DNA of 64,000 bases, from NCBI GenBank assembly GCA_016197225.1, contig JACPWC010000016.1, forward strand, positions 1-64,000. Reading direction: 5' to 3'. The notes under the pieces were generated by a model. It was not told the origin of the DNA. It made no database searches and saw only the letters and a list, made by a program, of their open reading frames with translations. A program made the translations under genes and the position numbers. Positions 1 through 64,000 of the stretch are shown piece after piece. Source of the DNA: Chloroflexota bacterium. GTDB taxonomy: Bacteria > Chloroflexota > Anaerolineae > Anaerolineales > VGOW01. Numbering within the stretch: position 1 is the first letter of the stretch; each line of letters opens with the position of its first letter.

Positions 1-153
1 CTCGTCCGTCGCCACCTGTGGACCTCCGTGAAATTCGTGAACTCACCCGTGCAAACGCCATCTCTCGTAATTCCCAGCACCCTCTTCAATGGGCTACTCG
101 ATACTGTCTGCTATGCACGTTGAAATGGATAAAGTCCAGTTAGAGAGAGGTAA

Positions 154-624
154 TTACGGCGCACCTTCTTCGACGATCATCGAAATTTGATGCAGGCCTC
201 TCATCATTTGATCCCAGTTGGCTTCACCCAGCGTTTCTACAATATGGGCTTGCGCCTTTTGCCAGTAGGGAAAGGCATTTTCAAGGACCGTTTTTCCCTT
301 GGGCGTGACCGTAATCGGGCGCGCGCGGCGGTCACTGCCCACCGAAACCTTGACCAGGCCCTTTTTTAACAGCGGACTCAGGTTTCGGGTGAGGGTGGTG
401 CGGTCCATGGCCAGCACAAAAGCCAAATCCTGCATGGAGGCTTCCCCCAACATAGATAACCCACTGAGTAAAGAATATTGCGTAGACCGCAGCCCCGTGG
501 GGGCCAGCGCCTTGTCATAGTATTGAGTGACGAGACGGGTGGCGCGGCGGGTATTGAAGCCCACACAGGGGATCGCCTGACGGGCAAATTCATACAGATT
601 TTCTTTGGGCATGTCTTTGAACAT
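154..624 (-). CDS. MarR family transcriptional regulator
   Basis: Small winged-helix repressor of the MarR family, 156 aa. A recognition-helix region (MDRTTLTRNLSPLLKKGLV) is followed by the wing signature DRRARPITVTPKGK. MarR proteins bind DNA as dimers and are usually released by small phenolic or oxidising ligands. I chose the internal ATG at 624 rather than the ATG at 645, because a good promoter (-35 TTGACA, 17-bp spacer, -10 TATATA) covers the upstream codons and leaves 8 nt between the -10 and this ATG. That arrangement predicts a leaderless mRNA. It is divergent from the SRPBCC gene downstream of 853; its target is not evident. Confidence 0.88.
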   Translation of the reverse strand: MFKDMPKENLYEFARQAIPCVGFNTRRATRLVTQYYDKALAPTGLRSTQYSLLSGLSMLGEASMQDLAFVLAMDRTTLTRNLSPLLKKGLVKVSVGSDRRARPITVTPKGKTVLENAFPYWQKAQAHIVETLGEANWDQMMRGLHQISMIVEEGAP

Positions 625-632
625 AATGAGTG

Positions 633-661
633 TATATACATGCATTTTTGAGATTTGTCAA
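633..661 (-). promoter_or_regulatory. sigma70-type promoter of the marR-like gene
   Basis: On the minus strand -35 TTGACA (656-661), 17-bp spacer, -10 TATATA (633-638). The first in-frame ATG downstream of it (624) is 8 nt away, too close for a ribosome binding site. Confidence 0.6.
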
Positions 662-723
662 TATACAGAGTCGGAGTGTTCGCCCCAGGTAGAAATGTCT
701 CCATTTTGCCTGCGCTATTTGCC

Positions 724-754
724 TTGACTTTCACCCTGCGTCAAACTTTATACT
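724..754 (+). promoter_or_regulatory. MerR-type promoter, copy A
   Basis: -35 TTGACT (724-729), an over-long 19-bp spacer, -10 TATACT (749-754). The element contains TTGAC-N11-GTCAA as an inverted repeat. A 19-bp spacer with a dyad inside is the hallmark of promoters twisted into activity by MerR-family regulators. It lies about 100 nt upstream of the SRPBCC gene and is nearly identical to copies at 2063-2093 and 4546-4576. Two MerR genes lie within 5 kb. Confidence 0.7.
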
Positions 755-852
755 CTTACCATCTTTCAGTCAGGGGTGCTGACCATAAGAAAAAACTGTC
801 GTGCCTGAAGCCTGCTTCTAATTGCGTAAGGCAACGATTCAGGAGAGCGCAC

Positions 853-1392
853 ATGAGGACAAAAAGGAAATCAAAACAGATGACGCCCTGGATAATCCTT
901 GCAGGTTTTCTGGGCGCTTCCATCTTCATCTTTATTCAGATGGCCATAGGAGAATCCGCCATGAACGATTCCATTTTGATAGAGCACCCGCCTCAAAAAG
1001 TATTTCAAACGCTAGTCAACCCGGAGAACATTACACGAATTTCCCAAAACATCGGCAATATCCAACTGGAAACACAAGGGCTTCTTGAAAAAGGGTCAAG
1101 GTATCGAAGGGTCTTATACAGCCACGGACTGCCGAACCCTCAAGTGGTGACGATCGAAGAACTCGAACAGGACAGGCGATTAACGACAAAGACGACACTG
1201 GTGGGTTTCGATGTCACCTATCGGTATGTTTTAGAGCCTGCTTCAGATGGAAAAACTTTGCTTTCCCTTAAAAAAGAAGGGCAAGGCGGCTGGTTTATTT
1301 TTAAACCGCTCCTCATTCATCTTTTGACACGCCCAGAACACGACGGAGGTCATTTGGCCCTCATAAAAACGATTGTCGAATCGCAACCATAA
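853..1392 (+). CDS. membrane-anchored SRPBCC (START/polyketide cyclase-like) protein
   Basis: 179 aa. An N-terminal hydrophobic segment (about residues 10-33) is followed by a domain resembling SRPBCC ligand-binding proteins, with the helix-grip opening HPPQKVFQTLVNPENI and several predicted strands. The start at 853 has an AGGAGAG ribosome binding site about 6 nt upstream; upstream in-frame codons have none. It is probably co-transcribed with the NAD(P)-binding gene 28 nt downstream, from the MerR-type promoter at 724-754. The ligand is unknown. The family assignment rests on overall pattern, so it is moderate. Confidence 0.7.
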   Translation: MRTKRKSKQMTPWIILAGFLGASIFIFIQMAIGESAMNDSILIEHPPQKVFQTLVNPENITRISQNIGNIQLETQGLLEKGSRYRRVLYSHGLPNPQVVTIEELEQDRRLTTKTTLVGFDVTYRYVLEPASDGKTLLSLKKEGQGGWFIFKPLLIHLLTRPEHDGGHLALIKTIVESQP

Positions 1393-1420
1393 GAATTCAA
1401 TCACCAACAAGGAGATAAAA

Positions 1421-2047
1421 ATGAAAGTAATATTATTTGGCGCAACAGGAAACCTGGGGCCGCTCGTATTGGAGAAAATGCTGGCGAAGAATATCAATGT
1501 CACCGTGTTTGCGCGCTCGCCTGAAAAGGTTGTTGCGCGGCATTTCGCATTGAAGGTTGTGCAGGGTGATGTTAAGGATGAACAAGCCGTGGCGAATGCC
1601 ATTGCAGGTCATGACTCTGTCGTCAATGCTGTTGGCGGCGAATATGAATCCAACGCTTCGATTCGTTCCACGGCGGTTGATCATATTATGGCTGGGATGA
1701 AGCGCGGCAATGTCAAGCACATCATCAACCTCGGCGGGGCCGGAGTCCTTCAAGTGGGCGGCTGGTATTTGTATAAATCGCCTGTCTTCCCCAAAGACTT
1801 TGTGCCTGTCACCAGGGAACATCACAAGGTATATGAAAAACTGCAACAAAGCGGTCTCGAATGGACGCTGGTATGCCCGCCCAAGATGACGAATGCGGCG
1901 GCGACTGGCAAATATTCAACAAGAGCCGACAAACCATACCTCTTTGGGAAGATGGAAATCCCGCTTGGGGATGTGGCGGATTTTATTGCGCAGGAACTCA
2001 GCCAGCGGCAGTATGCCCGTCAGCGCGTGGCGATTGCCATGTCGTAG
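1421..2047 (+). CDS. NmrA-like NAD(P)-binding oxidoreductase
   Basis: 208 aa atypical short-chain dehydrogenase of the NAD(P)H-binding/NmrA type. The N-terminal Rossmann motif is GATGNLGPLVLEKML, and a typical VVQGDV...AGHDSVVNAVGG region follows. The ATG at 1421 is preceded by AAGGAG (spacing about 7 nt). Many members sense NAD(P) redox state or reduce small carbonyls; the substrate here is unknown. The C-terminal half is similar to the truncated copy at 6273-6521. It follows the SRPBCC gene and both lie downstream of a MerR-type promoter. Confidence 0.85.
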   Translation: MKVILFGATGNLGPLVLEKMLAKNINVTVFARSPEKVVARHFALKVVQGDVKDEQAVANAIAGHDSVVNAVGGEYESNASIRSTAVDHIMAGMKRGNVKHIINLGGAGVLQVGGWYLYKSPVFPKDFVPVTREHHKVYEKLQQSGLEWTLVCPPKMTNAAATGKYSTRADKPYLFGKMEIPLGDVADFIAQELSQRQYARQRVAIAMS

Positions 2048-2062
2048 CCGATATTTTGCCTC

Positions 2063-2093
2063 TTGACTTTCACCCTGCGGCAAACTTTACAAT
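2063..2093 (+). promoter_or_regulatory. MerR-type promoter, copy B
   Basis: -35 TTGACT (2063-2068), 19-bp spacer, -10 TACAAT (2088-2093), 30 nt upstream of the lipoprotein ATG. The spacer differs from copy A at a single position (CTGCGG versus CTGCGT). Confidence 0.72.
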
Positions 2094-2122
2094 GACGGAC
2101 ATCAAAATCAAGGAGATAAAAC

Positions 2123-2845
2123 ATGCTACACAACAAAAGACATGACATACTATGGATGGGTTTGCTCATTTTGGCAATCGCGCTGACTGCCTGCGCCGCG
2201 CCGCAATCTGCCGCAAACGATGTGAAGGATTACGGATTCATCGTGAAGGGCGTTTCTGGAAAGAACGTGATGCTGGATAGAACCTGGTACCGCGAATGCG
2301 CCCCGAGCGGCGTGGGAACCTGGATGAAAAGCATGCGAACGCTTTCGGGTTATGAATTGGCAACCACCATGCTGGATTATCAAAACGAATCAGAAACACC
2401 AGACTGCGCCAACGGTATCACGGCGGTCACCATCTTTGTGCAGACACTTACCAACGATCACGCGCTTGTCCCGATTACCTGGGTGGACCTCACCGGGCAG
2501 CCCGCCGACCCGCCTGCGGGGCTTGAAGATGTAAAGGAAGCCAATGCGGCAAGCGGCGTGGTGACCTTTGCCACGCTTACCCCGCTCACGCAGGCAAAAG
2601 CAGATGAATTAAATGCCGCCGCCTTTTGTGGGATTTCCAATTGGGCGCCAGGTGTAACAGAAGATTTACTTCCCTGTTTTTCATTTGGCGGACCTGCAAA
2701 AGGGGTGATTATTGTGGATGATAGAACTGAAACGGGCGCCGTTTATGATGGGATTAGCATTAACCCAGCAGAATATCCAACCCTGATGCCCAATGTGTTT
2801 CCGCACACGGGGCCTTTGAACGGGTTTGAATTTGGTGATCGATAA
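2123..2845 (+). CDS. putative lipoprotein of unknown function
   Basis: 240 aa. A positively charged N-terminus, hydrophobic core and lipobox LTAC (Cys24) predict export and lipidation. The mature part has no motif I recognise; it carries four further Cys residues, which could form disulfides outside the cell. Ribosome binding site AAGGAG lies 9 nt upstream. It sits directly behind MerR-type promoter copy B and ends at a strong bidirectional hairpin facing the merR-like gene, so it is probably a target of that regulator. Confidence 0.8.
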   Translation: MLHNKRHDILWMGLLILAIALTACAAPQSAANDVKDYGFIVKGVSGKNVMLDRTWYRECAPSGVGTWMKSMRTLSGYELATTMLDYQNESETPDCANGITAVTIFVQTLTNDHALVPITWVDLTGQPADPPAGLEDVKEANAASGVVTFATLTPLTQAKADELNAAAFCGISNWAPGVTEDLLPCFSFGGPAKGVIIVDDRTETGAVYDGISINPAEYPTLMPNVFPHTGPLNGFEFGDR

Positions 2846-2871
2846 AGTTAAGTCAGGAAACCCGTTGCCGT

Positions 2872-2905
2872 AAAAGTGACAGCCGCGTGCGCGGCTGTCA
2901 CTTTT
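2872..2905. terminator. bidirectional intrinsic terminator
   Basis: Perfect 15-bp stem (2872-2886 with 2891-2905) with a 4-nt loop and A- and T-rich flanks on the two sides. It lies between the convergent lipoprotein and merR-like genes and overlaps the last codons of the latter. Confidence 0.85.
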
Positions 2906-3746
2906 TTTCGATGGGCAGTTGTATTTCCACCGTCACGTTTTCAAAATTGGCGAGATCGAGTTCGCGTCCGAATAAATGGATTTCACGATATGCGCCTGCG
3001 GGAGCGTAATTGTTTTGCGCCGCCCAGGTGCAGAGGGCGGTGATGGCTTGCCCCACATTCGCGAAGTGACCGTGGTGGATGGTGGTCGCCATCAGCGGGG
3101 AAAATGCCAGGGTGTGTGAAGCAGGCTCACGGTTAGGGGAGAAGCGGCGGGTCATTTTCGGCGAAACGGCTGTGGCGAGTTCCACGTCAATCTCTTCCTC
3201 CACATATTCGCGGTTGTGATAAATCGCCAGTTCGGGGCTTTCGGGTTGGATGCGCTGTTCAGACAGTCCTTGATAAAGCGCGTGAAGCATATCGGCGCGG
3301 ACTTTATCGGCGTTGTTCAAGGTTGGCACGATGCGGCGGACGGAGGCGATGGCGAGCGGCGGGATTTCCTTGACGATGATTTCGTAGGGGGAGATTTTTC
3401 CCTCCGCTTCGATCTGACGCTGGCGGGCTGTGACGCGCGCGATTTGCATTCGCCCATCTTCGAGTTGTTTCTCCAACTCGATTTGTTTCATTGCGAGCAT
3501 GTCGCTTAATTGTTGGGCGGTGAGATCGTCGGTGAGCATGGTTGCAATTTGTTCGAGCGAAAATCCCAGGTCTTTGAGCGCGAGAATGCGGTTGAGGCGC
3601 GGCAGTTGATCAAGCGAATAAAAACGATAGCTCGTGAAGTGTTCGACATGCGCGGGCTTGAGAAGATTTAGTTCATCGTAGAGCCGCAGGGCGCGGGTGG
3701 AAACCTGTGCCAGTTGGGAGAAGTCGCCGATGCGAAGGAGGGTCAT
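2898..3746 (-). CDS. MerR-family regulator with GyrI-like effector domain (paralog 1)
   Basis: 282 aa. The N-terminal MerR winged helix (LLRIGDFSQLAQVSTRALRL, then SYRFYSLDQL..LNRILALKDLGFSLEQI) is followed by a dimerisation coiled coil (about 75-115). A C-terminal GyrI-like/BmrR-type ligand domain comes last (YHNREYVEEEIDVE; FGRELDL...VTVEIQLPI). This architecture is that of multidrug-sensing BmrR/TipAL-type activators. The first ~70 residues are almost identical to the paralog at 4694-5542, so the two should read the same operator. The ATG has a -10-like TAAAAT 6 nt upstream and no Shine-Dalgarno sequence. Confidence 0.93.
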   Translation of the reverse strand: MTLLRIGDFSQLAQVSTRALRLYDELNLLKPAHVEHFTSYRFYSLDQLPRLNRILALKDLGFSLEQIATMLTDDLTAQQLSDMLAMKQIELEKQLEDGRMQIARVTARQRQIEAEGKISPYEIIVKEIPPLAIASVRRIVPTLNNADKVRADMLHALYQGLSEQRIQPESPELAIYHNREYVEEEIDVELATAVSPKMTRRFSPNREPASHTLAFSPLMATTIHHGHFANVGQAITALCTWAAQNNYAPAGAYREIHLFGRELDLANFENVTVEIQLPIEKK

Positions 3747-3752
3747 GCTTTA

Positions 3753-3758
3753 ATTTTA
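3753..3758 (-). promoter_or_regulatory. -10 box implying a leaderless merR-like mRNA
   Basis: TAAAAT on the minus strand followed by 6 nt (TAAAGC) and the start ATG. There is no clear -35. The same spacing is seen at 5549, 6548 and 35517. Confidence 0.4.
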
Positions 3759-3768
3759 TCGCATAAAA

Positions 3769-3791
3769 GGGGCGGATGCGAGACCCGCCCC
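3769..3791 (-). terminator. intrinsic terminator of the 7-TM protein gene
   Basis: 7-bp GC stem (3769-3775 with 3785-3791), 9-nt loop, then TTTT when read on the minus strand, 8 nt after the stop of the 3799-4509 gene. Confidence 0.65.
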
Positions 3792-3798
3792 TACTTGC

Positions 3799-4509
3799 TT
3801 ATGCCTTTTTGCCAAGCAATACCCTTAACGAAAAAAGATGCAAAAGAATCGACAAGGGGACTGCGAAAACTGGAACCAATACCAATGGGAAGGCTGTAAT
3901 CAATTCATTCGGCGACTGAATGGACAAAAGCTGAAGCGGACCTGGCGAAGAAAGTACACCAAGGGTAACAGCCAGAGTCAGGTCGAAGATTCCAGCGATA
4001 TTCCAGATAATTGCGGCGGTTCGCGCTGAGGGGTGTTTTCGGAAGTAAAGATAGGCAACCAGCGGAGCGGTGATGCCGATGAGCATGTCGCCGATGCCTG
4101 CTGGAAGGGCAAATTCACCAGGAATTTGACCCTGGAAGTAGAGGATCAGAAAGTCAATTCCCAGAATTCGATAGAGTTGCACGCCGATGATCCAGTGTGG
4201 GGGAATGGCATCCACATTCTTTTGGAACGATTTCGAAGCGAATAAAAATAAATAGCCAATGACCAGCGGGACGGCGGAATAGGCGATGCTGGGAACAGGT
4301 TGTTCAGGGTTTGGCAGGAAAAAGCCTTGCAAGCCGAGCAACATGGCTACTCCCAGCCACCCAGCCAATAAAACTCCAACGCCAAGCGATGTTGACATTT
4401 TTTTGTCGCCGAATGTTTGAGTAGTACGATGATAGCCCAGCCAGGTCACAATGGCGGTGGCAATGGCGCTTACGATGATGCTTGCTGAGATCCAGGGTTG
4501 ATCGATCAT
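3799..4509 (-). CDS. polytopic membrane protein of unknown function
   Basis: 236 aa with about seven hydrophobic helices spread over the whole length and short charged loops; no family motif recognised. It is preceded by MerR-type promoter copy C, whose -10 lies 36 nt upstream of the ATG, and a ribosome-binding-like AAAGGATAAT precedes the start. It lies between the two merR-like genes and is the probable direct target of at least one of them. An exporter or membrane sensor role would fit a BmrR-like circuit but is only inference. Confidence 0.8.
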   Translation of the reverse strand: MIDQPWISASIIVSAIATAIVTWLGYHRTTQTFGDKKMSTSLGVGVLLAGWLGVAMLLGLQGFFLPNPEQPVPSIAYSAVPLVIGYLFLFASKSFQKNVDAIPPHWIIGVQLYRILGIDFLILYFQGQIPGEFALPAGIGDMLIGITAPLVAYLYFRKHPSARTAAIIWNIAGIFDLTLAVTLGVLSSPGPLQLLSIQSPNELITAFPLVLVPVFAVPLSILLHLFSLRVLLGKKA

Positions 4510-4545
4510 GATATTATCCTTTCGGGTTTTGATTTTGATGGCGAA

Positions 4546-4576
4546 AAGATAAAGTTTGACGCAGGGTTAAGGTCAA
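4546..4576 (-). promoter_or_regulatory. MerR-type promoter, copy C
   Basis: Minus-strand -35 TTGACC (4571-4576), 19-bp spacer, -10 TATCTT (4546-4551). It has the same TTGAC...CCCTGCGTCAAACTT core as copies A and B. Confidence 0.72.
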
Positions 4577-4693
4577 GGGGTGAACTGTAAGAAGATCGTT
4601 AATTTTTTGGGTCGCCCTCACCTTGAATATGGTTTTGTATTGACTATTTTGAGAGTTGAAAATGAATTAAGATTTCCCGCAAACGATTCTTTA

Positions 4694-5542
4694 CTACCCA
4701 AACTGGACGGGCGTTTGCACCTCCACGAGGATATTTTCTTTGTCTGCATCCAACTCGCGCCCATAAATGTGGATTTCACGGCAGGTGCCACAGATTGAAT
4801 AATCATTTTGCGCCGCCCAATAAAATAAGGCGGTGATGGCTTGCCCTACTTCGATCAATCGTCCGCGGTGAATGGTGGTCGCCGCCAACGGTGAAGCATC
4901 CAACTGTCGGATGGAAAGAGCGCCTTGATTTGTTTGAGTTGAATTGGCTTTGGGCAGGCTTACTGCGATGGCAATTTCCATGTCAATATTTTCTTCTACA
5001 TATTCAGTATTATGGTAAATGACCAATTCAGGGTTTTTAATCGCAATCCCCTGTTCGGTGATCGCATCGTAAAGCGACTTGAGAATTTCCTCGCGGACGG
5101 TTTCCATATCCTTAAGTGCGGGAACAACGCGACGAATCGAAGCGATGGTAAGAGGCTCCGTTTCCTTGAGGATAACTTCATAAGGCGAAACCTTTCCCTC
5201 CGCTTCGATCTGTCGCAGGCGGGCGGCGACCCGCGCAATCTGTCGTTGTCCATCTTCCAACTGCTTTTCCAACTCGCTTTGTTTTTTCTTCAGCATTTCG
5301 CCAAGTTGGCTTACGCCAAGCTCATCCGTGAGCATATCCGCGATTTCATCGAGCGAAAATCCCAGGTCTTTGAGCGCGAGAATGCGGTTGAGGCGCGGCA
5401 GTTGATCGAGGGTGTAAAAACGATAGCTTGTGAGGTGTTCGACATGCGCGGGCTTGAGAAGATTTAGTTCATCGTAAAGCCGCAGGGCGCGGGTGGAAAC
5501 CTGCGCCAGTTGCGAGAAGTCGCCGATGCGAAGGAGGGACAT
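4694..5542 (-). CDS. MerR-family regulator with GyrI-like effector domain (paralog 2)
   Basis: 282 aa, same domain order and length as the regulator at 2898-3746. The DNA-binding half is nearly identical and the ligand half has diverged (CREIHIYGREL near the end, two Cys not in paralog 1). Start chosen at the ATG matching paralog 1; an in-frame upstream TTG would lie inside the -10 box. Duplicated readers with different sensors would let two signals feed one promoter set (inference). No Shine-Dalgarno sequence is present; -10 TACAAT is 6 nt before the ATG. Confidence 0.93.
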   Translation of the reverse strand: MSLLRIGDFSQLAQVSTRALRLYDELNLLKPAHVEHLTSYRFYTLDQLPRLNRILALKDLGFSLDEIADMLTDELGVSQLGEMLKKKQSELEKQLEDGQRQIARVAARLRQIEAEGKVSPYEVILKETEPLTIASIRRVVPALKDMETVREEILKSLYDAITEQGIAIKNPELVIYHNTEYVEENIDMEIAIAVSLPKANSTQTNQGALSIRQLDASPLAATTIHRGRLIEVGQAITALFYWAAQNDYSICGTCREIHIYGRELDADKENILVEVQTPVQFG

Positions 5543-5548
5543 GGGGGG

Positions 5549-5554
5549 ATTGTA
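5549..5554 (-). promoter_or_regulatory. -10 box implying a leaderless merR-like mRNA (paralog 2)
   Basis: TACAAT on the minus strand, then six C residues, then ATG. A weak TTGGGA lies 19 bp further upstream. Confidence 0.4.
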
Positions 5555-5706
5555 TCGCAAATCGTAATGTTATTCCCAAATTCACCATTCTTCGCCGCAA
5601 ATTTACCTTTAGCTTATTGGCTCACTGCCATAGAATACCGGCATGGTTCACGCGTAAATCCTTCGCTCCGCGTGAAAAAAATCTCACACTCAAAAAGAGG
5701 AATCCC

Positions 5707-6117
5707 ATGTCCGACTTGAAAGAAATTGTACGCCCGTTTTACACCCAATGCCTCACCGTCAACCCCGGCACAAATGTCGCGGAAGTGATGGGCAAAATCC
5801 TTGCCGACGACTTCCAGTCCAAAGGCTCGGCAGATGTCAAAGGCAAAGCCCAACTCATCGGGCAAATCCAGTTCTTCTGGAAACTCGTCCCCGACCTGAA
5901 ATGGGACATTCAGGAAATGATCCAGGAAGGCGACAAAGTTGTCGTCCGTAGCCTGGCTTCCGGCACGCCCAACGGCGATTTCATGGGGTTGCCCACCACT
6001 GGAAGCAAATCCTTCAACATCATGACCATTGACATTCACACTGTCAAAAATGGTCAGGTGGCGGAAGTTCATCATCTCGAAGACTGGTCAACCGCCATGC
6101 GGCAGTTGCAGGGATAA
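5707..6117 (+). CDS. SnoaL-like / ester cyclase family protein
   Basis: 136 aa, NTF2-like fold expected. The pattern of an N-terminal helix pair, then KGKAQLIGQIQFFWKLVPDLKWDI, EGDKVVVRSLASGTPNGDFMG and a final NGQVAEVHHLEDWSTAMRQL matches the SnoaL-like polyketide-cyclase family. The usual HxxD catalytic or binding positions fall in the HHLEDW stretch. The ATG at 5707 follows AAGAGGAA. Most members are small cytoplasmic proteins of unknown substrate. It stands alone between regulators. Confidence 0.85.
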   Translation: MSDLKEIVRPFYTQCLTVNPGTNVAEVMGKILADDFQSKGSADVKGKAQLIGQIQFFWKLVPDLKWDIQEMIQEGDKVVVRSLASGTPNGDFMGLPTTGSKSFNIMTIDIHTVKNGQVAEVHHLEDWSTAMRQLQG

Positions 6118-6135
6118 ATCTTCGCATAAAGAAAT

Positions 6136-6167
6136 CGAACCCTGTGTCTGGGCAGATGCAGGGTTCG
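6136..6167 (+). terminator. possible terminator hairpin
   Basis: 9-bp stem (6136-6144 with 6159-6167) with a 14-nt loop just after the SnoaL-like gene. There is no real T-tract, so this is weak. Confidence 0.35.
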
Positions 6168-6272
6168 TTGGAAGCAGATCAGGGATAAATTCTTTGAGAT
6201 ACGCGCTTGAAAAACACCAGCAGCCAGCGCTTGACTTTGATAAGCCCGTGCCTCAAGGAAAAAAATAAAGTT

Positions 6273-6521
6273 ATGCCCGATGTCATCAAGACCAAAGACA
6301 TCGAGTTGAAGACCATCGCCGAATCGGGCTTGAACTGGACGGTTCTGCGCCCGCCCATCGTCGGGTCTGGCAATGCGGCGGGCAATGTCGTCGCGAGCGA
6401 GAAAGATATGACAGGCTCCAAGATAGGCGTGGAAGACATCACAGATTTTATTTTGTCCGCTCTTCAAACGAAAGAATGGGATCGCAAAGCCCAATCGTGG
6501 CTTCGCTCTAAATCTAGATGA
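6273..6521 (+). pseudogene. truncated NmrA-like NAD(P)-binding protein fragment
   Basis: About 82 codons resembling only the C-terminal half of the NAD(P)-binding protein at 1421-2047: ESGLNWTVLRPPIVGSGNAAG here against SGLEWTLVCPPKMTNAAATG there, followed by GVEDITDFILSAL against GDVADFIAQEL. The Rossmann GxxGxxG half is absent and nothing upstream supplies it, so it cannot bind NAD(P) alone. Probably a decayed duplicate. Confidence 0.7.
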
Positions 6522-6547
6522 CCTGCCGGTTTCCCCATGCTTGGTCT

Positions 6548-6553
6548 TATAAT
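6548..6553 (+). promoter_or_regulatory. consensus -10 box 6 nt before the AraC ATG
   Basis: Perfect TATAAT, then TTAGGC, then ATG at 6560. No space for a ribosome binding site, so a leaderless mRNA is implied. The -35 is weak. Confidence 0.5.
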
Positions 6554-6559
6554 TTAGGC

Positions 6560-7468
6560 ATGGACTCAAAAATCCCGATTCACGAATTTGAACAGCCGCG
6601 CGAATTCAGTCGTCCCGACAGCTTGAGTGTACCGTTTGAAATTGCGCGCATTGACGATTTGTCCGAAATGGGAAAACCCTCGGGACCACACCGTCACACT
6701 TACTACGAGATATTCTGGTTCCTCGATGGCGGCGGGATGCATTACGTTGATTTCGAGGGCTACCCATTTTTGCCGAACACGTTTTTCTTCATTACGCCCG
6801 GACAAATCCATTACCCTGAAATCACAAAAGCCCCCACTGGGTATGTAATTTTGTTTACCGAAGACTTTCTCTCGATGAGCCGCCTTGAACATGATTTTCT
6901 GCGCGGCTTCGACTTTTTTCACCGCATTGATCATGTGCCTACCTTGCATTTGAATGATGAGGCGGCGCAGCCATTCAACACGATGTGCGCGCAGATGCAC
7001 AAGGAATATAACGGCGATGCGTTTGGCAGGCTGGTGGTGCTGCAATCTCTGCTACAAAATTTTCTGGTTCAGATTCAACGACATTACGCGGCTTCTGCAA
7101 AACCTGTTGAGCCGCGCACCGGCGATATGCTTGTTCAACAATTCATCCGGCTGATTGATTTGCATTTTGTGGAGAAGCAGGAAGTCCAAGATTACGCAGC
7201 GCTGCTCGGAGTGACGGCGGGTCATTTGACAGATATGACGCGTGAAGTATTGGGGATTTCGGCGAGTCAGTTAATCCATCAGCGATTGATTGTGGAAGCG
7301 AAGCGATTGTTTGTTCATTCGGGGCAGACCGTCGCCCAAATTAGTAACCAACTCAAGTTCGCCGACCCGTCCTACTTCGCCCGTTTTTTCAAACGCGAGT
7401 CGGGCTATTCGCCCACGCAATTCAAGGAGCATTACCGAGAAAAATACCTGCTTCACCGAAGTCCTTGA
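6560..7468 (+). CDS. AraC family transcriptional regulator
   Basis: 302 aa. N-terminal cupin-like sensor (HRHTYYEIFWFLDGGGMHYV...FFITPGQIHYP) and C-terminal double HTH of AraC type (AALLGVTAGHLTDMTREVLG; VAQISNQLKFADPSYFARFF; SGYSPTQFKEHY). The ligand is unknown. Members with this architecture commonly activate the adjacent gene in response to a small molecule; the neighbouring small membrane proteins at 7540-8921 are candidates. A -10 TATAAT lies 6 nt upstream of the start. Confidence 0.93.
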   Translation: MDSKIPIHEFEQPREFSRPDSLSVPFEIARIDDLSEMGKPSGPHRHTYYEIFWFLDGGGMHYVDFEGYPFLPNTFFFITPGQIHYPEITKAPTGYVILFTEDFLSMSRLEHDFLRGFDFFHRIDHVPTLHLNDEAAQPFNTMCAQMHKEYNGDAFGRLVVLQSLLQNFLVQIQRHYAASAKPVEPRTGDMLVQQFIRLIDLHFVEKQEVQDYAALLGVTAGHLTDMTREVLGISASQLIHQRLIVEAKRLFVHSGQTVAQISNQLKFADPSYFARFFKRESGYSPTQFKEHYREKYLLHRSP

Positions 7469-7539
7469 CTGGTCTCTGTGTATTAGGTGGAATAAAATCA
7501 TTTTACGAGAATGCAAAATTATATTTTTAGGAGAATACT

Positions 7540-8001
7540 ATGAACATTGAATCGAATCCCCCCGCGAAATCGCCTCGAGCGGCGATCATCTTCTTGGGTG
7601 CTCTGGCACTATTCCAAATTATCCGGATCACAGCTTTTTTCATGATCCAAGATGTCCTATCCGGTAAAACACCCGATGCGTGGCTCTTCCCGGCCATGAC
7701 AGATGTGTTCATCGGAGCCATGGCTCTCTTTGTCGCAATTGGTCTTTGGAAAGGGAAAGGTCTCGCCGTCTGGGTATCTGCCATCGTTTTCTTTTGCATT
7801 TCAATCAGCGATCATTTGGATGCGATTACCGTGGTGCTCACTACCAAGGGGCCGCTCCCTGCCATGATGAACGGCGCACCGTCATCCACTGCAACGATGT
7901 TGGCGGTTATGTCTCTCGTTGAAGCCTTCGCTATTTGGGCGCTGACCCGGAAAAGTTTGAAGGCACATTACTTGGCTCCGAAAACGAACCCCACGCCTTA
8001 A
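7540..8001 (+). CDS. four-helix membrane protein of unknown function
   Basis: 153 aa with four hydrophobic segments (about 15-37, 52-71, 77-98, 121-139) and no known motif. Ribosome binding site TAGGAG lies 9 nt upstream. It ends at a strong 19-bp terminator hairpin. It resembles the two following small membrane proteins in size and layout (four helices, ILVs and short loops), so the three may be distant relatives. Confidence 0.75.
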   Translation: MNIESNPPAKSPRAAIIFLGALALFQIIRITAFFMIQDVLSGKTPDAWLFPAMTDVFIGAMALFVAIGLWKGKGLAVWVSAIVFFCISISDHLDAITVVLTTKGPLPAMMNGAPSSTATMLAVMSLVEAFAIWALTRKSLKAHYLAPKTNPTP

Positions 8002-8031
8002 GTCTGGAAAGTCTTCATTCTTCAGTGCAAA

Positions 8032-8074
8032 AAAATTCTCCATTGATGGAGTAATTCCATCAATGGAGAATTTT
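8032..8074. terminator. perfect 19-bp hairpin terminator
   Basis: 8032-8050 pairs perfectly with 8056-8074 around a 5-nt loop, with A-tract and T-tract flanks, so it can act in both directions. It lies between two small membrane protein genes. An ATG inside the hairpin (8063) is in frame with the next gene but is not a credible start. Confidence 0.85.
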
Positions 8075-8092
8075 GTAAAAAAAGGAAGTGAT

Positions 8093-8506
8093 ATGAAAAC
8101 TACAAAACTTGAAAGTTCCATCCCTGGCGCGATCAAAATATACGCTGGGATTGGTGCCGCCCTCAGCTTGTTCTTTGCTTTTGCCGTTTACTTTAATCCT
8201 GCCCAAGTTTCAGATGGGGCTGTGCTGGATAATACTTCCATCAAATTTGCATTCTACACTGCCGGCGCGTCTAGTCTCGGGTTGGGAGTCGGCTTGATTT
8301 TGGCAATCCTCAGCAACCGACCCAAATCTATGGCGTTGATGTTGATCACGCGCGTGGTTGTTGCAATTCAAGATATGCTCATCGCGATAGTCCTTGCAAC
8401 AGGAACGGGACGGGTCGCCTTTCAGGCGGTCATCGTCATCTTCGGCATTGCCTCCATCGTCAAACTTTTCACCATCATTCGATCTGCTGAAAAACAAGCG
8501 GGTTAA
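8093..8506 (+). CDS. small four-helix membrane protein (paralog of the next gene)
   Basis: 137 aa with four hydrophobic helices. Start at 8093 has AAGGAAG immediately upstream. The region FAVYFNPAQVSDGAVLDNTS...FYTAGASSLGLGVGLILAI parallels YACYFNPNLIYPGITIDATS...YVLAGRNAVMMVISILAL in the next gene, so the two are tandem paralogs. Function is unknown; a DUF4267-like assignment is possible but not demonstrated. Confidence 0.75.
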   Translation: MKTTKLESSIPGAIKIYAGIGAALSLFFAFAVYFNPAQVSDGAVLDNTSIKFAFYTAGASSLGLGVGLILAILSNRPKSMALMLITRVVVAIQDMLIAIVLATGTGRVAFQAVIVIFGIASIVKLFTIIRSAEKQAG

Positions 8507-8516
8507 TGGAAAAAAA

Positions 8517-8921
8517 ATGAAAACTAAAATTCCAATTTGGATCAACATTCTGCAAGTCGTCATCCTTGCCATTCTGTCTTTCCAAACTTATGCTTGCTAC
8601 TTCAACCCAAACTTGATCTATCCTGGAATAACGATAGATGCTACCTCAGCAAAAATGATCTATGTGCTGGCAGGCAGAAACGCCGTGATGATGGTTATTT
8701 CGATTCTGGCTCTCGTCAAACAAAACCCGCGCTTCTATTCCTTCGCCTTCCTCATGCACAGTCTGCGCGAGTTGCAGGATATGTTCATCGTGCCGCTCAC
8801 GGGCGAACCTGGCGTTCCGGCGATTGCCAATTTTCTCGTCTTTCTGATTATCTTCGTCATCCCTGAAATTACCGCCTATCTCAAACTCAACAAAATGGCG
8901 AATGAGTTGGCGAAAATATAG
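8517..8921 (+). CDS. small four-helix membrane protein (paralog of the previous gene)
   Basis: 134 aa, same topology as the preceding gene and 10 nt downstream of it, so co-transcribed. Conserved between both: CYFNP/VYFNP near the first loop, an AG(A/R)x motif in helix 2, and R(E/V)LQDM/AIQDML in helix 3. The pattern suggests a functional heteromeric pair or recent divergence after duplication. No Shine-Dalgarno sequence is obvious. Confidence 0.75.
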   Translation: MKTKIPIWINILQVVILAILSFQTYACYFNPNLIYPGITIDATSAKMIYVLAGRNAVMMVISILALVKQNPRFYSFAFLMHSLRELQDMFIVPLTGEPGVPAIANFLVFLIIFVIPEITAYLKLNKMANELAKI

Positions 8922-8929
8922 GAGAAACC

Positions 8930-9304
8930 ATGTTTAATAGATTAACTGCCACCTGCCTGCTGGTACACGACCTCGACAAATCCATTGCTTTCTACCGGGA
9001 CACCCTCGGCTTAGAAGTGGAATTCGCCAACGGAAATTTCTTTGTCAAATTCAAACTAGACGGCACGCCCTTGATGCTGTTTGAAAAAGAAGCGGCGGCA
9101 AAAATGTTGTTTCCAAAGGAACATATCACGCAAGGCGGCGGTGTCCTGCTGGCGTTTCAAGTAGACGATCTTCAAAAAACCTGCGCTGAACTTAAATCGA
9201 AAGGCGTGGAGATTTTCGAGGGACCCAAAGCCACCGCGTGGGGACAAACCGTCGCCTATTTCAAAGACCCGGATGGGAATGTTTGGGAAGTCTCAGCCAG
9301 ATAG
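8930..9304 (+). CDS. VOC family (glyoxalase/bleomycin-resistance-like) protein
   Basis: 124 aa with the two beta-alpha-beta-beta-beta units of the vicinal oxygen chelate fold: VHDLDKSIAFYRDTLGLEVEF at the start and FKDPDGNVWEV at the end. Family members are dioxygenases, glyoxalases or antibiotic-binding proteins; the substrate cannot be told. Ribosome binding site AGGAGAAACC, and 8 nt after the previous gene, so probably the same operon. Confidence 0.9.
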   Translation: MFNRLTATCLLVHDLDKSIAFYRDTLGLEVEFANGNFFVKFKLDGTPLMLFEKEAAAKMLFPKEHITQGGGVLLAFQVDDLQKTCAELKSKGVEIFEGPKATAWGQTVAYFKDPDGNVWEVSAR

Positions 9305-9353
9305 AATCACCAGCGGACTGCAAAAGAAAAAAGCGATAGATAACCCAAAATCC

Positions 9354-10220
9354 ATGCAAAACAAAATTGTCTTGATCACCGGCGCAACAAACGGGATCGG
9401 AAAACAAACTGCCCTCACCCTGGCAAAAATGGGAGCGCAGGTCATTATCACAGGACGCAATAAACCTGCCGGAGAAGCCGCTGTTGCCGAATTAAAGCAG
9501 GCAAGTGGCGCTCCAAAAGTTGACCTGCTCCTTGCCGACCTCTCCACGCGAGCAGGCGTTCACGCACTCGCAGAGCAATTCAAGCAAAAGTATGACCGCC
9601 TCGATGTTCTGATCAACAATGCGGGGCTGGCGGCATCCGAGCGGCGACTCACGAAAGATGGGGTTGAATCCAACTTCGCAGTGAATGTCATCGCGCCATT
9701 CCTGCTGACGCATCTGCTCTTGGACAGATTGAAAGCCAGCCCTTCGGCGCGGGTTATCACGCTCATGGGCGGAGAAGCGAGAGGAAACATTGAACTGGAT
9801 AACCTTCAAGCAGAACGCTCCTTTGCAGGGTTGAACACCTACTCGCATAGTAAACTGATTATGATGGCGATCATGCTTGAATTTGCCCAACGGGCGCAAG
9901 GCTCACATGTAACTCTCAATATCTGCTACCCCGGACAAGCCAGCACGAGCATGACCCGCAGCGTCACGCCCGGAATGTTGCCTGGCTTCATGCGTTTTCT
10001 ATTCCCCCTCTTCAAACTGGCGGTTCGTGATGACGGGGGGAAATCCGCTGCGAAAGCATCGCGCTCTTCAGTTTATCTTGCATCTTCGGCGGAAGTGGAA
10101 GGTGTCAATGGCAAATACTTCGACACCCACAGCAAACTGGTGGATTGGCCCGCACCTGTCATAGACCAAACGACACGCCAGCAACTTTGGGCAATTGCTG
10201 AACAAATTTCTCACACATAA
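9354..10220 (+). CDS. short-chain dehydrogenase/reductase
   Basis: 288 aa. Cofactor motif TGATNGIGKQTA at the N-terminus, NNAG (LINNAGLAA) after strand 4, and the catalytic Y-x3-K in TYSHSKLIMM. The Ser of the triad is not in the usual position (ITLMGGEARG), so the catalytic assignment is slightly atypical. The layout resembles retinol-dehydrogenase/WWOX-like SDRs. Start at 9354 was chosen at the canonical beta-strand beginning MQNKIVLITGATNG; the 49-nt gap to the VOC gene allows co-transcription. Confidence 0.9.
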   Translation: MQNKIVLITGATNGIGKQTALTLAKMGAQVIITGRNKPAGEAAVAELKQASGAPKVDLLLADLSTRAGVHALAEQFKQKYDRLDVLINNAGLAASERRLTKDGVESNFAVNVIAPFLLTHLLLDRLKASPSARVITLMGGEARGNIELDNLQAERSFAGLNTYSHSKLIMMAIMLEFAQRAQGSHVTLNICYPGQASTSMTRSVTPGMLPGFMRFLFPLFKLAVRDDGGKSAAKASRSSVYLASSAEVEGVNGKYFDTHSKLVDWPAPVIDQTTRQQLWAIAEQISHT

Positions 10221-10239
10221 CAATCAAGGAGCATTACAA

Positions 10240-10815
10240 ATGCACAAAGGACGATTGGAAGCATTCAGCGATGGCGTCATCGCCATCATCATCACCATCA
10301 TGATCCTGGAATTGAAAATCCCGCACGAGGGTGACATCGCCGCGTTGGTTCCGCTAATACCGAAATTCCTGAGTTACGTGTTTAGCTTTGTCTTCATCGG
10401 GATTTACTGGAATAATCATCATCACCTTTTGCAAGCCGCGAAGCAAGTTAACGGCGCTGTGCTGTGGGCGAACTTGCATTTGTTGTTCTGGCTGTCCATG
10501 GTTCCTTTCGTCACGGGCTGGATGGGCGAGAATAATTTTGCCACCATCCCGGTCGCGGTTTATGGCGTCGTGCTTTTATTATCCGGGTTGGCTTTCTTCA
10601 TTCTCGTGCGCGCGCTTGTCGCCCATCATGGCGCGGATTCGGTGATCGCCCATGTCCTCGGTGAAGATAAAAAAGGAATATACGCCCTTTTAATCTACAT
10701 CGCAGCCATTCCGCTTGCGTTTGTTTCCGCATGGATCGCGGTTGCAATGTATGTATTCGTCTCCATCATGTATCTTGTCCCCGAAAGACGGATCGAGAAA
10801 AAACTGGCGGAGTGA
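10240..10815 (+). CDS. TMEM175-family potassium channel-like membrane protein
   Basis: 191 aa. Begins with the family signature RLEAFSDGVIAIIITIMILE (FSDG motif in helix 1) and has about six helices. Bacterial TMEM175 proteins are tetrameric K+ channels lacking the classical selectivity filter. Ribosome binding site AAGGAG lies 8 nt upstream. The next gene (ribA-like) starts 5 nt after the stop. GC content rises sharply from here on. Confidence 0.9.
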   Translation: MHKGRLEAFSDGVIAIIITIMILELKIPHEGDIAALVPLIPKFLSYVFSFVFIGIYWNNHHHLLQAAKQVNGAVLWANLHLLFWLSMVPFVTGWMGENNFATIPVAVYGVVLLLSGLAFFILVRALVAHHGADSVIAHVLGEDKKGIYALLIYIAAIPLAFVSAWIAVAMYVFVSIMYLVPERRIEKKLAE

Positions 10816-10820
10816 GACGC

Positions 10821-11507
10821 ATGATGGAACACCCCCACAAACAAATTCGAGAGATGCTGCAAGCGGAGCATGATTGCGCCGGCTACGGTCCCGATCACAT
10901 CTGTGTCAAAGTCGTCGCCTTCGCCGAACTGCCTTCGCGCTTCGGCGATTTTCACGTCGTGGCCTTTTCGGACACGCGCGACGGCAAGGAACATGCCGCC
11001 TTTGTGAAAGGGATGCCGTGGGATCACCCAGATGTGCCGGTGCGCCTGCACTCCGAATGTCTGACGGGTGACGCCATCGGCTCACTGCGCTGTGACTGCC
11101 GTGACCAGTTGGAGGCCGCGCTGAAAATGATCGGCGAAATGGACGAGGGCATTCTGCTTTATCTGCGGCAGGAAGGGCGCGGCATCGGCCTCACGAACAA
11201 AATCCGCGCTTACGAATTACAGGATTCGGGTCTCGATACAGTGCAGGCGAACGAGGCGCTGGGCTTCCGCGACGACGAGCGCGATTACAGCATCGCCGCG
11301 CACATGCTCGACTCGATGCAGATCAAATCCGTCCGCCTGATCACCAACAACCCGCGCAAAATCGAGGGGCTTAAGGCCCTCGGGGTCAACGTGAGCGACC
11401 GCATTCCTCTGGTCATCCCGCCCAACCCGCACAACGCGTTTTATCTCGAAACCAAAGCGGCCAAATCGGGACACCTCATCGCGCGGCAAGCCGCAGATGA
11501 ACAATGA
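10821..11507 (+). CDS. ribA: GTP cyclohydrolase II
   Basis: 228 aa, first step of riboflavin synthesis: GTP to 2,5-diamino-6-ribosylamino-4-pyrimidinone 5-phosphate with release of formate and pyrophosphate. Zinc ligands are in C-x10-C-x-C (CLTGDAIGSLRCDC), and the RLHSE and RQEGRGIGL motifs are intact. It is the stand-alone form, without the DHBP synthase domain of bifunctional RibBA. The N-terminal ~25 residues are unusual for the family. Other rib genes are not in the window. Flavin precursors also feed deazaflavin F420 synthesis. Confidence 0.93.
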   Translation: MMEHPHKQIREMLQAEHDCAGYGPDHICVKVVAFAELPSRFGDFHVVAFSDTRDGKEHAAFVKGMPWDHPDVPVRLHSECLTGDAIGSLRCDCRDQLEAALKMIGEMDEGILLYLRQEGRGIGLTNKIRAYELQDSGLDTVQANEALGFRDDERDYSIAAHMLDSMQIKSVRLITNNPRKIEGLKALGVNVSDRIPLVIPPNPHNAFYLETKAAKSGHLIARQAADEQ

Positions 11508-11522
11508 ACAAAAGGGTATTGT

Positions 11523-11987
11523 ATGTTTGACTTTGCACAAAATATCTGGCTGGACTTGCACCCCATGATCGTCCACTTCGCCCTGGCCGGGCTGTTCTTG
11601 AGCTTCGCGCTCACCCTCTGGACGCGCATCCGCCCTAACGCGAGGCTCAATGAACTCTCGTGGATTTTGCTGGTGGTGGGTGTGGCCGCCGCCATTCCCT
11701 CCACCGTCACCGGATTGATCGCCCATTCGCCTTATGAAGAAAGCGCGCTGGCCGCCGCCATCCAGCCGCATCAATTTTCGGGGATGATTGGCACGCTGGT
11801 TTCGGCGGGCGTGTTGATCTGGCGTTTCGTCGCGCGGCGGCGAGGAAACGATATTGACATGCACCCGGCTTATTTGGGGCTGGCGGTTCTGGGCTTGGCC
11901 TGGCTGGTGGTATTGGGCGGCACGGGCGGCAATCTGGTGTTCGAACTCGGCGTCAACGTGCGCGGCATCAACCCGTTGCTCAAATAA
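11523..11987 (+). CDS. DUF2231 membrane protein
   Basis: 154 aa with four helices. The opening HPMIVHFALAGLFLSFALTL and closing LVVLGGTGGNLVFELGVNV are typical of DUF2231. Conserved His residues near the membrane surface have led to suggestions of haem binding in this family, unproven here. It sits 15 nt after ribA. Confidence 0.88.
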   Translation: MFDFAQNIWLDLHPMIVHFALAGLFLSFALTLWTRIRPNARLNELSWILLVVGVAAAIPSTVTGLIAHSPYEESALAAAIQPHQFSGMIGTLVSAGVLIWRFVARRRGNDIDMHPAYLGLAVLGLAWLVVLGGTGGNLVFELGVNVRGINPLLK

Positions 11988-11993
11988 GATCGA

Positions 11994-12776
11994 ATGGATG
12001 AAAACCGCATGAACAACCCGGTCAACTACAACGCCGTCGCGCCCAACTATAACGCCCGCTACGCGCAAAACCCGCTGGCCGGCGTGGCCCGCGAGTTGCG
12101 CGCGCTGGCCGCGCAAACCGGCGCGCGCGAAGTGCTGGAAGTGGGCTGTGGCACCGGGCGCTGGGTCGTCGAACTTCAACCGCTTGTCCGGCGCATCGCC
12201 GGGCTGGATTTTTCGTTCGGTATGTTACAGCAAGCCCGGACGCAGGATGCCGGGCTGTTGTTGATGAACGGCGACGCCAACCACCTGCCCTTTGCCGACT
12301 CCAGTTTCGATCTGATCCTATCGGTGAATGCCCTCCAGCACTACACCGATCAACGCGCCTTCATCTCCGAAGCGCGGCGTTTACTGCGGGCGGGCGGCGC
12401 GCTGGCCATCGTCAACCTCGACCCGCACATCGGGCGCGACCGCTGGTATCTCTACGATTATTTCGAGGGAGTTCATGCCAACGACCTTCGGCGTTTCCCC
12501 TCCAGCGGCACCCTGCTCAATTGGATGCTGGCCGCCGGGTTTGTGCGCGCGGAGTGGCGCGTGGCCGAACATATCCATCAAGAATTTGTGGGGCAGGCGA
12601 TTTTGGACAATCCCTTCACCCAAAAACATGGCTCATCCCAACTTGCCATGTTGAGCGACGCCGCCTACACCGCCGGGCTTAATCGCCTCCACACCGCCCT
12701 GGCCAGGGCGGACGGCACACCCCCCGTCTTTGTCACCGACCAGTGGCTCACCCTTTTAGTGGGCTGGACTCAATAA
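11994..12776 (+). CDS. class I SAM-dependent methyltransferase
   Basis: About 260 aa (255 if the second ATG at 12009 is used). SAM-binding motif I is VLEVGCGTGRWV, motif II/III region GLDFSFGML...MNGDANHLPFADSSFDLI, and post-I GGALAIVNLD. This matches the Methyltransf_11/UbiE-like group that methylates small molecules. Starts 6 nt after the DUF2231 stop. Substrate unknown. Confidence 0.92.
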   Translation: MDENRMNNPVNYNAVAPNYNARYAQNPLAGVARELRALAAQTGAREVLEVGCGTGRWVVELQPLVRRIAGLDFSFGMLQQARTQDAGLLLMNGDANHLPFADSSFDLILSVNALQHYTDQRAFISEARRLLRAGGALAIVNLDPHIGRDRWYLYDYFEGVHANDLRRFPSSGTLLNWMLAAGFVRAEWRVAEHIHQEFVGQAILDNPFTQKHGSSQLAMLSDAAYTAGLNRLHTALARADGTPPVFVTDQWLTLLVGWTQ

Positions 12777-12834
12777 AACAATCCGTTATACTTCGCCTCA
12801 GTCAAAAATCCCCCGGAGAACTTGACAGGCGAGT

Positions 12835-13713
12835 ATGACCATCAACCCCAAAATCAAATTGTATAGCTTCAAAGAATCTCTGCCCCTGGAGATCGAAGTC
12901 GTGCCCCTTTCCAAACTCTACGCCCAGCACCGGGATAAAGCCACCATCCCGCACCGCACGCACTTTTATCACATCATCTGGTATCAAACCGGGGCGGCGA
13001 CTCACCTCGTGGACTTCAAGCCGGTGGAGATCAAAGCCAGTTCCCTGCTTTTCGTCTGCGCGAACAGAGTTCAGGCATTCGACCCATTAGGCGCGTGTGA
13101 CGGGAAGGAGATCGTCTTTACAGAGAGTTTCTTTTCCGCCACCGAGGCCGACCGGCTTTTTCTAAAAAGCACCGTGCTGTTCGACCCTTTGCTGGATGTG
13201 CCTGCCCTGCGTCTGGAGCCGCTCTCCTGCGCGCCCATCACGTCCATGTTCGAGGCGATAGAAGCAGAATCACAGAATCCTGTAGACGGCCACCAGCACG
13301 TCATTCTCAAGAATCTCCTGCACAACCTTCTGCTGATGGCCGAACGCGAAATCCACAAACAGGGCTTGCCCGAAATCAAAAAGGGCGCGGACTTCGATTA
13401 CACCCTGCTCTTTCGCGACGCGCTCGATCAACAGTTTCGCGAGTTGAAATCGGTCGGCGGCTACGCCCGGCAGATTCATGTCTCGGAAAAACGGCTGACC
13501 CAGGCCACAGCCCAGATTCTCGGCCGGACGCCCAAACAACTGATAGACGACCGCGTCCTGCTCGAAGCCAAACGCCTGCTCGTTCACAGCGAGCGTGCAA
13601 TCAAAGACATCGCCTTCGAACTGGGGTTCAACGAACCGACCAACTTCATCAAATACTTCCGCAAGCACAGCAAAATCACGCCGACTGAGTTCCGCGAGAA
13701 GTATCTCGTCTGA
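12835..13713 (+). CDS. AraC family transcriptional regulator
   Basis: 292 aa. Cupin-like N-terminus (HRTHFYHIIWYQTGAATHLV) and a C-terminal double HTH (ARQIHVSEKRLTQATAQILG...IKDIAFELGFNEPTNFIKYF...SKITPTEFREKY). Its 3' end overlaps the convergent gene at 13676-14176 by 38 bp. A TATACT -10 candidate lies about 38 nt upstream and GGAG precedes the start, so unlike the AraC at 6560 it has a leader. Confidence 0.92.
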   Translation: MTINPKIKLYSFKESLPLEIEVVPLSKLYAQHRDKATIPHRTHFYHIIWYQTGAATHLVDFKPVEIKASSLLFVCANRVQAFDPLGACDGKEIVFTESFFSATEADRLFLKSTVLFDPLLDVPALRLEPLSCAPITSMFEAIEAESQNPVDGHQHVILKNLLHNLLLMAEREIHKQGLPEIKKGADFDYTLLFRDALDQQFRELKSVGGYARQIHVSEKRLTQATAQILGRTPKQLIDDRVLLEAKRLLVHSERAIKDIAFELGFNEPTNFIKYFRKHSKITPTEFREKYLV

Positions 13714-14176
13714 TGCCTTCACAACCACCGCCATCGCTCCTGTCCATTTTGAGCGACGCGCCGAAACTAAGCAGGATCATCGCCGCGAATCCGTAAGTTG
13801 CCCAGAGAAACGGCGAGATGGGGATGAATTTCAATTGCAGGGCATACAGCCCGCCGACGATCAAAACCAGCGTAAAGTGAAGGACGTTGCGGGCGCGTTT
13901 TGTCTCCAGCCGCGCGGCGAAGGCGTAAGCCAGAACCAACAGCCCGATGGCGAAAATCCACCACCCGAAGAAACGATACAGGCCAGTCAGGTAATCGCCA
14001 AGATGCGCGTTGATGTCTGCCGCGAGCAGTTGGGCGTAGGTTGTTTGCAACAAGGCTTCGTTGGCTTTTTGATCCAACAGCCAGGGTTCGGGTGCGAATA
14101 ACCAGCCCAGCCCAAGCAGGGACGTGCCGAGGCCGGTGAGATAAATTGGATATGTAACGAGATGGCGAAGATTCAT
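13676..14176 (-). CDS. four-helix membrane protein (BphX/DUF4345-like?)
   Basis: 166 aa from the ATG at 14176 (AAGGAGTTTGCC upstream). Four hydrophobic helices with a polar Arg/Lys-rich break after helix 2. The C-terminal ~30 residues are hydrophilic, coded over the end of the convergent AraC gene, and may be a fortuitous extension. Transcribed just after the AraC gene at 14220-14978. The family assignment is a guess from layout. Confidence 0.65.
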   Translation of the reverse strand: MNLRHLVTYPIYLTGLGTSLLGLGWLFAPEPWLLDQKANEALLQTTYAQLLAADINAHLGDYLTGLYRFFGWWIFAIGLLVLAYAFAARLETKRARNVLHFTLVLIVGGLYALQLKFIPISPFLWATYGFAAMILLSFGASLKMDRSDGGGCEGIRRDTSRGTQSA

Positions 14177-14219
14177 AAACGGCAAACTCCTTCGATAAGA
14201 TTTGCCGCCGATGATATTC

Positions 14220-14978
14220 CTACGAACACGAATTGACTTGAACAAACTGACTGTTTTTGAACAACTCTGCCATCGTCATACCAAACATCTGCTTGAACGT
14301 CCGGCTGAGATGCGCCGAATCGGCAAAGCCGCTTTCGTGCGCCGCGTCGGTTAGCGATGCGCCGCTTGTCACCTGCTTGATCGCTTCCATCAGGCGTTGC
14401 CACATCAAATAACGGCGAAACGGAATCCCGATGTTTTGCTTGAAAAGAGTCGCGAAGCGGCTTTGCGATAAATGCACGCCGTCCGCGATTGTTTTTAGCG
14501 ACACTTTCTTAATGGGCAATTCCCGAATCAATTCCAACGCCTTCTCGATGTGCCGATGGATTTCGTTGATAGGCATATCCTTATCCAGCAAAGCCAGAAT
14601 GATCTCATCGTAAAACTTGCGCGCTTCCGTGCAATTGCCTGGCGCAGAAAATTCGTCGGTCAGGCGATGAAACAGCTCGTGGTCCAACGCGGCTGTGGTT
14701 TCGTCTCCGAGGTATTTCTGCTTCGATCTGCGGGCGATTTCCATTTCCGGCTCCAGCAAGAGAAGGATTTGTACCCCGTCCCGTCCGTCGAACTGGTGAG
14801 GTTTACTTCCCGCCGTGATCGCCGCCCGATACGTGTTCCACGCCCCGCCCACCTTCACCTTGAATGTAGAATTGACCCCAATGCCAATCATCAGCGCGTG
14901 GTGGCGATGTTCGGTTGTGTCGGTAGATGCGCCAATGTACAAGGCTTGTCCGTTCCAGATGTAAAGAGAGGCTTGCAT
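14220..14978 (-). CDS. AraC family transcriptional regulator
   Basis: 252 aa. Short cupin-like sensor part (HRHHALMIGIGVNSTFKVKV) and a C-terminal AraC double HTH: ADGVHLSQSRFATLFKQNIG then LTDAAHESGFADSAHLSRTF and FGMTMAELFK. Probably in one transcript with the membrane protein at 13676-14176, its likely target or partner. Confidence 0.92.
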   Translation of the reverse strand: MQASLYIWNGQALYIGASTDTTEHRHHALMIGIGVNSTFKVKVGGAWNTYRAAITAGSKPHQFDGRDGVQILLLLEPEMEIARRSKQKYLGDETTAALDHELFHRLTDEFSAPGNCTEARKFYDEIILALLDKDMPINEIHRHIEKALELIRELPIKKVSLKTIADGVHLSQSRFATLFKQNIGIPFRRYLMWQRLMEAIKQVTSGASLTDAAHESGFADSAHLSRTFKQMFGMTMAELFKNSQFVQVNSCS

Positions 14979-15102
14979 TTTGTCTCAACTACAAAGAACT
15001 GCGCGGAATTCTAATATAGGCCATTTGGCGCTTCCATGAACTGGATAGCTCTGGTAAAGTTTGCTGGCAATCGAACTCACATTCTGAAAGGTAAATTGTT
15101 TC

Positions 15103-15528
15103 ATGAACAAAAGCATCTTATTTCTGCTGATAATCGCCGCAGTCGTCCTGGCGGGTTGTGCTGGAGGGCCTGGTAACACAGTTGAAGTCAAGCTGGAGGC
15201 CAGTAGCATGAGGTATCAACCGGCTACCTTTGAAGTCGTTGCCGGGCAACCCGTCAAGCTGACATTCGTCAACAACGATTCAGTCGAACACGATTTCAGC
15301 ATCATGGAAATTCCGATGGCTTCGATGGGCGCAACTGCCGAGCCAATGGCCGGACACAACATGGGCAACATGACGACCGACCCGCAACTACACATGGCGG
15401 CAACGATGGGCGCGAGCAACTCTCTCGAATTTACACCCACGAAGTCAGGCACTTACGAATTCTTCTGCACCGTGCCGGGCCATAAAGAAGCCGGAATGGT
15501 CGGCTCGTTAATTGTCAAAGCGCCATAA
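15103..15528 (+). CDS. cupredoxin-like copper lipoprotein
   Basis: 141 aa. Signal peptide with lipobox LAGC, then a single cupredoxin domain. Copper ligands are visible: His in VEHDF and the C-x4-H-x4-M loop CTVPGHKEAGM. An inserted Met/His-rich segment (EIPMASMGATAEPMAGHNMG) between strands could bind additional Cu(I). It resembles plastocyanin/azurin-like proteins exported to carry electrons or sequester copper. Ribosome binding site AAAGGT. It stands alone. Confidence 0.9.
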   Translation: MNKSILFLLIIAAVVLAGCAGGPGNTVEVKLEASSMRYQPATFEVVAGQPVKLTFVNNDSVEHDFSIMEIPMASMGATAEPMAGHNMGNMTTDPQLHMAATMGASNSLEFTPTKSGTYEFFCTVPGHKEAGMVGSLIVKAP

Positions 15529-15610
15529 ATCACGCGCTTCCCTTTGCTTATGGCGATTTCCTGATCAGTTTGCGGGTAGAGCTTCATAAAACCTCCTCGC
15601 CGGCCAGTTT

Positions 15611-16192
15611 CTATTTTCGCTTGCGGCGCAACAACACCAGCGGCAACAAGATCATGGTCGCCAGAGGCCACACCCACGCCAGGTCGCCAGGGCCGCCGTG
15701 GCCGGTGCAGGCCCCGGTGCGGTGGAGACGCATCAGCGGATACTTGGCTGTCGCCGCGCCCAACTCTTCGTCGCTCATTCTGATCGGATCAAGCCCGGCA
15801 GCGTAAGCGGCGAAGCCGCTGGCGATCATTACCCGGCGCAGGAGCGCCAGCCGGTTTTCGGAATCCGAAATATCTTCCACCACTCCCGTCCACCAGCCTT
15901 CGGGCAGCCACACTTCGACGTTGGGATTCGCCATGATGTTGCGATACCAATCGGAGATGGAGCCAAAGCCGGCAACACAATAGATTTCACCGTCAACGAT
16001 GGCATAGTTGACGGGCGAGCGCCGCTTCAACCCCGTCTTGCGGCCTCTGTGCACGATGACCATGATGCGCCCGCCCACACTCGGCCAAACGTTGAGGAAC
16101 GGCCCCAGCCCCAGCCGCCACATAGAGAGCATGAAGGGGTTGAGGAAACGCTTGAAGCTTTGACGCAATTTTTCTTCCAGTTTCAGAGTCAT
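15611..16192 (-). CDS. F420-type deazaflavin-dependent nitroreductase (DUF385) with C-terminal membrane anchor
   Basis: 193 aa. The split-barrel core has the family pattern [51 protein letters not shown]. Mycobacterial Ddn relatives use F420H2 to reduce quinones or nitroaromatics. After the core there is one transmembrane helix and a basic RRKRK tail, so the enzyme should sit at the inner face of the membrane. Start overlaps the YbaK stop (ATGA). F420 assembly genes are present at 43.2-46.8 kb, which makes use of F420 plausible. Confidence 0.85.
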
Positions 16193-16665
16193 GATGCAAA
16201 CTGCCCGATCTCAACGCCGCCCAGCGCCCGCCGCAAATCTTCGGAGCGCAAGATGATGGTGACGCCGCGCGCGCCGGAGCCGATAGAAACCTCGTCGGGA
16301 GCAAATATGCTTTCGTCGGCCAGGATACGCATGGACTGAGGCAGGCCAAACGGGGAGACCGCCCCTGTTTGATACCCGGTGGCGGCCAACAACTCGGCCT
16401 CGTTGGCCATCGTCAGGCGCGACTGGCCGAGATGGCGGCGCAGAGCCGGCCACGACACCTGCTGCGCCCCGGCCATCAACACCATCACGTATTCATCCTT
16501 GCCAACGCGAAAGACGATGCTTCGCACCACTTGATCGGGCGACTGCCCGCGCTCCTCTGCCGCCTGCTCCAGCGACGTGACCGGGCCGGGGTGTTGGAAG
16601 ACGCGATGAGGAATGTTGAGCGCGGCCAAAACGCGGGCCACCGGAGTCGATTCAGTCTCAGCCAC
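16189..16665 (-). CDS. YbaK/EbsC-type aminoacyl-tRNA deacylase
   Basis: 158 aa, compact single-domain trans-editing fold: [50 protein letters not shown], and the GxxSPFG loop ([19 protein letters not shown]). Family members hydrolyse mischarged tRNA (Cys-tRNAPro and others). It is translationally coupled to the F420-type nitroreductase gene and follows the 4-TM gene by 2 nt. Its role in this envelope-type operon is not obvious. Confidence 0.9.
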
Positions 16666-16667
16666 AA

Positions 16668-17066
16668 TTAGCGCCGTTGCGGCTCCAGCCTTCGCCGCCG
16701 CCCTTCAAGCTCGTCTTTGACCAGCAGGGTGAGGGCCACGCTTACCAGGGTGACGATGAGCGAACCCCAGAAGGCGGGCCAGAAGCCGTCCACGGTGAAG
16801 CCGATGTTGAACCAACTGCCGACCAGGCCCGTCACCCAGAAGAGAGCGGTGTTGATCAGCAAAGTGAACAGGCCCAGGGTGAGGATGATGAGCGGGCAAG
16901 TGAGGAACTTGAGCAATGGGCGAAAGAGGGCGTTGACCAGGCCGAAGATGAAAGCCAGACCCACGATTGCCACCCAGCTTTGCGGGGCCTGAATGCCCGG
17001 CACGAAAGTGATTGCCACCCACAGAGCAATGGCGTTGATGATGAGACGCAGAATCAGTTTTTGCAT
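16668..17066 (-). CDS. YvlD-like 4-TM protein (phage holin family 4, PF04020-type)
   Basis: 132 aa. Four helices with the family pattern [56 protein letters not shown]. Known in Bacillus as YvlD, in the yvlABCD envelope-stress operon that also carries a SHOCT/DUF4097 protein (YvlB). The C-terminal tail is basic ([10 protein letters not shown]). It lies downstream of the SHOCT/DUF4097 gene string here, which parallels that arrangement. Confidence 0.88.
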
Positions 17067-17093
17067 TGTCGTAGCCTCGCAACCGGCGTGGGC

Positions 17094-17125
17094 GGGGAGC
17101 CTGGCAGTTTTTGCTCAGGCTCCCC
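17094..17125. terminator. GC hairpin between operon segments
   Basis: 10-bp stem (17094-17103 with 17116-17125), 12-nt loop, with no T-tract on the minus strand. It could attenuate read-through from the long upstream string into the yvlD-like/ybaK/nitroreductase genes. Confidence 0.4.
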
Positions 17126-17151
17126 GGCCCGCCTTGAAGGAGGAAGTTGTT

Positions 17152-18039
17152 TTACCGTTGATCGTTCGGGTTGAATTGGAAGGGGCCGAACACCGATGCC
17201 CCTTCGACGCACGAGACGGCCAGGGTTTGGTTGTCCACGAGGCAGGAGATCACGTAGCCGTTATCGAAATTCACCTGCACATCCACGCCGTCGGTTACAG
17301 AGACCGACTTGCGCTGATCAACCAGATAGGTTGTGCCGGCGCGGGCGCGAAAGTCCGAGAGGCTTCGCAAGGCAATAGGCAAGGCTTTGTCTGCCGGGCT
17401 GGCCAGGGTGGTCTGTATCATCCGGTCAATTTTGCGCACGGCTTCCACCGAGGAGGGCGGCATTTGCGACCACGACCCGGCAAAGGCGGCCAGAGCTATG
17501 GCGCCGGCCAGCAAAATGCCCTGAGCCACCAGGCGGCTTTGACCCTGCTTCTGCAAGTTGTCTTCATAGCGGTTGACGATCAACCGAATTGCAATGGCAA
17601 TGGGCAAGCTGAGGGCCACAAACGGCAGGAAGGTGTAAACCAGGACAATGACCATCACCGTGGTGTCGGCGGCGGGGGTGAGCAGTGACTTGACTGCGCC
17701 GGAACCGGCAATCACCAGCGCGCCGGCGATGATGCCTTTGAGAGTCTCGCCCGGCCAGGCCACGACTGCTCCCACCGCAAGGCCGGCGGCCCCCGTGGTC
17801 AGCGCCGAGATCAGAATCCGGGGCCACTCGAGTCGCAAAGGCAAATCCCGGAACAGAGTGAAGTCAATCGTCCCGGCCACCAGCGCGTACAAAACGCCAA
17901 GCAGTGCGCCGCAAATCGCGCCGACGATCCGCCGCTCCAGCGGCGAGATGAGCATGTGTTGCGCCTCATATTTTTCAGGGTCTTCCCAGAACGAGGCTTT
18001 GCGTGCGCGCGTCAGGGCGCTTTTGTTGTTGGGGATCAT
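17152..18039 (-). CDS. membrane protein of unknown function
   Basis: 295 aa. Cytoplasmic N-terminus (about 1-35), four or five hydrophobic helices (about 37-58, 73-115, 125-150, 168-190) with Gly/Ala-rich packing, then an extracytoplasmic C-terminal domain of ~100 residues (SSVEAVRKIDRMIQTTLAS... to the end) rich in strands. I recognise no family. Last gene of the tight minus-strand string (17-nt gap to the MFS gene), so probably part of the same envelope function. Confidence 0.75.
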   Translation of the reverse strand: MIPNNKSALTRARKASFWEDPEKYEAQHMLISPLERRIVGAICGALLGVLYALVAGTIDFTLFRDLPLRLEWPRILISALTTGAAGLAVGAVVAWPGETLKGIIAGALVIAGSGAVKSLLTPAADTTVMVIVLVYTFLPFVALSLPIAIAIRLIVNRYEDNLQKQGQSRLVAQGILLAGAIALAAFAGSWSQMPPSSVEAVRKIDRMIQTTLASPADKALPIALRSLSDFRARAGTTYLVDQRKSVSVTDGVDVQVNFDNGYVISCLVDNQTLAVSCVEGASVFGPFQFNPNDQR

Positions 18040-18055
18040 ATTGAATAGGTCCTTT

Positions 18056-19462
18056 CTAGTTCGCTACCGACTCCTGGCCGGCGTTTTTCAGCGCCTGTGC
18101 TTCAATCCACTCTTTGTCTTCCACGCGCATGAGGAATGGATTGAACAGGCCGATCACACACCACACGGCCAGGACAGCGCCCAGCACCATTATGATCCGG
18201 CCCGGATCAAACTGGCTGGCGAGGGCGCCCATTAGGAAGGTGCTGGCCGGCCAGCTAAACTGGGCAATGAGCCGCCGCACCGAAAAGACGCGGCCCTGCA
18301 GTTCACGCGGCGTTTGTGTCTGCCAGATGGTCTGCGAATGAGAATTCATCACCGGGATCAGGCCTTCCATCATGAAGGCCGCCGCCGCCGAAAGGAAGAT
18401 CATCTTGGAAAACCCGTAAACCGTCATTGCCAGGCCGGAGAAAATGAGAGCCACCAGCACGCCATAAACCCGTTTCTTCTTCAAGCCGCCCCAGGCGCTC
18501 ACCGCCACTCCGCCCACCACGCCGCCGATACTGCCCGCCGTCGCCAGGGTGGCCATGGCGCTCTCAAAGGTAAAGCCGCGCGCGAGCCAGTCGGCGTTCA
18601 GTTGGAACTTGACGATGAGGGGTTGCAGAACCAGCGCCCCGGCGGTGAAGTTGGCCACGGTGAACGTGCCCAGCAACCACAGGAACGAGCGGCGATGCCA
18701 GATGTACAACGCGCCTTCGCGCACGTCGGCCCACAGGCTTTTCTTTTCACCCGACGCCGTTTCCATGTCGGTGCGTTTGGGCGAAGGGATAAACAGAAAG
18801 GCGGGCGCAAGGGCGGCAAAGAAAAAGGTCGCGGCATCAACGCCAATTGCCAGCAGAGCGCCGTCATTTACCTGCCCCAGCAACGAGGCAAAGACCGGCA
18901 GTTTGCCGTCACGAGCCAGCGTCGGTAAGACAATGAGGGTCGCGGCGATGCCCGGCGAGAGGATGCCCGACAGCGAGAAGATGGTCTGCATCATGCCGTT
19001 GGCACGCGGCAGTTTTTCTTCGGGCACGAGCATGGCGTAAGACGTGTCGAAGGCGGCGTTGTGGAAGGCGAAGAAGGTGGAGCCTAGCAAGCCGATGATG
19101 ATCAGCCAGATGATGTTTAGCTGGTGAGTGGCGATCAAATAGAAGACGCCCAGGCTCAACAAACCGCTGGCAACATCCATCGCAATCATCGTCCGCTTGC
19201 GGTCGTGCCGGTCAACGAAAGCGCCGGCGATGGGCGCCAGGAACACAGCCGGGATCGCAAACGAGAGCGTCAGCGCCGAAATGGCCCAGGCCAACTGCGG
19301 CTTCTGGGCTTCGGTGGGATACAGCGTCGTGGTCAGCCAGACGATGATGGCAAACTGGGTCAGGGCGCTTCCGAAAACCGAGACGGATTGTGAAATCCAG
19401 ACGATCAGAAATGTGCGCCAGCCGTCGGGCGGGGCCTGGTAAGGAGCTGTCGAGTCGGTCAT
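18056..19462 (-). CDS. MFS transporter (macrolide-efflux/enterobactin-exporter-like)
   Basis: 468 aa, 12 helices. Loop 2-3 motif A is present as APIAGAFVDRHDRKRTMIAMD. The layout, with a wide soluble segment near residue 230 (SPKRTDMETASGEKKSLWAD), is that of the MFS_3 drug/siderophore exporters. It exports an unknown solute, probably by proton antiport. Located between the SHOCT-module genes and the unknown membrane protein in a single transcription unit. Confidence 0.9.
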   Translation of the reverse strand: MTDSTAPYQAPPDGWRTFLIVWISQSVSVFGSALTQFAIIVWLTTTLYPTEAQKPQLAWAISALTLSFAIPAVFLAPIAGAFVDRHDRKRTMIAMDVASGLLSLGVFYLIATHQLNIIWLIIIGLLGSTFFAFHNAAFDTSYAMLVPEEKLPRANGMMQTIFSLSGILSPGIAATLIVLPTLARDGKLPVFASLLGQVNDGALLAIGVDAATFFFAALAPAFLFIPSPKRTDMETASGEKKSLWADVREGALYIWHRRSFLWLLGTFTVANFTAGALVLQPLIVKFQLNADWLARGFTFESAMATLATAGSIGGVVGGVAVSAWGGLKKKRVYGVLVALIFSGLAMTVYGFSKMIFLSAAAAFMMEGLIPVMNSHSQTIWQTQTPRELQGRVFSVRRLIAQFSWPASTFLMGALASQFDPGRIIMVLGAVLAVWCVIGLFNPFLMRVEDKEWIEAQALKNAGQESVAN

Positions 19463-19465
19463 GAG

Positions 19466-19852
19466 TTATTCCACAAAGATTTCGACGTGCTCGCCGTCTT
19501 CTTCGTCGGTCACGTCAATGATCTTGCCGGAGAGGCCGCTCTTGAGAGCGGTGTTGATGGCGTCCATTTGTTCCGAATCAATTTCGGGCGCAAAGCGAGC
19601 GCCGATCTTCAAGCCCACGTCCACCAGGCCCATCGGCAGATTGACGTTGACTTTGGCTTTGCCGGTGGCGGTGTCGGTGACGCGGATGCGGAGCCAGCGA
19701 GCCGAGCCGCCGGTGAGGCTGGCCGCCGAAATCGGCGGCGGCGTGCGGCGGCTGTCGGCCAGGGCCGACAACAACTTTGCGCCATCATCAGCCGTGATCT
19801 TGCCTTCCTCGATCATCTTCAAAATCTTCATGCGTTCTTCGATAGTTGCCAT
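19466..19852 (-). CDS. SHOCT-like module protein (paralog 1 of 3)
   Basis: 128 aa. Residues about 4-31 (EERMKILKMIEEGKITADDG, AKLLSAL) form the amphipathic helical module found at the N-terminus of YvlB/LiaX proteins and related to SHOCT/DUF2089-C. Residues about 50-128 form a second conserved block (WLRIRVTDTATGKAKVNVNL, LVDVGLKIGARFAP) ending in an acidic DVTDEEDGEHVEIFVE strand. Both blocks recur in the proteins at 19867 and 24617. No signal peptide, so cytoplasmic. 3 nt from the MFS gene. Confidence 0.85.
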   Translation of the reverse strand: MATIEERMKILKMIEEGKITADDGAKLLSALADSRRTPPPISAASLTGGSARWLRIRVTDTATGKAKVNVNLPMGLVDVGLKIGARFAPEIDSEQMDAINTALKSGLSGKIIDVTDEEDGEHVEIFVE

Positions 19853-19866
19853 AGTTGTTTACCTGT

Positions 19867-20490
19867 CTAGCCGATATACACTTGCACTCGTTCGCCGTCG
19901 CCCTCATCCACGTCCACAAACAGCGGCGCTTCGGGCGAGGTGGTCTCGTTCAGGGCCAGAATAAGTTCGTCCACGCCGGTATCGCGCAGTTTAGGAATGA
20001 AGGGGCTGATCATTCGCAACAGCCAGGCAACAAGGCCGATGGGCAGTGGAAGCGAGATCAGGAGTCGTCTGGGGCCGTCACTCTTTTCGCCGGTCTTGAT
20101 GCGAATGTGAAGCCACTTGGCCTTGCGGCTGGCCCAGGCCAGGGCCATGATGGCCACGCCCAACACAAACGGCGGCGAGGCCAGCGCCAGCCAGAAACTC
20201 ACCCCGGCAACCTTCAGCACCCAATACAGGAAGAGACTGCCCAGGATCGTGACAGCCACACCCAGCCACATGATCTTGATCCACCAGCCGCGATAGCGAT
20301 TAAGTTCTTCGGGCTGTGGCGGCCGGCCCCCACCCCGGCCTTCCCCGGCCGGGAGAGCACCAGCAGGGGAGGGAGTATCTCCCTGGAGTTTGGCCGAAAG
20401 GGCATTGAGCAGGCGCAGTCCTTCTTCGGCGCTGATCTTGCCATCCTCGATCATCTGCAAAATTTGCATACGTTCGTTATCGCTGGTCAT
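19867..20490 (-). CDS. SHOCT-like module protein with two membrane helices (paralog 2 of 3)
   Basis: 207 aa from the ATG at 20490; a longer in-frame upstream extension overlaps the permease gene and is Arg/Ser/Pro-rich noise. SHOCT-like module at about 4-32 (NERMQILQMIEDGKISAEEG, LRLLNAL), then a Pro/Gly linker coded by a GC repeat, two helices (about 73-95 and 99-120), then the second conserved block (KWLHIRIKTGEKSD...SLPLPIGLVAWLL) and an acidic C-terminal strand. The two helices should place both conserved blocks in the cytoplasm. Confidence 0.85.
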   Translation of the reverse strand: MTSDNERMQILQMIEDGKISAEEGLRLLNALSAKLQGDTPSPAGALPAGEGRGGGRPPQPEELNRYRGWWIKIMWLGVAVTILGSLFLYWVLKVAGVSFWLALASPPFVLGVAIMALAWASRKAKWLHIRIKTGEKSDGPRRLLISLPLPIGLVAWLLRMISPFIPKLRDTGVDELILALNETTSPEAPLFVDVDEGDGERVQVYIG

Positions 20491-20491
20491 C

Positions 20492-21364
20492 TTAATACTC
20501 CGACAAACTTCCTTTGGCGCGAGCCGCGTCCTCCTCGCGGCGATACATCCAGTAGCCGAGGAACGGCATGACAAGACCAAAAACGGTGACGATGATGAAC
20601 TCGACCTGAAGCGGGGCCAGTTCAGGCGAAGTCCCCATGAGGGTTGTGCGAAAAGCGTCCACGCTGTAAGAAAGAGGAATAAAGCGAGCGATGTTTTGCA
20701 TCCAGCCCGGCAGGGCCGAGAAGGGAAAGAAAGGGGCGCAAAGCACCATGAAGGTGAACTGAAAGAAGTTGGCCAGGGTCTGGCCCGCTTCACGCACGCG
20801 CAACGTAATGGCGGCAAAGGCAAAGCCAACGCCAAACGTTCCGAAGAGCGAGAGGATGAGGAAATAGAGACCAAGCGGCAAATTGGCAAATGGCAGTTTG
20901 CCGATCATGGCGCTCATGAGCAGGGCCGAGGCAATGCAGAGCGTGCCCGTCCAAACCAGGGTGACGGTGACCCGCGAGAGGAGGCTGTTGAACTTGGAGG
21001 CCGGGCTGAGATAAAGCTGTTCGAGCGTGCCCTGCTTCTGCTCGCGGCGCACGTTGTAGCCAATCGTCCACATCGTGTCGCTCACAAAGATGAACAGGAT
21101 GAAGCCGTAAACCACCAGCCCGGCAGTGGCCGAGTTTTCGGCGGAGGCTTGCGTTCCGCTCCGGGAGAACATCAGCCCGGCCAGGGTCAGGATGATGACG
21201 ATGAGGAACACCTGACCAAACGAGGCCACCAGTTCCACCGGGTAGCGCAACATGATCAACAGTTCCTTCTTGGTCATGGCGGACAGGGTGGCCCACCAGG
21301 CGGCCAGGCCGGTAAGATGTTGAGGCGCTTGATGAGAGTTAGAGTAGGGAGTTAGAGTGGTCAT
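20492..21364 (-). CDS. ABC-2 type transporter permease
   Basis: 290 aa, six helices in the ABC-2 pattern, with an N-terminal amphipathic segment (KKELLIMLRYPVELVASFGQ), the cytosolic coupling region NVRREQKQGTLEQLYLSPAS and helix 5-6 hairpin PFFPFSALPGWMQNIARFIP. With the second permease and the ATPase upstream it makes a heterodimeric exporter. ATG at 21364 chosen because the upstream extension runs into a repeat. The downstream SHOCT-module gene starts 1 nt after the stop. Confidence 0.92.
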   Translation of the reverse strand: MTTLTPYSNSHQAPQHLTGLAAWWATLSAMTKKELLIMLRYPVELVASFGQVFLIVIILTLAGLMFSRSGTQASAENSATAGLVVYGFILFIFVSDTMWTIGYNVRREQKQGTLEQLYLSPASKFNSLLSRVTVTLVWTGTLCIASALLMSAMIGKLPFANLPLGLYFLILSLFGTFGVGFAFAAITLRVREAGQTLANFFQFTFMVLCAPFFPFSALPGWMQNIARFIPLSYSVDAFRTTLMGTSPELAPLQVEFIIVTVFGLVMPFLGYWMYRREEDAARAKGSLSEY

Positions 21365-21370
21365 AGAGTC

Positions 21371-21407
21371 AATCCAAAATCGAAAATCCCAAACCAAAAA
21401 TCAAAAC
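21371..21407. repeat. AATCCAAAATC-type dispersed repeat between the permease genes
   Basis: A/C-rich degenerate repetition of AATCC(C)AAA units in a GC-rich neighbourhood, filling the 36-nt gap between permeases. The same type of sequence is found inside a reading frame at 54787-54822. Confidence 0.6.
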
Positions 21408-22252
21408 TGTCCCACGCCTTCGTTGGCTTTCACCCCCCGCTCCACCCGGTTGAACACGGCAAAGCTGAACAGGGGCGCAATGAACAGGAAGGCCCAGAGC
21501 ACAGCCATATCGAAATACCAATGGCCGAAGAAGAAACCAACGCCGAGCAGGGACGAGCGCACACCGTTGGTGATCCAGGTGGGTGGGAAGAGCCAGGCTA
21601 TAAATTTGACAAACGGCGGCAGAACCGTGATCGGGAAGAAGATGCCCATGAGAAAGCTGACCACCCACTGCATCAATCCCACCAGAGCGTTAGACTCTTT
21701 GACTTTGAGCACCAGCGCCCCAAAGAGAAAGGCAACAGCATACAGCGGGATCAAGCCGACAAAGATAAAAGCCAGCGCCAGCAGAACATCGCCCTGAAAC
21801 GGGTTGACCCGGAACACCAGGCAACCGATGATGTACGAAAGAAAAGCCGCAATCAGCCCGCGAATGACGCTGTAGATCGCCACGCCGCTGGCCAGGGTCA
21901 GGCTGGAGGTGGGCGTGAGGTACACCGCCTCCAGCGTGCCCGTCTCCTGCTCGAAGCGCAACCAGTAAGCGATGTGCCAGAAAGCGTTGGAGACCAGGGT
22001 GAAGATGTTGGAGCCGATGAGCAGAAAGGCGACGTAGTTCGTCGTGCCGGTGTTGGCGGCAAAGTTCGCGCCGGCGTCGGCCCCGGCGGTGGCCCGCCCC
22101 AGCAACATGGGCATCGAGGCAAAGATCACCGGGATGACGATCTCCAGCGCCAGTTGGCCCGGATAGCGGCTGATGTTGATCATGCGCAAACGCGTCTCAG
22201 CCAGCACGGCTGAAAGTTTTTGGGCAAAGGTGGGTTTGATAACGATTGTCAT
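21401..22252 (-). CDS. ABC-2 type transporter permease
   Basis: 283 aa, six helices. Begins with a cytosolic amphipathic helix (AVLAETRLRMINISRYPGQL) and contains the coupling region YWLRFEQETGTLEAVYLTPTS, homologous in position to EQKQGTLEQLYLSP of the partner. The first extracytoplasmic loop is Gly/Ala/Asn-rich. It lies between the ATPase (6 nt gap) and the second permease (36 nt). Confidence 0.92.
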   Translation of the reverse strand: MTIVIKPTFAQKLSAVLAETRLRMINISRYPGQLALEIVIPVIFASMPMLLGRATAGADAGANFAANTGTTNYVAFLLIGSNIFTLVSNAFWHIAYWLRFEQETGTLEAVYLTPTSSLTLASGVAIYSVIRGLIAAFLSYIIGCLVFRVNPFQGDVLLALAFIFVGLIPLYAVAFLFGALVLKVKESNALVGLMQWVVSFLMGIFFPITVLPPFVKFIAWLFPPTWITNGVRSSLLGVGFFFGHWYFDMAVLWAFLFIAPLFSFAVFNRVERGVKANEGVGQF

Positions 22253-22258
22253 GGCAAC

Positions 22259-23263
22259 CTATTTCACTCGCGTATCATCGGCCAGTGTGCGCCCGGTGCG
22301 GGCAATAAATACGTCTTCGAGCGTCACCTCTTCGGGCGTGATCTTTTGCATGACGGCATTGTGCGCGATGAGCGTTTCGATGAGACGCGGCAGGAGCGCC
22401 TGATGATCATGAGCCACGACGGTGAGTTGGGCATGGCCGTTTACCGGGGTGGTCGCCGCCTGACTGACGCCGGGGAGAGCGCCAACGGCCTGGCTGGCTT
22501 TGGTCGGAATCACACCCTCGATCCGAATGACCATGTCGCGGTTCAGCGAGGCCTTGAGTTCCGGCACCGTGCCCAGAGCCAGCACCTCGCCCCGATCAAT
22601 GATAGCCACCCGGTCGCACATCGTCTCGGCTTCCGACATGATGTGCGTGGTGTAGATCACCGTCTTGCCTTCCTGGTTGAGTTCACGGACGACGGCTCGT
22701 AGTTCGCGGGCTGAGGGCAGGTCAAGGGTGTTGGTCGGCTCGTCCAAAATCAACAGCGGCGCATCGTTGATCAAGGCCTTGGCAAAGGCCAGCTTCATTT
22801 TCTGGCCGGACGAATACGTCTCCACCGAACGGTCGGCAATGTCGCCCAGACTCAGGCGCTCAATAATTTGATCGGTGCGGCGGCGGCGCTCGGCGGGGCT
22901 GAGGTGATACAACGCGCCAAAAAAGATCATGTTCTCGCGCCCGGTCAACTTCCAATACAGGCCGCGCTCGCCCATCAACATGCACCCCACCGTCGCCCGG
23001 ATCGGGTTGTCGTCTTTGGTCAACTGAAACCCGTTGATCCACGCCTCGCCCGAAGTTGGCAGGAGGAGCGTCGTCAGGCATTTGATCAGGGTGGTCTTGC
23101 CCGCGCCGTTCGGGCCGAGCAGGCCAAAAATTTCGCCGGGCTTGATCTCCAGCGAAATGTCCTTGAGCGCCTCCACCAGTTTTTCTTCCGATTTGAAGAG
23201 GCCTTTGCGCTGGCGCGTTTGATACGTCTTCGCCAGTTTTTTGATGATGACTTGACCCTGCAT
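22259..23263 (-). CDS. ABC transporter ATP-binding protein
   Basis: 334 aa. Walker A GPNGAGKTT, Q-loop at GCMLMGERGLYWKLTGRENM, signature YSSGQKMKLAFAKAL, Walker B LLILDEPTNTLDL and H-loop TTHIMSEAE. The C-terminal ~90-residue extension is typical of DrrA/NatA-type exporters of drugs, Na+ or lipids. It powers the two ABC-2 permeases downstream. It directly follows the DUF4097-like gene (9 nt), so the transporter and the putative sensor are made together. Confidence 0.95.
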   Translation of the reverse strand: MQGQVIIKKLAKTYQTRQRKGLFKSEEKLVEALKDISLEIKPGEIFGLLGPNGAGKTTLIKCLTTLLLPTSGEAWINGFQLTKDDNPIRATVGCMLMGERGLYWKLTGRENMIFFGALYHLSPAERRRRTDQIIERLSLGDIADRSVETYSSGQKMKLAFAKALINDAPLLILDEPTNTLDLPSARELRAVVRELNQEGKTVIYTTHIMSEAETMCDRVAIIDRGEVLALGTVPELKASLNRDMVIRIEGVIPTKASQAVGALPGVSQAATTPVNGHAQLTVVAHDHQALLPRLIETLIAHNAVMQKITPEEVTLEDVFIARTGRTLADDTRVK

Positions 23264-23272
23264 TTTGATCTC

Positions 23273-24613
23273 CTATCTCCCCTCAATCGCCGCCAACAAC
23301 TTCTCGGCTTCGGCCACCGTAATCTTGCCCTGCTCCACCATTTTCAGGATGGACATTCGCTCCTCGTCGCTGACGGGTTCAACCGGCGGCACGGGTGGCC
23401 TGGGCGGCACTGGCGGTTTAGGGGCCAGAGGCCGCGTAAAATCAAACCGCCACGTGGACGACGAACTCCGTTTGGAGCGATCGGCGGCGTGGGTAGCATG
23501 AGCGGCGTGGCGCTCGGCCTTGCGCTCGGCGCGTTCGCGCGCCGCCTCCGCCCGGCGCTCGGCGGCCTCGGCCAACGACTTGGCTCGTCGTTCAGCCGCC
23601 TCGGCCCGGCGGCGAGCCGAGTCTGAAACGCGCTCGGCGGCCCGGCGGGCGCGGGCGGCGATCTCGTCGGCGTTCACCCGGCTGGCGCCCATCGTGATAT
23701 CCAACCCGGCCAGGCGGTCCGTCAGTTGCTTCTCGAAATCGGCCATTTGCGATTCGATCTGGGCTTCAATTTGCGCCGACAACTCTTCGGCCATCACATC
23801 GGCCATCATGCCAAATTCTTCGCCAAAGCGGTCGCCAACTTCTCCCATCACATCAGAACCCGAGGCAATATCAGACAGCGAAACGTCGCCGCCGGCCCGC
23901 AAATTGACTTTGGCCGCGCCATTGCCAGCCGTCACCATCTTGTTCCGGGAGTTGCCTTCGACCGTCGCGCCAAACACGTCCACGGCAATATCGCCGCCGC
24001 TCAGAATGTTGAATGAGGCTGAGGTGTTCGACGGCGCGCGGCAGATGATGTCTGACCCTGACTGGAAATGATATTCCTGGCCGGGCGCAAAATTGAGGCT
24101 GAGAATAATGTCGGAACCGACGACGGCCCGCGCAGCAGCGTGGGCGTCGCGCAGGTAAAGGTCGCCGCCCACTTGGTCGGCGGCAAACGCGCCCGCCACC
24201 CCTCGCGCCGACACATCGCCGCCCACAATTTTCAACACCAGTGAGCCGCGAATTTTCTTGGCGCTCACGTCGCCATCCACCTGCCCGGCTTCCACCGAGG
24301 CCACCTGGCGCAACACCAGATCGCCGCTCACGTGATCGAATCGCAAGTTGCCCTCAATCGCCTTGATCCGGGCGTCGCCGGCCACGTGCGCAACCTTGAT
24401 CACAGCGCGGCGCGGGACGCGGATGGCGCAATCGGAAAGGCAGGTCACTCGAATCTCGCCGTTCTTCTGCTCGGCGGTCAACATCTTCCGGTCATCTGTC
24501 TCGGCATAAAATTCGTTTTGCTCCCAGCCCGACAGGCGCAAATCGCCGGCGATGGAGTCAATCACAATTTCGGGTGCCTCACCGGTCGTGAGGGTGATCT
24601 GTTCGGTGTTCAT
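23273..24613 (-). CDS. DUF4097-like beta-strand protein with charged coiled coil and C-terminal SHOCT-like module
   Basis: 446 aa, no signal peptide. Residues about 1-265 are short repeated strands (GDLRLSGWEQN, GDARIKAIEGN, GDLVLRQVASV, GDVSAKKIRGS, GGDVSARGVAG, GGDLYLRDAHA) like the DUF4097 putative-adhesin beta-solenoid of YvlB/LiaX. About 265-385 is an Ala/Glu/Arg-rich coiled coil, followed by a Pro-rich stretch. The last ~30 residues are the SHOCT-like module (EERMSILKMVEQGKITVAEA, EKLLAAIEGR). In YvlB/LiaX the module is N-terminal; here it is C-terminal. LiaX senses peptide antibiotics, so a sensor role is a fair inference. Confidence 0.85.
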   Translation of the reverse strand: MNTEQITLTTGEAPEIVIDSIAGDLRLSGWEQNEFYAETDDRKMLTAEQKNGEIRVTCLSDCAIRVPRRAVIKVAHVAGDARIKAIEGNLRFDHVSGDLVLRQVASVEAGQVDGDVSAKKIRGSLVLKIVGGDVSARGVAGAFAADQVGGDLYLRDAHAAARAVVGSDIILSLNFAPGQEYHFQSGSDIICRAPSNTSASFNILSGGDIAVDVFGATVEGNSRNKMVTAGNGAAKVNLRAGGDVSLSDIASGSDVMGEVGDRFGEEFGMMADVMAEELSAQIEAQIESQMADFEKQLTDRLAGLDITMGASRVNADEIAARARRAAERVSDSARRRAEAAERRAKSLAEAAERRAEAARERAERKAERHAAHATHAADRSKRSSSSTWRFDFTRPLAPKPPVPPRPPVPPVEPVSDEERMSILKMVEQGKITVAEAEKLLAAIEGR

Positions 24614-24616
24614 AGA

Positions 24617-24976
24617 TCAGTCCACAAAGATTTCGACGTGTTCGCCGCTTTCAAAATCCTCAACATCCACCAGCCGCCCGCCCGTGCCAGCCTGGAGTTG
24701 CTCGATAATCTCGCGCAAGTCCAGCCCGGCAATTTGCGGCTCGTACCTGGCCCCAATCTTCAGCCCGGCATCCACCAGCGAGAGCGGCAGGTTGACGCTG
24801 ACTTTTTGCTTGCCGGTGTCCAGGTCGGTAACGCGAACGTGAAACCAGCGGTTGGCGGCCAGGGCGTCAAAAGAAGCGGGCGAAGCCGGCGGCTGATTTA
24901 AAAGCCGGGCCGCCTCGTCGGCAGAAATCTGGCCGGAGGCCAGTTGTTCAAGGATGTGGGAACGTTCAAGGTTCAT
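24617..24976 (-). CDS. SHOCT-like module protein (paralog 3 of 3)
   Basis: 119 aa from the ATG at 24976. Residues 3-28 are the SHOCT-like module (LERSHILEQLASGQISADEA, ARLLNQ) and about 43-119 the second conserved block (RWFHVRVTDLDTGKQKVSVN, LVDAGLKIGARYEP, acidic SGEHVEIFVD end). Closest in layout to the protein at 19466. Cytoplasmic, no membrane segment. 3 nt upstream of the DUF4097-like gene. Confidence 0.85.
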   Translation of the reverse strand: MNLERSHILEQLASGQISADEAARLLNQPPASPASFDALAANRWFHVRVTDLDTGKQKVSVNLPLSLVDAGLKIGARYEPQIAGLDLREIIEQLQAGTGGRLVDVEDFESGEHVEIFVD

Positions 24977-24989
24977 AGGGAAGTCCTCG

Positions 24990-25373
24990 TCAGCCGCCCT
25001 GCAGGAGTTTGACGGCATCTTCAGAAGTAATTCGACCGCTGGAGAGATCGTCAAGAATCTGGCGGCGTTCACCATCGCTGATCCCGGTCGGGGCCGCCTC
25101 TTCCTGCCCCACCTCAAAGCCCATGGCCCGGATCAGTTCATTCAACCGGCCCCGCAGGGTGGGATAAGACAGGCCCATTTCTTTTTCCATCCGGTTGAGC
25201 TTGCCTTCACAGCGAATGAACGTTTCGGCGAAGGCAATCTGCTCCGGGTTGAGACGGTCGAGGGCGCTCACGGCAAAGCGGCCTTCAATAGTCGTGTCAC
25301 AGCTTCGGCAATGCAGGCGGGTGACGTTGAGCATCTCGCCACACACCGGGCAGGTTCCAATAATTGGATGCAT
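24990..25373 (-). CDS. DUF2089 family protein (zinc ribbon, HTH-like core, SHOCT-like tail)
   Basis: 127 aa. N-terminal CPVCGE...CRSC zinc ribbon, then a helical core ending in an HTH-like stretch (FIRCEGKLNRMEKEMGLSYP, TLRGRLNELI), then the C-terminal SHOCT-like module (DGERRQILDDLSSGRITSED, AVKLLQ). The HTH-like core suggests DNA binding, which would make it the candidate regulator of this operon; that is inference. Start at 25373 removes a poorly conserved extension. Second gene of the operon, 13 nt from the next. Confidence 0.88.
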   Translation of the reverse strand: MHPIIGTCPVCGEMLNVTRLHCRSCDTTIEGRFAVSALDRLNPEQIAFAETFIRCEGKLNRMEKEMGLSYPTLRGRLNELIRAMGFEVGQEEAAPTGISDGERRQILDDLSSGRITSEDAVKLLQGG

Positions 25374-25387
25374 CGTTCCCCCGCCGG

Positions 25388-25564
25388 CTACCAGGCCCAC
25401 CAGGCAAGAAGGCCAAGCAGAATAACGGTTGAGGCGATCAACACCTCTCGAACTCGGGGGTAGCCGCCTTTGAAACCCTCAAGCAATTGGGTATGACGAC
25501 CCTCTTCCAGCAATTCTTCGCGCCGGGAGTTGGTATAAAGTTCAAGTTTCTGAAAGTCATCCAT
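25388..25564 (-). CDS. small tail-anchored membrane protein
   Basis: 58 aa. A highly charged amphipathic N-terminal part (DDFQKLELYTNSRREELLEE) and a C-terminal hydrophobic helix (VLIASTVILLGLLAWWAW), so a tail anchor with a cytoplasmic head. Excellent ribosome binding site AGGAGGAACCC. First gene after the operon promoter; small membrane proteins often lead stress-sensing operons, but its function is unknown. Confidence 0.8.
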   Translation of the reverse strand: MDDFQKLELYTNSRREELLEEGRHTQLLEGFKGGYPRVREVLIASTVILLGLLAWWAW

Positions 25565-25612
25565 GGGTTCCTCCTGATAGAACAAATGCCCGAAAATTCG
25601 GACACGAGATGC

Positions 25613-25661
25613 TTATTTATATCTATTTCCCTTTTCTTGACTCATTATAAGATATAAATAA
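25613..25661. promoter_or_regulatory. 12-bp inverted repeat flanking the -10 box (candidate operator)
   Basis: TTATTTATATCT at 25613-25624 and its exact reverse complement at 25650-25661, 25 nt apart. The upstream arm lies inside the -35/-10 spacer and the other at about +20 of the transcript, so a protein bound to both would block RNA polymerase. Confidence 0.55.
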
Positions 25662-25671
25662 ATTTTGTCAA
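25644..25671 (-). promoter_or_regulatory. consensus sigma70 promoter of the SHOCT/ABC operon
   Basis: Minus-strand -35 TTGACA (25666-25671) and -10 TATAAT (25644-25649), both perfect, separated by 16 bp in an AT-rich island of an otherwise GC-rich region. It lies about 80 nt upstream of the first ATG (25564). Such a strong promoter would be expected to need repression. Confidence 0.8.
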
Positions 25672-25754
25672 TAACTTTTTCAATTTTCTTGATTAAAAAA
25701 TCAATTTTATTTATTTCGCTCTTTGACTTTTCAAAATTATGTTTTTATGTAACG

Positions 25755-25792
25755 AAAAAGCGGGCTTCTGTCTCGTCAGAAGTCCGCTTTTT
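25755..25792 (-). terminator. intrinsic terminator after mreB
   Basis: 16-bp stem with one G-T pair (25755-25770 with 25777-25792), 6-nt loop, T5 on the minus strand, 22 nt downstream of the mreB-like stop. Confidence 0.85.
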
Positions 25793-25814
25793 GAACAATT
25801 TGTCGTTTTGGGAG

Positions 25815-26822
25815 CTAAACTCTCGGCAAGTTTGGCTTGAAAAGGTCGTAGCTCTCAAGCGCCTTGCCACATCCAATGGCCACGCAAGCCAGCGGGTTGT
25901 CGGCCAAATAGGCTGGCACACCCGTTTCTTTAGTCAACAACTTATCAATCCCGCGCAAGAGCGCCCCACCCCCGCACACGACCATTCCCCGATCAATGGT
26001 GTCGGAAACCAGTTCCGGCGGTGTCTTCTCCAGCACTGCTTTGACCATGCCAATAATAGAACCAAGTGGCTCAGTCATGGCCTCCACCACTTCACTGGTG
26101 CTAATCGTCACCGCCCGGGGCAAACCCGTCACCTGATCCCGGCCCTGCACTTCCATCGTCAACTCTTCGTCCACCGGCACTGCCGCACCGATTCTGATCT
26201 TCACATCTTCTGCCGTCGGCTCGCCGATGACCAGGCCATATTTCTTGCGAATGTAGCTAGTGATGGCTTCGTCAAGTTTCATGCCGCCGATCCGGGCCGA
26301 GTTGGCGACGACAATGCCGTTGACGGCAATCACCGCCGCCTCGCTGGCCCCGCCGCCGAGATCAACGATCATGTTGCCGGTCGGCGTTCCCACCGGCAGG
26401 CCGGCCCCGAGCGCGGCGGCCAGCGGCTCTTGAACCAAATAGACTTCACGGCTCCCGGCCTGCAGGGCCGCCTGGTACACCGCCCGGCTTTCAACACTGG
26501 TCACGCCATAAGGCACGCTCACCATCACCCGCGGCTTGAAGAGGCGAAACGGGCCGCATATTTTCTGGATGAAGTAGTAGAGCATGCGTTCGGTCACTTC
26601 GTAATCGGCAATAACGCCGTCGCGAAGCGGCCTCATGACTTCAATCGACTCGGGGGCGCGGCCCTGCATTTCTTTGGCCTCCTGCCCCACGGCGACGATC
26701 TTCTGTTCGTCCACCTGGATCGCCACAATAGACGGCTCGTGTAAAACGATCTCGCCGTTTTCGTAGCACAACACATTGACCGTGCCCAGGTCAATGCCAA
26801 TATCTTTAGAGAGAAGCGCCAT
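25815..26822 (-). CDS. mreB: rod shape-determining protein MreB-like actin
   Basis: 335 aa bacterial actin. Phosphate 1 loop [13 protein letters not shown], phosphate 2 [13 protein letters not shown], adenosine motif [14 protein letters not shown], connect motif [20 protein letters not shown]. It forms membrane-bound filaments that guide cell-wall synthesis. The mreC/mreD partners are not adjacent. A hairpin separates it from the ATP synthase genes; it has its own promoter 8 nt before the ATG, implying leaderless translation. Confidence 0.94.
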
Positions 26823-26830
26823 GAGGGGGT

Positions 26831-26859
26831 ATTCTACTTACAACTGCCCGTATCGGCAA
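26831..26859 (-). promoter_or_regulatory. promoter of mreB
   Basis: Minus-strand -35 TTGCCG (26854-26859), 17-bp spacer, -10 TAGAAT (26831-26836), then 8 nt to the ATG; no ribosome binding site possible. Confidence 0.5.
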
Positions 26860-26897
26860 ACCTCCCGAAGGCTCAATGTCCGAGCCTTCGGGAGGTT
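26859..26897. terminator. 16-bp hairpin between atpC and mreB
   Basis: 26859-26874 pairs perfectly with 26882-26897, 7-nt loop, directly after the atpC stop. Only a short T-run follows on the minus strand, and its far arm touches the mreB -35. Confidence 0.65.
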
Positions 26898-26909
26898 GCG
26901 GAGCAATCA

Positions 26910-27344
26910 CTAACCCATCATCGGTGGCGAGCCTGAACGACGTTTCTTCTGGCCCACCTTCAAGCGGATATTCGAGCGCCGGAGGGCATTCTCGATCTCG
27001 GCAAAGCGGTCGGAGCCGGGCGGCAGGCCCTGGGCCAGCAGTTCTTCGGCCCGCTTGCGGGCGGCCTCAGCGCGCGCAGTGTCAATCTCGTCGGCGTGTT
27101 CAGCCGAGTCGGCCAGCACCGTCACCTTACTGGGGGTCACCTCCAAAATGCCGCCGCCGATGGCGAATGGATATTCCTGCCCGCCTTTGCGAACAAGCAG
27201 TTCGCCCTGCTTCAAAGTGGTGAGCAAGGGCGCGTGGTGGGGCAGAACACCCAGCACCCCGTCAATCCCTGGCGCAACCACCATATCCACTTCGTCGGAG
27301 AAGACGATGCGTTCCTGAGTCACAATGTCGCAATGGATTGGCAT
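26910..27344 (-). CDS. atpC: ATP synthase F1 epsilon subunit
   Basis: 144 aa. Beta-sandwich pattern MPIHCDIVTQERIVFSDEVD, GVLGVLPHHAPLLTTLKQGE, FAIGGGILEVTPSKVTVLAD, and a C-terminal helical hairpin (IDTARAEAARKRAEELLAQG). It couples rotation and regulates hydrolysis. The C-terminal ~25 residues are basic and longer than usual. Last gene of the alpha-gamma-beta-epsilon cluster, separated from atpD by an 85-nt repeat-filled gap. Confidence 0.95.
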   Translation of the reverse strand: MPIHCDIVTQERIVFSDEVDMVVAPGIDGVLGVLPHHAPLLTTLKQGELLVRKGGQEYPFAIGGGILEVTPSKVTVLADSAEHADEIDTARAEAARKRAEELLAQGLPPGSDRFAEIENALRRSNIRLKVGQKKRRSGSPPMMG

Positions 27345-27429
27345 AGTCAGGTAGTCGGGTAGTCAAGTGGTCAAGTGGCCGGATAGTCATTCGCCGACTA
27401 CCAGACTACTTGACCAACAGACTATTCGA
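27345..27429. repeat. GTAGTC/GACTAC repeat between atpD and atpC
   Basis: Degenerate direct repeats of (G)GTAGTC and AGTGGTCA followed by their inverted forms GACTAC and CTTGACCA, filling the whole spacer. It can fold into a hairpin and may be a dispersed repeat. Confidence 0.6.
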
Positions 27430-29798
<2,369 letters not shown>

Positions 29799-29801
29799 GG
29801 G

Positions 29802-31457
29802 TTACGCCTGCCAGGTTGAGCTAAAGGCCTGCAGGGCTTCGCGCAAGCCGGCTTCGGTTTCTTTGGTGATCTGTTTCTTGTCGGCGATGTCTTTGAGCAG
29901 TTGACCGTAGGAAGTTTCGAGGTAGCGCGACAGGCTTGCCTCCCAATCCTTCATCTTGTCCACCGCCACTTTGTCGGCGAAGCCGTTGGTGACGGCGAAG
30001 ATGGCGGCCACTTCCTGCTCCAACTGCACCGGCACATATTGCGACTGCTTGAGGATCTCCTGCAACCGCTGGCCGCGTTCGAGTTGGCGCTGGGTGGCCT
30101 TGTCGAGATCGGAGCCGAACTGGGCAAAGGCGGCCAATTCGCGGAACTGGGCCATTTCCAGCTTGAGGCGGCCCGCCACTTGTTTCATGGCTTTCGTTTG
30201 CGCGTCGCCGCCCACGCGAGAGACGGAGATACCGACGTTAATCGCCGGGCGGATGCCGGCGTTGAAGAGGTCGTTTTCCAAATAAAGCTGGCCGTCGGTG
30301 ATCGAGATGACGTTGGTAGGAATGTAGGCCGAGACATCACTCAGCAGGGTTTCAATGATTGGCAGGGCCGTGAGTGAGCCGCCGGTGCCAGGCAACTGCT
30401 TCACGTCCAAATGGGCGGCGTCGCTTCTGGCTTTCAGGGCGGTATCGGCGTCGTGCTTCGCCAGCGGGCCGTTGTAGGCCTTGCCATCCACTGCATTGGC
30501 GACCGAGGGTTCAGCGTCTTTTTTGACGATGACGTATTGTTTCGCCATGCGGCAAGCGCGTTCGAGCAGGCGCGAGTGGAGGTAAAACACATCGCCCGGA
30601 TAAGCCTCGCGGCCCGGCGGGCGGCGGAGAAGAAGAGACACCTGGCGATAGGCCCAAGCGTGTTTCGAGAGGTCGTCGTAAATAATGAGGGCGTCGCGCC
30701 CGGACTCCAAAAATTCTTCGCCCATCGCGCACCCGGCAAACGGGGCGATGTACTGCATGGCCGCCGGGTCTTCGGCAGAGGCGAGAACGACGGTGGTGTA
30801 TTCCATCGCGCCGTATTTTTCGAGCGTGGCGACGATGCGAGAAATGGCCGCTTTCTTCTGGCCGATGGCAACGTAGATGCAGAAGCAGTCCTTGCCTTTT
30901 TGGTTGATGATGGTGTCAATGGCGATGGCGGTCTTGCCGGTCTGGCGGTCGCCGATAATCAACTCGCGTTGCCCGCGGCCGATGGGAAACATGGCATCCA
31001 CCGTCTTGAGGCCGGTCTGCAAAGGGGTGTCCACGTCCTGCCGGTAGACCACGCTGGGAGCGATGCGCTCGACCGGGCGACGGTTGGAGGTGCTGATGGG
31101 GCCTTTGCCGTCAATGGGTTGGCCGATGGCGTTCACCACCCGGCCCACCAGGGCATCGCCCACCGGAACCGAGGCGATGAGGCCGGTGCCGCGCACGGTG
31201 GAGCCTTCTGCAATGGAAGCGTACTCGCCCATGATGATGACGCCGACGTTGTCCGCCTCAAGGTTGAAGGCGATGCCGAACGAGCCGTTGACGAACTGCA
31301 CCAGTTCCGAGGCTTGCACGCCGGCCAGGCCTGAAACGCGGGCGATCCCGTCGCCCGCCTCCAGCACCGTGCCCACATCTTTCGCTTCCAGCTTCGGCGC
31401 ATACGCTTCAATTTGTTTCTGCAGGTCAGCCGCAATTTGTTGAATGAGATCTGTCAT
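29802..31457 (-). CDS. atpA: ATP synthase F1 alpha subunit
   Basis: 551 aa. P-loop [50 protein letters not shown], and alpha-specific [23 protein letters not shown] at 31457 with GGAGGC upstream. The region upstream is a 464-nt non-coding stretch and then a divergent gene. The usual preceding genes for a, c, b and delta subunits are absent, so the membrane part and stator must be coded elsewhere. Confidence 0.97.
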
Positions 31458-31921
31458 TATGCCTCCGTAGCGCAACCGCGCCTGAATTTAGTTGAGGTGT
31501 TGAGGGGAGTTAAGTTGATGAGTCCCTTGAGGAACTGGATATTATGGCGCTGAAATAATATCTTAGAACACCTGATTTGTCCAGCCGTTCACAATCAAAT
31601 TTCATTTATTCATGCTTCCAATCTTCTGCCAACCCAAAGACCCGCCCGACCAACAGGCAAACGACGACGATACCGAAACGAAACTCGATTGTGACGAGTT
31701 GCCAACGGCCAGCGCCTCATTTCTGGATACAATGAGTCCGACCAGGCCTCATGATTCACGGCAATATCTTCATGACTGGTAACTACTCAGACCAGTCTTT
31801 CAGAACGCAGATAAACGCTGATACAACGCAGATTTTCGCTGATCTCTTTTTGTTTGTATCCGCGTCCATCAGCGTTTTTTCTGCGAAATCTGCGTTCCGG
31901 TTTTTGCCCTGAGCAGTTACC
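31458..31921. other. intergenic region upstream of atpA and capA-like gene
   Basis: 464 nt without a convincing gene. It must hold the divergent promoters of the atp cluster and the CapA-like gene, but no consensus pair is obvious. Its right end is a dispersed repeat (31804-31896). Confidence 0.6.
31804..31896. repeat. AACGCAGAT...ATCTGCGTT inverted dispersed repeat
   Basis: 9-bp terminal arms (31804-31812 with 31888-31896) enclosing further AACGCTGAT/ATCAGCGTT pairs, an almost palindromic ~93-nt unit. A related sequence occurs at 44880-44940. Confidence 0.75.
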
Positions 31922-33067
31922 ATGACTGAAAATTTTCCCAGCCGCGCTTCAGGCGCAACCTGCCTGCTTGCTTTGATCACCCTGAGCCTGTGCGCCTGCG
32001 CCACTGCCAGCCGTGCGGCTTTCGACCAGCGCCCCGCCGAGGCCGCAACACTCAACTCCACCTCCTCGCCTGCCCCCGCCCTCGCGCCAACCCTCAGCCC
32101 AACCGCAACTTCAACACCGCCTGCCCTCACTCGCATTCTTTTTACCGGCGACATCAACCCGGGCCGGTGTGTTGCCAGGATCGCCATTGAAGCGGATGAT
32201 TTCACCCTGCCCTACCAGGCCGTGGCCGACGAACTCCGGTCAGCCGACATTGCGGTGGGTAGCCTCGACGGCTCCATCACCGACCGCGCCACGCCCCTGA
32301 GCTGCCCGCAGACCATGAATCTCGTCGGCCCGGCGCGCACTGCCGAAGGTTTGCAGTTCGCCGGCTTCGACGTGATCAGCGTGGCCACCAACCACATCAA
32401 AAACTGCGGCGCGGTTGGATGCTGGAACGAGGCCTTGCTCGACTCGATGAAGAATTTAAAGGCGGCAGGAATTGCCGCCGTCGGCGGCGGCTCGACCCTG
32501 GAAGAGGCCCGCGCCCCGTTCGTCATCGAACACAACGGGATTCGATTCGCATTCCTGGCCGCTTCATCCGTCGGGCAGGAAATGTGGGCCGGCGAGTCCG
32601 AACCCGGCACCGCCCCGCTCCTGATCGAAAACATTGCCGCCGACATCAAAGCGGCGCGCGCCCTCGCCGACGTGGTGATCGTTTTGCCGCAGTGGGGCGG
32701 CGAGTACACCGACATCCCGAACTGGGATCAGTTCAAGCTGGCCGGAGCGATGATGGATGCAGGCGCGACGCTGGTGATCGGCAACCAGGCGCACTGGGTG
32801 CAGGCGGTGGAGACGTTTCCAGACGGGGTCGTCGCCTATGCGTTGGGGAATTTTGTTTTCGACCAGGGCTGGTCGGAGAAGACGAAACAGGGCGTGGTCT
32901 TTGAGGCGGTCTTTCGCGGGGCAACGCTCGAAAGCTGGCGGCTACTGCCCATCTACATTCACGACAACTACCAGCCGCGCTGGGCCGAGCCGGAGAAGGC
33001 GAAAGAGATTCTCGACAGCGTCGAGCAGGCCAACGCCGGCTTGCTGGTCGAGCGCGGGGCGCGCTGA
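31922..33067 (+). CDS. CapA family (poly-gamma-glutamate synthesis-type) lipoprotein
   Basis: 381 aa. Signal peptide with a lipobox-like LCAC, then a Ser/Thr/Pro/Ala-rich linker (about 40-68). A PGA_cap/CapA metallophosphatase-like domain follows: ILFTGDINPGRCVA, DVISVATNHIKNCG, VVIVLPQWGGEYTDIP, GATLVIGNQAHWVQ, VVAYALGNFVFDQ. Family members act outside the membrane on capsule or peptide polymers. No other capsule genes are adjacent. No Shine-Dalgarno sequence at the ATG. Confidence 0.88.
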   Translation: MTENFPSRASGATCLLALITLSLCACATASRAAFDQRPAEAATLNSTSSPAPALAPTLSPTATSTPPALTRILFTGDINPGRCVARIAIEADDFTLPYQAVADELRSADIAVGSLDGSITDRATPLSCPQTMNLVGPARTAEGLQFAGFDVISVATNHIKNCGAVGCWNEALLDSMKNLKAAGIAAVGGGSTLEEARAPFVIEHNGIRFAFLAASSVGQEMWAGESEPGTAPLLIENIAADIKAARALADVVIVLPQWGGEYTDIPNWDQFKLAGAMMDAGATLVIGNQAHWVQAVETFPDGVVAYALGNFVFDQGWSEKTKQGVVFEAVFRGATLESWRLLPIYIHDNYQPRWAEPEKAKEILDSVEQANAGLLVERGAR

Positions 33068-33078
33068 ACAAAGTGACT

Positions 33079-34669
33079 CTACCTGTACTCGCTCGTCAGT
33101 CCCGGCTCCAGCACAAAACTTTCCAGCAAAGAGTCGCAGGTGGTGCGCTCGCCGTTCACGTAGACAAAGTCGCCGTAAGGATACTCGCCCAACTTGTAGA
33201 CATGCCAGCGAACCAGCAACGGGTCGGAGCGCAAAAGATCGAGCGCGGCTTGATGCGAGAGATGCGTCGCCTGCCAACTTGCTTTGGCATAACCTTGTTT
33301 CAATTGCGCCGCCCGGCAGACCAGGCCCGGGCCGAGAACATTGACCCCCTCTGAGTCTTCGCTTCGCAGTAATGGCATCAGCTCCGGCAGGGCGTCGTCT
33401 GAAAGGGTGATCAGATAAGTGGTGTGGAGCTTGCCAGTCTGTCCGTAGTAGTGAATGTTTTGTTGGGCGATGAAGCGATCCACGTCAATCACATTGAGAG
33501 TGGTCGTGAAACCGATGACGGCCAGCAGCGCGCCGGGGGCAAACCAGCGCAAGCGTCCGGCCAACAGCGCAACCAGATACGGAAGAAACAACAGACCCAG
33601 CCAGATAATCGCCACGTGCGAATAGGTTCGCAGGCGGGTGAAACCAAAGATGGCTTCGTAGAGCAACAGGCGTTGAAGGGCCGAGACGACCATCACTCCG
33701 ACCAGAGCGGCCATGATCACGTTCAACACGTTGAAGACGGCCGCCCTGGCCCGCCCGTCGCGGCGAGTCACCGTGCTCAACGTCAGCAGGATCAGAAGCG
33801 TGATCATCACCACCATCACCAGTTCGCCAAAACCCCGGCGGGCGTACTCGCTGTAGGTGTAGCCGGCCTCGGTGATGTTGGCCGTGCTCCCGAACAAATA
33901 CTGGAACTGGATGACGACGAACGAAGCAAAGAGGAGGTTAATGCTCCCCAGCACGATGCCGCTTTCGATGAGGCCGACGAAGGGCGGCACGAGCGGCCTC
34001 TCCGCGCCGAGCGGCGAGTAGCGGCTGTGCGGCCAGAGCGCCTGGGCCAGCACGCCCAGCGCCCAGAAGGCGGCAATCAGAATCAAGCCGCCGCGCCAGA
34101 TCAATTCGGGAATGTTGTCGAGGTTGAGCCACTCCAGCAGATCGCGCAAACGGTCGGCAAAGACGAGATCGGCAGCGGCGAGGAGGGCGGCAAACAAGAG
34201 CAGGATGGGCGCGGCGACGATCCCGGCCCGCCGAGAGCAGGACGGGCAGAGGGAGCAACACTGTTTCGATCCCGGCCAGCAGGAAGTTGACGGCATAATC
34301 CAGCAAGCCGAAGCGGAAGAGTTGGCCGTGATAAAACGTGCGCGCCCACAACGCGCCCAGAGTCAGGGTGACGGCCACGTTGACAAAGGTGGTGAGCGGC
34401 TCGGCCCGCACAAAAGTGTAAGCGGCGAACGCGCCCATTGGAAGCAACAGCCACAGCGAGCTGAGAGAGGGCCGGACACGCTCTAACAGCGCCAGGGCCA
34501 GGAGCAAGGTCACGCCGAGGGCGACGAAGACCGGGAAGGAAAGGCCAAACGGCTTCTTGTAAAACAGAAGGTCCACGCTGTAGCCGATCAACAGCGCGGC
34601 CAGCAGGGCGCGGGAGGCGTTGGCGGGTTTGGGTGAGGTGTTGAGGGCAGGTTCAGAGGTCGGAGTCAT
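33079..34669 (-). pseudogene. DUF4173-like membrane protein, frameshifted
   Basis: Two overlapping frames together make one protein. The N-terminal part (from the ATG at 34669) has four or five helices and ends in coding sense at LLPLPVLLSAGRD. The C-terminal part (about 390 aa) resumes as AGIVAAPILLLFAALLAAAD and continues to 33079 with more helices and a soluble C-terminal domain of about 130 aa. The shift falls in a G/C run near 34220-34235 and needs one base removed. Bases before and after are normal coding sequence, so it is either a recent mutation or a sequencing error. Convergent with capA-like (11 nt). Confidence 0.75.
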
Positions 34670-34678
34670 ATAAACGGG

Positions 34679-34760
34679 CTTTCAACGGATGGGAAACGGA
34701 AAAGCGGATGTGTTTGCACAGCCATCCGTTTTTCCGTTTGCCGAAGGCATCCGTTGAAAG
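34679..34760. repeat. long interrupted inverted repeat
   Basis: Outer arms 34679-34691 and 34748-34760 (13 bp) plus inner arms of 17 nt (34694-34710 with 34723-34739). Cruciform-prone, non-coding, probably a dispersed palindromic element. Confidence 0.75.
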
Positions 34761-34854
34761 CAGGTCACAAGTATTTCCATTCGCCTCAGTCTACCTCAAC
34801 CACCCCACCCGCTTCCACCGCCTGACAACGCACCTTGACGCACCTGAGTGCTTG

Positions 34855-34880
34855 ACGAAAAAAGACGCTTAAGCGTCTTT
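34855..34880 (-). terminator. terminator of the HigBA-like operon
   Basis: 8-bp stem AAAGACGC/GCGTCTTT with a TTAA loop followed by a T-tract on the minus strand, 39 nt after the antitoxin stop. Confidence 0.75.
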
Positions 34881-34918
34881 AATGAAATTTCCGGGTAACG
34901 ATTTGTTACGAGGCTACT

Positions 34919-35206
34919 CTACATCAATTGCTTGAAAACCTCAGGATGTTGTTCAGCAATTCGAAGCAAAGCTATTGCAGGCCCACTGGGTTTGCGGCGC
35001 CCTTGCTCCCAATCTTGCACCGTCCTCAAGCTCACTCCCATTAATCCTGCAAAAGCGGCTTGTGACAACTGAAGTTTGGCGCGTATTTTTTGGGGTGGGG
35101 CCGGGCGTTTGAAATTGTGCGTCCGCAAAACCCGTTGACCGGCCTTGTAAGCTTTGATCTCACGAATGCCGTCAAGAATTTCCTGGCCTATGTTACGTTC
35201 AGCCAT
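34919..35206 (-). CDS. XRE-type antitoxin (HigA-like)
   Basis: 95 aa. A C-terminal helix-turn-helix domain (KLQLSQAAFAGLMGVSLRTV, QDWEQGRRKPSGPAIALLRI) follows an N-terminal basic region that probably contacts the toxin. It neutralises the RelE-like toxin of the gene in front and represses the operon by binding DNA. It overlaps the toxin gene by 8 bp, a toxin-first order typical of HigBA. Confidence 0.88.
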   Translation of the reverse strand: MAERNIGQEILDGIREIKAYKAGQRVLRTHNFKRPAPPQKIRAKLQLSQAAFAGLMGVSLRTVQDWEQGRRKPSGPAIALLRIAEQHPEVFKQLM

Positions 35207-35510
35207 CTTTGAGTTCCTCCGCGATTTGACGCAAGATATGTGCCGGGATATTTTCCCTGTCACTTTTGCCGTAGATCGTCAACATCCAGATTTCGTTGTC
35301 CTGTTTCTTGAAATAGTAGATGACACGCACACCGCCCCGTTTGCCTTTGCCAGCCATCATCCATCGTAGTTTTCGGACTCCACCTGAACCAGGAACGATT
35401 TTGCCCGCTTCTGGATATTTGAGTAAAAAGACTTGAAGCCCCAAATACTCGTTGTCTGAAAGATAGGAGTAAATCAACTTGGTGAAAGCAGACGTTTCGA
35501 CAAACTCCAT
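35199..35510 (-). CDS. RelE/HigB-like mRNA interferase toxin
   Basis: 103 aa. The fold pattern LGLQVFLLKYPEAGKIVPGS, GVRKLRWMMAGKGKRGGVRV, IYYFKKQDNEIWMLTIYGKS is that of the RelE/HigB superfamily (the DUF4258/PF06296-like branch), which cleave mRNA on the ribosome. Start at 35510 is set by the -10 TATAAT 6 nt upstream. Confidence 0.88.
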   Translation of the reverse strand: MEFVETSAFTKLIYSYLSDNEYLGLQVFLLKYPEAGKIVPGSGGVRKLRWMMAGKGKRGGVRVIYYFKKQDNEIWMLTIYGKSDRENIPAHILRQIAEELKDG

Positions 35511-35516
35511 GCCGGC

Positions 35517-35538
35517 ATTATACGGCAAAGCCGTATAA
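35517..35538 (-). promoter_or_regulatory. HigBA-like promoter within a 21-bp operator palindrome
   Basis: Perfect palindrome TTATACGGC-AAA-GCCGTATAA (35518-35538). Its end forms the -10 TATAAT (35517-35522) located 6 nt before the toxin ATG. A bound antitoxin would cover the -10, which explains autoregulation. Confidence 0.7.
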
Positions 35539-35570
35539 CTGACCAGCCCTTTGTACTTGTCTCCTGCGTT

Positions 35571-36077
35571 TCAACCCGAAGCATACAGTTCGATCTCCGA
35601 GCCGTCATCCGGCCATTGCATCGCGCGCTCGAAGGTCAGGCCAAGCTTGCTCAGCACATTGATGGAACGCTCATTGTTTGGCGAGACAATTGCCACGATG
35701 CGCTTCAGCCCCCAGACGCTTCTGCCGTAGTCCATCACCGCTGAGGCCGCCTCAACGGCATAACCCTTCGACCAGAATTGGGGCAGGAAGGCGAAGCCGA
35801 TGTCCACGTCCTCTAATGTGTCCCGTTTGATCAGGCCGCACATTCCAATAGGAGTCCGAGGTTCCTTCAACTCGGTCAAATACAGCCCAAAGCCGAAACG
35901 TTCGTAGCTTTCAATGAGCCTATTTGAAATATAACCGCGAGCATCGTCGAGCGTCCTGACGCCTCGGTCGCCGATGAAATGCATGAATGAAGGTTCGTTG
36001 AGGAGCGCAAGAATAAAGTCTGCGTCCTCAATCGAGAATCGCCGAAGAATCAAGCGCTCTGTTTCAAGAACCTGCAC
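35571..36077 (-). CDS. GNAT family N-acetyltransferase (RimJ-like)
   Basis: 168 aa. Begins ETERLILRRFSIEDADFILA, the typical RimJ/RimL-type opening, and has the acetyl-CoA pyrophosphate-binding segment QFWSKGYAVEAASAVMDYG and FERAMQWPDDGSEIELY at the end. Starts with GTG at 36077 behind AAAGGAAAGG. Transfers an acetyl group to an unknown amine. Confidence 0.9.
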   Translation of the reverse strand: MQVLETERLILRRFSIEDADFILALLNEPSFMHFIGDRGVRTLDDARGYISNRLIESYERFGFGLYLTELKEPRTPIGMCGLIKRDTLEDVDIGFAFLPQFWSKGYAVEAASAVMDYGRSVWGLKRIVAIVSPNNERSINVLSKLGLTFERAMQWPDDGSEIELYASG

Positions 36078-36119
36078 GCTGATACCTTTCCTTTATGGCT
36101 CTTCCGTTTTTAGCGGGAT

Positions 36120-36235
36120 TGTTGTCATCCTGAGGGCGTTCTTCCCGAAGGGTCTCTGGGCCGGCCTTTATGAGAGGCGATAGCGCTCGGAACGGAGATG
36201 TAGAGATTCTTCGCTTCGCTCAGAATGACAGGGTC
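36120..36235. repeat. dispersed TGTCATCCTGAG / CAGAATGACA repeat
   Basis: Contains GTCATCCTGAGGGCG...CTTCCCGAAGGGTCTCT at one end and GAGATTCTTCGCTTCGCTCA...GAATGAC at the other, an inverted-repeat pair I know as a common intergenic element of many environmental bacteria. Non-coding. Confidence 0.65.
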
Positions 36236-36245
36236 GCCTTGCAAA

Positions 36246-36800
36246 TCACGTTGAAGCCGGGAGAGCCTCCTTTATTTGAGCCTGCCGCCGATACCATTCC
36301 AGGGCGATCGGTTCGAGGTGTTTGATCCAGGCGTCCTTGGCATCGTTGTAAGCGGCAATGTCCGCCGGGTGGCGCGCATAGACTTCGCGCTTGAGGGCTT
36401 CGTATTCGGCCCGCGCCTGGGCGTGACTGCGCAGATAGGCGGGGAAGGCAAGGTGACGCTCGACATCTGGATTGTCCGCCTGATAAATGTGAGCGTTGTG
36501 CGTTCGATACCCGCCGCTGTCGTGGGTGAAGTAGCGCCGGCCGGGAAGTCCATACTCGCCCCAGGCCGTGTAGCCGGCTTCCTGCAGAACGGGCGTCGTG
36601 GCTTCTATGCGCGAGAGATCACGGGCCAGCGGGAGCAGATCAATGATGGGTTTGGCCGCCAGGCCGGGAACCGAGGTGCTTCCGATGTGATGCACGGCCA
36701 CCAACGCCTCGCCGAGGAATGTTTTTAGCCGCTCGGCTTCCCGGGCAAAGGCCGCCGGCCAATCCGGGGAGTAATCGGTGAAAGTGTAGAGGCTTGGCAT
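36246..36800 (-). CDS. GrpB family protein (UPF0157)
   Basis: 184 aa. The hallmark HHIGSTSVPGLAAKPIIDLL and the AFAREAERLKTFLGE opening place it in the GrpB group of nucleotidyltransferase-like proteins. Biochemical function is not established in the family. Monocistronic. Confidence 0.92.
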   Translation of the reverse strand: MPSLYTFTDYSPDWPAAFAREAERLKTFLGEALVAVHHIGSTSVPGLAAKPIIDLLPLARDLSRIEATTPVLQEAGYTAWGEYGLPGRRYFTHDSGGYRTHNAHIYQADNPDVERHLAFPAYLRSHAQARAEYEALKREVYARHPADIAAYNDAKDAWIKHLEPIALEWYRRQAQIKEALPAST

Positions 36801-37101
36801 CTACGTCGAATCATGGATTGCCGAGGCGCAAATCGTAGCGGGTGTAGTTGTCTACGAAAACATCATCAGCCGCGTCAAATTTTCCATTCACCCAAACCTC
36901 TGATAGAAGCGGCGAATGAGGGCTGTGTTTTGTTGAGGGGTTATGGTGAAGGCTCTAGTTTAGCGAGTTGTATAAGTGGGCATTATCGCTAGCGTAATGG
37001 GTCACCATTATTCGTAGAGGTCTGCAATCGCTTCACGCTGGAGTTCAGCGACATGTAAAGCACGCGTGTTGGCTACAACGCCGGGTTGCAACACCAGATT
37101 A
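36801..37101. other. intergenic region with coding remnants
   Basis: About 300 nt without an intact gene of normal length. Two stretches on the minus strand still read as protein: 36811-36954, and 37008-37118, which ends just outside the gene above 37102. Confidence 0.5.
36811..36954 (-). pseudogene. C-terminal coding remnant of an unknown protein
   Basis: 47 codons open to a stop, ending in EVWVNGKFDAADDVFVDN and YTRYDLRLGNP. Residue choice looks like real protein (a final beta strand and acidic loop) but there is no start and no upstream continuation. Confidence 0.4.
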
Positions 37102-37118
37102 TCACTTGATAACCGCAT
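37008..37118 (-). CDS. possible 36-residue small protein or 3' remnant
   Basis: An ATG at 37118, overlapping the end of the upstream gene in another frame, opens 36 codons: after MRLSSDN comes LVLQPGVVANTRALHVAELQ and then REAIADLYE. The amphipathic Leu/Ala/Glu-rich second half looks like a genuine helix. No ribosome binding site. It could equally be the remains of a larger gene. Confidence 0.3.
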   Translation of the reverse strand: MRLSSDNLVLQPGVVANTRALHVAELQREAIADLYE

Positions 37119-37770
37119 TGACCAATGCATCTACAATAGATTCAAGAGTTTTTTCGGTGAAGCTACCTACTTTTCCCATTACGATTTTCCCCTGACCACG
37201 AATAGTCTCAACATTCCCCTCATGTTCTAACAAATCCAATGGGTCCTTGCCCTGTGAGACAGCCTTTTGAATAATCGAGAACTTTGCGCGCATAGTTTGG
37301 TTGATTTCGTTTACATCTTTCTTTGCCATTTTAACGATTACACAGTCTGGTGAACGTATATCATCAAAAATAAGTAGGCACGGGAACTGAGTAAAGTCTA
37401 TATTGAACAAACGGGCAACTTGCACACTATATCCTTCACTAGATTGCTTATACAATAACTTGTACCATTGATCTCCTGCAAACCGCGTAACTCTAAATTC
37501 CTTTTCGCTTAGCGCAAGAACCAAGCAGTTTGACCCAGACAGAGATTGAAGCTCTTTATTATATTTTTTTAGATAAAGAAGTGCGTCGGTATCCGATGCG
37601 AGAATGAGAAAAATAGCATAACAAGGATATCGCCCATAATTGCGCAAGATCGTATGCCACCAAGCTCGAAGCGATTGCGGGTCTGTCAACTTTAGAGCCG
37701 CCGCACTTCCCGCAATAGAAACTCCATGATCGCTAGTAGCACCATTGGTATCATCAGTTTCGTTTGTCAT
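37102..37770 (-). CDS. protein of unknown function paired with an M48 protease
   Basis: 222 aa from the ATG at 37770, which has AGGAG 8 nt upstream; the longer in-frame reading lies inside the protease gene. No signal peptide. Alternating strands and helices (YPCYAIFLILASDTDALLYL, NCLVLALSEKEFRVTRF, FPCLLIFDDIRSPDCVIVKM) suggest an alpha/beta fold, and the C-terminus ends in an amphipathic helix (FTEKTLESIVDALVNAVIK). I cannot assign a family. Low GC and a 17-bp overlap with the protease gene mark the two as a transferred functional pair. Confidence 0.7.
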   Translation of the reverse strand: MTNETDDTNGATSDHGVSIAGSAAALKLTDPQSLRAWWHTILRNYGRYPCYAIFLILASDTDALLYLKKYNKELQSLSGSNCLVLALSEKEFRVTRFAGDQWYKLLYKQSSEGYSVQVARLFNIDFTQFPCLLIFDDIRSPDCVIVKMAKKDVNEINQTMRAKFSIIQKAVSQGKDPLDLLEHEGNVETIRGQGKIVMGKVGSFTEKTLESIVDALVNAVIK

Positions 37771-38815
37771 TTCTTGCACTCCTAATGGCTGTTGCATAGA
37801 AACTTGCAACGGCCAACTGTATCCCGCGAATTTTATCGTCATCTTGAATGATTGGGTTAGTGACATCAAGCTGTAAAGGGATGTCCTTAACTGCTTGAAT
37901 ACGACTGTTTAACGACGGATGCGAAGGTGTGTTTTCGTCTGATACTCGGGCCATGACTTCGTCTAATTCAGGTGCCGACATCAATTGTAAGTAGTAATTG
38001 AGGAAATCATCAAAGAAAGAATTCGCGGGATCGTTTGGAAATCGTTCAAGATAATCATTAAAACAAATTTGCAGTTTTACAACCTTTGTAAGCGCGCCAG
38101 AGAAAATGTTCGAGCCAAATCTTTCTGCACCTTGTTTATCACAATAGAATTCAAATTCGTAATGAAGATTTCGAGTTATTCCGTCGTAAAGTGGTTGAAT
38201 GACTCGCAAATAGCCTGCTACTGCTAAATATACAGTATTGCTCAATTCATTAGATAGAATAGCTTTTACCTTGCCAATAGATTGGGTTAACCTCCAAATA
38301 CTGTGGTGAACAAAGAATGCACGATTATCAAAATGTGCGAGTTCATGTGCGATGACGGACTTGAGTTCAGCCCCCGTTAAGACCCTTACAAGAGGCCATC
38401 CTATACAGAGCACTCGTTTAACGTCAGAAGTCAGTGTCACTTCGTATGCAAAGGCTTCGGGTCCGTATGAGAGAAAAATCTCGTCTGGCCCTGGGACATC
38501 AAGATCATTTGCTACATCCAAAATGAGATAATCCAGTTCGTCGCATTGGGTTTCATGTAGAGGAAGGCCAAAGTCAATCTTTCCCTTAAATAGTCGGATA
38601 ATTCGAAATGTGTAATATAGAGTCAGTCCACCACCTAAATATGGGCCTAAGACAGGCGCCGTTCTCACAAGTGTTTCATTGGCGCTGTTCGCCGCGAGGA
38701 TAATAAACGCCCAATATCCAAGAGCTAATGCAAGTGCAAAACCAAGATAGAATACCAAAACAAGAGCGGCGCTTACAAATATGTTGCTGAAGGTCGCACG
38801 CAAGTTTGATTGCAT
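37754..38815 (-). CDS. M48 family metalloprotease
   Basis: 353 aa. Two N-terminal helices (about 12-35 and 45-62), then the peptidase domain with the zinc motif HELAHFDN (H-E-x-x-H) after VIAHELAHF and the third ligand in EFYCDKQGAERFG. Homologous to HtpX/Ste24-type membrane proteases of the cytoplasmic face. GC content is clearly lower than that of the flanking genes. Substrate unknown; the overlapping downstream partner may supply specificity. Confidence 0.88.
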   Translation of the reverse strand: MQSNLRATFSNIFVSAALVLVFYLGFALALALGYWAFIILAANSANETLVRTAPVLGPYLGGGLTLYYTFRIIRLFKGKIDFGLPLHETQCDELDYLILDVANDLDVPGPDEIFLSYGPEAFAYEVTLTSDVKRVLCIGWPLVRVLTGAELKSVIAHELAHFDNRAFFVHHSIWRLTQSIGKVKAILSNELSNTVYLAVAGYLRVIQPLYDGITRNLHYEFEFYCDKQGAERFGSNIFSGALTKVVKLQICFNDYLERFPNDPANSFFDDFLNYYLQLMSAPELDEVMARVSDENTPSHPSLNSRIQAVKDIPLQLDVTNPIIQDDDKIRGIQLAVASFYATAIRSARNDKRN

Positions 38816-38848
38816 ATATTCACAAGCCTAATATACTGCAATTCATCC

Positions 38849-39673
38849 CTACTTCTTATTCGGCTTCAAGAACGACTTCCGCTCCGGATCAGCGGGCAAG
38901 GTCGGCGAGGCGTTCGGGTCGGGCTGGTTGTAGGTGTCCAGGGCGTCGCCCACAGCTTGCCCTGCGACTGAAAGGAGTGCCGAAGGGTTCACGTACTGGT
39001 CGCCGGTCCCGCGCCCGGCCACGCCCTCGATCAGTTCGGCGGCCAGCGCCCGGCTCATCTCGGTGGATTGATACTCGCGCATGGCTTCCACTTGAATCCG
39101 CCGCTGGGCCACGCCCTCGAAGCGGGCGCGCAAGCTGTCGGGCGGCGTTACCTGCAAGATGAGAGGACTGCTGATGGCAATGCCTAACGGCTCCAGCAAC
39201 TTGTTGGTGTTGGCCACCAACTGCTTCTCGATGTTCTCAAACTCCTGCGCCCGGCACACGACCTCGGCGGCGTAGGCTGGCAGAATGTTGAGCAGGGCGC
39301 GCCGCACCCGGTTGGCGACGATCTCGCAGAACACGTCGCGGCTCAGCCCGCCCAACTTGGCGATGGTCGTCAGCTTGGCGATCTTCTCCGGGGCAAACTC
39401 GTAGTTCAGGGCAAAGCGCAAGCCCACCTGCAGGCCGTCGTTCGTCGGCAGGTTGTCGAACTGAAACGAGAAGGCCTCCAGGCCCACCTTGAACTGCGGG
39501 CCGAGCGTCTCGGTCAGGGTGTTGTAGCGTTTGAAACCGGGACCGCGCTCCAGCCGGTGATACTGCTCCATGCGCCGCACCAGGCGCACGTGATTCTCTG
39601 GAACGTAGTACAGGCCGAACGGCCCGCCGATCCACAATAAAAACCGAAACAGGGGCGGCGCAGACTCAGACAT
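38849..39673 (-). CDS. SPFH/band-7 domain protein
   Basis: 274 aa from the ATG at 39673. Short hydrophobic N-terminus (FRFLLWIGGPFGLYYV), then a band-7 like domain: VRLVRRMEQYHRLERGPGFK, GLQVGLRFALNYEFAPEKIA, ANRVRRALLNILPAYAAEVV, and a helical tail. SPFH proteins form membrane-associated oligomeric cages around proteases or transporters. The adjacent gene is a membrane protease (M48), so a partnership is conceivable. Confidence 0.75.
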   Translation of the reverse strand: MSESAPPLFRFLLWIGGPFGLYYVPENHVRLVRRMEQYHRLERGPGFKRYNTLTETLGPQFKVGLEAFSFQFDNLPTNDGLQVGLRFALNYEFAPEKIAKLTTIAKLGGLSRDVFCEIVANRVRRALLNILPAYAAEVVCRAQEFENIEKQLVANTNKLLEPLGIAISSPLILQVTPPDSLRARFEGVAQRRIQVEAMREYQSTEMSRALAAELIEGVAGRGTGDQYVNPSALLSVAGQAVGDALDTYNQPDPNASPTLPADPERKSFLKPNKK

Positions 39674-39723
39674 ACTCTCTCTCCAGTCCTGGCTTACAGA
39701 AATCCAGGCAACCGCTTCGCGTA

Positions 39724-39806
39724 CCACAAAGTCTCAAAGACACAAAGGTCACGAAGCATTCTCTTGTTTCTTCGTGTTTCTTCGTGTCATCGTGTCTTCG
39801 TGGTGA
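39724..39806. repeat. CACAAAGACACAAAG / CTTCGTG dispersed repeat
   Basis: Intergenic stretch with CACAAAGTCTCAAAGACACA on one side and inverted TTCTTCGTGTTTCTTCGTGT on the other. A cousin lies at 43092-43170. Confidence 0.7.
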
Positions 39807-39811
39807 AGCGG

Positions 39812-41179
39812 CTACAGACATTGATAACCGCCGCCGGGCGCAGAGGCAATCAAAACCTTGCCCGGTGGCTCGATCTTGCGCTTCAACTCGGCCACAGCCC
39901 GATCCAGCGCCGCGTCCAGTTCACTAGCTCGATGCGCCTCGGCGGCAAAGACTCGCTCCAGCAGGAGACTGCGCGAGCAGGCCTGGCCGCGCTTTTCAGC
40001 CAGGACACACAACAGATCAAACTCGGCTTTGCTCAACCCGCTGACCTCTCGACCGTCCACCCGCACCAATTTCACGCCGGGGAAAATTTCAATGACGGCC
40101 TCGCCGCCTTTCGCGTTGGGTGGCGGTGTGGCCGCCCTGGCCCCGGCCTTCTGCGACACGTAAGTTTCGAGCGGCGGACAGAGAATGGCGTGCGTGCCGT
40201 CCGTTCGTTCGCGAATGAGGCCTTTGGCCATCAACGCCCCCAGCGCCGGGCCGGTCACCGGCCTGCCCTGCGAAGCGGCAACCAAACCGGCGTGCTCCTC
40301 GTCCTCAAGGCTGTCCCAAATTTTGCGGCACTCGTCCATCACCGCCGAGTCGTTGATCAATGTCTCAATGAGATCGGATTCCAGCGCGGTCTCTCCGGCG
40401 CGGGTCGCAAAGAAGGCGGCCTTGATCAGGCCGGGGTGGCCGCCGGTGGCGGTGAGGAGGCGGTCTATTGCCAACGGCTCGAGTGGACGCGGTTGCGGCA
40501 GGCGGGCGGCGAGGCGCTCCAGCATGGTGCGCGCGTCGGCGTCGCTGTACGGCCCGACAGCGAACGAGCGCATGACGGCAATCTCGAAGAAGCTCTCGAA
40601 CTCCGGCGAGGTCGGGCGCAAGCGGTGCAGTTCGCGGCGGGTGACGGTGATGTAGACGAGTTGATACTTGGAGTCGTCGCGCAGAGCGCGCAAGCGGCGG
40701 AAGAGGGCGGGCTGGCATTTCTGAACCAGCGTGTCGCAATCGTCGAGAACGAAAACGAACTGGAAGTTGCTCGCCGCCTTCACCGCTTCCACTGCCCGGC
40801 TCAGGGCGCGGAACGCGCCGGAGCGCAGTTCGGGCGAGACGGCTTCACGGTAGAGATCGCCGAGCGTGGCGTTGAGCGCGCCAAGATCACTGCGGGCGGA
40901 CACTACGTGGGTCAACGAATCGATCATGGCCGCGTAGAGGCTATGCTCTTCGTAAGAGTCGAGGGCGTTGCAGTCCACCATCAGCCACAGCAGGCGGCGG
41001 GCGTCAGCGCCAAAGTAGTGCTGGCGGGCGTCGTCGCGCTCGCGCAAAAAGCGCACGATGTTGGACTTGCCGGAACTGCCCACGCCGACGAGGGCGCACG
41101 ACTCGCCGGCGCGGATGGACTCGACGAGCGGCTCAATGATTTCGGAACGGAAAGTGAGAGGATGAGGAAGGTCGGGCAT
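39812..41179 (-). CDS. P-loop ATPase with C-terminal winged-helix DNA-binding domain
   Basis: 455 aa. Residues about 8-230 are a STAND/AAA-type ATPase: P-loop ALVGVGSSGKSN, Walker B FVFVLDDCDTL, sensor YITVTRRELHRLRP. Then a helical lid region, a Pro-rich linker near 345-355, and from about 365 to the end an OmpR/PhoB-type winged helix (GLSKAEFDLLCVLAEKRGQA, LLLERVF..., ELDAALDRAVAELKRKI, APGGGYQCL). Such effector domains usually sit at the N-terminus in SARP and CadC proteins. The ligand is unknown; it is probably an ATP-switched transcription factor. Confidence 0.85.
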   Translation of the reverse strand: MPDLPHPLTFRSEIIEPLVESIRAGESCALVGVGSSGKSNIVRFLRERDDARQHYFGADARRLLWLMVDCNALDSYEEHSLYAAMIDSLTHVVSARSDLGALNATLGDLYREAVSPELRSGAFRALSRAVEAVKAASNFQFVFVLDDCDTLVQKCQPALFRRLRALRDDSKYQLVYITVTRRELHRLRPTSPEFESFFEIAVMRSFAVGPYSDADARTMLERLAARLPQPRPLEPLAIDRLLTATGGHPGLIKAAFFATRAGETALESDLIETLINDSAVMDECRKIWDSLEDEEHAGLVAASQGRPVTGPALGALMAKGLIRERTDGTHAILCPPLETYVSQKAGARAATPPPNAKGGEAVIEIFPGVKLVRVDGREVSGLSKAEFDLLCVLAEKRGQACSRSLLLERVFAAEAHRASELDAALDRAVAELKRKIEPPGKVLIASAPGGGYQCL

Positions 41180-41221
41180 GAGGGCATTATAGCCAGCTTC
41201 CCAAAATTTAGCCGGGCGGGG

Positions 41222-43051
41222 TCAGGGTTGCAAAAGAATCGTCTCCCCCGGCTGAGGCGGCGAGACCGGCAACCGTTGCAGTTCGGGCCAACGATACATC
41301 CCGGCGGAAAATTGGATCTCGCCGGGCGGCATGCCCAACACATGCGTGTCGGCCACCACCTCACCGGCCAGCCAGCAGTGGGTGGGCAGTTGGCCGTCTT
41401 GCGGCTGGCCGTCGTGGCCAGCCACGAGTTGCCCGTTCGAGTCGGTGGCATGAACGAAGACGGTGAAGTCTTCGGCCAGAGGCTTGAGGGCTTGCCAGTA
41501 CAGCGTCACCCTGTCATCGTCAACGTTGTAACCGGCGAGTCGAATTGAGCCGTCGAGGGTGAAGTCTAAAGGTTGGGCGTCCGACGGAAGTTGATAAACC
41601 GGGGTCGGCGACCCCTGCCCCTCACGCCCGCTCTCGATGGGTTGCAACATCCAACCGGCGACGATGGCTTGCGTTCCCATCAACGCTAACAGCGCCACTG
41701 ATGGAAGGCGTAAACGCACTGCGCCGGCAACGCCCAACAACATCCACAGCGGCGAGAGGAAGAGCCACAGCCGCGCCGTCTCACCCAACACAAACGCCGA
41801 GAAGTCGAGCAAGAGGATGAAGCCCAGCAAGCCGAGCGCCAGCGCCGACCAACGCCGTCTGCGACGGCTCTGCCAGCACAGCCACAGCGCCGGGCCGAGG
41901 AGCGCCAGGCCCGTCCAACTGGCGAAGTCGTAAAGGTTGTACCAGGCCCAGAGCCAGTAACTGCGCCCGATGTCGCCATGCACTTCGAGCGCGCGGCGAT
42001 ACATGGCGATTCCCGAAACGCCCCACCCCAGCCAATAAACGATCCATACTGTAGACAGGCCGACGATCATCAATAAGCCAATCGTGATCGCCCGGCCCCA
42101 GTCGGCCCGGTTGTGCCGCTTTGTCACCAACCAGCCGCCGACGAGAAAACCGTTCAGCCCAAGAAAGGCGATGTTGCCAAAGCTGATGAAACTGCCGAGC
42201 GAGAGCAGAAGTCCGGCGGCGAGGGCGTAAGCCGGCCACACCCGGTGATTGATGATGGATTGCCAGGTGAGCCAGGACCCGGCCAGGGCAATTGGCACGT
42301 AGAGTTGATTGAAGGCCGGAGCAAACGCCGACAGCGCTGGAATGAACGGATAGAGTCCGACGGCGAGCAAAGCCGTGCGCCGACCGAAAAATGTTTGAGC
42401 CAGAGCAAACAACGGCAGAACGCCCAGGCCGCCGAAGAACGGCAGTGCAAACTGCGCCAACGCGCTCGCCACTTGCGGATACGAAAAACCAATCATCTCC
42501 GGGTGCAGACAGTCGGCGCGCAAGAGCCGGCGCCCGGCCTGCTCGCCCAGCCCCGGCCAGGCCTCGAACAACTTGCGGGCCATATAAAAGATCAGCGGGA
42601 TGCCGGGCGGGTGCGTGCGCGCATGCACTTCACGATAACCGCCCATCCGGTCAATGTGCGCGATCAGAAACTCGTTCGGGTCGTCAATTCGAGCGCCGAC
42701 GTTGAAGTAACTGCCGCTCGTCGTCGAAGCCGTGATCTGCAACATCTGCCGGATCGGATCGCCGCGCAGGGACAGGAGCGTATACGGCAGAAAACCGCTC
42801 ACCAGCACTGCGCCAATCAACAACGGGGCAACCGTCGTTCGCGTGGGTCGCCTCTCCCGCCAGGCCACCAGCGCCGTCCAGGCAACCATCAACAAGAGAG
42901 GCCAAAGGAATGCAACCGAGAGCGGGGCCGGGCGGCGAGTCCACACCCACTCGGCGTTGCCGTAAACGAGAGACGGCCAGCCCGTGATCAGCGCAACGCA
43001 ATACGCCAGCGCCGGAGCGGCTACGATCAACAGAGAGAGTTTGCGCTTCAA
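41222..43051 (-). CDS. GT-C type membrane glycosyltransferase (PMT-like)
   Basis: 609 aa with 12 or more helices. The extracytoplasmic loop-1 area carries IDRMGGYREVHARTHPPGIP, the Asp- and His-containing motif of GT-C enzymes using lipid-linked sugars. Residues from about 475 form a soluble beta-rich tail (YNVDDDRVTLYWQALKPLAE, DFTVFVHATDSNGQLVAGHD) frequent in large Chloroflexota membrane proteins of this kind. It would transfer a sugar from a polyprenyl phosphate donor to an envelope glycan. Confidence 0.8.
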   Translation of the reverse strand: MKRKLSLLIVAAPALAYCVALITGWPSLVYGNAEWVWTRRPAPLSVAFLWPLLLMVAWTALVAWRERRPTRTTVAPLLIGAVLVSGFLPYTLLSLRGDPIRQMLQITASTTSGSYFNVGARIDDPNEFLIAHIDRMGGYREVHARTHPPGIPLIFYMARKLFEAWPGLGEQAGRRLLRADCLHPEMIGFSYPQVASALAQFALPFFGGLGVLPLFALAQTFFGRRTALLAVGLYPFIPALSAFAPAFNQLYVPIALAGSWLTWQSIINHRVWPAYALAAGLLLSLGSFISFGNIAFLGLNGFLVGGWLVTKRHNRADWGRAITIGLLMIVGLSTVWIVYWLGWGVSGIAMYRRALEVHGDIGRSYWLWAWYNLYDFASWTGLALLGPALWLCWQSRRRRRWSALALGLLGFILLLDFSAFVLGETARLWLFLSPLWMLLGVAGAVRLRLPSVALLALMGTQAIVAGWMLQPIESGREGQGSPTPVYQLPSDAQPLDFTLDGSIRLAGYNVDDDRVTLYWQALKPLAEDFTVFVHATDSNGQLVAGHDGQPQDGQLPTHCWLAGEVVADTHVLGMPPGEIQFSAGMYRWPELQRLPVSPPQPGETILLQP

Positions 43052-43091
43052 AGGGAGTGTCTTTTGTTCAAGCCGAATTTACGCATTGATT

Positions 43092-43170
43092 CAATCAATT
43101 CACCACAAAGACACCAAGACACAAAGGGCCACCAAGAAATCTTTGTGAAACTTCGTGCCTTTGAGGCTTG
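43092..43170. repeat. CACAAAGACACCAAGACACA-type dispersed repeat
   Basis: Non-coding inverted element with arms of the CACCACAAAGACACCAAGAC and AGGCTTGGTGG types. Same family as 39724-39806. Confidence 0.7.
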
Positions 43171-43224
43171 GTGGTAAATCGCCGCCTGGGTTTGCGTAAA
43201 TCCAATCAAACTTTCGAATCTCGG

Positions 43225-43845
43225 TCAACCGGCCCGCCGCTCGGCCTGCTTGAGTTGCTTACGATACTTCGCCAGGTCTTCAGGCACGTCAATGTCCAGC
43301 CCTAGCCCCGGAAAGCGGCAAATTTCAACGCGCGCGCCCCGGTCGCGAGCCAGCGCCTTATGTTGCTCAAAGCTGTCGGGGCCGAAGACGTAGGGAATGA
43401 TTCGCGGCGGGCGCATGAAGAGGGCGTTGGTGCCGTAATCGCGCCAGTCGGGAGCGATGGTGACGCACTCCGGCTCGTCCGAGGCCGCAATCAATTTGCG
43501 AATGTCGTCCGGGTCGAGCAGAGGCATGTCGCTCGGCATCACCAGCACCGCGTGCGCGCCCAACTGCGCGGCCACGTCGGTGGCGCGGGTGAGGGCCGCG
43601 TTCAACTCGGTGCGCTCGGACTCGGTGACGGTGTAAGCCTGATGCTTGCGGGCCAGGCGAAGCACTGCCGGGTCGCGGCTGATGACGAGCGTGCGTTGAA
43701 TTTCGGGAACCTGATTGAGCACTTCGAGGGTGTGGGTGAGAAAGTTGCGGCTGATGGTCTGGCGTTCTTCGGGCGAGAGCACCGGGGCCAGTCGGGTCTT
43801 GGCGCGTTTGAAGGATTTGACAGGGACGATGGCCCAGATGGACAT
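43225..43845 (-). CDS. cofC: 2-phospho-L-lactate (or phosphoenolpyruvate) guanylyltransferase
   Basis: 206 aa. Nucleotidyltransferase-type motifs: IVPVKSFKRAKTRLAP, HAVLVMPSDMPLLDPDD, and GTNALFMRPP with FGPDSFEQH. CofC/FbiD activates 2-phospholactate or PEP with GTP for F420 side-chain assembly; bacterial types generally favour PEP. 27 nt from cofD, so in one operon. Confidence 0.93.
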   Translation of the reverse strand: MSIWAIVPVKSFKRAKTRLAPVLSPEERQTISRNFLTHTLEVLNQVPEIQRTLVISRDPAVLRLARKHQAYTVTESERTELNAALTRATDVAAQLGAHAVLVMPSDMPLLDPDDIRKLIAASDEPECVTIAPDWRDYGTNALFMRPPRIIPYVFGPDSFEQHKALARDRGARVEICRFPGLGLDIDVPEDLAKYRKQLKQAERRAG

Positions 43846-43872
43846 GAGTGGGAAGTGAACAGTGATTAGTCG

Positions 43873-44826
43873 TCAGTGAACAGTAATCAGTAAGCGGGCA
43901 AACTCTATCGTTTCCTGGGCAAGTCGAATCTTGTCTTCGTCCGTTTGCATCACGGTGTCGGTCACCAGCACTTTGAGGCCAAGCGATTCGATCTCCGGGG
44001 CAACGGTCTCGTCAATTCGATCTATCACCAGGCCGTCTATCGAACCGGCGTAATGCCCGGCCAGGGCCGTCACCGTCGCTTCCAGCCCCAACTCAGTCAT
44101 CATCTTGGCCGCCGGGCCTTTGAGAGCCATGCCGCCGACAATGGGCGAGACGGCGACCACCGGCATTCCCGCCGCCCGCCGCGACTCGATCAGAGGCCGC
44201 AACCCCGGCAAAGCCAAAATCGGCGCGATGCTGACGTAAGGATTCGACGGGCAGTAGATCAGAGTTTCGGCCTCGGCCAGTCGTTCGAGCAAACGCGGCA
44301 GGGGCCGGGCCGAGGGCGCGCCCAAAAATTCAAAGTCGCGCACGCGCGGCTCGCACCGTCGGTGAACAAAGTATTCCTGAAACGGCAGTGGCCCGTCGCC
44401 AGTGTGGACGAGGGTGCGAACCGGGTCATCACTCATCGGAATGATTTCACTGGTTATGCCGAGTTGACGACAAAAACGTTGCGTCACTTGCGACAAGGTC
44501 TCGCCAGCTTGAAGCAGGCGCGTGCGCTCGACGTGAGTCGCCAGGTCGCGGTCGCCAAGCCGGAACCAGGTCTCGCCGCCCAGCCGACCGACGGCTTCCA
44601 AAAAATTCCACGTCTCGCCGATCTGGCCCCAGCCGGTTTCGGGGTTAGCGAGTCCGGCGAGGGTGTACATCACCGTGTCCAGGTCGGGCGAGACGCGCAG
44701 GCCGAGATGCTCAAAGTCGTCGCCGGTGTTGACGGCAATCGTGAGTTGCTCAGGCTTGAGAGCGCGAGCCAGGCCGAAGGCAAGTTTTGCGCCGCCCACG
44801 CCACCGGCGAAAGTGAGGATCGTCAT
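43873..44826 (-). CDS. cofD: 2-phospho-L-lactate transferase (F420 assembly)
   Basis: 317 aa from the ATG at 44826, which removes an extension running into a repeat. CofD/FbiA signature [40 protein letters not shown], and [18 protein letters not shown]. It moves the phosphoester unit from CofC product to Fo, giving F420-0 or its dehydro form. Neighbours cofC and cofE confirm the pathway. Confidence 0.96.
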
Positions 44827-44869
44827 AGCAATTTTTGGCTCTACCGGGTTTGGTGTGAAAGACATTTTG

Positions 44870-45000
44870 GACGCGGACGCTTCGCGCGCTGATTTTCGCT
44901 GATAAAAAATAAAATCTGCGTTTATCCGTGTGAATCCGCGTCCCATTTCCCGGTAAAGCCGGGAGACCCAGTTTCCTTTGCGTTCTTCGCGCCTTCGCGG
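44870..45000. repeat. GCTGATTTTCGCTGAT and CTTTGCG/CGCAAAG dispersed repeats
   Basis: Non-coding gap between cofD and the nitroreductase gene. It contains CTGATTTTCGCTGAT...ATCTGCGTTTATCCG, related to the element at 31804, and then TTTCCTTTGCGTTCTTCGCG. Confidence 0.55.
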
Positions 45001-45010
45001 TTCCTCTCTT

Positions 45011-45610
45011 TCAGCGCCAAAGCATCACGGCTTCCAGCGGCTTGCGTGAAGCAGGCTTGCCGCCATCTGCCGGGTAGCCGAGCGTGATCAGGGCTTGCGG
45101 TTCCCAATCGTCGGGCAGGCCGAGCGCCTCTCTCACCGCGTCCGGGCAGAAGAGCGGCGCGCACATCCAGCATGCGCCCAGCCCTTCGGCGTGAGCGGCC
45201 AGCAAAAGATTCTGCACAGCCATCGCCACGCTTTGCGCCGCCATCGTGTACTCGGCCTTCTTGCGCCGCGTGTCAGGATAATGATCCATGTCAGCCATCG
45301 AGAGGCAGACGGCGATCACGACCGGCGCTGAGAGGATGCGGGCGCGGGAGCGGGCGACGTCGGCTTCGACGGCCTCAACCGGGTCACCGTCGGCGAGGCG
45401 GTCAGCCCGGAGTCGGTCGCCCATCGCCCCGGCCAACGTTTGTTTGGCCGAGTCGGTCTGAATCGCCACGAAGCGCCAGGGTTGCCGGTTGTGGGCCGAA
45501 GGCGCCCAGATCGCCGCCGTCAGCACTCGCTCGACAATTTCGACTGAGACGGGTTCGGCAGTGTAACGCCGGATCGAGCGCCGCGAACGGATGGCCTGAT
45601 CCAGAGTCAT
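45011..45610 (-). CDS. nitroreductase-family FMN protein (FbiB C-terminal-like, candidate dehydro-F420-0 reductase)
   Basis: 199 aa. FMN-binding RSRRSIRRYTAEPVS, APSAHNRQPWRF, and the C-terminal LGACWMCAPLFCPD and ALITLGYPADGGKPASRKPL motifs of the nitroreductase superfamily. In the bifunctional mycobacterial FbiB the same domain is fused behind CofE and reduces dehydro-F420-0. Here it lies two genes behind cofE, as a separate protein, so I infer that role. 4-bp overlap with the PPOX gene start side. Confidence 0.85.
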   Translation of the reverse strand: MTLDQAIRSRRSIRRYTAEPVSVEIVERVLTAAIWAPSAHNRQPWRFVAIQTDSAKQTLAGAMGDRLRADRLADGDPVEAVEADVARSRARILSAPVVIAVCLSMADMDHYPDTRRKKAEYTMAAQSVAMAVQNLLLAAHAEGLGACWMCAPLFCPDAVREALGLPDDWEPQALITLGYPADGGKPASRKPLEAVMLWR

Positions 45611-46002
45611 TTGATGTTGGTAAATACTTTTTCGGGCAGAATCTTGTAGGTGACGCGCACCTGGCCGGGAATTCTGGGATACTCATTCTTGCCGTGATAC
45701 TTGTCGTTGAGGCGGCAGATCATTTCGTAGCCGCCCTCTTCGGTCTCTTCGACCACCGTCCCACGAATTTGCAAATACTTATACGGATCATCCGGCTCAG
45801 GGATCGCCAGCGCCACTTTGGACTTGCGCGCCAGAGCGCGATCCTTCACCCGGCCCCGGGCGGTGTTGATGACAATGTGTGTGCCGTCCCAGTCGAACCA
45901 GATCGGCGTCACCTGCGGCCCGCCATCTTTAAGCGCAAGCGCCAGATACGCAAAGGCTTTTGTCTCCCACTTAAGCAAGTGTTGTGCTGTTTCGGGAATC
46001 AT
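45607..46002 (-). CDS. PPOX-class F420-dependent enzyme
   Basis: 131 aa split-barrel protein: FAYLALALKDGGPQVTPIWF, DWDGTHIVINTARGRVKDRA, LARKSKVALAIPEPDDPYKY. This is the F420-dependent pyridoxamine-5-phosphate-oxidase-like group (TIGR03618-type), which includes biliverdin and other reductases. Being inside the F420 operon supports the cofactor assignment. Substrate unknown. Confidence 0.88.
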   Translation of the reverse strand: MIPETAQHLLKWETKAFAYLALALKDGGPQVTPIWFDWDGTHIVINTARGRVKDRALARKSKVALAIPEPDDPYKYLQIRGTVVEETEEGGYEMICRLNDKYHGKNEYPRIPGQVRVTYKILPEKVFTNIK

Positions 46003-46010
46003 TTTTTCTC

Positions 46011-46790
46011 CTATCGGAATAAATCCAAATCTTTTTGGCGGATGAGTTCCTGGGCGTTGCCGTCGCGCAGGGCGTACGGCAGGCCACGGGCGTGAATGAC
46101 CGGGCGGCCCTCGGCGGCCTGGCCCATAAGCAGAGAAGCGGCGGCGGCCAACTCGTCGGCGAAGCCGACCTGGGTGACTTGCAGAGGATAATCAAAGAGG
46201 TCGGGCGTGCCGCGCAAATCGAGGAGCGCCGGGAGGCCCGCCGCGCCGATGGCGACTCCCACTGTGCCTGTTCGCCAGGCCCGGCCATGCGAGTCATTGA
46301 TGATCACGCCGACGGTCGCCCCGGTGGCGGCGCGCAATTTTTCGCGCAGTTCGGCGCAGGAGCGATCCGGGTCTTCGGGCAACATCAGTAGATAATCGTC
46401 AGTCGAGTCGCCGTGCGGGGCAACGTTGGATCGATCCACGCCGGCGTTGGCGCACACATAGCCCAGCCGGTGCTCGACGACAATCACCCCGGGCCGCATC
46501 CGCACAATCTCTTTGCTCTCACGCAGGATGACTTCGACGTGGCGTGGGTCTTTTTGCAGTGGGTCGGCCAACTCCAGAGCGCGGGCCGAGGGCGTCACCG
46601 ACGACAGCTTGACCAGCCGCCCTTCAGCCTTTGAAACGATCTTCTGAGCCAGGATCAGAGCATCATCATCTTGCAATTGCAGGCCCGTCTCAGCCAGCGA
46701 TTTGAGGATGATATTAGACAGATCGTCGCCGGGTTGGATGAGGGGGATGTTGGGAAGGGCGGTGAGGGTAAGTTGGTAAGCAGATGCCAT
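46011..46790 (-). CDS. cofE: coenzyme F420-0:L-glutamate ligase
   Basis: 259 aa. CofE signature motifs [58 protein letters not shown] and [20 protein letters not shown]. It adds glutamates to F420-0 using GTP. Here it lacks the nitroreductase domain of FbiB, which is encoded separately. Start at 46790, 2 nt from the stop of the PIN gene, so read through from the toxin-antitoxin pair is expected. Confidence 0.95.
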
Positions 46791-46791
46791 T

Positions 46792-47178
46792 TCAGAGCCA
46801 ATCTTCAATTTGAAGGTCAGGGATGCGCTCGAAATGCTGTCTATTGTGCGTAAGGAGGGGTGCGCCGTGGCTCAGAGCTATGCTGGCAATCTGCAAATCC
46901 AAATCGGCTACAACACTACCAGAATGTTCAAGCGCCGCCTTCAGCGCGCCGAATCGCCGGGCCGAATCATCGTCGAATGGCAGCACGAGGACGGCAGACA
47001 GCAACGTATCTACGGCAGCGAGGTTTTGCGATGCGCGCAAAGATCGCCAAGCGCCATGAGTAAGTTCGCCAACAGTGATTGCGGTGACAGCCAGTTGTTC
47101 GTCGGGCGAGATTCGGCCTTGCAGGTCAAGGCGGCCACGTAGAATGGCAACACAGTGATCGGTATCCAGAATTCTCAT
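46792..47178 (-). CDS. PIN-domain RNase toxin (VapC-like)
   Basis: 128 aa. The acidic residues of the PIN active site are visible: ILDTDHCVA, VGELTHGAW, DLQIASIAL, PLLTHNRQHFERIPDL. Cleaves tRNA or rRNA in known cases. 4-bp overlap with the antitoxin gene. Confidence 0.92.
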   Translation of the reverse strand: MRILDTDHCVAILRGRLDLQGRISPDEQLAVTAITVGELTHGAWRSLRASQNLAAVDTLLSAVLVLPFDDDSARRFGALKAALEHSGSVVADLDLQIASIALSHGAPLLTHNRQHFERIPDLQIEDWL

Positions 47179-47426
47179 AAAGAAACTTGAGAGCGAGACA
47201 GTTGTTGTCGCCGGTTGGCATACACTCTGTCTACCAAATCATCCAGATCCCTTTCATCCTTCCAAAGCCCGAATGCCAGCATGATCGGATGCGTCGTTTG
47301 TGATCCGGCGGCAGTTTCGGTTCCCCCGCGCTTCATTTGGAGAAAATCAATAAAGTCGTTAACCTCCTGAAGTAGCGGTTCAGGCAGGCGGCGGATTTTT
47401 GAAAGGATCGTTTCGTAGTCAATCAT
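47175..47426 (-). CDS. DUF2281-type antitoxin (VapB-like)
   Basis: 83 aa. Opening IDYETILSKIRRLPEPLLQE and VNDFIDFLQMKR matches the DUF2281 antitoxins that accompany PIN toxins; the C-terminal part (LWKDERDLDDLVDRVYANRR) would bind the toxin. Precedes vapC-like in the usual order. Confidence 0.88.
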   Translation of the reverse strand: MIDYETILSKIRRLPEPLLQEVNDFIDFLQMKRGGTETAAGSQTTHPIMLAFGLWKDERDLDDLVDRVYANRRQQLSRSQVSL

Positions 47427-47468
47427 GTTTAGTCTCCTTCATCAACGGCAACCTCTTTGCCAATTCTA

Positions 47469-48809
47469 CTACGAAGCAAATCTCTCCCACGCCTTCTTCG
47501 CCAACTCCCTGCTCTTCGCCGTAATCTCGGCCTCGTCCAAAAACAGCAGTTGCCTGTCCTTCATCAGCACCTTGCCGTTGCAGATCGTGGTCGTCACCAT
47601 CGAAGACTCGAAGCCGAAGATGATGTGCCAGGGCAGGTTGCCGGCGGTGAGCGGCGTGATCGGGTGATAGTCCACAAAGATAATGTCGGCAGCGGCCCCG
47701 GGTTCCAGCACGCCAAGTTTCATGTTGGGGAAGAACATGTTCGCCAGGGCGGCGTTGTTGTAGATCGCCATTTGGGCCACATTATAGCCCCCCGCCCGGC
47801 GCGGGTCGCGGCTGGTCGCTTTGTGCAAAAAGTAGGCCGCCTTCCACTCTTCCCACATCGCGTTGGAGAAGCCGTCGTTGCCCAGGCAGGTGACGATCCC
47901 GGCCCGAAGCATGGCATCCACTTCCGCCGCGCCGACGGCGTTGTTCATGTTCGAGCGCGGCTGGTGAGTCACCCATGTGCCAGTTTCGCGCAGAAGCTCG
48001 GCTTCGCGGTAGTCAATATGAACGCAGTGAGCGGTGAGGGTGCGCGGGCCAAGAATGGAGAAGTGCCCCAGCCGATCCACGACTCGCGTGCCGCTCTTCT
48101 TCAAGCTGTCGTACTCGTCAACTTCGTGCTCGGCCACGTGAATGTGAAAGCCGCCATCGTGAGCGTTGCGGCAAGCCTCAAGCGTTTCATCTGAAAGCGT
48201 CAGCGAAGCGTGCAATCCAAACGTCGCCGCAATTTGTCGTTTGTCGTCTGTCGTTTGTCGTTTTATAAAGCGAACGTTTTCTGCGATTCCTGCCTTCATC
48301 CGCTCCGGGCCGTCGCGGTCAGTCACTTCGTAGCACAGGCAGGCGCGGAGTCCGGCTTGCGTCACGGCTTCGGCGATGGCGTCGAGCGAGCCGTCAATGG
48401 CGTTGGGGCTGGCGTGGTGGTCAACGAGCGTTGTCGTGCCGTGCTTGACGGCGTCAATCAGGCACACCAGCGCCGAGTAGCGCACATCGTCGAGCGTCAA
48501 GGCCTTGTCCAGCTTCCACCACAGCCGTTCCAGAATTTCGGGAAAGTCTTTGGGTGGGTCGCCGGGGATGGCCATGCCGCGCGCAAACGCGCCGTAGAAG
48601 TGAGTGTGGGCGCAAATGTTGCCCGGCATGACAAGCTGGCCGCGCGCGTCGAGCGTCGGCGAGTCGGGATATTTGGCGCGCAGGTTCGCCGTCGGGCCAA
48701 TGTCGGCAATGCGGTTGCCGTCCAGCTTCAGGGCGTGATCGGGCAGAATACGATTTTCGTGGGGGCGGTTCCCATCCCAGGTGACGAGCGTGGCATTTGT
48801 GATCAGCAT
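47469..48809 (-). CDS. SsnA-like amidohydrolase
   Basis: 446 aa, metal-dependent amidohydrolase: HxH in NICAHTHFYGAFARGM, conserved HVAEHEVDEYDS, and metal Asp in LGNDGFSNAMW. Closest in pattern to the putative aminohydrolase SsnA found next to XdhD in E. coli purine catabolism clusters, and xdhD-like is two genes away here. The insert KRQTTDDKRQ is coded by a heptamer repeat (48234-48261). Confidence 0.88.
   Translation of the reverse strand: MLITNATLVTWDGNRPHENRILPDHALKLDGNRIADIGPTANLRAKYPDSPTLDARGQLVMPGNICAHTHFYGAFARGMAIPGDPPKDFPEILERLWWKLDKALTLDDVRYSALVCLIDAVKHGTTTLVDHHASPNAIDGSLDAIAEAVTQAGLRACLCYEVTDRDGPERMKAGIAENVRFIKRQTTDDKRQIAATFGLHASLTLSDETLEACRNAHDGGFHIHVAEHEVDEYDSLKKSGTRVVDRLGHFSILGPRTLTAHCVHIDYREAELLRETGTWVTHQPRSNMNNAVGAAEVDAMLRAGIVTCLGNDGFSNAMWEEWKAAYFLHKATSRDPRRAGGYNVAQMAIYNNAALANMFFPNMKLGVLEPGAAADIIFVDYHPITPLTAGNLPWHIIFGFESSMVTTTICNGKVLMKDRQLLFLDEAEITAKSRELAKKAWERFAS
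48234..48261. repeat. four tandem TTGTCGT heptamers inside the ssnA-like gene
   Basis: TTGTCGT, TTGTCGT, CTGTCGT, TTGTCGT in tandem, read through on the minus strand as part of the protein. Such heptamers are common in intergenic DNA of this type of genome. Confidence 0.75.
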
Positions 48810-48822
48810 ATCTTCTTAGCCG

Positions 48823-48875
48823 CCGGTCACACCTGACACGCTCCGCGAAACGCGAAGCGTGTCGGGTGTGACCGG
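48823..48875. repeat. strong hairpin element between NUDIX and ssnA-like genes
   Basis: CCGGTCACACC...GGTGTGACCGG outer arms, with ACACGCT/AGCGTGT and CGCG/CGCG inside; nearly continuous 25-bp imperfect stem. Likely a dispersed palindrome and possibly a terminator for the NUDIX gene. Confidence 0.7.
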
Positions 48876-48883
48876 GAGCGAAC

Positions 48884-49510
48884 TCAATCAAACGCAGTTG
48901 GGCGCGATGGATCGTCGAGATGAGCGAAGCATTCGGTCAGTTGGGCGGCGCTGGTGCGGGCCGACGAGAGTTGCGGGACTTCGTCGCGGACGAAGAAGCC
49001 GACTTCGAGAATTTCGTGATCGGGATTTGGCTCGCCGCTGGTGATCTCGCACAGGTAGATCAGCTTGACGGCGTGGAAAGCCGCCAGCGGCTCCCCGCCC
49101 CGATTCGCGTCGAAGGCGCCGATCACTTTTTTCGCCACGCAGTCGAAACCCGCTTCCTCTTGCACTTCGCGCACTGCCGCCTCTGAGGGGACATCGCCAA
49201 CGTCGGCCCAGCCGCCCGGCAAGCACCACCCGCCGTCCGATCTTTCGCGCACCATCAGAATTTTGCCGTCGCGGAAGCACGCGCCGCGCACGTCTACTTT
49301 GGGCGTGGCGTAGCCGGGTTGGAGGTTGAACCAGGCGTCAATGGTTGAAGCGGCTTCCCCGGTGTGAGCGGCGAAAATCTCCACCGCCAGGTCGCGTAGC
49401 TTCTTGTAGCGTTCCTTGTCAAACGGGCTTTCGGCATAAGTCAACCCGTTTTGAGCAATCGCTTGAATCTTGCGTCCCCAGTTTAGCCAGTTTGGTTGAT
49501 TGTTTGTCAT
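48884..49510 (-). CDS. NUDIX hydrolase
   Basis: 208 aa. Nudix box G-x5-E-x7-R-E-x2-E-E-x-G seen in GGWADVGDVPSEAAVREVQE then EAG. The N-terminal ~65 residues (WLNWGRKIQAIAQNGLTYAE, KLRDLAVEIFAAHTGE) are the extension found in YjhB-like members that hydrolyse nucleoside diphosphate derivatives. Located between ssnA-like and xdhD-like. ATG at 49510; a TACAAT box 5 nt upstream could again mean leaderless. Confidence 0.9.
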   Translation of the reverse strand: MTNNQPNWLNWGRKIQAIAQNGLTYAESPFDKERYKKLRDLAVEIFAAHTGEAASTIDAWFNLQPGYATPKVDVRGACFRDGKILMVRERSDGGWCLPGGWADVGDVPSEAAVREVQEEAGFDCVAKKVIGAFDANRGGEPLAAFHAVKLIYLCEITSGEPNPDHEILEVGFFVRDEVPQLSSARTSAAQLTECFAHLDDPSRPTAFD

Positions 49511-49518
49511 ATTCAATT

Positions 49519-49545
49519 GTAGAGCGAATTGCCAATTCGCTCTAC
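49519..49545. repeat. perfect 13-bp inverted repeat across the xdhD-like stop codon
   Basis: GTAGAGCGAATTG (49519-49531) with CAATTCGCTCTAC (49533-49545), one base apart. It spans the TAG stop of the xdhD-like gene and sits just upstream of the NUDIX start. Confidence 0.75.
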
Positions 49546-52292
49546 TTTGCCAATTGCTCCTTCAGCCACTTCTTCTCGGCAGGCAAGGCGTAGCAACGAA
49601 CGCCAGTGGCATTGTAGATGCCGTTGATGATGGCTGGCGCGGTGGGAATGGAGGCCAGCTCGCCTACACCCTTCGCGCCGTAAGGCCCGTCTTTAGTTTC
49701 GTCTTCGACGAAGAAAGTGATGACCTCCGGCGTCTGGTCAATGGCGGGCAAGTGGCACTTGTGTAAAGAGTCGGTCACCACGTAACCATCCTTCATCACA
49801 AAGTTTTCCTGCAGGGCCATGCCCAGTCCCATCGAGATACTGCCTTCCACCTGACCTTGCAAAGCCAATGGATTGATCACCCGGCCCACGTCACAGGCGG
49901 CGATGACCTTGAGCACTTTCGTCTCGCCGGTCCTGGTGTCCACTTCCACCAGCGCGGCCTGCGCCCCGAATCCAAAAGCGAAGTGATGATATTGTGGAAC
50001 CATCGGCGCAACATACTGATACATTACTTTGGGTTGGCGGCCTTCGCGGCGGGCGGCCTTCACCACCTCACTCAGGGCTACGCTGTGGCTGCCGTTCGCC
50101 CCGCCTGAGGCGGGGTTGCTACGCACGAAGCCGTCGGCGAACACCAGACTCTCCGGCGGCGCGTCGAGCATTTCAGCGGCAGTCTGGCTGAGCACTTTGC
50201 GAACCTCGATGCTGGCGTGGCGGGCGGCGTTGCCGGTGACGTAGGTCTGGCGTGAAGCCGTCGTCGCCATGCAGTCGGGCGTGAGATCGGTGTCGGAGAC
50301 CAGCACGTCCACTTGATGATATGGCACGCCCAACTCTTCGCTGACCACTTGGGCCAACACGCCGACCAGCCCTTGCCCGATCTCCGCCGCCCCGGCCCGA
50401 ACCGCCGCCCGGCCATTGGCAAAGAGTTCCACTTCGGCCCCGGCGGCGTCGTAAGCGCCGCTGCCGAAGCCGGTGTTTTTATAGGCGCAGGCCACACCCC
50501 AGGCGCGGCGCTTGTTGCCTTCAGTCGCCACAAATGGATGCTTCTCCATCTCGGCGGCCACCTTCTCCAAACAGTCTGGCAGGCCGCAACTCTCGGTGAG
50601 GGTGTGCCCGGCCAGAGTCTTCTTGCCGACGGCGAGAATGTTCTTCCGTCGAATCTCCAGCGGCGAGAGACCGAGCGCCTCGGCCAGCACATCCATCTGG
50701 CATTCCATCGCAAATCCGCTCTGTGTCACGCCGAAGCCCCGGAACGCGCCGCACGGCACGTTGTTGGTATACATGGCATAAGTGTTCACAAGCGCGTTGG
50801 GGACAGAATACGGCCCGGCGGCGTGGGTGGTGGCGCGCAACATCACGTGATTGCTCAGGCTGGCATAGGCTCCGCCGTCGCCATAAATCTCAACCTCGTG
50901 GGCGGCCAGCGTGCCGTCCTTCTTTGCGCCGGTCTTCATCTTGATGATCGTCGCGTGGCGCTTGGGGTGAACCATGAGCGACTCTTTGCGGCTCAACACC
51001 ATCTTCACCGGGCGCTTGGTGAGCCACGCCGCCAGCGCGGCGTGAACCTGCACCGACACGTCCTCCTTGCCGCCAAAGCCGCCGCCGATCAAACAGTTGA
51101 TCACGCGGACTCGGTCTTCCGGCAGGTTGAGCGTGGCCGCGATCTGCTCGCGGTCGCTGAACGGAATCTGGCCGCCGCAGTAAACGGTGAGGCGGCCATT
51201 GGCTTCGGGCATTGCCAGCGCCGCTTCCGGCTCGATGAAGGCGTGCTCGACAAATTGGGTTTTGTATTCGCGCTCGATAATCACCTCAGAGTCGGCAAAG
51301 CCTTTGGCGATGTCGCCATTTTCAAGATGATACTTGGTCTTGAAATTCCCGGTTGGATGATGTTCGTGGAGGATCGGGGCCGACGGTTGAGCGGCCTCTT
51401 TGGGGCCGGCCACGACGGGCAGAACGTCGTAATCCACCTCGATCAGCGCCAGAGCCTGCTCGGCAACGTCTTCCGACTCGGCCACCACCAGGGCGACGGC
51501 GTCGCCGACGTAACGAACTTTCTCATAGCACAACACCGGCCAGTCAATCTCATGCACGCCGCTGTCTTTGCGGCCCGGCACGTCGTCGGCGGTGAGAGCA
51601 GCAACTACGCCCGGCAGTGCTTTGGCTTTGCTCACGTCCACCCTCTTCAACAGTGCGTGAGGATATTTGCTCCGCAACGCCCGCGCAAACAACATGCCTT
51701 CTACATATAAATCGTCGGCGTAGATGCCCTTGCCTGTCACTTTAGCCGCCGCGTCCGGGCGCGGCAGGGGGCGGCTAATGGCGTTGAGGGGCTTCTTCAC
51801 CTCGGGCGTTTGCGGCACCGGCTGACCGGCGGCTTGTTGGACGGCGCGAATGATGGCGTTGTGGCCGGTGCAACGGCAGATGTTCCATTTGTGGCCGTCG
51901 TAAATCTCTTCTAGAGTCGGATCCGGATTCTTATCTAGCAAGGCTTTGCTGGCCATGATGAAACCGGGTGTGCAGAAGCCGCACTGCGTTGCGCCCTGAT
52001 CCACGTAGGCCTGCTGGATGGGATGAAGCGCCCCGTCAGAGGCGGCCAACCCTTCGATGGTGGTGATGGCCGCGCCGTCCGCCACTTTTTTCATCGGGGC
52101 CAGGCACGAGCGCACGGCCTCGCCATCTTTGATGACCATGCAACTGCCGCAGTGGCCGGTGGCGCAACCGTCCTTCACGCCGGTCAGGCGCAGTTGGTCG
52201 CGCAGAACGTCCATCAATAAGGTTTGGGGAGAGGCATTCACTTCGCGGCGGTGGCCGTTGACGATGAGGGTGTAGGGTTGGTGGTCGGCCAT
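49542..52292 (-). CDS. fused 2Fe-2S/molybdopterin dehydrogenase (XdhD-like)
   Basis: 916 aa. N-terminal [2Fe-2S] domains: KDGCATGHCGSCMVIKDG, then CGFCTPGFIMA and NICRCTGHNAI. From about 170 a molybdopterin-binding part (GGGFGGKEDVSVQVHAALAA, GAFRGFGVTQSGFAME, AAEIGQGLVGVLAQVV, KGVGELASIPTAP). The FAD subunit is not fused and not adjacent. XdhD-type fusions are linked to purine hydroxylation, in agreement with the SsnA-like neighbour. Start at 52292 (GGAG 8 nt upstream). The insert NPASGGANGS is coded by a palindrome. Confidence 0.92.
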   Translation of the reverse strand: MADHQPYTLIVNGHRREVNASPQTLLMDVLRDQLRLTGVKDGCATGHCGSCMVIKDGEAVRSCLAPMKKVADGAAITTIEGLAASDGALHPIQQAYVDQGATQCGFCTPGFIMASKALLDKNPDPTLEEIYDGHKWNICRCTGHNAIIRAVQQAAGQPVPQTPEVKKPLNAISRPLPRPDAAAKVTGKGIYADDLYVEGMLFARALRSKYPHALLKRVDVSKAKALPGVVAALTADDVPGRKDSGVHEIDWPVLCYEKVRYVGDAVALVVAESEDVAEQALALIEVDYDVLPVVAGPKEAAQPSAPILHEHHPTGNFKTKYHLENGDIAKGFADSEVIIEREYKTQFVEHAFIEPEAALAMPEANGRLTVYCGGQIPFSDREQIAATLNLPEDRVRVINCLIGGGFGGKEDVSVQVHAALAAWLTKRPVKMVLSRKESLMVHPKRHATIIKMKTGAKKDGTLAAHEVEIYGDGGAYASLSNHVMLRATTHAAGPYSVPNALVNTYAMYTNNVPCGAFRGFGVTQSGFAMECQMDVLAEALGLSPLEIRRKNILAVGKKTLAGHTLTESCGLPDCLEKVAAEMEKHPFVATEGNKRRAWGVACAYKNTGFGSGAYDAAGAEVELFANGRAAVRAGAAEIGQGLVGVLAQVVSEELGVPYHQVDVLVSDTDLTPDCMATTASRQTYVTGNAARHASIEVRKVLSQTAAEMLDAPPESLVFADGFVRSNPASGGANGSHSVALSEVVKAARREGRQPKVMYQYVAPMVPQYHHFAFGFGAQAALVEVDTRTGETKVLKVIAACDVGRVINPLALQGQVEGSISMGLGMALQENFVMKDGYVVTDSLHKCHLPAIDQTPEVITFFVEDETKDGPYGAKGVGELASIPTAPAIINGIYNATGVRCYALPAEKKWLKEQLAK
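50099..50115. repeat. GC palindrome inside the xdhD-like gene
   Basis: CCCCGCC-TGA-GGCGGGG, 7-bp arms, read in frame as part of NPASGGANG. A related palindrome lies in the alaX-like gene at 58466-58480. Confidence 0.6.
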
Positions 52293-52356
52293 TGTTTTTT
52301 TCTCCGGCATTGGGACAACGAATGTAGGTCAAATCGTCAAACTGCTAAACAACCGA

Positions 52357-52445
52357 GGCAACTGGCCTCCAGCACTTCTCGTACGAGCGGGGATGCCCGA
52401 CGCCGACGCGCGCCCGGCGCGTGCCGACTGGAGACCGAAGTTGCC
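52357..52445. repeat. long inverted repeat upstream of the zinc-ribbon gene
   Basis: GGCAACTGGCCTCCAG (52357-52372) faces CTGGAGACC...GTTGCC (52428-52445), with GCGCGCCCGGCGCGTGCC in the centre. Non-coding, likely dispersed element; sits between divergent xdhD-like and zinc-ribbon genes. Confidence 0.65.
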
Positions 52446-52566
52446 TGAATTCTAGCACACCTTTTACACGTCAATTTCGATTGAATCGACAGCCGCAACC
52501 AGGAGTACAATACTCCAAAATGCCAGTCTCGACAGAGCCTTTGAAGGGAGTAAAGGAGACGAACTT

Positions 52567-52788
52567 ATGAGCACTATCATCTTCTACATTTGCCCAATTT
52601 GCTTTGAGGTCTACGAAACCGGCGGCGAGTGCCACAGCCACGCGCGCGTCCGCTGTGATGTCGGCGAGCCTGGCGACGAGCGGCGCAAGCCAGAGATCAA
52701 CGGCGGCGGACGACTGAAGTCACGCGCCCCGCGTTGGTTTCTGGAGGCCATTAGCCGGCCTCCGGCCCAGACGCCATCTTCCCGATAA
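52567..52788 (+). CDS. zinc-ribbon miniprotein of unknown function
   Basis: 73 aa. A single Cys/His cluster C-P-I-C...C-H-x-H (FYICPICFEVYETGGECHSH) looks like a small metal knuckle; the rest is polar, basic and Pro-rich with no fold expected. Very good ribosome binding site AAAGGAGACGAACTT. Stop is 5 nt before the persulfide dioxygenase-like gene, so probably co-transcribed. Confidence 0.7.
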   Translation: MSTIIFYICPICFEVYETGGECHSHARVRCDVGEPGDERRKPEINGGGRLKSRAPRWFLEAISRPPAQTPSSR

Positions 52789-52793
52789 CCCCA

Positions 52794-54185
52794 ATGACCG
52801 CCGCCTCCATGTTCATCGAACAGTTTGTGGACGAAGACCTCGGCAACTCAGCTTACCTGCTCGGCTCGCACGACACCAAGCTGACTGTGATCATTGACCC
52901 TCTGCGTGACGTGGATCGCTATCTGGCAACCGCCGGGCGGCTGGGCGTCACCATCATCCACGTGCTGGACACGCACCTGCACGCCGACTTCGTCTCCGGG
53001 GCGCGTGAGATCGCGGCCCAGACGGGCGCGGTGATCGGGGCCAGCCTGGAGGCGCATCTGGGTTTCGATCACCAGCCGCTGGTGGAAGGCGACGAACTGC
53101 CGATGGGCGGCTTTACGATTGAAGTGATGGCGACTCCCGGCCACACCCCGGAGCACATCTCGTTCAAGGTGGTAGCCGACGACAAGACTCCTGCCGCCCT
53201 GTTCAGTGGCGGGGCCTTGATCGTGGGTGGGGCGGCCCGCACCGATCTCCTGGGCCACGATCTTTCTGTCCCCCTCGCCCGGAATCTTTATGACACCCTC
53301 CACCACCGGCTCATGACTTTGCCCGACGAGGTGGCCGTGTATCCTACGCACGGCGCCGGCTCGTTTTGCGCCGCGCCCGCCTCGTCAGATCGTGTTACAA
53401 CCATTGGCCGCGAGCGCCGCCACAACGCCCTCACTCAGCCGCAAACCGAAGATGAGTTTGTCGAGCGCGCCTTGAGCGGACTGCCGTCGTATCCGGTTTA
53501 TTATCAGCATCTGCGAGCGGTGAACCGGCGTGGCCCGCAGGTGTTTGGCGGCCTGCCTGTGCTGGCCCCGCTCTCGCCGCCAGAGGCCCAGGCGCATCTG
53601 GGGCGTGGCGCTGTCCTGCTCGACGTGCGTTCGCCCAAAGCATTTAGCAAAGGCCACGTCCCCGGCGCTTACAGCATCAAGGTAGACGCGCCGCTCACCA
53701 CCTGGGCCGGCTGGCTCATTCCGTTTGGCTCATCGCTCATCCTGATCGCCGAGAATGCCGAAGCGCGGCTGGACGCCACCCGGCAACTGCTTCGCATCGG
53801 CTACGATAAATTAATGGGCTACCTCGACGGCGGCGTGGAAGCCTGGGCGGCGGCAGGCCTGCGGTTAGAAACTGTGCCTACTATCTCGATAAAGGAACTG
53901 CGTGAGCGCATGCACGACGAGGGGTTGGCCGTGCTCGACGTGCGCCAAAACGACGAGTGGCAGGCGGGCCACATCCCCGGCGCAATTCACATCGAGAATG
54001 GCCGCCTGCCCTACGATGACCTCCCATTGCCAACCGACAGGCCAATCGCCGTTCACTGCGCGCATGGCAACCGTTCCATGGCCGGCATCTCGGTTCTGCG
54101 GGGACGCGGCTGGCAGAATTTGATTCAGGTGGAAGGCGGTTTTGCGCAGTGGGCGAACGCCGGTTTTGAAGTAGCGCGTGGCTAA
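52794..54185 (+). CDS. MBL-fold persulfide dioxygenase-like protein with two rhodanese domains
   Basis: 463 aa. Residues about 8-240: metallo-beta-lactamase fold with the iron site DTHLHADFVSGAREIA and GHTPEHISF as in ETHE1-type persulfide dioxygenases. About 262-360: rhodanese domain in which the active Cys is absent (SLILIAENAEARLDATRQLL). About 365-463: second rhodanese with an intact active-site loop, HCAHGNRSMAG. It would oxidise glutathione-type persulfide to sulfite and shuttle sulfane sulfur. The MFS gene start overlaps its end by 8 bp. Confidence 0.9.
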   Translation: MTAASMFIEQFVDEDLGNSAYLLGSHDTKLTVIIDPLRDVDRYLATAGRLGVTIIHVLDTHLHADFVSGAREIAAQTGAVIGASLEAHLGFDHQPLVEGDELPMGGFTIEVMATPGHTPEHISFKVVADDKTPAALFSGGALIVGGAARTDLLGHDLSVPLARNLYDTLHHRLMTLPDEVAVYPTHGAGSFCAAPASSDRVTTIGRERRHNALTQPQTEDEFVERALSGLPSYPVYYQHLRAVNRRGPQVFGGLPVLAPLSPPEAQAHLGRGAVLLDVRSPKAFSKGHVPGAYSIKVDAPLTTWAGWLIPFGSSLILIAENAEARLDATRQLLRIGYDKLMGYLDGGVEAWAAAGLRLETVPTISIKELRERMHDEGLAVLDVRQNDEWQAGHIPGAIHIENGRLPYDDLPLPTDRPIAVHCAHGNRSMAGISVLRGRGWQNLIQVEGGFAQWANAGFEVARG

Positions 54186-55422
54186 ACCTATCACCCTCGG
54201 CCTGAAAGCCAACTGGGAGCAGTTCACCCTGCTCGTCGTCGTCAACGCCTTCGTCGGCGCAATGGTGGGGCTGGAGCGCGCCGTCGTGCCCCTCATCGCC
54301 GAAGCCGACTTTGGGCTGACATCCAAATCGGTCGTCCTCTCTTTCCTCGTCAGCTTCGGTATCGTCAAGGCGCTGGCAAATTTGTTTGCCGGTCGTCTCT
54401 CGGATCGGATCGGGCGCAAGCGCATCCTTGTCGCCGGCTGGCTCGTGGGCCTGCCGGTGCCGCTGTTGATCATCTTCGCTCCAGGCTGGAGTTGGATCGT
54501 CTTTGCCAATGTGCTATTGGGAATCAATCAAGGGCTGTGCTGGTCAACGACGGTGATCATGAAGATCGATCTCGTCGGGCCAAAACAACGCGGGCTGGCC
54601 ATGGGTTTGAATGAGGCCGCCGGTTACGTGGCCGTCTCCCTCTCGGCCCTGACCACCGGCTACCTGGCTGCCACTTACAACTTGCGCCCCGCCCCGTTTT
54701 ATCCCGGCCTGGCCTTTGCCCTCCTCGGCCTGCTCATCTCCCTCTTCTTCATCCGCGAAACCAAAACGCACGCTTCTTACGAAGCGAAATCCCAAAATCC
54801 AAAATCCCAAATCCCAAATCAAGCGCCGTCATTTGCTCAAATTCTGTTGCTGACAAGCTGGAAAGACCGCGCCCTCTTCGCCGTGAGCCAGGCCGGGATG
54901 GTGAACAACTTGAACGATGGGATGGTCTGGGGTTTGATCCCGATCTTTCTAACCGCCGCCGGTTTGCCCGTCGAGCAGGTGGGCCTCGTCGCCGCAACTT
55001 ATCCGGGCGTCTGGGGGCTGAGTCAACTGATCACCGGCGCGCTCAGTGATCGCCTGGGCCGCAAGTGGCTGATCGCTTCTGGCATGTGGGTGCAGGCCAT
55101 TGGCATTGCGCTGTTCGTAGTAGGCCACGGATTTTGGGCGTGGATGTTGGGCGCGATTCTGCTTGGGCTTGGCACGGCCCTGGTTTACCCCACGCTGTTA
55201 GCCGCCATCTCCGACGTTGCCCATCCGGAGTGGCGGGCTTCCGCCGTTGGCGTCTATCGTCTGTGGCGCGATGGCGGTTATGCAATTGGCGCGCTGGCCG
55301 CCGGCCTGCTGGCCGATGCTTTCAACATCCCGGTTGCCATTGCCGCCGTCGGTGGCCTCACTTTCCTCTCCGGCCTGGTCGTGGCGGCGGTGATGCGCGA
55401 GACGTTGCCAGCCAAAGCCTAG
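54178..55422 (+). CDS. MFS transporter
   Basis: 414 aa, 12 helices, GTG start overlapping the previous stop by 8 nt (translational coupling). Motif A appears as GRLSDRIGRKRILVAGWLV and again as GALSDRLGRKWLIAS. The coupled expression with the sulfur protein suggests export of a sulfur or related anion, such as sulfite, but that is inference. The central loop (about 202-217: YEAKSQNPKSQIPNQAPS) is coded by an AATCCCAAA repeat that looks like intergenic DNA. Confidence 0.9.
   Translation: MAKPITLGLKANWEQFTLLVVVNAFVGAMVGLERAVVPLIAEADFGLTSKSVVLSFLVSFGIVKALANLFAGRLSDRIGRKRILVAGWLVGLPVPLLIIFAPGWSWIVFANVLLGINQGLCWSTTVIMKIDLVGPKQRGLAMGLNEAAGYVAVSLSALTTGYLAATYNLRPAPFYPGLAFALLGLLISLFFIRETKTHASYEAKSQNPKSQIPNQAPSFAQILLLTSWKDRALFAVSQAGMVNNLNDGMVWGLIPIFLTAAGLPVEQVGLVAATYPGVWGLSQLITGALSDRLGRKWLIASGMWVQAIGIALFVVGHGFWAWMLGAILLGLGTALVYPTLLAAISDVAHPEWRASAVGVYRLWRDGGYAIGALAAGLLADAFNIPVAIAAVGGLTFLSGLVVAAVMRETLPAKA
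54787..54822. repeat. AATCCCAAA repeat inside the MFS gene
   Basis: AAATCCCAAAATCCAAAATC plus more of the same, in frame. The same sequence type is purely intergenic at 21371-21407. Confidence 0.7.
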
Positions 55423-55701
55423 AGACTCATGGCAGGAAGCTTTGCCGCGAATCGCTTCCCGCGAAGAAAGATTCAAAACAAGGGCGAAAAGTTTGATAAA
55501 ATGTGGAAATGGCCTACACTTCGGCATAGAGTTGATTTGCGGCATATAGGTTTTTCATGCCGCAGCGCTATTAACTAAATTCATGGCGGTGTGGCTGAAA
55601 ATAGAGTTGGGCGGCTCGTTACCGCCGTTACCGCACTTAACCCTAGAGTCCTCTGCAATGTGTTACACTTCGATTGTAATTTGAGTTAAACGAGAAACTG
55701 C
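55423..55701. other. intergenic region upstream of the GTPase gene
   Basis: 279 nt with no gene seen. A possible promoter for the GTPase gene is TTACAC...TGTAAT around 55660-55680; the transition from GC-rich to AT-rich sequence occurs here. Confidence 0.4.
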
Positions 55702-56439
55702 ATGTCCACCACCGGGCCAGTTGATTTTCTTCTGCAAATTCTTTTGGGGGTGTTAGCCGATTCCCCTAAGGAAATAATTGACTGGTATAAAAGGAAATTG
55801 AAAGGCATAACATTTGCGGTCTTCGGTTATCGGGGAACAGGCAAGACAACCTTACTCAGAAGAATGCAGGGAATCACTATTCATGAAGAAGTTGAACCAA
55901 CCTTCGGACGCCAACAAGTATCCGATTTTGATTTTGAGATCTATGGCGGCAAGGAAGTTACAGTAAAGAAGACGTTTGACCCTTCAGGCGAGAAAGGCTC
56001 TTGGCCTCTATGGCGGCAGATATTTCTGGATGTAAAGCCGCAAGGTATTATTTTTGTTATTGACCATGAGCGACCAGATGATCACAGGATAGCATTGCGG
56101 CGTATCCTGAACATTATTAGACCTAGTAATCCACGACGGCCATCTCTATTCAAAGCAAATCCTTATGTGGCTGCGAGCAACAATCTCAAGGCGTTTCTCT
56201 TGTTAGTAAACAAAAGTGACATGTGGGAGAGTCAATCGCCGGGAGGAACGAAATTGCAAGATGTGTTGAAACTATACTCGGCAGAAATACTGGAAATAGA
56301 AAAATTCATGCTGGATAAAGGCGGTCAATTCTACGCTGAAAGATGCAGCGCCAAGTATGGCAATCACTTTGATGAAGCGATACCCAATTTTCTAATGGGG
56401 ATGATACATGGCCGCAGAACTCGGAAGGGAAAAGCCTGA
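55702..56439 (+). CDS. Ras/Arf-like small GTPase domain protein
   Basis: 245 aa, all G-boxes visible: G1 GYRGTGKT (42-49), G2 Thr in EPTFG (about 67), G3 DPSG (93-96), G4 NKSD (170-173), G5 CSAK (215-218). The N-terminus (LLQILLGVLADSPKEIIDWY) is hydrophobic or amphipathic and could attach to membrane. Such GTPases are rare in bacteria and often belong to polarity, motility or conflict modules. The partner gene starts directly after the stop (TGA then ATG). Low GC relative to flanks indicates transfer. Confidence 0.85.
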   Translation: MSTTGPVDFLLQILLGVLADSPKEIIDWYKRKLKGITFAVFGYRGTGKTTLLRRMQGITIHEEVEPTFGRQQVSDFDFEIYGGKEVTVKKTFDPSGEKGSWPLWRQIFLDVKPQGIIFVIDHERPDDHRIALRRILNIIRPSNPRRPSLFKANPYVAASNNLKAFLLLVNKSDMWESQSPGGTKLQDVLKLYSAEILEIEKFMLDKGGQFYAERCSAKYGNHFDEAIPNFLMGMIHGRRTRKGKA

Positions 56440-57063
56440 ATGGAAAGGCAATTCGCGGAAATATCGTTGTCACCCGGTAAGGGATATGAAATCTCACAGC
56501 ACTCATCCGACTTGACCAGCACGGAGCTTCAACATCTGTGGGAGAAAGCCCTTCCACAAGGCAATGGGTGGCCCTCCTACATTGGCATGGAAAGTCTAAA
56601 GTGTTTCCGTCTTAGCGACAACAAAATAGCAGTTTCTCAGGCCCGTGTCACTAATCAAGAAGATGAATTTGGCCGAAGAGGAATTTTCCGGGCACGAGTT
56701 GACATCTTTACTTCTGTTTCTGGCTATATCGAAAAATTAACAAAGGCTTACACACAAATATTATCATCCGCGCGTCTACGAGAATCAGCATTACATCAAC
56801 CCTCTGTATTCGGCGTAATTGAGCAAGTCCTTTCCAACCGTCAAGTGATATTAGCGTCTCCGTTCATCAATCGAGAGAATTGGCGATATATGGAAGCAAT
56901 TATTCTAAAGGCAATATTAAGCCTGCCAACGCAAATCTGCCCCTTAGTATCCCTTACAACTTTTGCTCTTTCGCCCTACAGAGAGTCATTTGTAGTTGCT
57001 TTGCCTATGAGTATAGCCAAAGATTTGAAGAAGCCCTTTATTACGGTTGGAGGGCATATCTGA
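56440..57063 (+). CDS. unknown protein coupled to the GTPase
   Basis: 207 aa. No family recognised with certainty. N-terminus FAEISLSPGKGYEISQHSSD, then a conserved-looking block GMESLKCFRLSDNKIAVSQA with GRRGIFRARVDIF. The general look recalls the N-terminal domains of proteins encoded beside GTPases in bacterial conflict systems (GTPase-associated proteins), but this one is short and ends without an effector domain. No signal peptide. Starts directly after the GTPase stop, so strictly co-translated. Confidence 0.65.
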   Translation: MERQFAEISLSPGKGYEISQHSSDLTSTELQHLWEKALPQGNGWPSYIGMESLKCFRLSDNKIAVSQARVTNQEDEFGRRGIFRARVDIFTSVSGYIEKLTKAYTQILSSARLRESALHQPSVFGVIEQVLSNRQVILASPFINRENWRYMEAIILKAILSLPTQICPLVSLTTFALSPYRESFVVALPMSIAKDLKKPFITVGGHI

Positions 57064-57200
57064 AATAGAGAGCGGCCCAATCCTGTTTGTAACTGACCAT
57101 GCTAACGCGCCGCCCAGCGGGCGAGTCGTCAGGTCAAGCGTCATGTGCCCGCAGATGAGTCTCTAACTCGCCGCGCGGCTGAAACTTGCCGTCAGCCCCT

Positions 57201-57680
57201 TTACTTCTTCCCCCTCCACTCCTCATAACCCCGCCTCATCTGCGCCACATGATCCGGGACGTGACGCTCGTAAATGTCCAGCCAGTCGTCAAAAGTAATC
57301 CAGCCGCTTTCGGAGTGGTGAACTTTGCTCGACCAGGCCGAGTCGGGCAAAGACTTGATGAGCTTGTAGCTTGCCAATCGTAGCCACTTGAACAGTTCGA
57401 GCGCCTCGTCGGTGCTTTGTTCGGTGTACTTCAAAGCCTTGGCCCACACGTTTTCGTCGTAGCCCAGCACCTGGCTCCCCGGTTCGGCAATCAGGCGGCG
57501 GCAACGCACGAAGCTGTTGGCCTCGCTGTCGGCAATGTGGATGATGATCTCGTGAATGCTCCAGCCGTCACTCGGCTTGAACTGCCATATCTCTTTCGGG
57601 AATTGCTTGAGGGCCTCTACAAGATGCTCGTAAGCTTTGCCGTAAGATTCGATTTTTTGGCGGCGTTCTTCGTTGGTCAT
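57201..57680 (-). CDS. DinB-like metal-binding protein
   Basis: 159 aa four-helix bundle. Three His of the DinB metal site are seen: HEIIIHIADSEANSFVR near 45-55 and YERHVPDHVAQMRRGYEEW at the C-terminus. Family members are thiol transferases or of unknown function; none is inferred here. Confidence 0.87.
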   Translation of the reverse strand: MTNEERRQKIESYGKAYEHLVEALKQFPKEIWQFKPSDGWSIHEIIIHIADSEANSFVRCRRLIAEPGSQVLGYDENVWAKALKYTEQSTDEALELFKWLRLASYKLIKSLPDSAWSSKVHHSESGWITFDDWLDIYERHVPDHVAQMRRGYEEWRGKK

Positions 57681-57700
57681 GGTTGTTCCTTTCTCGAAAC

Positions 57701-57768
57701 AATAGCACGGATTTCCACGCGAAGCGTGAACGGATCGCGATCCGCAAATTCTGCAAATCCGTGCTATT
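57701..57768. repeat. AATAGCACGGATTT inverted repeat
   Basis: 14-bp arms 57701-57714 and 57755-57768; interior CACGCGAAGCGTG and CGGATCGCGATCCG are further palindromes. A dispersed cruciform-type element. Confidence 0.8.
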
Positions 57769-57792
57769 CAAGGTGAACTGCTATTGGGGCCA

Positions 57793-57898
57793 TCTAATCC
57801 GCCATCAAACTTTGGTTCTCAGTTGAGGCTGGTTCTGCCGGGATACATCCCAGCAGAGAGAAGGTGGTTTTTAGAAAATGGTGTCCGGGCGGATTAGA
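57793..57898. repeat. TCTAATCCGCC inverted repeat
   Basis: 11-bp arms 57793-57803 and 57888-57898 enclosing about 84 nt of non-coding DNA in front of the alaX-like 3' end. Confidence 0.7.
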
Positions 57899-57932
57899 CC
57901 GGCACACTAAACCCATCGGGTCAATCCGAGGC

Positions 57933-58667
57933 CTAATCCCCAATTTCTATTTCTATTCGTTTGTTGATCTTACCCTTGCTTTTGTAATCCACCACGCGGA
58001 TTTTGCCGACCTCTGAAGTGTTGGCAACGTGCGTGCCGCCGTCGGCTTGCAGGTCGAGGCCGACGATTTCGACGGTGCGGATTTCGGCAATGCCCTCAGG
58101 CAGAAGGTTGATTTTGGTGCGGATGAGGTCGGGGATGGCGAAGGCCTCGGCGCGGGGCAGAATTTTGACCCGGGTCGGACGGGCCGCCGCCACTTCGACA
58201 TTCACCTTCTCTTCGATTTCCTTCACCAGTTCCTGCCGCATGGTCTCAAATTCAAAATCCATCCGGCCCTTCAGCGGCTCCATGTTGCCGCCGGTCACGC
58301 TCGCGCCATAGTCGCGAAAGATCACACCGCACAAAATGTGCATGGCGGTGTGGGTGCGCATGAGTTTGTAGCGGCGCTCCCAGTCAACTGCGCCGCGAAC
58401 AACTACGCCGACAGCAGGCGGCTCACCCGTGAGTTCATGCCAGATGTGATCGCCTGCCCCTTCAGCCCGCTCAGGGCGGGTCTTTCGAACTTTGGTGACC
58501 GGCCACAACCGTTCCCCAACAGAGACGGTTCCCACGTCGTTGGGCTGGCCGCCGCCGCCGGGATAAAAAGCGGTTCGATCCAACGCAATTGCCACGCCCT
58601 CGACGGCGATCACCGTCGCCTCAAATTCTTTGAGATAAGCGTCGGTATGATAGAGCGGCTCGGTCAT
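57933..58667 (-). CDS. alanyl-tRNA editing protein AlaX-like
   Basis: 244 aa, deacylates Ser- or Gly-tRNAAla. Motifs RTAFYPGGGGQPNDVGTV, zinc HxxxH in RTHTAMHILCGV, and DLQADGGTHVANTSEVG. Start at 58667 overlaps the stop of the MBL gene (ATGA). An inserted KTRPERAEGAGD stretch is coded by a GC palindrome at 58466-58480. Confidence 0.92.
   Translation of the reverse strand: MTEPLYHTDAYLKEFEATVIAVEGVAIALDRTAFYPGGGGQPNDVGTVSVGERLWPVTKVRKTRPERAEGAGDHIWHELTGEPPAVGVVVRGAVDWERRYKLMRTHTAMHILCGVIFRDYGASVTGGNMEPLKGRMDFEFETMRQELVKEIEEKVNVEVAAARPTRVKILPRAEAFAIPDLIRTKINLLPEGIAEIRTVEIVGLDLQADGGTHVANTSEVGKIRVVDYKSKGKINKRIEIEIGD
58466..58480. repeat. GC palindrome inside the alaX-like gene
   Basis: CCCGC-TCAGG-GCGGG read in frame within the alaX-like protein insert. 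Similar to the in-frame palindrome in the xdhD-like gene. Confidence 0.55.
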
Positions 58668-59497
58668 TTGCTTCTCACCAGGCTGTCGTAAAGCGCGCCC
58701 ACGTTGCGCTCGTGCAGTTTGACCACCAGCCCGGCCAGCGGAATGCGACTCTTGCCGCACGACTCAATATCAATCTGGGCCAGGGCCTCGCGCGGCTTGC
58801 CTTTACCGGCCAGGCGGCTTACTTTCTTGCGCAGGGTGTCGAGGTACTTGAGATTTGATTTAATGGCATCGTCAATCTCGCCGCGCAGGATCAGTTCGCC
58901 ATGACCCTGCACAATGTTTTCCAGCCCCATCGGCGGAATGGATTGTAGGGAATGAGTCAGGTCGTCAATGTCGCCGTCCACAAAATGGGGCAAGGGCATC
59001 ATCGTGTCGCCGGCAAAGAGAATGCGATCTTCCTTGACCAGCACTATGATCGAATCCGGACTGTGGCCGGGCGAGTGCATGAGGGTCAGCGTCTTCTTGC
59101 CCAGATGCAAATCCAGCTGCCCGCGGGTGAAGATAATGCCTGGCAGGATCACTTCGATTTTTTCCAGGTCGGGCGTGTCAGCTTTAGCCTGCGTCAGGCC
59201 CCGACGGCCAACGGTGTCCAGCAGAGCGCGGCACTTGCTGTGGGCCACCGTCTCGGCGCCGGTGAAAAAGCACGTGCCGTAAGTGTGGTCGGCATGATAG
59301 TGTGTGTTGACGACGTATTTGACCGGAACATTCAGCCGCTTCTGCACAAAGTCCAAAATCTCCAGCGTCTCAGATGGAAACGGCAGAGTATCAATAATGA
59401 CAGCGCCTTCCGGGGAGACCACTGCCCCAGCCGTCACCTGGGCATAAAGTTCACTGGTAAAAACGTAAATATCGTCGGAAACCCGCTCTCGCAACAT
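58664..59497 (-). CDS. MBL-fold metallo-hydrolase
   Basis: 277 aa. Metal motif THYHADHTYGTCFFTGAETV (H-x-H-x-D-H), LMHSPGHSPDSIIVL, and LFAGDTMMPLPHF; typical of the glyoxalase-II/quinoprotein relay type. Ribosome binding site AAGGAAGC. Overlaps the alaX-like start by 4 bp, so co-expressed. Substrate unknown. Confidence 0.9.
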   Translation of the reverse strand: MLRERVSDDIYVFTSELYAQVTAGAVVSPEGAVIIDTLPFPSETLEILDFVQKRLNVPVKYVVNTHYHADHTYGTCFFTGAETVAHSKCRALLDTVGRRGLTQAKADTPDLEKIEVILPGIIFTRGQLDLHLGKKTLTLMHSPGHSPDSIIVLVKEDRILFAGDTMMPLPHFVDGDIDDLTHSLQSIPPMGLENIVQGHGELILRGEIDDAIKSNLKYLDTLRKKVSRLAGKGKPREALAQIDIESCGKSRIPLAGLVVKLHERNVGALYDSLVRSK

Positions 59498-59681
59498 GAA
59501 TATGCTTCCTTAAAAAGAGGATGGCCGCGAGAATAGCACAGTCACTGAAGCAATGCAAGGTTGTCTAAACAAATATGGAGATTTCGCAGACGCTTCGCAT
59601 GCAGATTTTTTGGGTTCTGCCGGGTGTAACGGGATATTTAGCGCAAAGTCGCAAGGACGCAAAGAAAACTGGCTTATAAGC

Positions 59682-61259
59682 CTATTGGCCCGAATCGGGT
59701 GGGTTGCCGTCACCTGGTGTTTGGCCGGATTCCGGTTTGGGCGTTGAGCCGGCTATCCCCGGCAGGTTCTTGAGCAGGTCAATCAAATTGGTTCCGGTCA
59801 GGGCTTCCACCACCACCGGCAGTTGAGCCAGCACATCAGCCACATCCTTCGTCACCCGGGTCACACCCGTGCCAGAGTTGGCGTCGCCACCAGAGTTGAT
59901 GACGACGATCTTCTCGGTCTGGGCTAACGGTTGAGCAATGGCCGAAGCGAGCGCCGGCAAGTTGTTGATGAGCATTTGCAAAATGGCGGCCTGAGTATAT
60001 TGGGCAAAGGCCTCAGCCTTCTTGGCCATGGCCTGGGCCTCCGACAAGCCTTGCGCCTGAATGACGTCGGCTTGCGACAGACCCTGAGCCTTCACCACCT
60101 CGGCCTGAGCCAGGCCCTGCGCTTTGTTCACATCGGCTTCAGCCAGGCCGCGAGCTTTGTTGGCATCAGCCTCGCCTTTACCCAGGTTGCTGGTGGCGGC
60201 GGCCTGACCGGAAGCTTCAGTCTCAAGCGAATACTTCTTGGCGTCGGCCAGCGTGCGAATGCGAAATTGCTCGGCCTCAGCCGGCTTGCGGACGGTGGCT
60301 TCCAGTTCCTTCTCTTTTCTCAGCGCCTCCTGCTGTTGCAATTCGATCTGTTTGACCTTCTCTACGACCGAAATCTGAATCTCTTCCGCCTTCACCTTCT
60401 GGTTGGTGATGTTTTGCTGTAGGATGTAGGCCAGTTCGGCCTCCGCTTTCTTTTGGTTCGTTTCGGCGTCGTAAGCGGCTTTCTGCACTTGATAATTTTT
60501 GTTGGCTTCGGCGATGCGAGTTTCGGCTTGCAGTTTGGCTATCTCGCCTTCCTGCCGCGCTTTGGCCGCCTGCACCGCCGCGTCGCGGGCGGCGTTGGCC
60601 TGGCCAATGGCGGCGTCGCGCTTCACTTCGGCGATTCGCCCCTGGCCAAGCGCGTCGAGGTAGCCCTGATCATCGTGGATGTTTTTGATGGTGAAGGAGA
60701 TGATGATCAGGCCCATGTTCTTCAGGTCAAGCGCCGACACTTCCTGCACCCGCTGGGCGAACTTGTCCCGGTCTTTGTAAATCTCTTCCACCGTCAGCGT
60801 ACCGAGGATACCGCGCAAGTGGCCTTCGAGGGTTTGCAGGGCAATGTTCTTGATCTGATCAACTTTCTTAGACAGAAACTGCTCGGCGGCAGTAATGATC
60901 GAAACGTCGTCCGAGCCGATCTTCACCTGGGCCACGCCGTCCACCGTCACCGGCACACCCTGAGCGGTGTAGACTTTGGTGGTGATGACATCAATCGTCA
61001 TTAACTCCAGCGAGAGATCGTCAACCCGCTCCACCACCGGCCAGATGAAGGTGCCGCCGCCGCGCACGATACGGAAACTGCGCCGCGAGCGCTGGCCGGT
61101 TTGGGTGTCAACGACAGAAGAACCCCGCCCCGACACCACTAGCACTTCGTTGGGGCCAACCTTCTTATAGCGGCTGGCGTAAACGAAGGCCAGCACCAGC
61201 AATACAAAGATCAGAGCAAATGCTGCGACGGCGGCCCCAAAAACTCCTGTTGTAGGCAT
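59682..61259 (-). CDS. flotillin-like SPFH protein
   Basis: 525 aa. N-terminal single helix (AFALIFVLLVLAFVYA), SPFH domain (EVLVVSGRGSSVVDTQTGQR, GGTFIWPVVERVDDLSLELM, VDGVAQVKIGSDDVSIITAA), long Ala/Glu/Lys coiled coil (about 205-400), a decapeptide repeat of the type KAQGL-AQAEV (about 365-415), and a Gly/Pro-rich tail (residues 495-525). Flotillins organise ordered membrane microdomains and work with NfeD proteins; an NfeD-type gene follows upstream with an 17-nt gap. Confidence 0.94.
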   Translation of the reverse strand: MPTTGVFGAAVAAFALIFVLLVLAFVYASRYKKVGPNEVLVVSGRGSSVVDTQTGQRSRRSFRIVRGGGTFIWPVVERVDDLSLELMTIDVITTKVYTAQGVPVTVDGVAQVKIGSDDVSIITAAEQFLSKKVDQIKNIALQTLEGHLRGILGTLTVEEIYKDRDKFAQRVQEVSALDLKNMGLIIISFTIKNIHDDQGYLDALGQGRIAEVKRDAAIGQANAARDAAVQAAKARQEGEIAKLQAETRIAEANKNYQVQKAAYDAETNQKKAEAELAYILQQNITNQKVKAEEIQISVVEKVKQIELQQQEALRKEKELEATVRKPAEAEQFRIRTLADAKKYSLETEASGQAAATSNLGKGEADANKARGLAEADVNKAQGLAQAEVVKAQGLSQADVIQAQGLSEAQAMAKKAEAFAQYTQAAILQMLINNLPALASAIAQPLAQTEKIVVINSGGDANSGTGVTRVTKDVADVLAQLPVVVEALTGTNLIDLLKNLPGIAGSTPKPESGQTPGDGNPPDSGQ

Positions 61260-61276
61260 AGATGTAATCTCCTGTT

Positions 61277-61846
61277 TTACGATTGTGGGCGGACAAAAAC
61301 AATGCCGCCTACCATTCGCTCAATCACCACTGTCGTATTGCGATTAATGGCCTGGCCGGTGGCTGACTTGGCCGGGAACGTTTTGCGGCCACCCTGAGCC
61401 ACAAAAGCAACTTCGCCCACGCTGTCCGCCGGAATGGGCGTCACCACTTCGGCCACCGCGCCGATGATGTCTTTCATCGTCACTTCGCTTGAACCTTGCG
61501 GCGCGATGAGGAAGTAGCCGAAAGCAAAATGGGCAATCACCGCCACCACCAGCCCGCCAATGGCCGCCGACGCCAAACTCCAGGTGTCAGAAGCGCTGAA
61601 TATTCCCTGGGCAATCAACCCAAATGCGCCAAACGCGGTGACGAAGCTGGAAATGGTGATTGGACTGAGCGACGGAATCTTGACTTCGCCCCCCGCATGA
61701 AGGTCGCCGCCAACGTGAACATCGTGGCCGTCCACGTGAAAATCAATGCCGCCCGGCAAGTGCAGGTTGCTCAAGCCGCCGCCGACTAGAATAACGATTG
61801 CATAGATGACGCCAATGCCGAGCAGGGCGCTGAAGAGCAGAGTCAT
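61277..61846 (-). CDS. NfeD-like OB-fold membrane protein
   Basis: 189 aa. N-terminal helix (SALLGIGVIYAIVILVGGGL), a Gly/His-rich loop (IDFHVDGHDVHVGGDLHAGG), three more helices (about 65-120), then an OB-fold tail (GAVAEVVTPIPADSVGEVAF, TTVVIERMVGGIVFVRP). Acts with flotillin. The His-rich loop would be on the outer face and is unusual. Confidence 0.88.
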   Translation of the reverse strand: MTLLFSALLGIGVIYAIVILVGGGLSNLHLPGGIDFHVDGHDVHVGGDLHAGGEVKIPSLSPITISSFVTAFGAFGLIAQGIFSASDTWSLASAAIGGLVVAVIAHFAFGYFLIAPQGSSEVTMKDIIGAVAEVVTPIPADSVGEVAFVAQGGRKTFPAKSATGQAINRNTTVVIERMVGGIVFVRPQS

Positions 61847-62189
61847 GATCGTAATCTCCAGCGCGTAGTATATACCAAGCGCCGTTTAACGCAAAAGAGC
61901 GACGGGTTGTTGATCAACAAGTCGCTCTTTCTTTCATCAAGAGGCCCCACCATGCCGTGTGTCCGCGGGGTTTTGTGCCTGCCGAAGCAGGAGTGGGAGT
62001 CGTCTCCACCGGTTTGCCTTGGCTCGAGGCCTATCGCATTCCGCTGGCAAGTTGGCCCCCGTCACAAAAGTGTTGGCTCAAAACCGGGGGTGCGGCATCA
62101 CGAACACAGCAGGGTCGGCTTTCTTATACCATGCTCATATCATTCCCGCAAGCGCGCAACCCTTAAAAATCGCTTGCCCGGAATTGATA
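61847..62189. other. intergenic region between nfeD-like and aspS genes
   Basis: 343 nt. It holds the hairpin at 61894-61930 and, around 61960-62160, an unexplained stretch with protein-like short reading frames on the plus strand (GVGVVSTGLPWLEAYRIPLA) that has no start signal and no partner. It may be a remnant of a mobile element. Confidence 0.45.
61894..61930. terminator. hairpin downstream of aspS
   Basis: AAAGAGCGAC (61894-61903) pairs with GTCGCTCTTT (61921-61930), and the loop TTGTTGATCAACAA is itself a palindrome. T-rich flanks on both strands, so it may be a bidirectional terminator. Confidence 0.6.
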
Positions 62190-63932
62190 TCACTCGGCAA
62201 TCTTGATATGCAACTCTTTCAACTGGCGCGGCTCCGCCGGAGACGGCGCGCCGGCCATCAAGTCGGCGGCCTGTTGCGACTTGGGGAAGGCGATCACTTC
62301 GCGGATGTTCGGTTCACCGGCCAGCAACATCGTCAGGCGGTCAATGCCGGGAGCAATGCCGCCGTGCGGCGGTGTGCCAAACTCGAACGCTTCGAGCATG
62401 TGGCCGAATCGCTCCTGGGCCACCTCACGCGGCAGGCCGATCAGGTCGAACACTCTCTCTTGCAGTTTGCGGTCGTGGATTCTGATCGAGCCGCCGGCCA
62501 CTTCGTAGTTGTTGCACACCATGTCGTATTGCGCGCCGCGCACCTTGCCCGGCTCGGTGTCGAGCAATGGAATGTCTTCTGGCAAAGGCGAAGTGAAGAG
62601 ATGGTGATTCGGATCCCAACGCTTCTCTTCTTCGCTCCAGGTGAAGAGCGGAAACTCGATGACCCAGCAGAAAGCCAGCACGTTCGGGTCGGCCAGGTTG
62701 AGGCGTGTGCCCAACTCGACGCGCAGGCGGCCAAGAGCGGTGGCGGCTACCGCCGGTTTGTCGGCGACGATCAGAACCAGGTCGCCCGGTTTGGCCGCCA
62801 CTTTTTCCAGAATGGCCTTCATCTTGTCTTCCGGCACGAACTTGCTGAACGATGAGCGCACTTCGTCGCTCACTGCAACCCACAGCAACCCTTTCGCCCC
62901 AAAGGTCTTGGCAAACTCCGTCAGCTCGTCAATTTGCTTGCGGCTGTAGCCGGCGCAACCCGGCGCAACGATGGCCTTGACCTGCTCGGCCTCGTCGAAG
63001 ACTTTGAAGCCGTGGCCTTTCGCCAGATCGGTAATGTTTTGTAATTCCATGCCAAAGCGGATGTCGAACTTGTCGTCGCCAAAACGCTCCAGGGCATCGT
63101 GATACGAAAAGCGCGGCCAGGGCTTTTGCAGAATCTTCTTGTCGCCGGTGCTTTCGACCAAAGCCGTAATCAGGCCTTCAACCAGATTCATCACGTCGTC
63201 GCGTTGAACGAAGGACATTTCCATGTCCAACTGGGTAAATTCGGGTTGGCGGTCGCCCCGTTGATCCTCGTCGCGGAAACAGCGAGCGATCTGAAAGTAC
63301 CGTTCGACTCCGGCCACCATCAGCAATTGCTTGAGTTGTTGCGGCGACTGCGGCAGAGCATAAAACTCGCCGGGGTGAACGCGGCTCGGCACCAGATAAT
63401 CGCGCGCGCCTTCGGGCGTGGTTTTGAAGAGGATGGGCGTCTCGACTTCGATGAAGCCTTTATCGTCCAGATACTTGCGGATGAAAGTGGTGACGTTGTG
63501 GCGCAGAACGAGATTTTTTCGCATCCGCTCGCGCCGCAGGTCGAGGTAACGATACTTGAGGCGCAAGGACTCGTCCACCGCAACTTCTTCATTGATGTAA
63601 AAAGGCGTGGGCTTGGCGGCGTTGAGCAGTTTGATCTCAAGGGCTTCAACTTCAATCGCGCCGGTGGAAAGGTTGGGGTTTTCGCTCCCGGCCGGGCGCA
63701 GGCGAACATTGCCCGTCACCTGAACGACGTATTCGTTTCGCAAATCACCGATGGCCGCGTGAGCGGCGGCATTCTTGGGGTCAGCCACCACCTGAGTCAG
63801 GCCCCATCGGTCGCGCAAATCCACAAAGGTCAGGCCGCCATGATCGCGGCGGCGGTTCACCCAGCCAGCCAGAGTCACCGTCTGGCCGGCGTATTCGGCG
63901 CGCAGTTCTCCGCAAGTATGTGTCTTGAGCAT
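62190..63932 (-). CDS. aspS: aspartyl-tRNA synthetase
   Basis: 580 aa bacterial-type class II enzyme. N-terminal OB anticodon domain ([20 protein letters not shown]), motif 2 [23 protein letters not shown] insertion about 300-420, motif 3 [20 protein letters not shown]. Start at 63932 with AGGAGGATTTT. Charges tRNAAsp. Upstream hairpin at 63957-63986. Confidence 0.96.
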
Positions 63933-63956
63933 AAAATCCTCCTGATGATAAATAAA

Positions 63957-63986
63957 AAGCCGCCCGGCTGAGCAACCGGGCGGCTT
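63957..63986 (-). terminator. intrinsic terminator in front of aspS
   Basis: 11-bp GC stem (63957-63967 with 63976-63986), 8-nt loop, T5 on the minus strand, just 25 nt before the aspS ATG. Either it ends an upstream gene or it is an attenuator; the needed upstream sequence lies outside the window. Confidence 0.8.
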
Positions 63987-64000
63987 CATGTGTCTGTTAG

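Follow-up and report, generated by a model that had tools for sequence, protein, structure and literature searches.

Putative tandem operators with a 21-bp period at the promoter of a DUF2089 operon in a Chloroflexota bacterium

Our analysis of a 64,000-nucleotide stretch of Chloroflexota DNA (the window) indicates that the promoter of a DUF2089 operon carries a candidate tandem operator array. The array would belong to an autoregulated regulon, is most likely bound by DUF2089 and most likely represses; we give this reading a probability of roughly 0.6. The original prediction had singled out the same promoter together with a 12-bp inverted repeat. The promoter is real, the repeat that was highlighted appears to be the wrong one, and the conserved element was found a few bases away. 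The features of the region are as follows.

25,700–25,713, minus strand: block Z, putative third copy of the element, TAAATAAAATTGAT, offsets -42 to -29 from the -35 hexamer, 21 bp upstream of block A
25,679–25,692, minus strand: block A, putative copy, TCAAGAAAATTGAA, offsets -21 to -8, 21 bp upstream of block B
25,658–25,671, minus strand: block B, putative copy, TTGACAAAATTTAT, offsets 0 to +13; T+9 and A+12 are conserved in relatives
25,650–25,661, minus strand: arm 1 of the inverted repeat, TTATTTATATCT, exact, within the spacer
25,613–25,624, plus strand: arm 2 of the inverted repeat, TTATTTATATCT, exact, at about +14 to +25 for a transcription start near 25,637
25,586–25,605, minus strand: leader hairpin of 8 bp, directly before an AGGAGG ribosome site
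25,388–25,564, minus strand: gene 1, small protein with a single hydrophobic segment at the C-terminus, start codon ATG at 25,564
24,990–25,373, minus strand: gene 2, DUF2089 (zinc ribbon-HTH and a putative C-terminal SHOCT), candidate regulator
24,617–24,976, minus strand: gene 3, SHOCT-like protein (match at 4e-6, just under the cut-off)
23,273–24,613, minus strand: gene 4, Toastrack-like protein with a C-terminal SHOCT over the cut-off
22,259–23,263, minus strand: gene 5, ABC ATPase (ABC_tran), DrrA-like (drrA 256 bits, cut-off 312)
21,401–22,252, minus strand: gene 6, ABC-2 permease (ABC2_membrane)

The perfect TTGACA-16 bp-TATAAT pair that had been claimed is present on the minus strand from 25,671 to 25,644. 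Its -35 hexamer, TTGACA (25,666–25,671), is also the first half of the operator-like block B, and a 16-bp spacer separates it from the -10 hexamer, TATAAT (25,644–25,649). It is the only perfect TTGACA/TATAAT pair in the window, where shuffles give an expectation of 0.01. The promoter island is AT-rich and lies between the end of an mreB gene, which has a terminator-like hairpin at 25,765–25,782, and a run of minus-strand genes. The six genes listed above are separated by gaps of 3–14 bp, as calculated from their coordinates, and a single operon is therefore plausible. The promoter is of the sigma-70 type, is conserved and stands at the head of this operon. Control of the SHOCT/ABC operon from this promoter was thus upheld as far as position and conservation are concerned, whereas the inverted repeat as its operator was not. 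In the leader, the hairpin at 25,586–25,605 is terminator-like by pattern. Fold stability of the leader showed no overall excess over shuffles (z -0.30), and Rfam matches were all sub-threshold and on the opposite strand, so that an RNA element in the leader was rejected.

Both SHOCT-like and ABC transporter genes stand alongside DUF2089 in the window. Family searches gave no match for gene 1, and its homologue in the same-genus genome G004 is 34% identical and in the same position. A small leading protein of approximately 60–66 amino acids is common in such operons, being seen in the window (25,388–25,564) and as the first ORFs of L046, L240 and L241; in L240 the similar-looking small protein precedes an apparent ABC importer operon. 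Gene 4 had no direct DUF4097 match, and its homologue in L246 (32% identical) matches DUF4097 at 3.2e-4, below the cut-off.

DUF2089 is present in 42 of 61 near relatives and in 255 of the 300 genomes searched in the order, and the comparison set consisted of 116 loci with 150 bp or more of upstream DNA. Allowing up to two mismatches, a promoter was found at 91 of them, 78 with a 16-bp spacer, against 34 of 658 control genes (800 kb of same-order genomes), nine with a 16-bp spacer. Outside the hexamers the conserved letters are A/C at -1, T-12 with A-9, A+6, and T+9 with A+12; the control promoters (n = 34) showed no conserved non-hexamer positions. T-12, A-9, T+9 and A+12 occur together in 42/91 DUF2089 promoters and 1/34 controls (flank shuffles: mean 2.1, maximum 8 in 1000), although the data used to pick these four positions were also those in which they were counted. 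Therefore, a flank-only matrix was trained on 31 promoters of one family (f11) and tested on 55 promoters from 12 other families. In the held-out families it reached an AUC of 0.89 against the promoters' own shuffles and 0.76 against controls. The flanks of the window promoter outscore 99.9% of their own shuffles, and an equal score is reached by one of the 34 controls.

The conserved letters are arranged periodically. When the -35 hexamer was excluded, the top direct-repeat offset in 77 promoters was 21 bp, with a score of 49.9 compared with a maximum of 47.1 in 2000 column permutations. Offsets of 30 and 9 bp were also seen, which would be expected if each 21-bp unit has two sub-elements 9 bp apart. 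As 21 bp corresponds to two helical turns, the copies would lie on one face of the helix. In the window, block B matches the element poorly at its right-hand end (TTTAT). The pair T-33 and A-30, which marks block Z, is found in 44 of the 91 promoters (shuffles: mean 13.0, maximum 25), a count from data overlapping those in which the site was first seen. A TATTGA-N5-TCAATA palindrome was considered as operator and rejected, since only some of the loci match it within 0–2 mismatches and the 21-bp direct repeat fits better.

We built a sequence-only model, R1, from 60 promoters, leaving the window promoter out. In the genome of the window, R1 ranked the window promoter best (22.8 bits, E 5.1e-4), the next match had 11.0 bits, and no second strong site was found; the claim for this genome is therefore confined to the operon, with no regulon shown there. 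At E<=0.002, R1 matched in 157 of 251 genomes, eight of which are outside the DUF2089-positive list. No promoter was found within 600 bp at 25 of the 116 DUF2089 loci, and four promoter-less genomes (G134, G137, G152 and G184) have an R1 match 1.4–1.8 kb upstream. Outside the order, R1 gave just three matches over 22 loci, the best at 11.5 bits. The B-element pattern TTGACW-N3-4-TYNAR was found there at 6/22 loci (shuffles mean 0.04) and, given TTGACW, at 6/18 (shuffles mean 0.8, maximum 5). Conservation of a TTnAA-type motif beyond the order thus appears partial only. Look-alike words are also seen upstream of DUF2089 in Bacillota and on a Legionella plasmid, in DNA too AT-rich to judge, and these loci were left out of the evidence.

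The company of the R1 sites points to exporters. Forty hits were hand-picked, most of them at a distance from the listed DUF2089 genes. Seven are DUF2089 operons, among them four DUF2089-SHOCT-MFS and one MFS-DUF2089-Toastrack. MFS genes adjoin 19 of the 40 hits, and 14 of the 33 without DUF2089, compared with 2 of the 692 control ORFs; the three pumps tested belong to MFS_1, and one of them scores 281 bits as Mef-like, well short of the family cut-off of 675. An R1 site precedes a Toastrack-like gene in L215 and L178, a SHOCT gene in L191, a LiaF-TM gene in L226 and ABC genes in L221, with ABC genes lying farther downstream in L219 and L234. Altogether 26 of the 40 hits, including the seven DUF2089 operons, have targets of the exporter/SHOCT/Toastrack/LiaF-TM type. 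The other 14 look unrelated (L207, L208, L218, L224, L225, L228, L230, L231, L232, L236, L237, L240, L242 and L245). A similar gene, the first large one in L207, recurs in L219 and L234; in these three loci, which come from genomes of family f8, we take the gene following the motif to be DNA-3-methyladenine-glycosylase-like, and an ABC ATPase lies farther down in two of the genomes. In L208 and L228, approximately 300 bp from the match-strand start, the motif precedes an AAA/FtsK-like ATPase gene. This arrangement occurs in two species of one genus (G257 and G191), the G257 site is among the best R1 matches (31.9 bits), and the ATPase does not fit the exporter theme.

Block Z lies outside R1, and the sequences of the 26 targets were not used in finding it. 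Its pair T-33 and A-30 is present in 11 of these 26 promoters (shuffle mean 3.2; none of 2000 shuffles reached 11) and in 2 of the other 14, a number reached by 725 of 2000 shuffles. R1 matched at E<=0.002 in 2/20 genomes without DUF2089 and 13/20 with it, a contrast that is partly circular because some DUF2089 genomes supplied R1 training sequences. Exporter/SHOCT/Toastrack-type genes stood beside none of 13 R1 hits in DUF2089-lacking genomes and beside 3 of 11 examined hits away from DUF2089 promoters in DUF2089-containing genomes, the hit scores of the two sets being unmatched.

DUF2089 had been proposed as the regulator because it is the second gene of the operon and has a zinc ribbon and an HTH-like core, and Pfam confirmed this description. 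The DUF2089-HTH domain (PF09862) scored 74.4 bits (cut-off 33.4, 5.5e-21) and the zinc ribbon (PF22747) 55.1 bits (cut-off 27.6, 7.9e-15), and SHOCT (PF22746) on the C-terminus reached 21 bits, below its cut-off of 27. In 50 DUF2089 sequences C9, C12, C23 and C26 are invariant, as are the HTH residues S70, Y71, T73 and R75. The structure model (mean pLDDT 87.6, pTM 0.50) has a zinc-ribbon-like start, a tri-helical HTH with helices at 44–55, 60–67 and 71–84, a loose linker and two C-terminal helices at 101–113 and 118–125. DUF2089 is thus a good candidate. The best Foldseek matches of its HTH were PucR-type regulators, sigma region 4 and LuxR/NarL-type domains, which are likewise tri-helical and superpose over approximately 49–55 residues at about 1.8–2.5 Å rmsd. 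None of these matches was significant (best E 0.61), nor did they show sequence kinship. A sequence search of solved structures returned one chance-looking match only. The gene most often found behind the site encodes an HTH protein, which fits autoregulation, and the site covers the -35 hexamer and the early spacer, which suggests repression.

We propose that the operon is transcribed from a sigma-70-type promoter with tandem operators, in which an element of about 14 bp of the TTGA-N5-TTnAA type would recur every 21 bp. One copy would contain the -35 hexamer, one would cover the UP region and one would lie farther upstream. The regulon would comprise the DUF2089 operon and, in relatives, separate SHOCT, Toastrack, LiaF-TM, MFS and ABC exporter genes. 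DUF2089 most likely binds the array via its HTH and, on the proximal copy, most likely keeps both its own operon and the exporters repressed; it is possible that the array activates instead. The C-terminal SHOCT helices would tie DUF2089 to SHOCT/Toastrack proteins, and membrane damage or a toxic compound would lift the repression. Such a partner role and signal would be in line with PMC11237479, which describes this gene neighbourhood and puts forward a role in membrane stress.

The inverted repeat might instead be the operator, with half-sites 37 bp apart (in the spacer and near +20) that a dimer binds or a tetramer loops, shutting the promoter. The repeat is as perfect as originally described, with one arm in the spacer, one downstream of the -10, a gap of 25 bp between them, and the promoter at its centre. 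When the 175-bp island was shuffled 200 times with its dinucleotides preserved, a perfect inverted repeat of at least 12 bp with a gap of up to 60 arose once. In DNA this AT-rich such a repeat is unusual, yet the figure is not decisive for a feature chosen after inspection. A search for the 12-mer at other operons, which had been suggested, yielded no exact copy in the 4.8-Mb genome beyond the two arms. Allowing one mismatch gave six matches including both arms, compared with five for a reversed control pattern, and the surroundings of the four one-mismatch copies showed no link to this operon. The 12-mer was therefore rejected as the operator of a regulon. The original prediction named loss of the repeat in relatives that keep the promoter as evidence against it, and this is the case in G004, which retains TTGACA-N16-TATAAT but not the repeat; G004 is the one same-genus genome that holds the promoter region, the G002 contig beginning inside DUF2089 and G001 and G003 yielding no DUF2089. 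The repeat is also missing from L009, whose DUF2089 is 77% identical, and a DNA search of five same-family genomes found no relative of this stretch other than itself. Among the 91 DUF2089 promoters, a 12-bp inverted repeat between promoter and leader is present in two, the window and the unrelated L033, with differing sequences. Cross-promoter repeat lengths follow shuffles except in the window (locus L018, 12 bp), L033 (12 bp) and L007 (10 bp), so that inverted repeats as a general feature of these promoters were rejected. We regard the repeat as a very improbable operator. Four bases of its spacer arm fall within block B, and the case is one in which a striking inverted repeat misleads and comparison finds the right element a few bases off.

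It is also conceivable, although unlikely, that the array is a real operator of another regulator encoded elsewhere and that the DUF2089 operon is merely one of its targets. The motif does stand before exporter genes away from DUF2089, and the eight R1-positive genomes outside the DUF2089 list agree with such a regulator. On the other hand, the hits examined in DUF2089-lacking genomes lie beside unrelated genes, the DUF2089 gene is the most constant target, as autoregulation predicts, and the HTH region is strongly conserved, including its four invariant residues. Less probable still, the region would be no more than a strong promoter in AT-rich DNA with an UP element, and the letters in common would come from base composition and from what RNA polymerase prefers. 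In favour of this, DUF2089 promoters are rich in AT and close to consensus, and the intergenic stretch of the window has approximately 30% GC. However, composition-preserving flank shuffles abolish the signal, it is missing from the 34 ordinary promoters taken from this group, and neither the 21-bp period nor the gathering of hits at exporter genes fits base composition. The tandem array bound by DUF2089 remains our preferred reading.

Exporter repressors of the TetR, MarR and MerR families are autoregulated HTH proteins whose operator lies over the promoter and which control their own operon and drug pumps. DUF2089 differs from them in its zinc ribbon and SHOCT and in up to three operator-like copies 21 bp apart. 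DUF2089 genes also occur in leaderless-bacteriocin clusters, for which we know of no operator. On a Staphylococcus epidermidis plasmid (L280, 1,920–8,011) a short DUF2089 gene faces PH-domain genes, and the locus adjoins an aureocin A53-like bacteriocin and an ABC exporter. On a Legionella adelaidensis plasmid (L281, 1,621–3,863) DUF2089 comes immediately after an SbmA/BacA-like peptide transporter gene, another pairing of DUF2089 with a transporter. The DUF2089 proteins of leaderless-bacteriocin clusters include BawC (PMC10707071) and ORF C of the enterocin DD14 locus (PMC7332713). Their clusters place DUF2089 beside ABC exporter and immunity genes, an apparent likeness to the window; the proteins are shorter (89–98 amino acids) and from Bacillota. 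The function of ddC, which from gene order would be ORF C of the enterocin DD14 locus, is called unknown in a 2026 paper (PMC13262744), and our reading, if true, offers a role for DUF2089 genes of this kind. A broader view is that DUF2089 proteins are membrane-linked transcription factors whose operator has three copies in 21-bp phase and whose regulon combines SHOCT/Toastrack sensors with MFS Mef-like and DrrA-like ABC exporters; this would explain the leaderless-bacteriocin DUF2089 genes too. We advance this wider view tentatively, at a little under even odds.

The closest described systems are the Toastrack/DUF2089 operons of PMC11237479, presented there as PSP-like membrane-stress modules with a suggested transcriptional output. 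In them a zinc ribbon-HTH-SHOCT DUF2089 protein is encoded next to genes of the SHOCT-like, Toastrack, LiaF-TM and ABC kinds; the window shares the SHOCT-like and ABC genes and has a Toastrack-like one. Our findings differ from that account in the DNA site and its tandem build, in having MFS/Mef-like pumps as targets and in the regulon members that stand apart; the words MFS, operator and efflux are absent from its main text. No DNA site for DUF2089 was found in the accessible parts of PMC11237479, PMC7332713, PMC10434189, PMC10707071 and PMC13262744, and among the matches listed for Chloroflexi/Anaerolineae regulon literature no title concerned the motif. If the reading is true, a little-studied bacterial order gains a drug-exporter and envelope-stress regulon. 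What began as a curiosity of one genome becomes a testable prediction of where the widespread DUF2089 binds, with what geometry and which genes it controls. The likely control element, a tandem operator array of a DUF2089 regulon, is new in its details and ordinary in principle.
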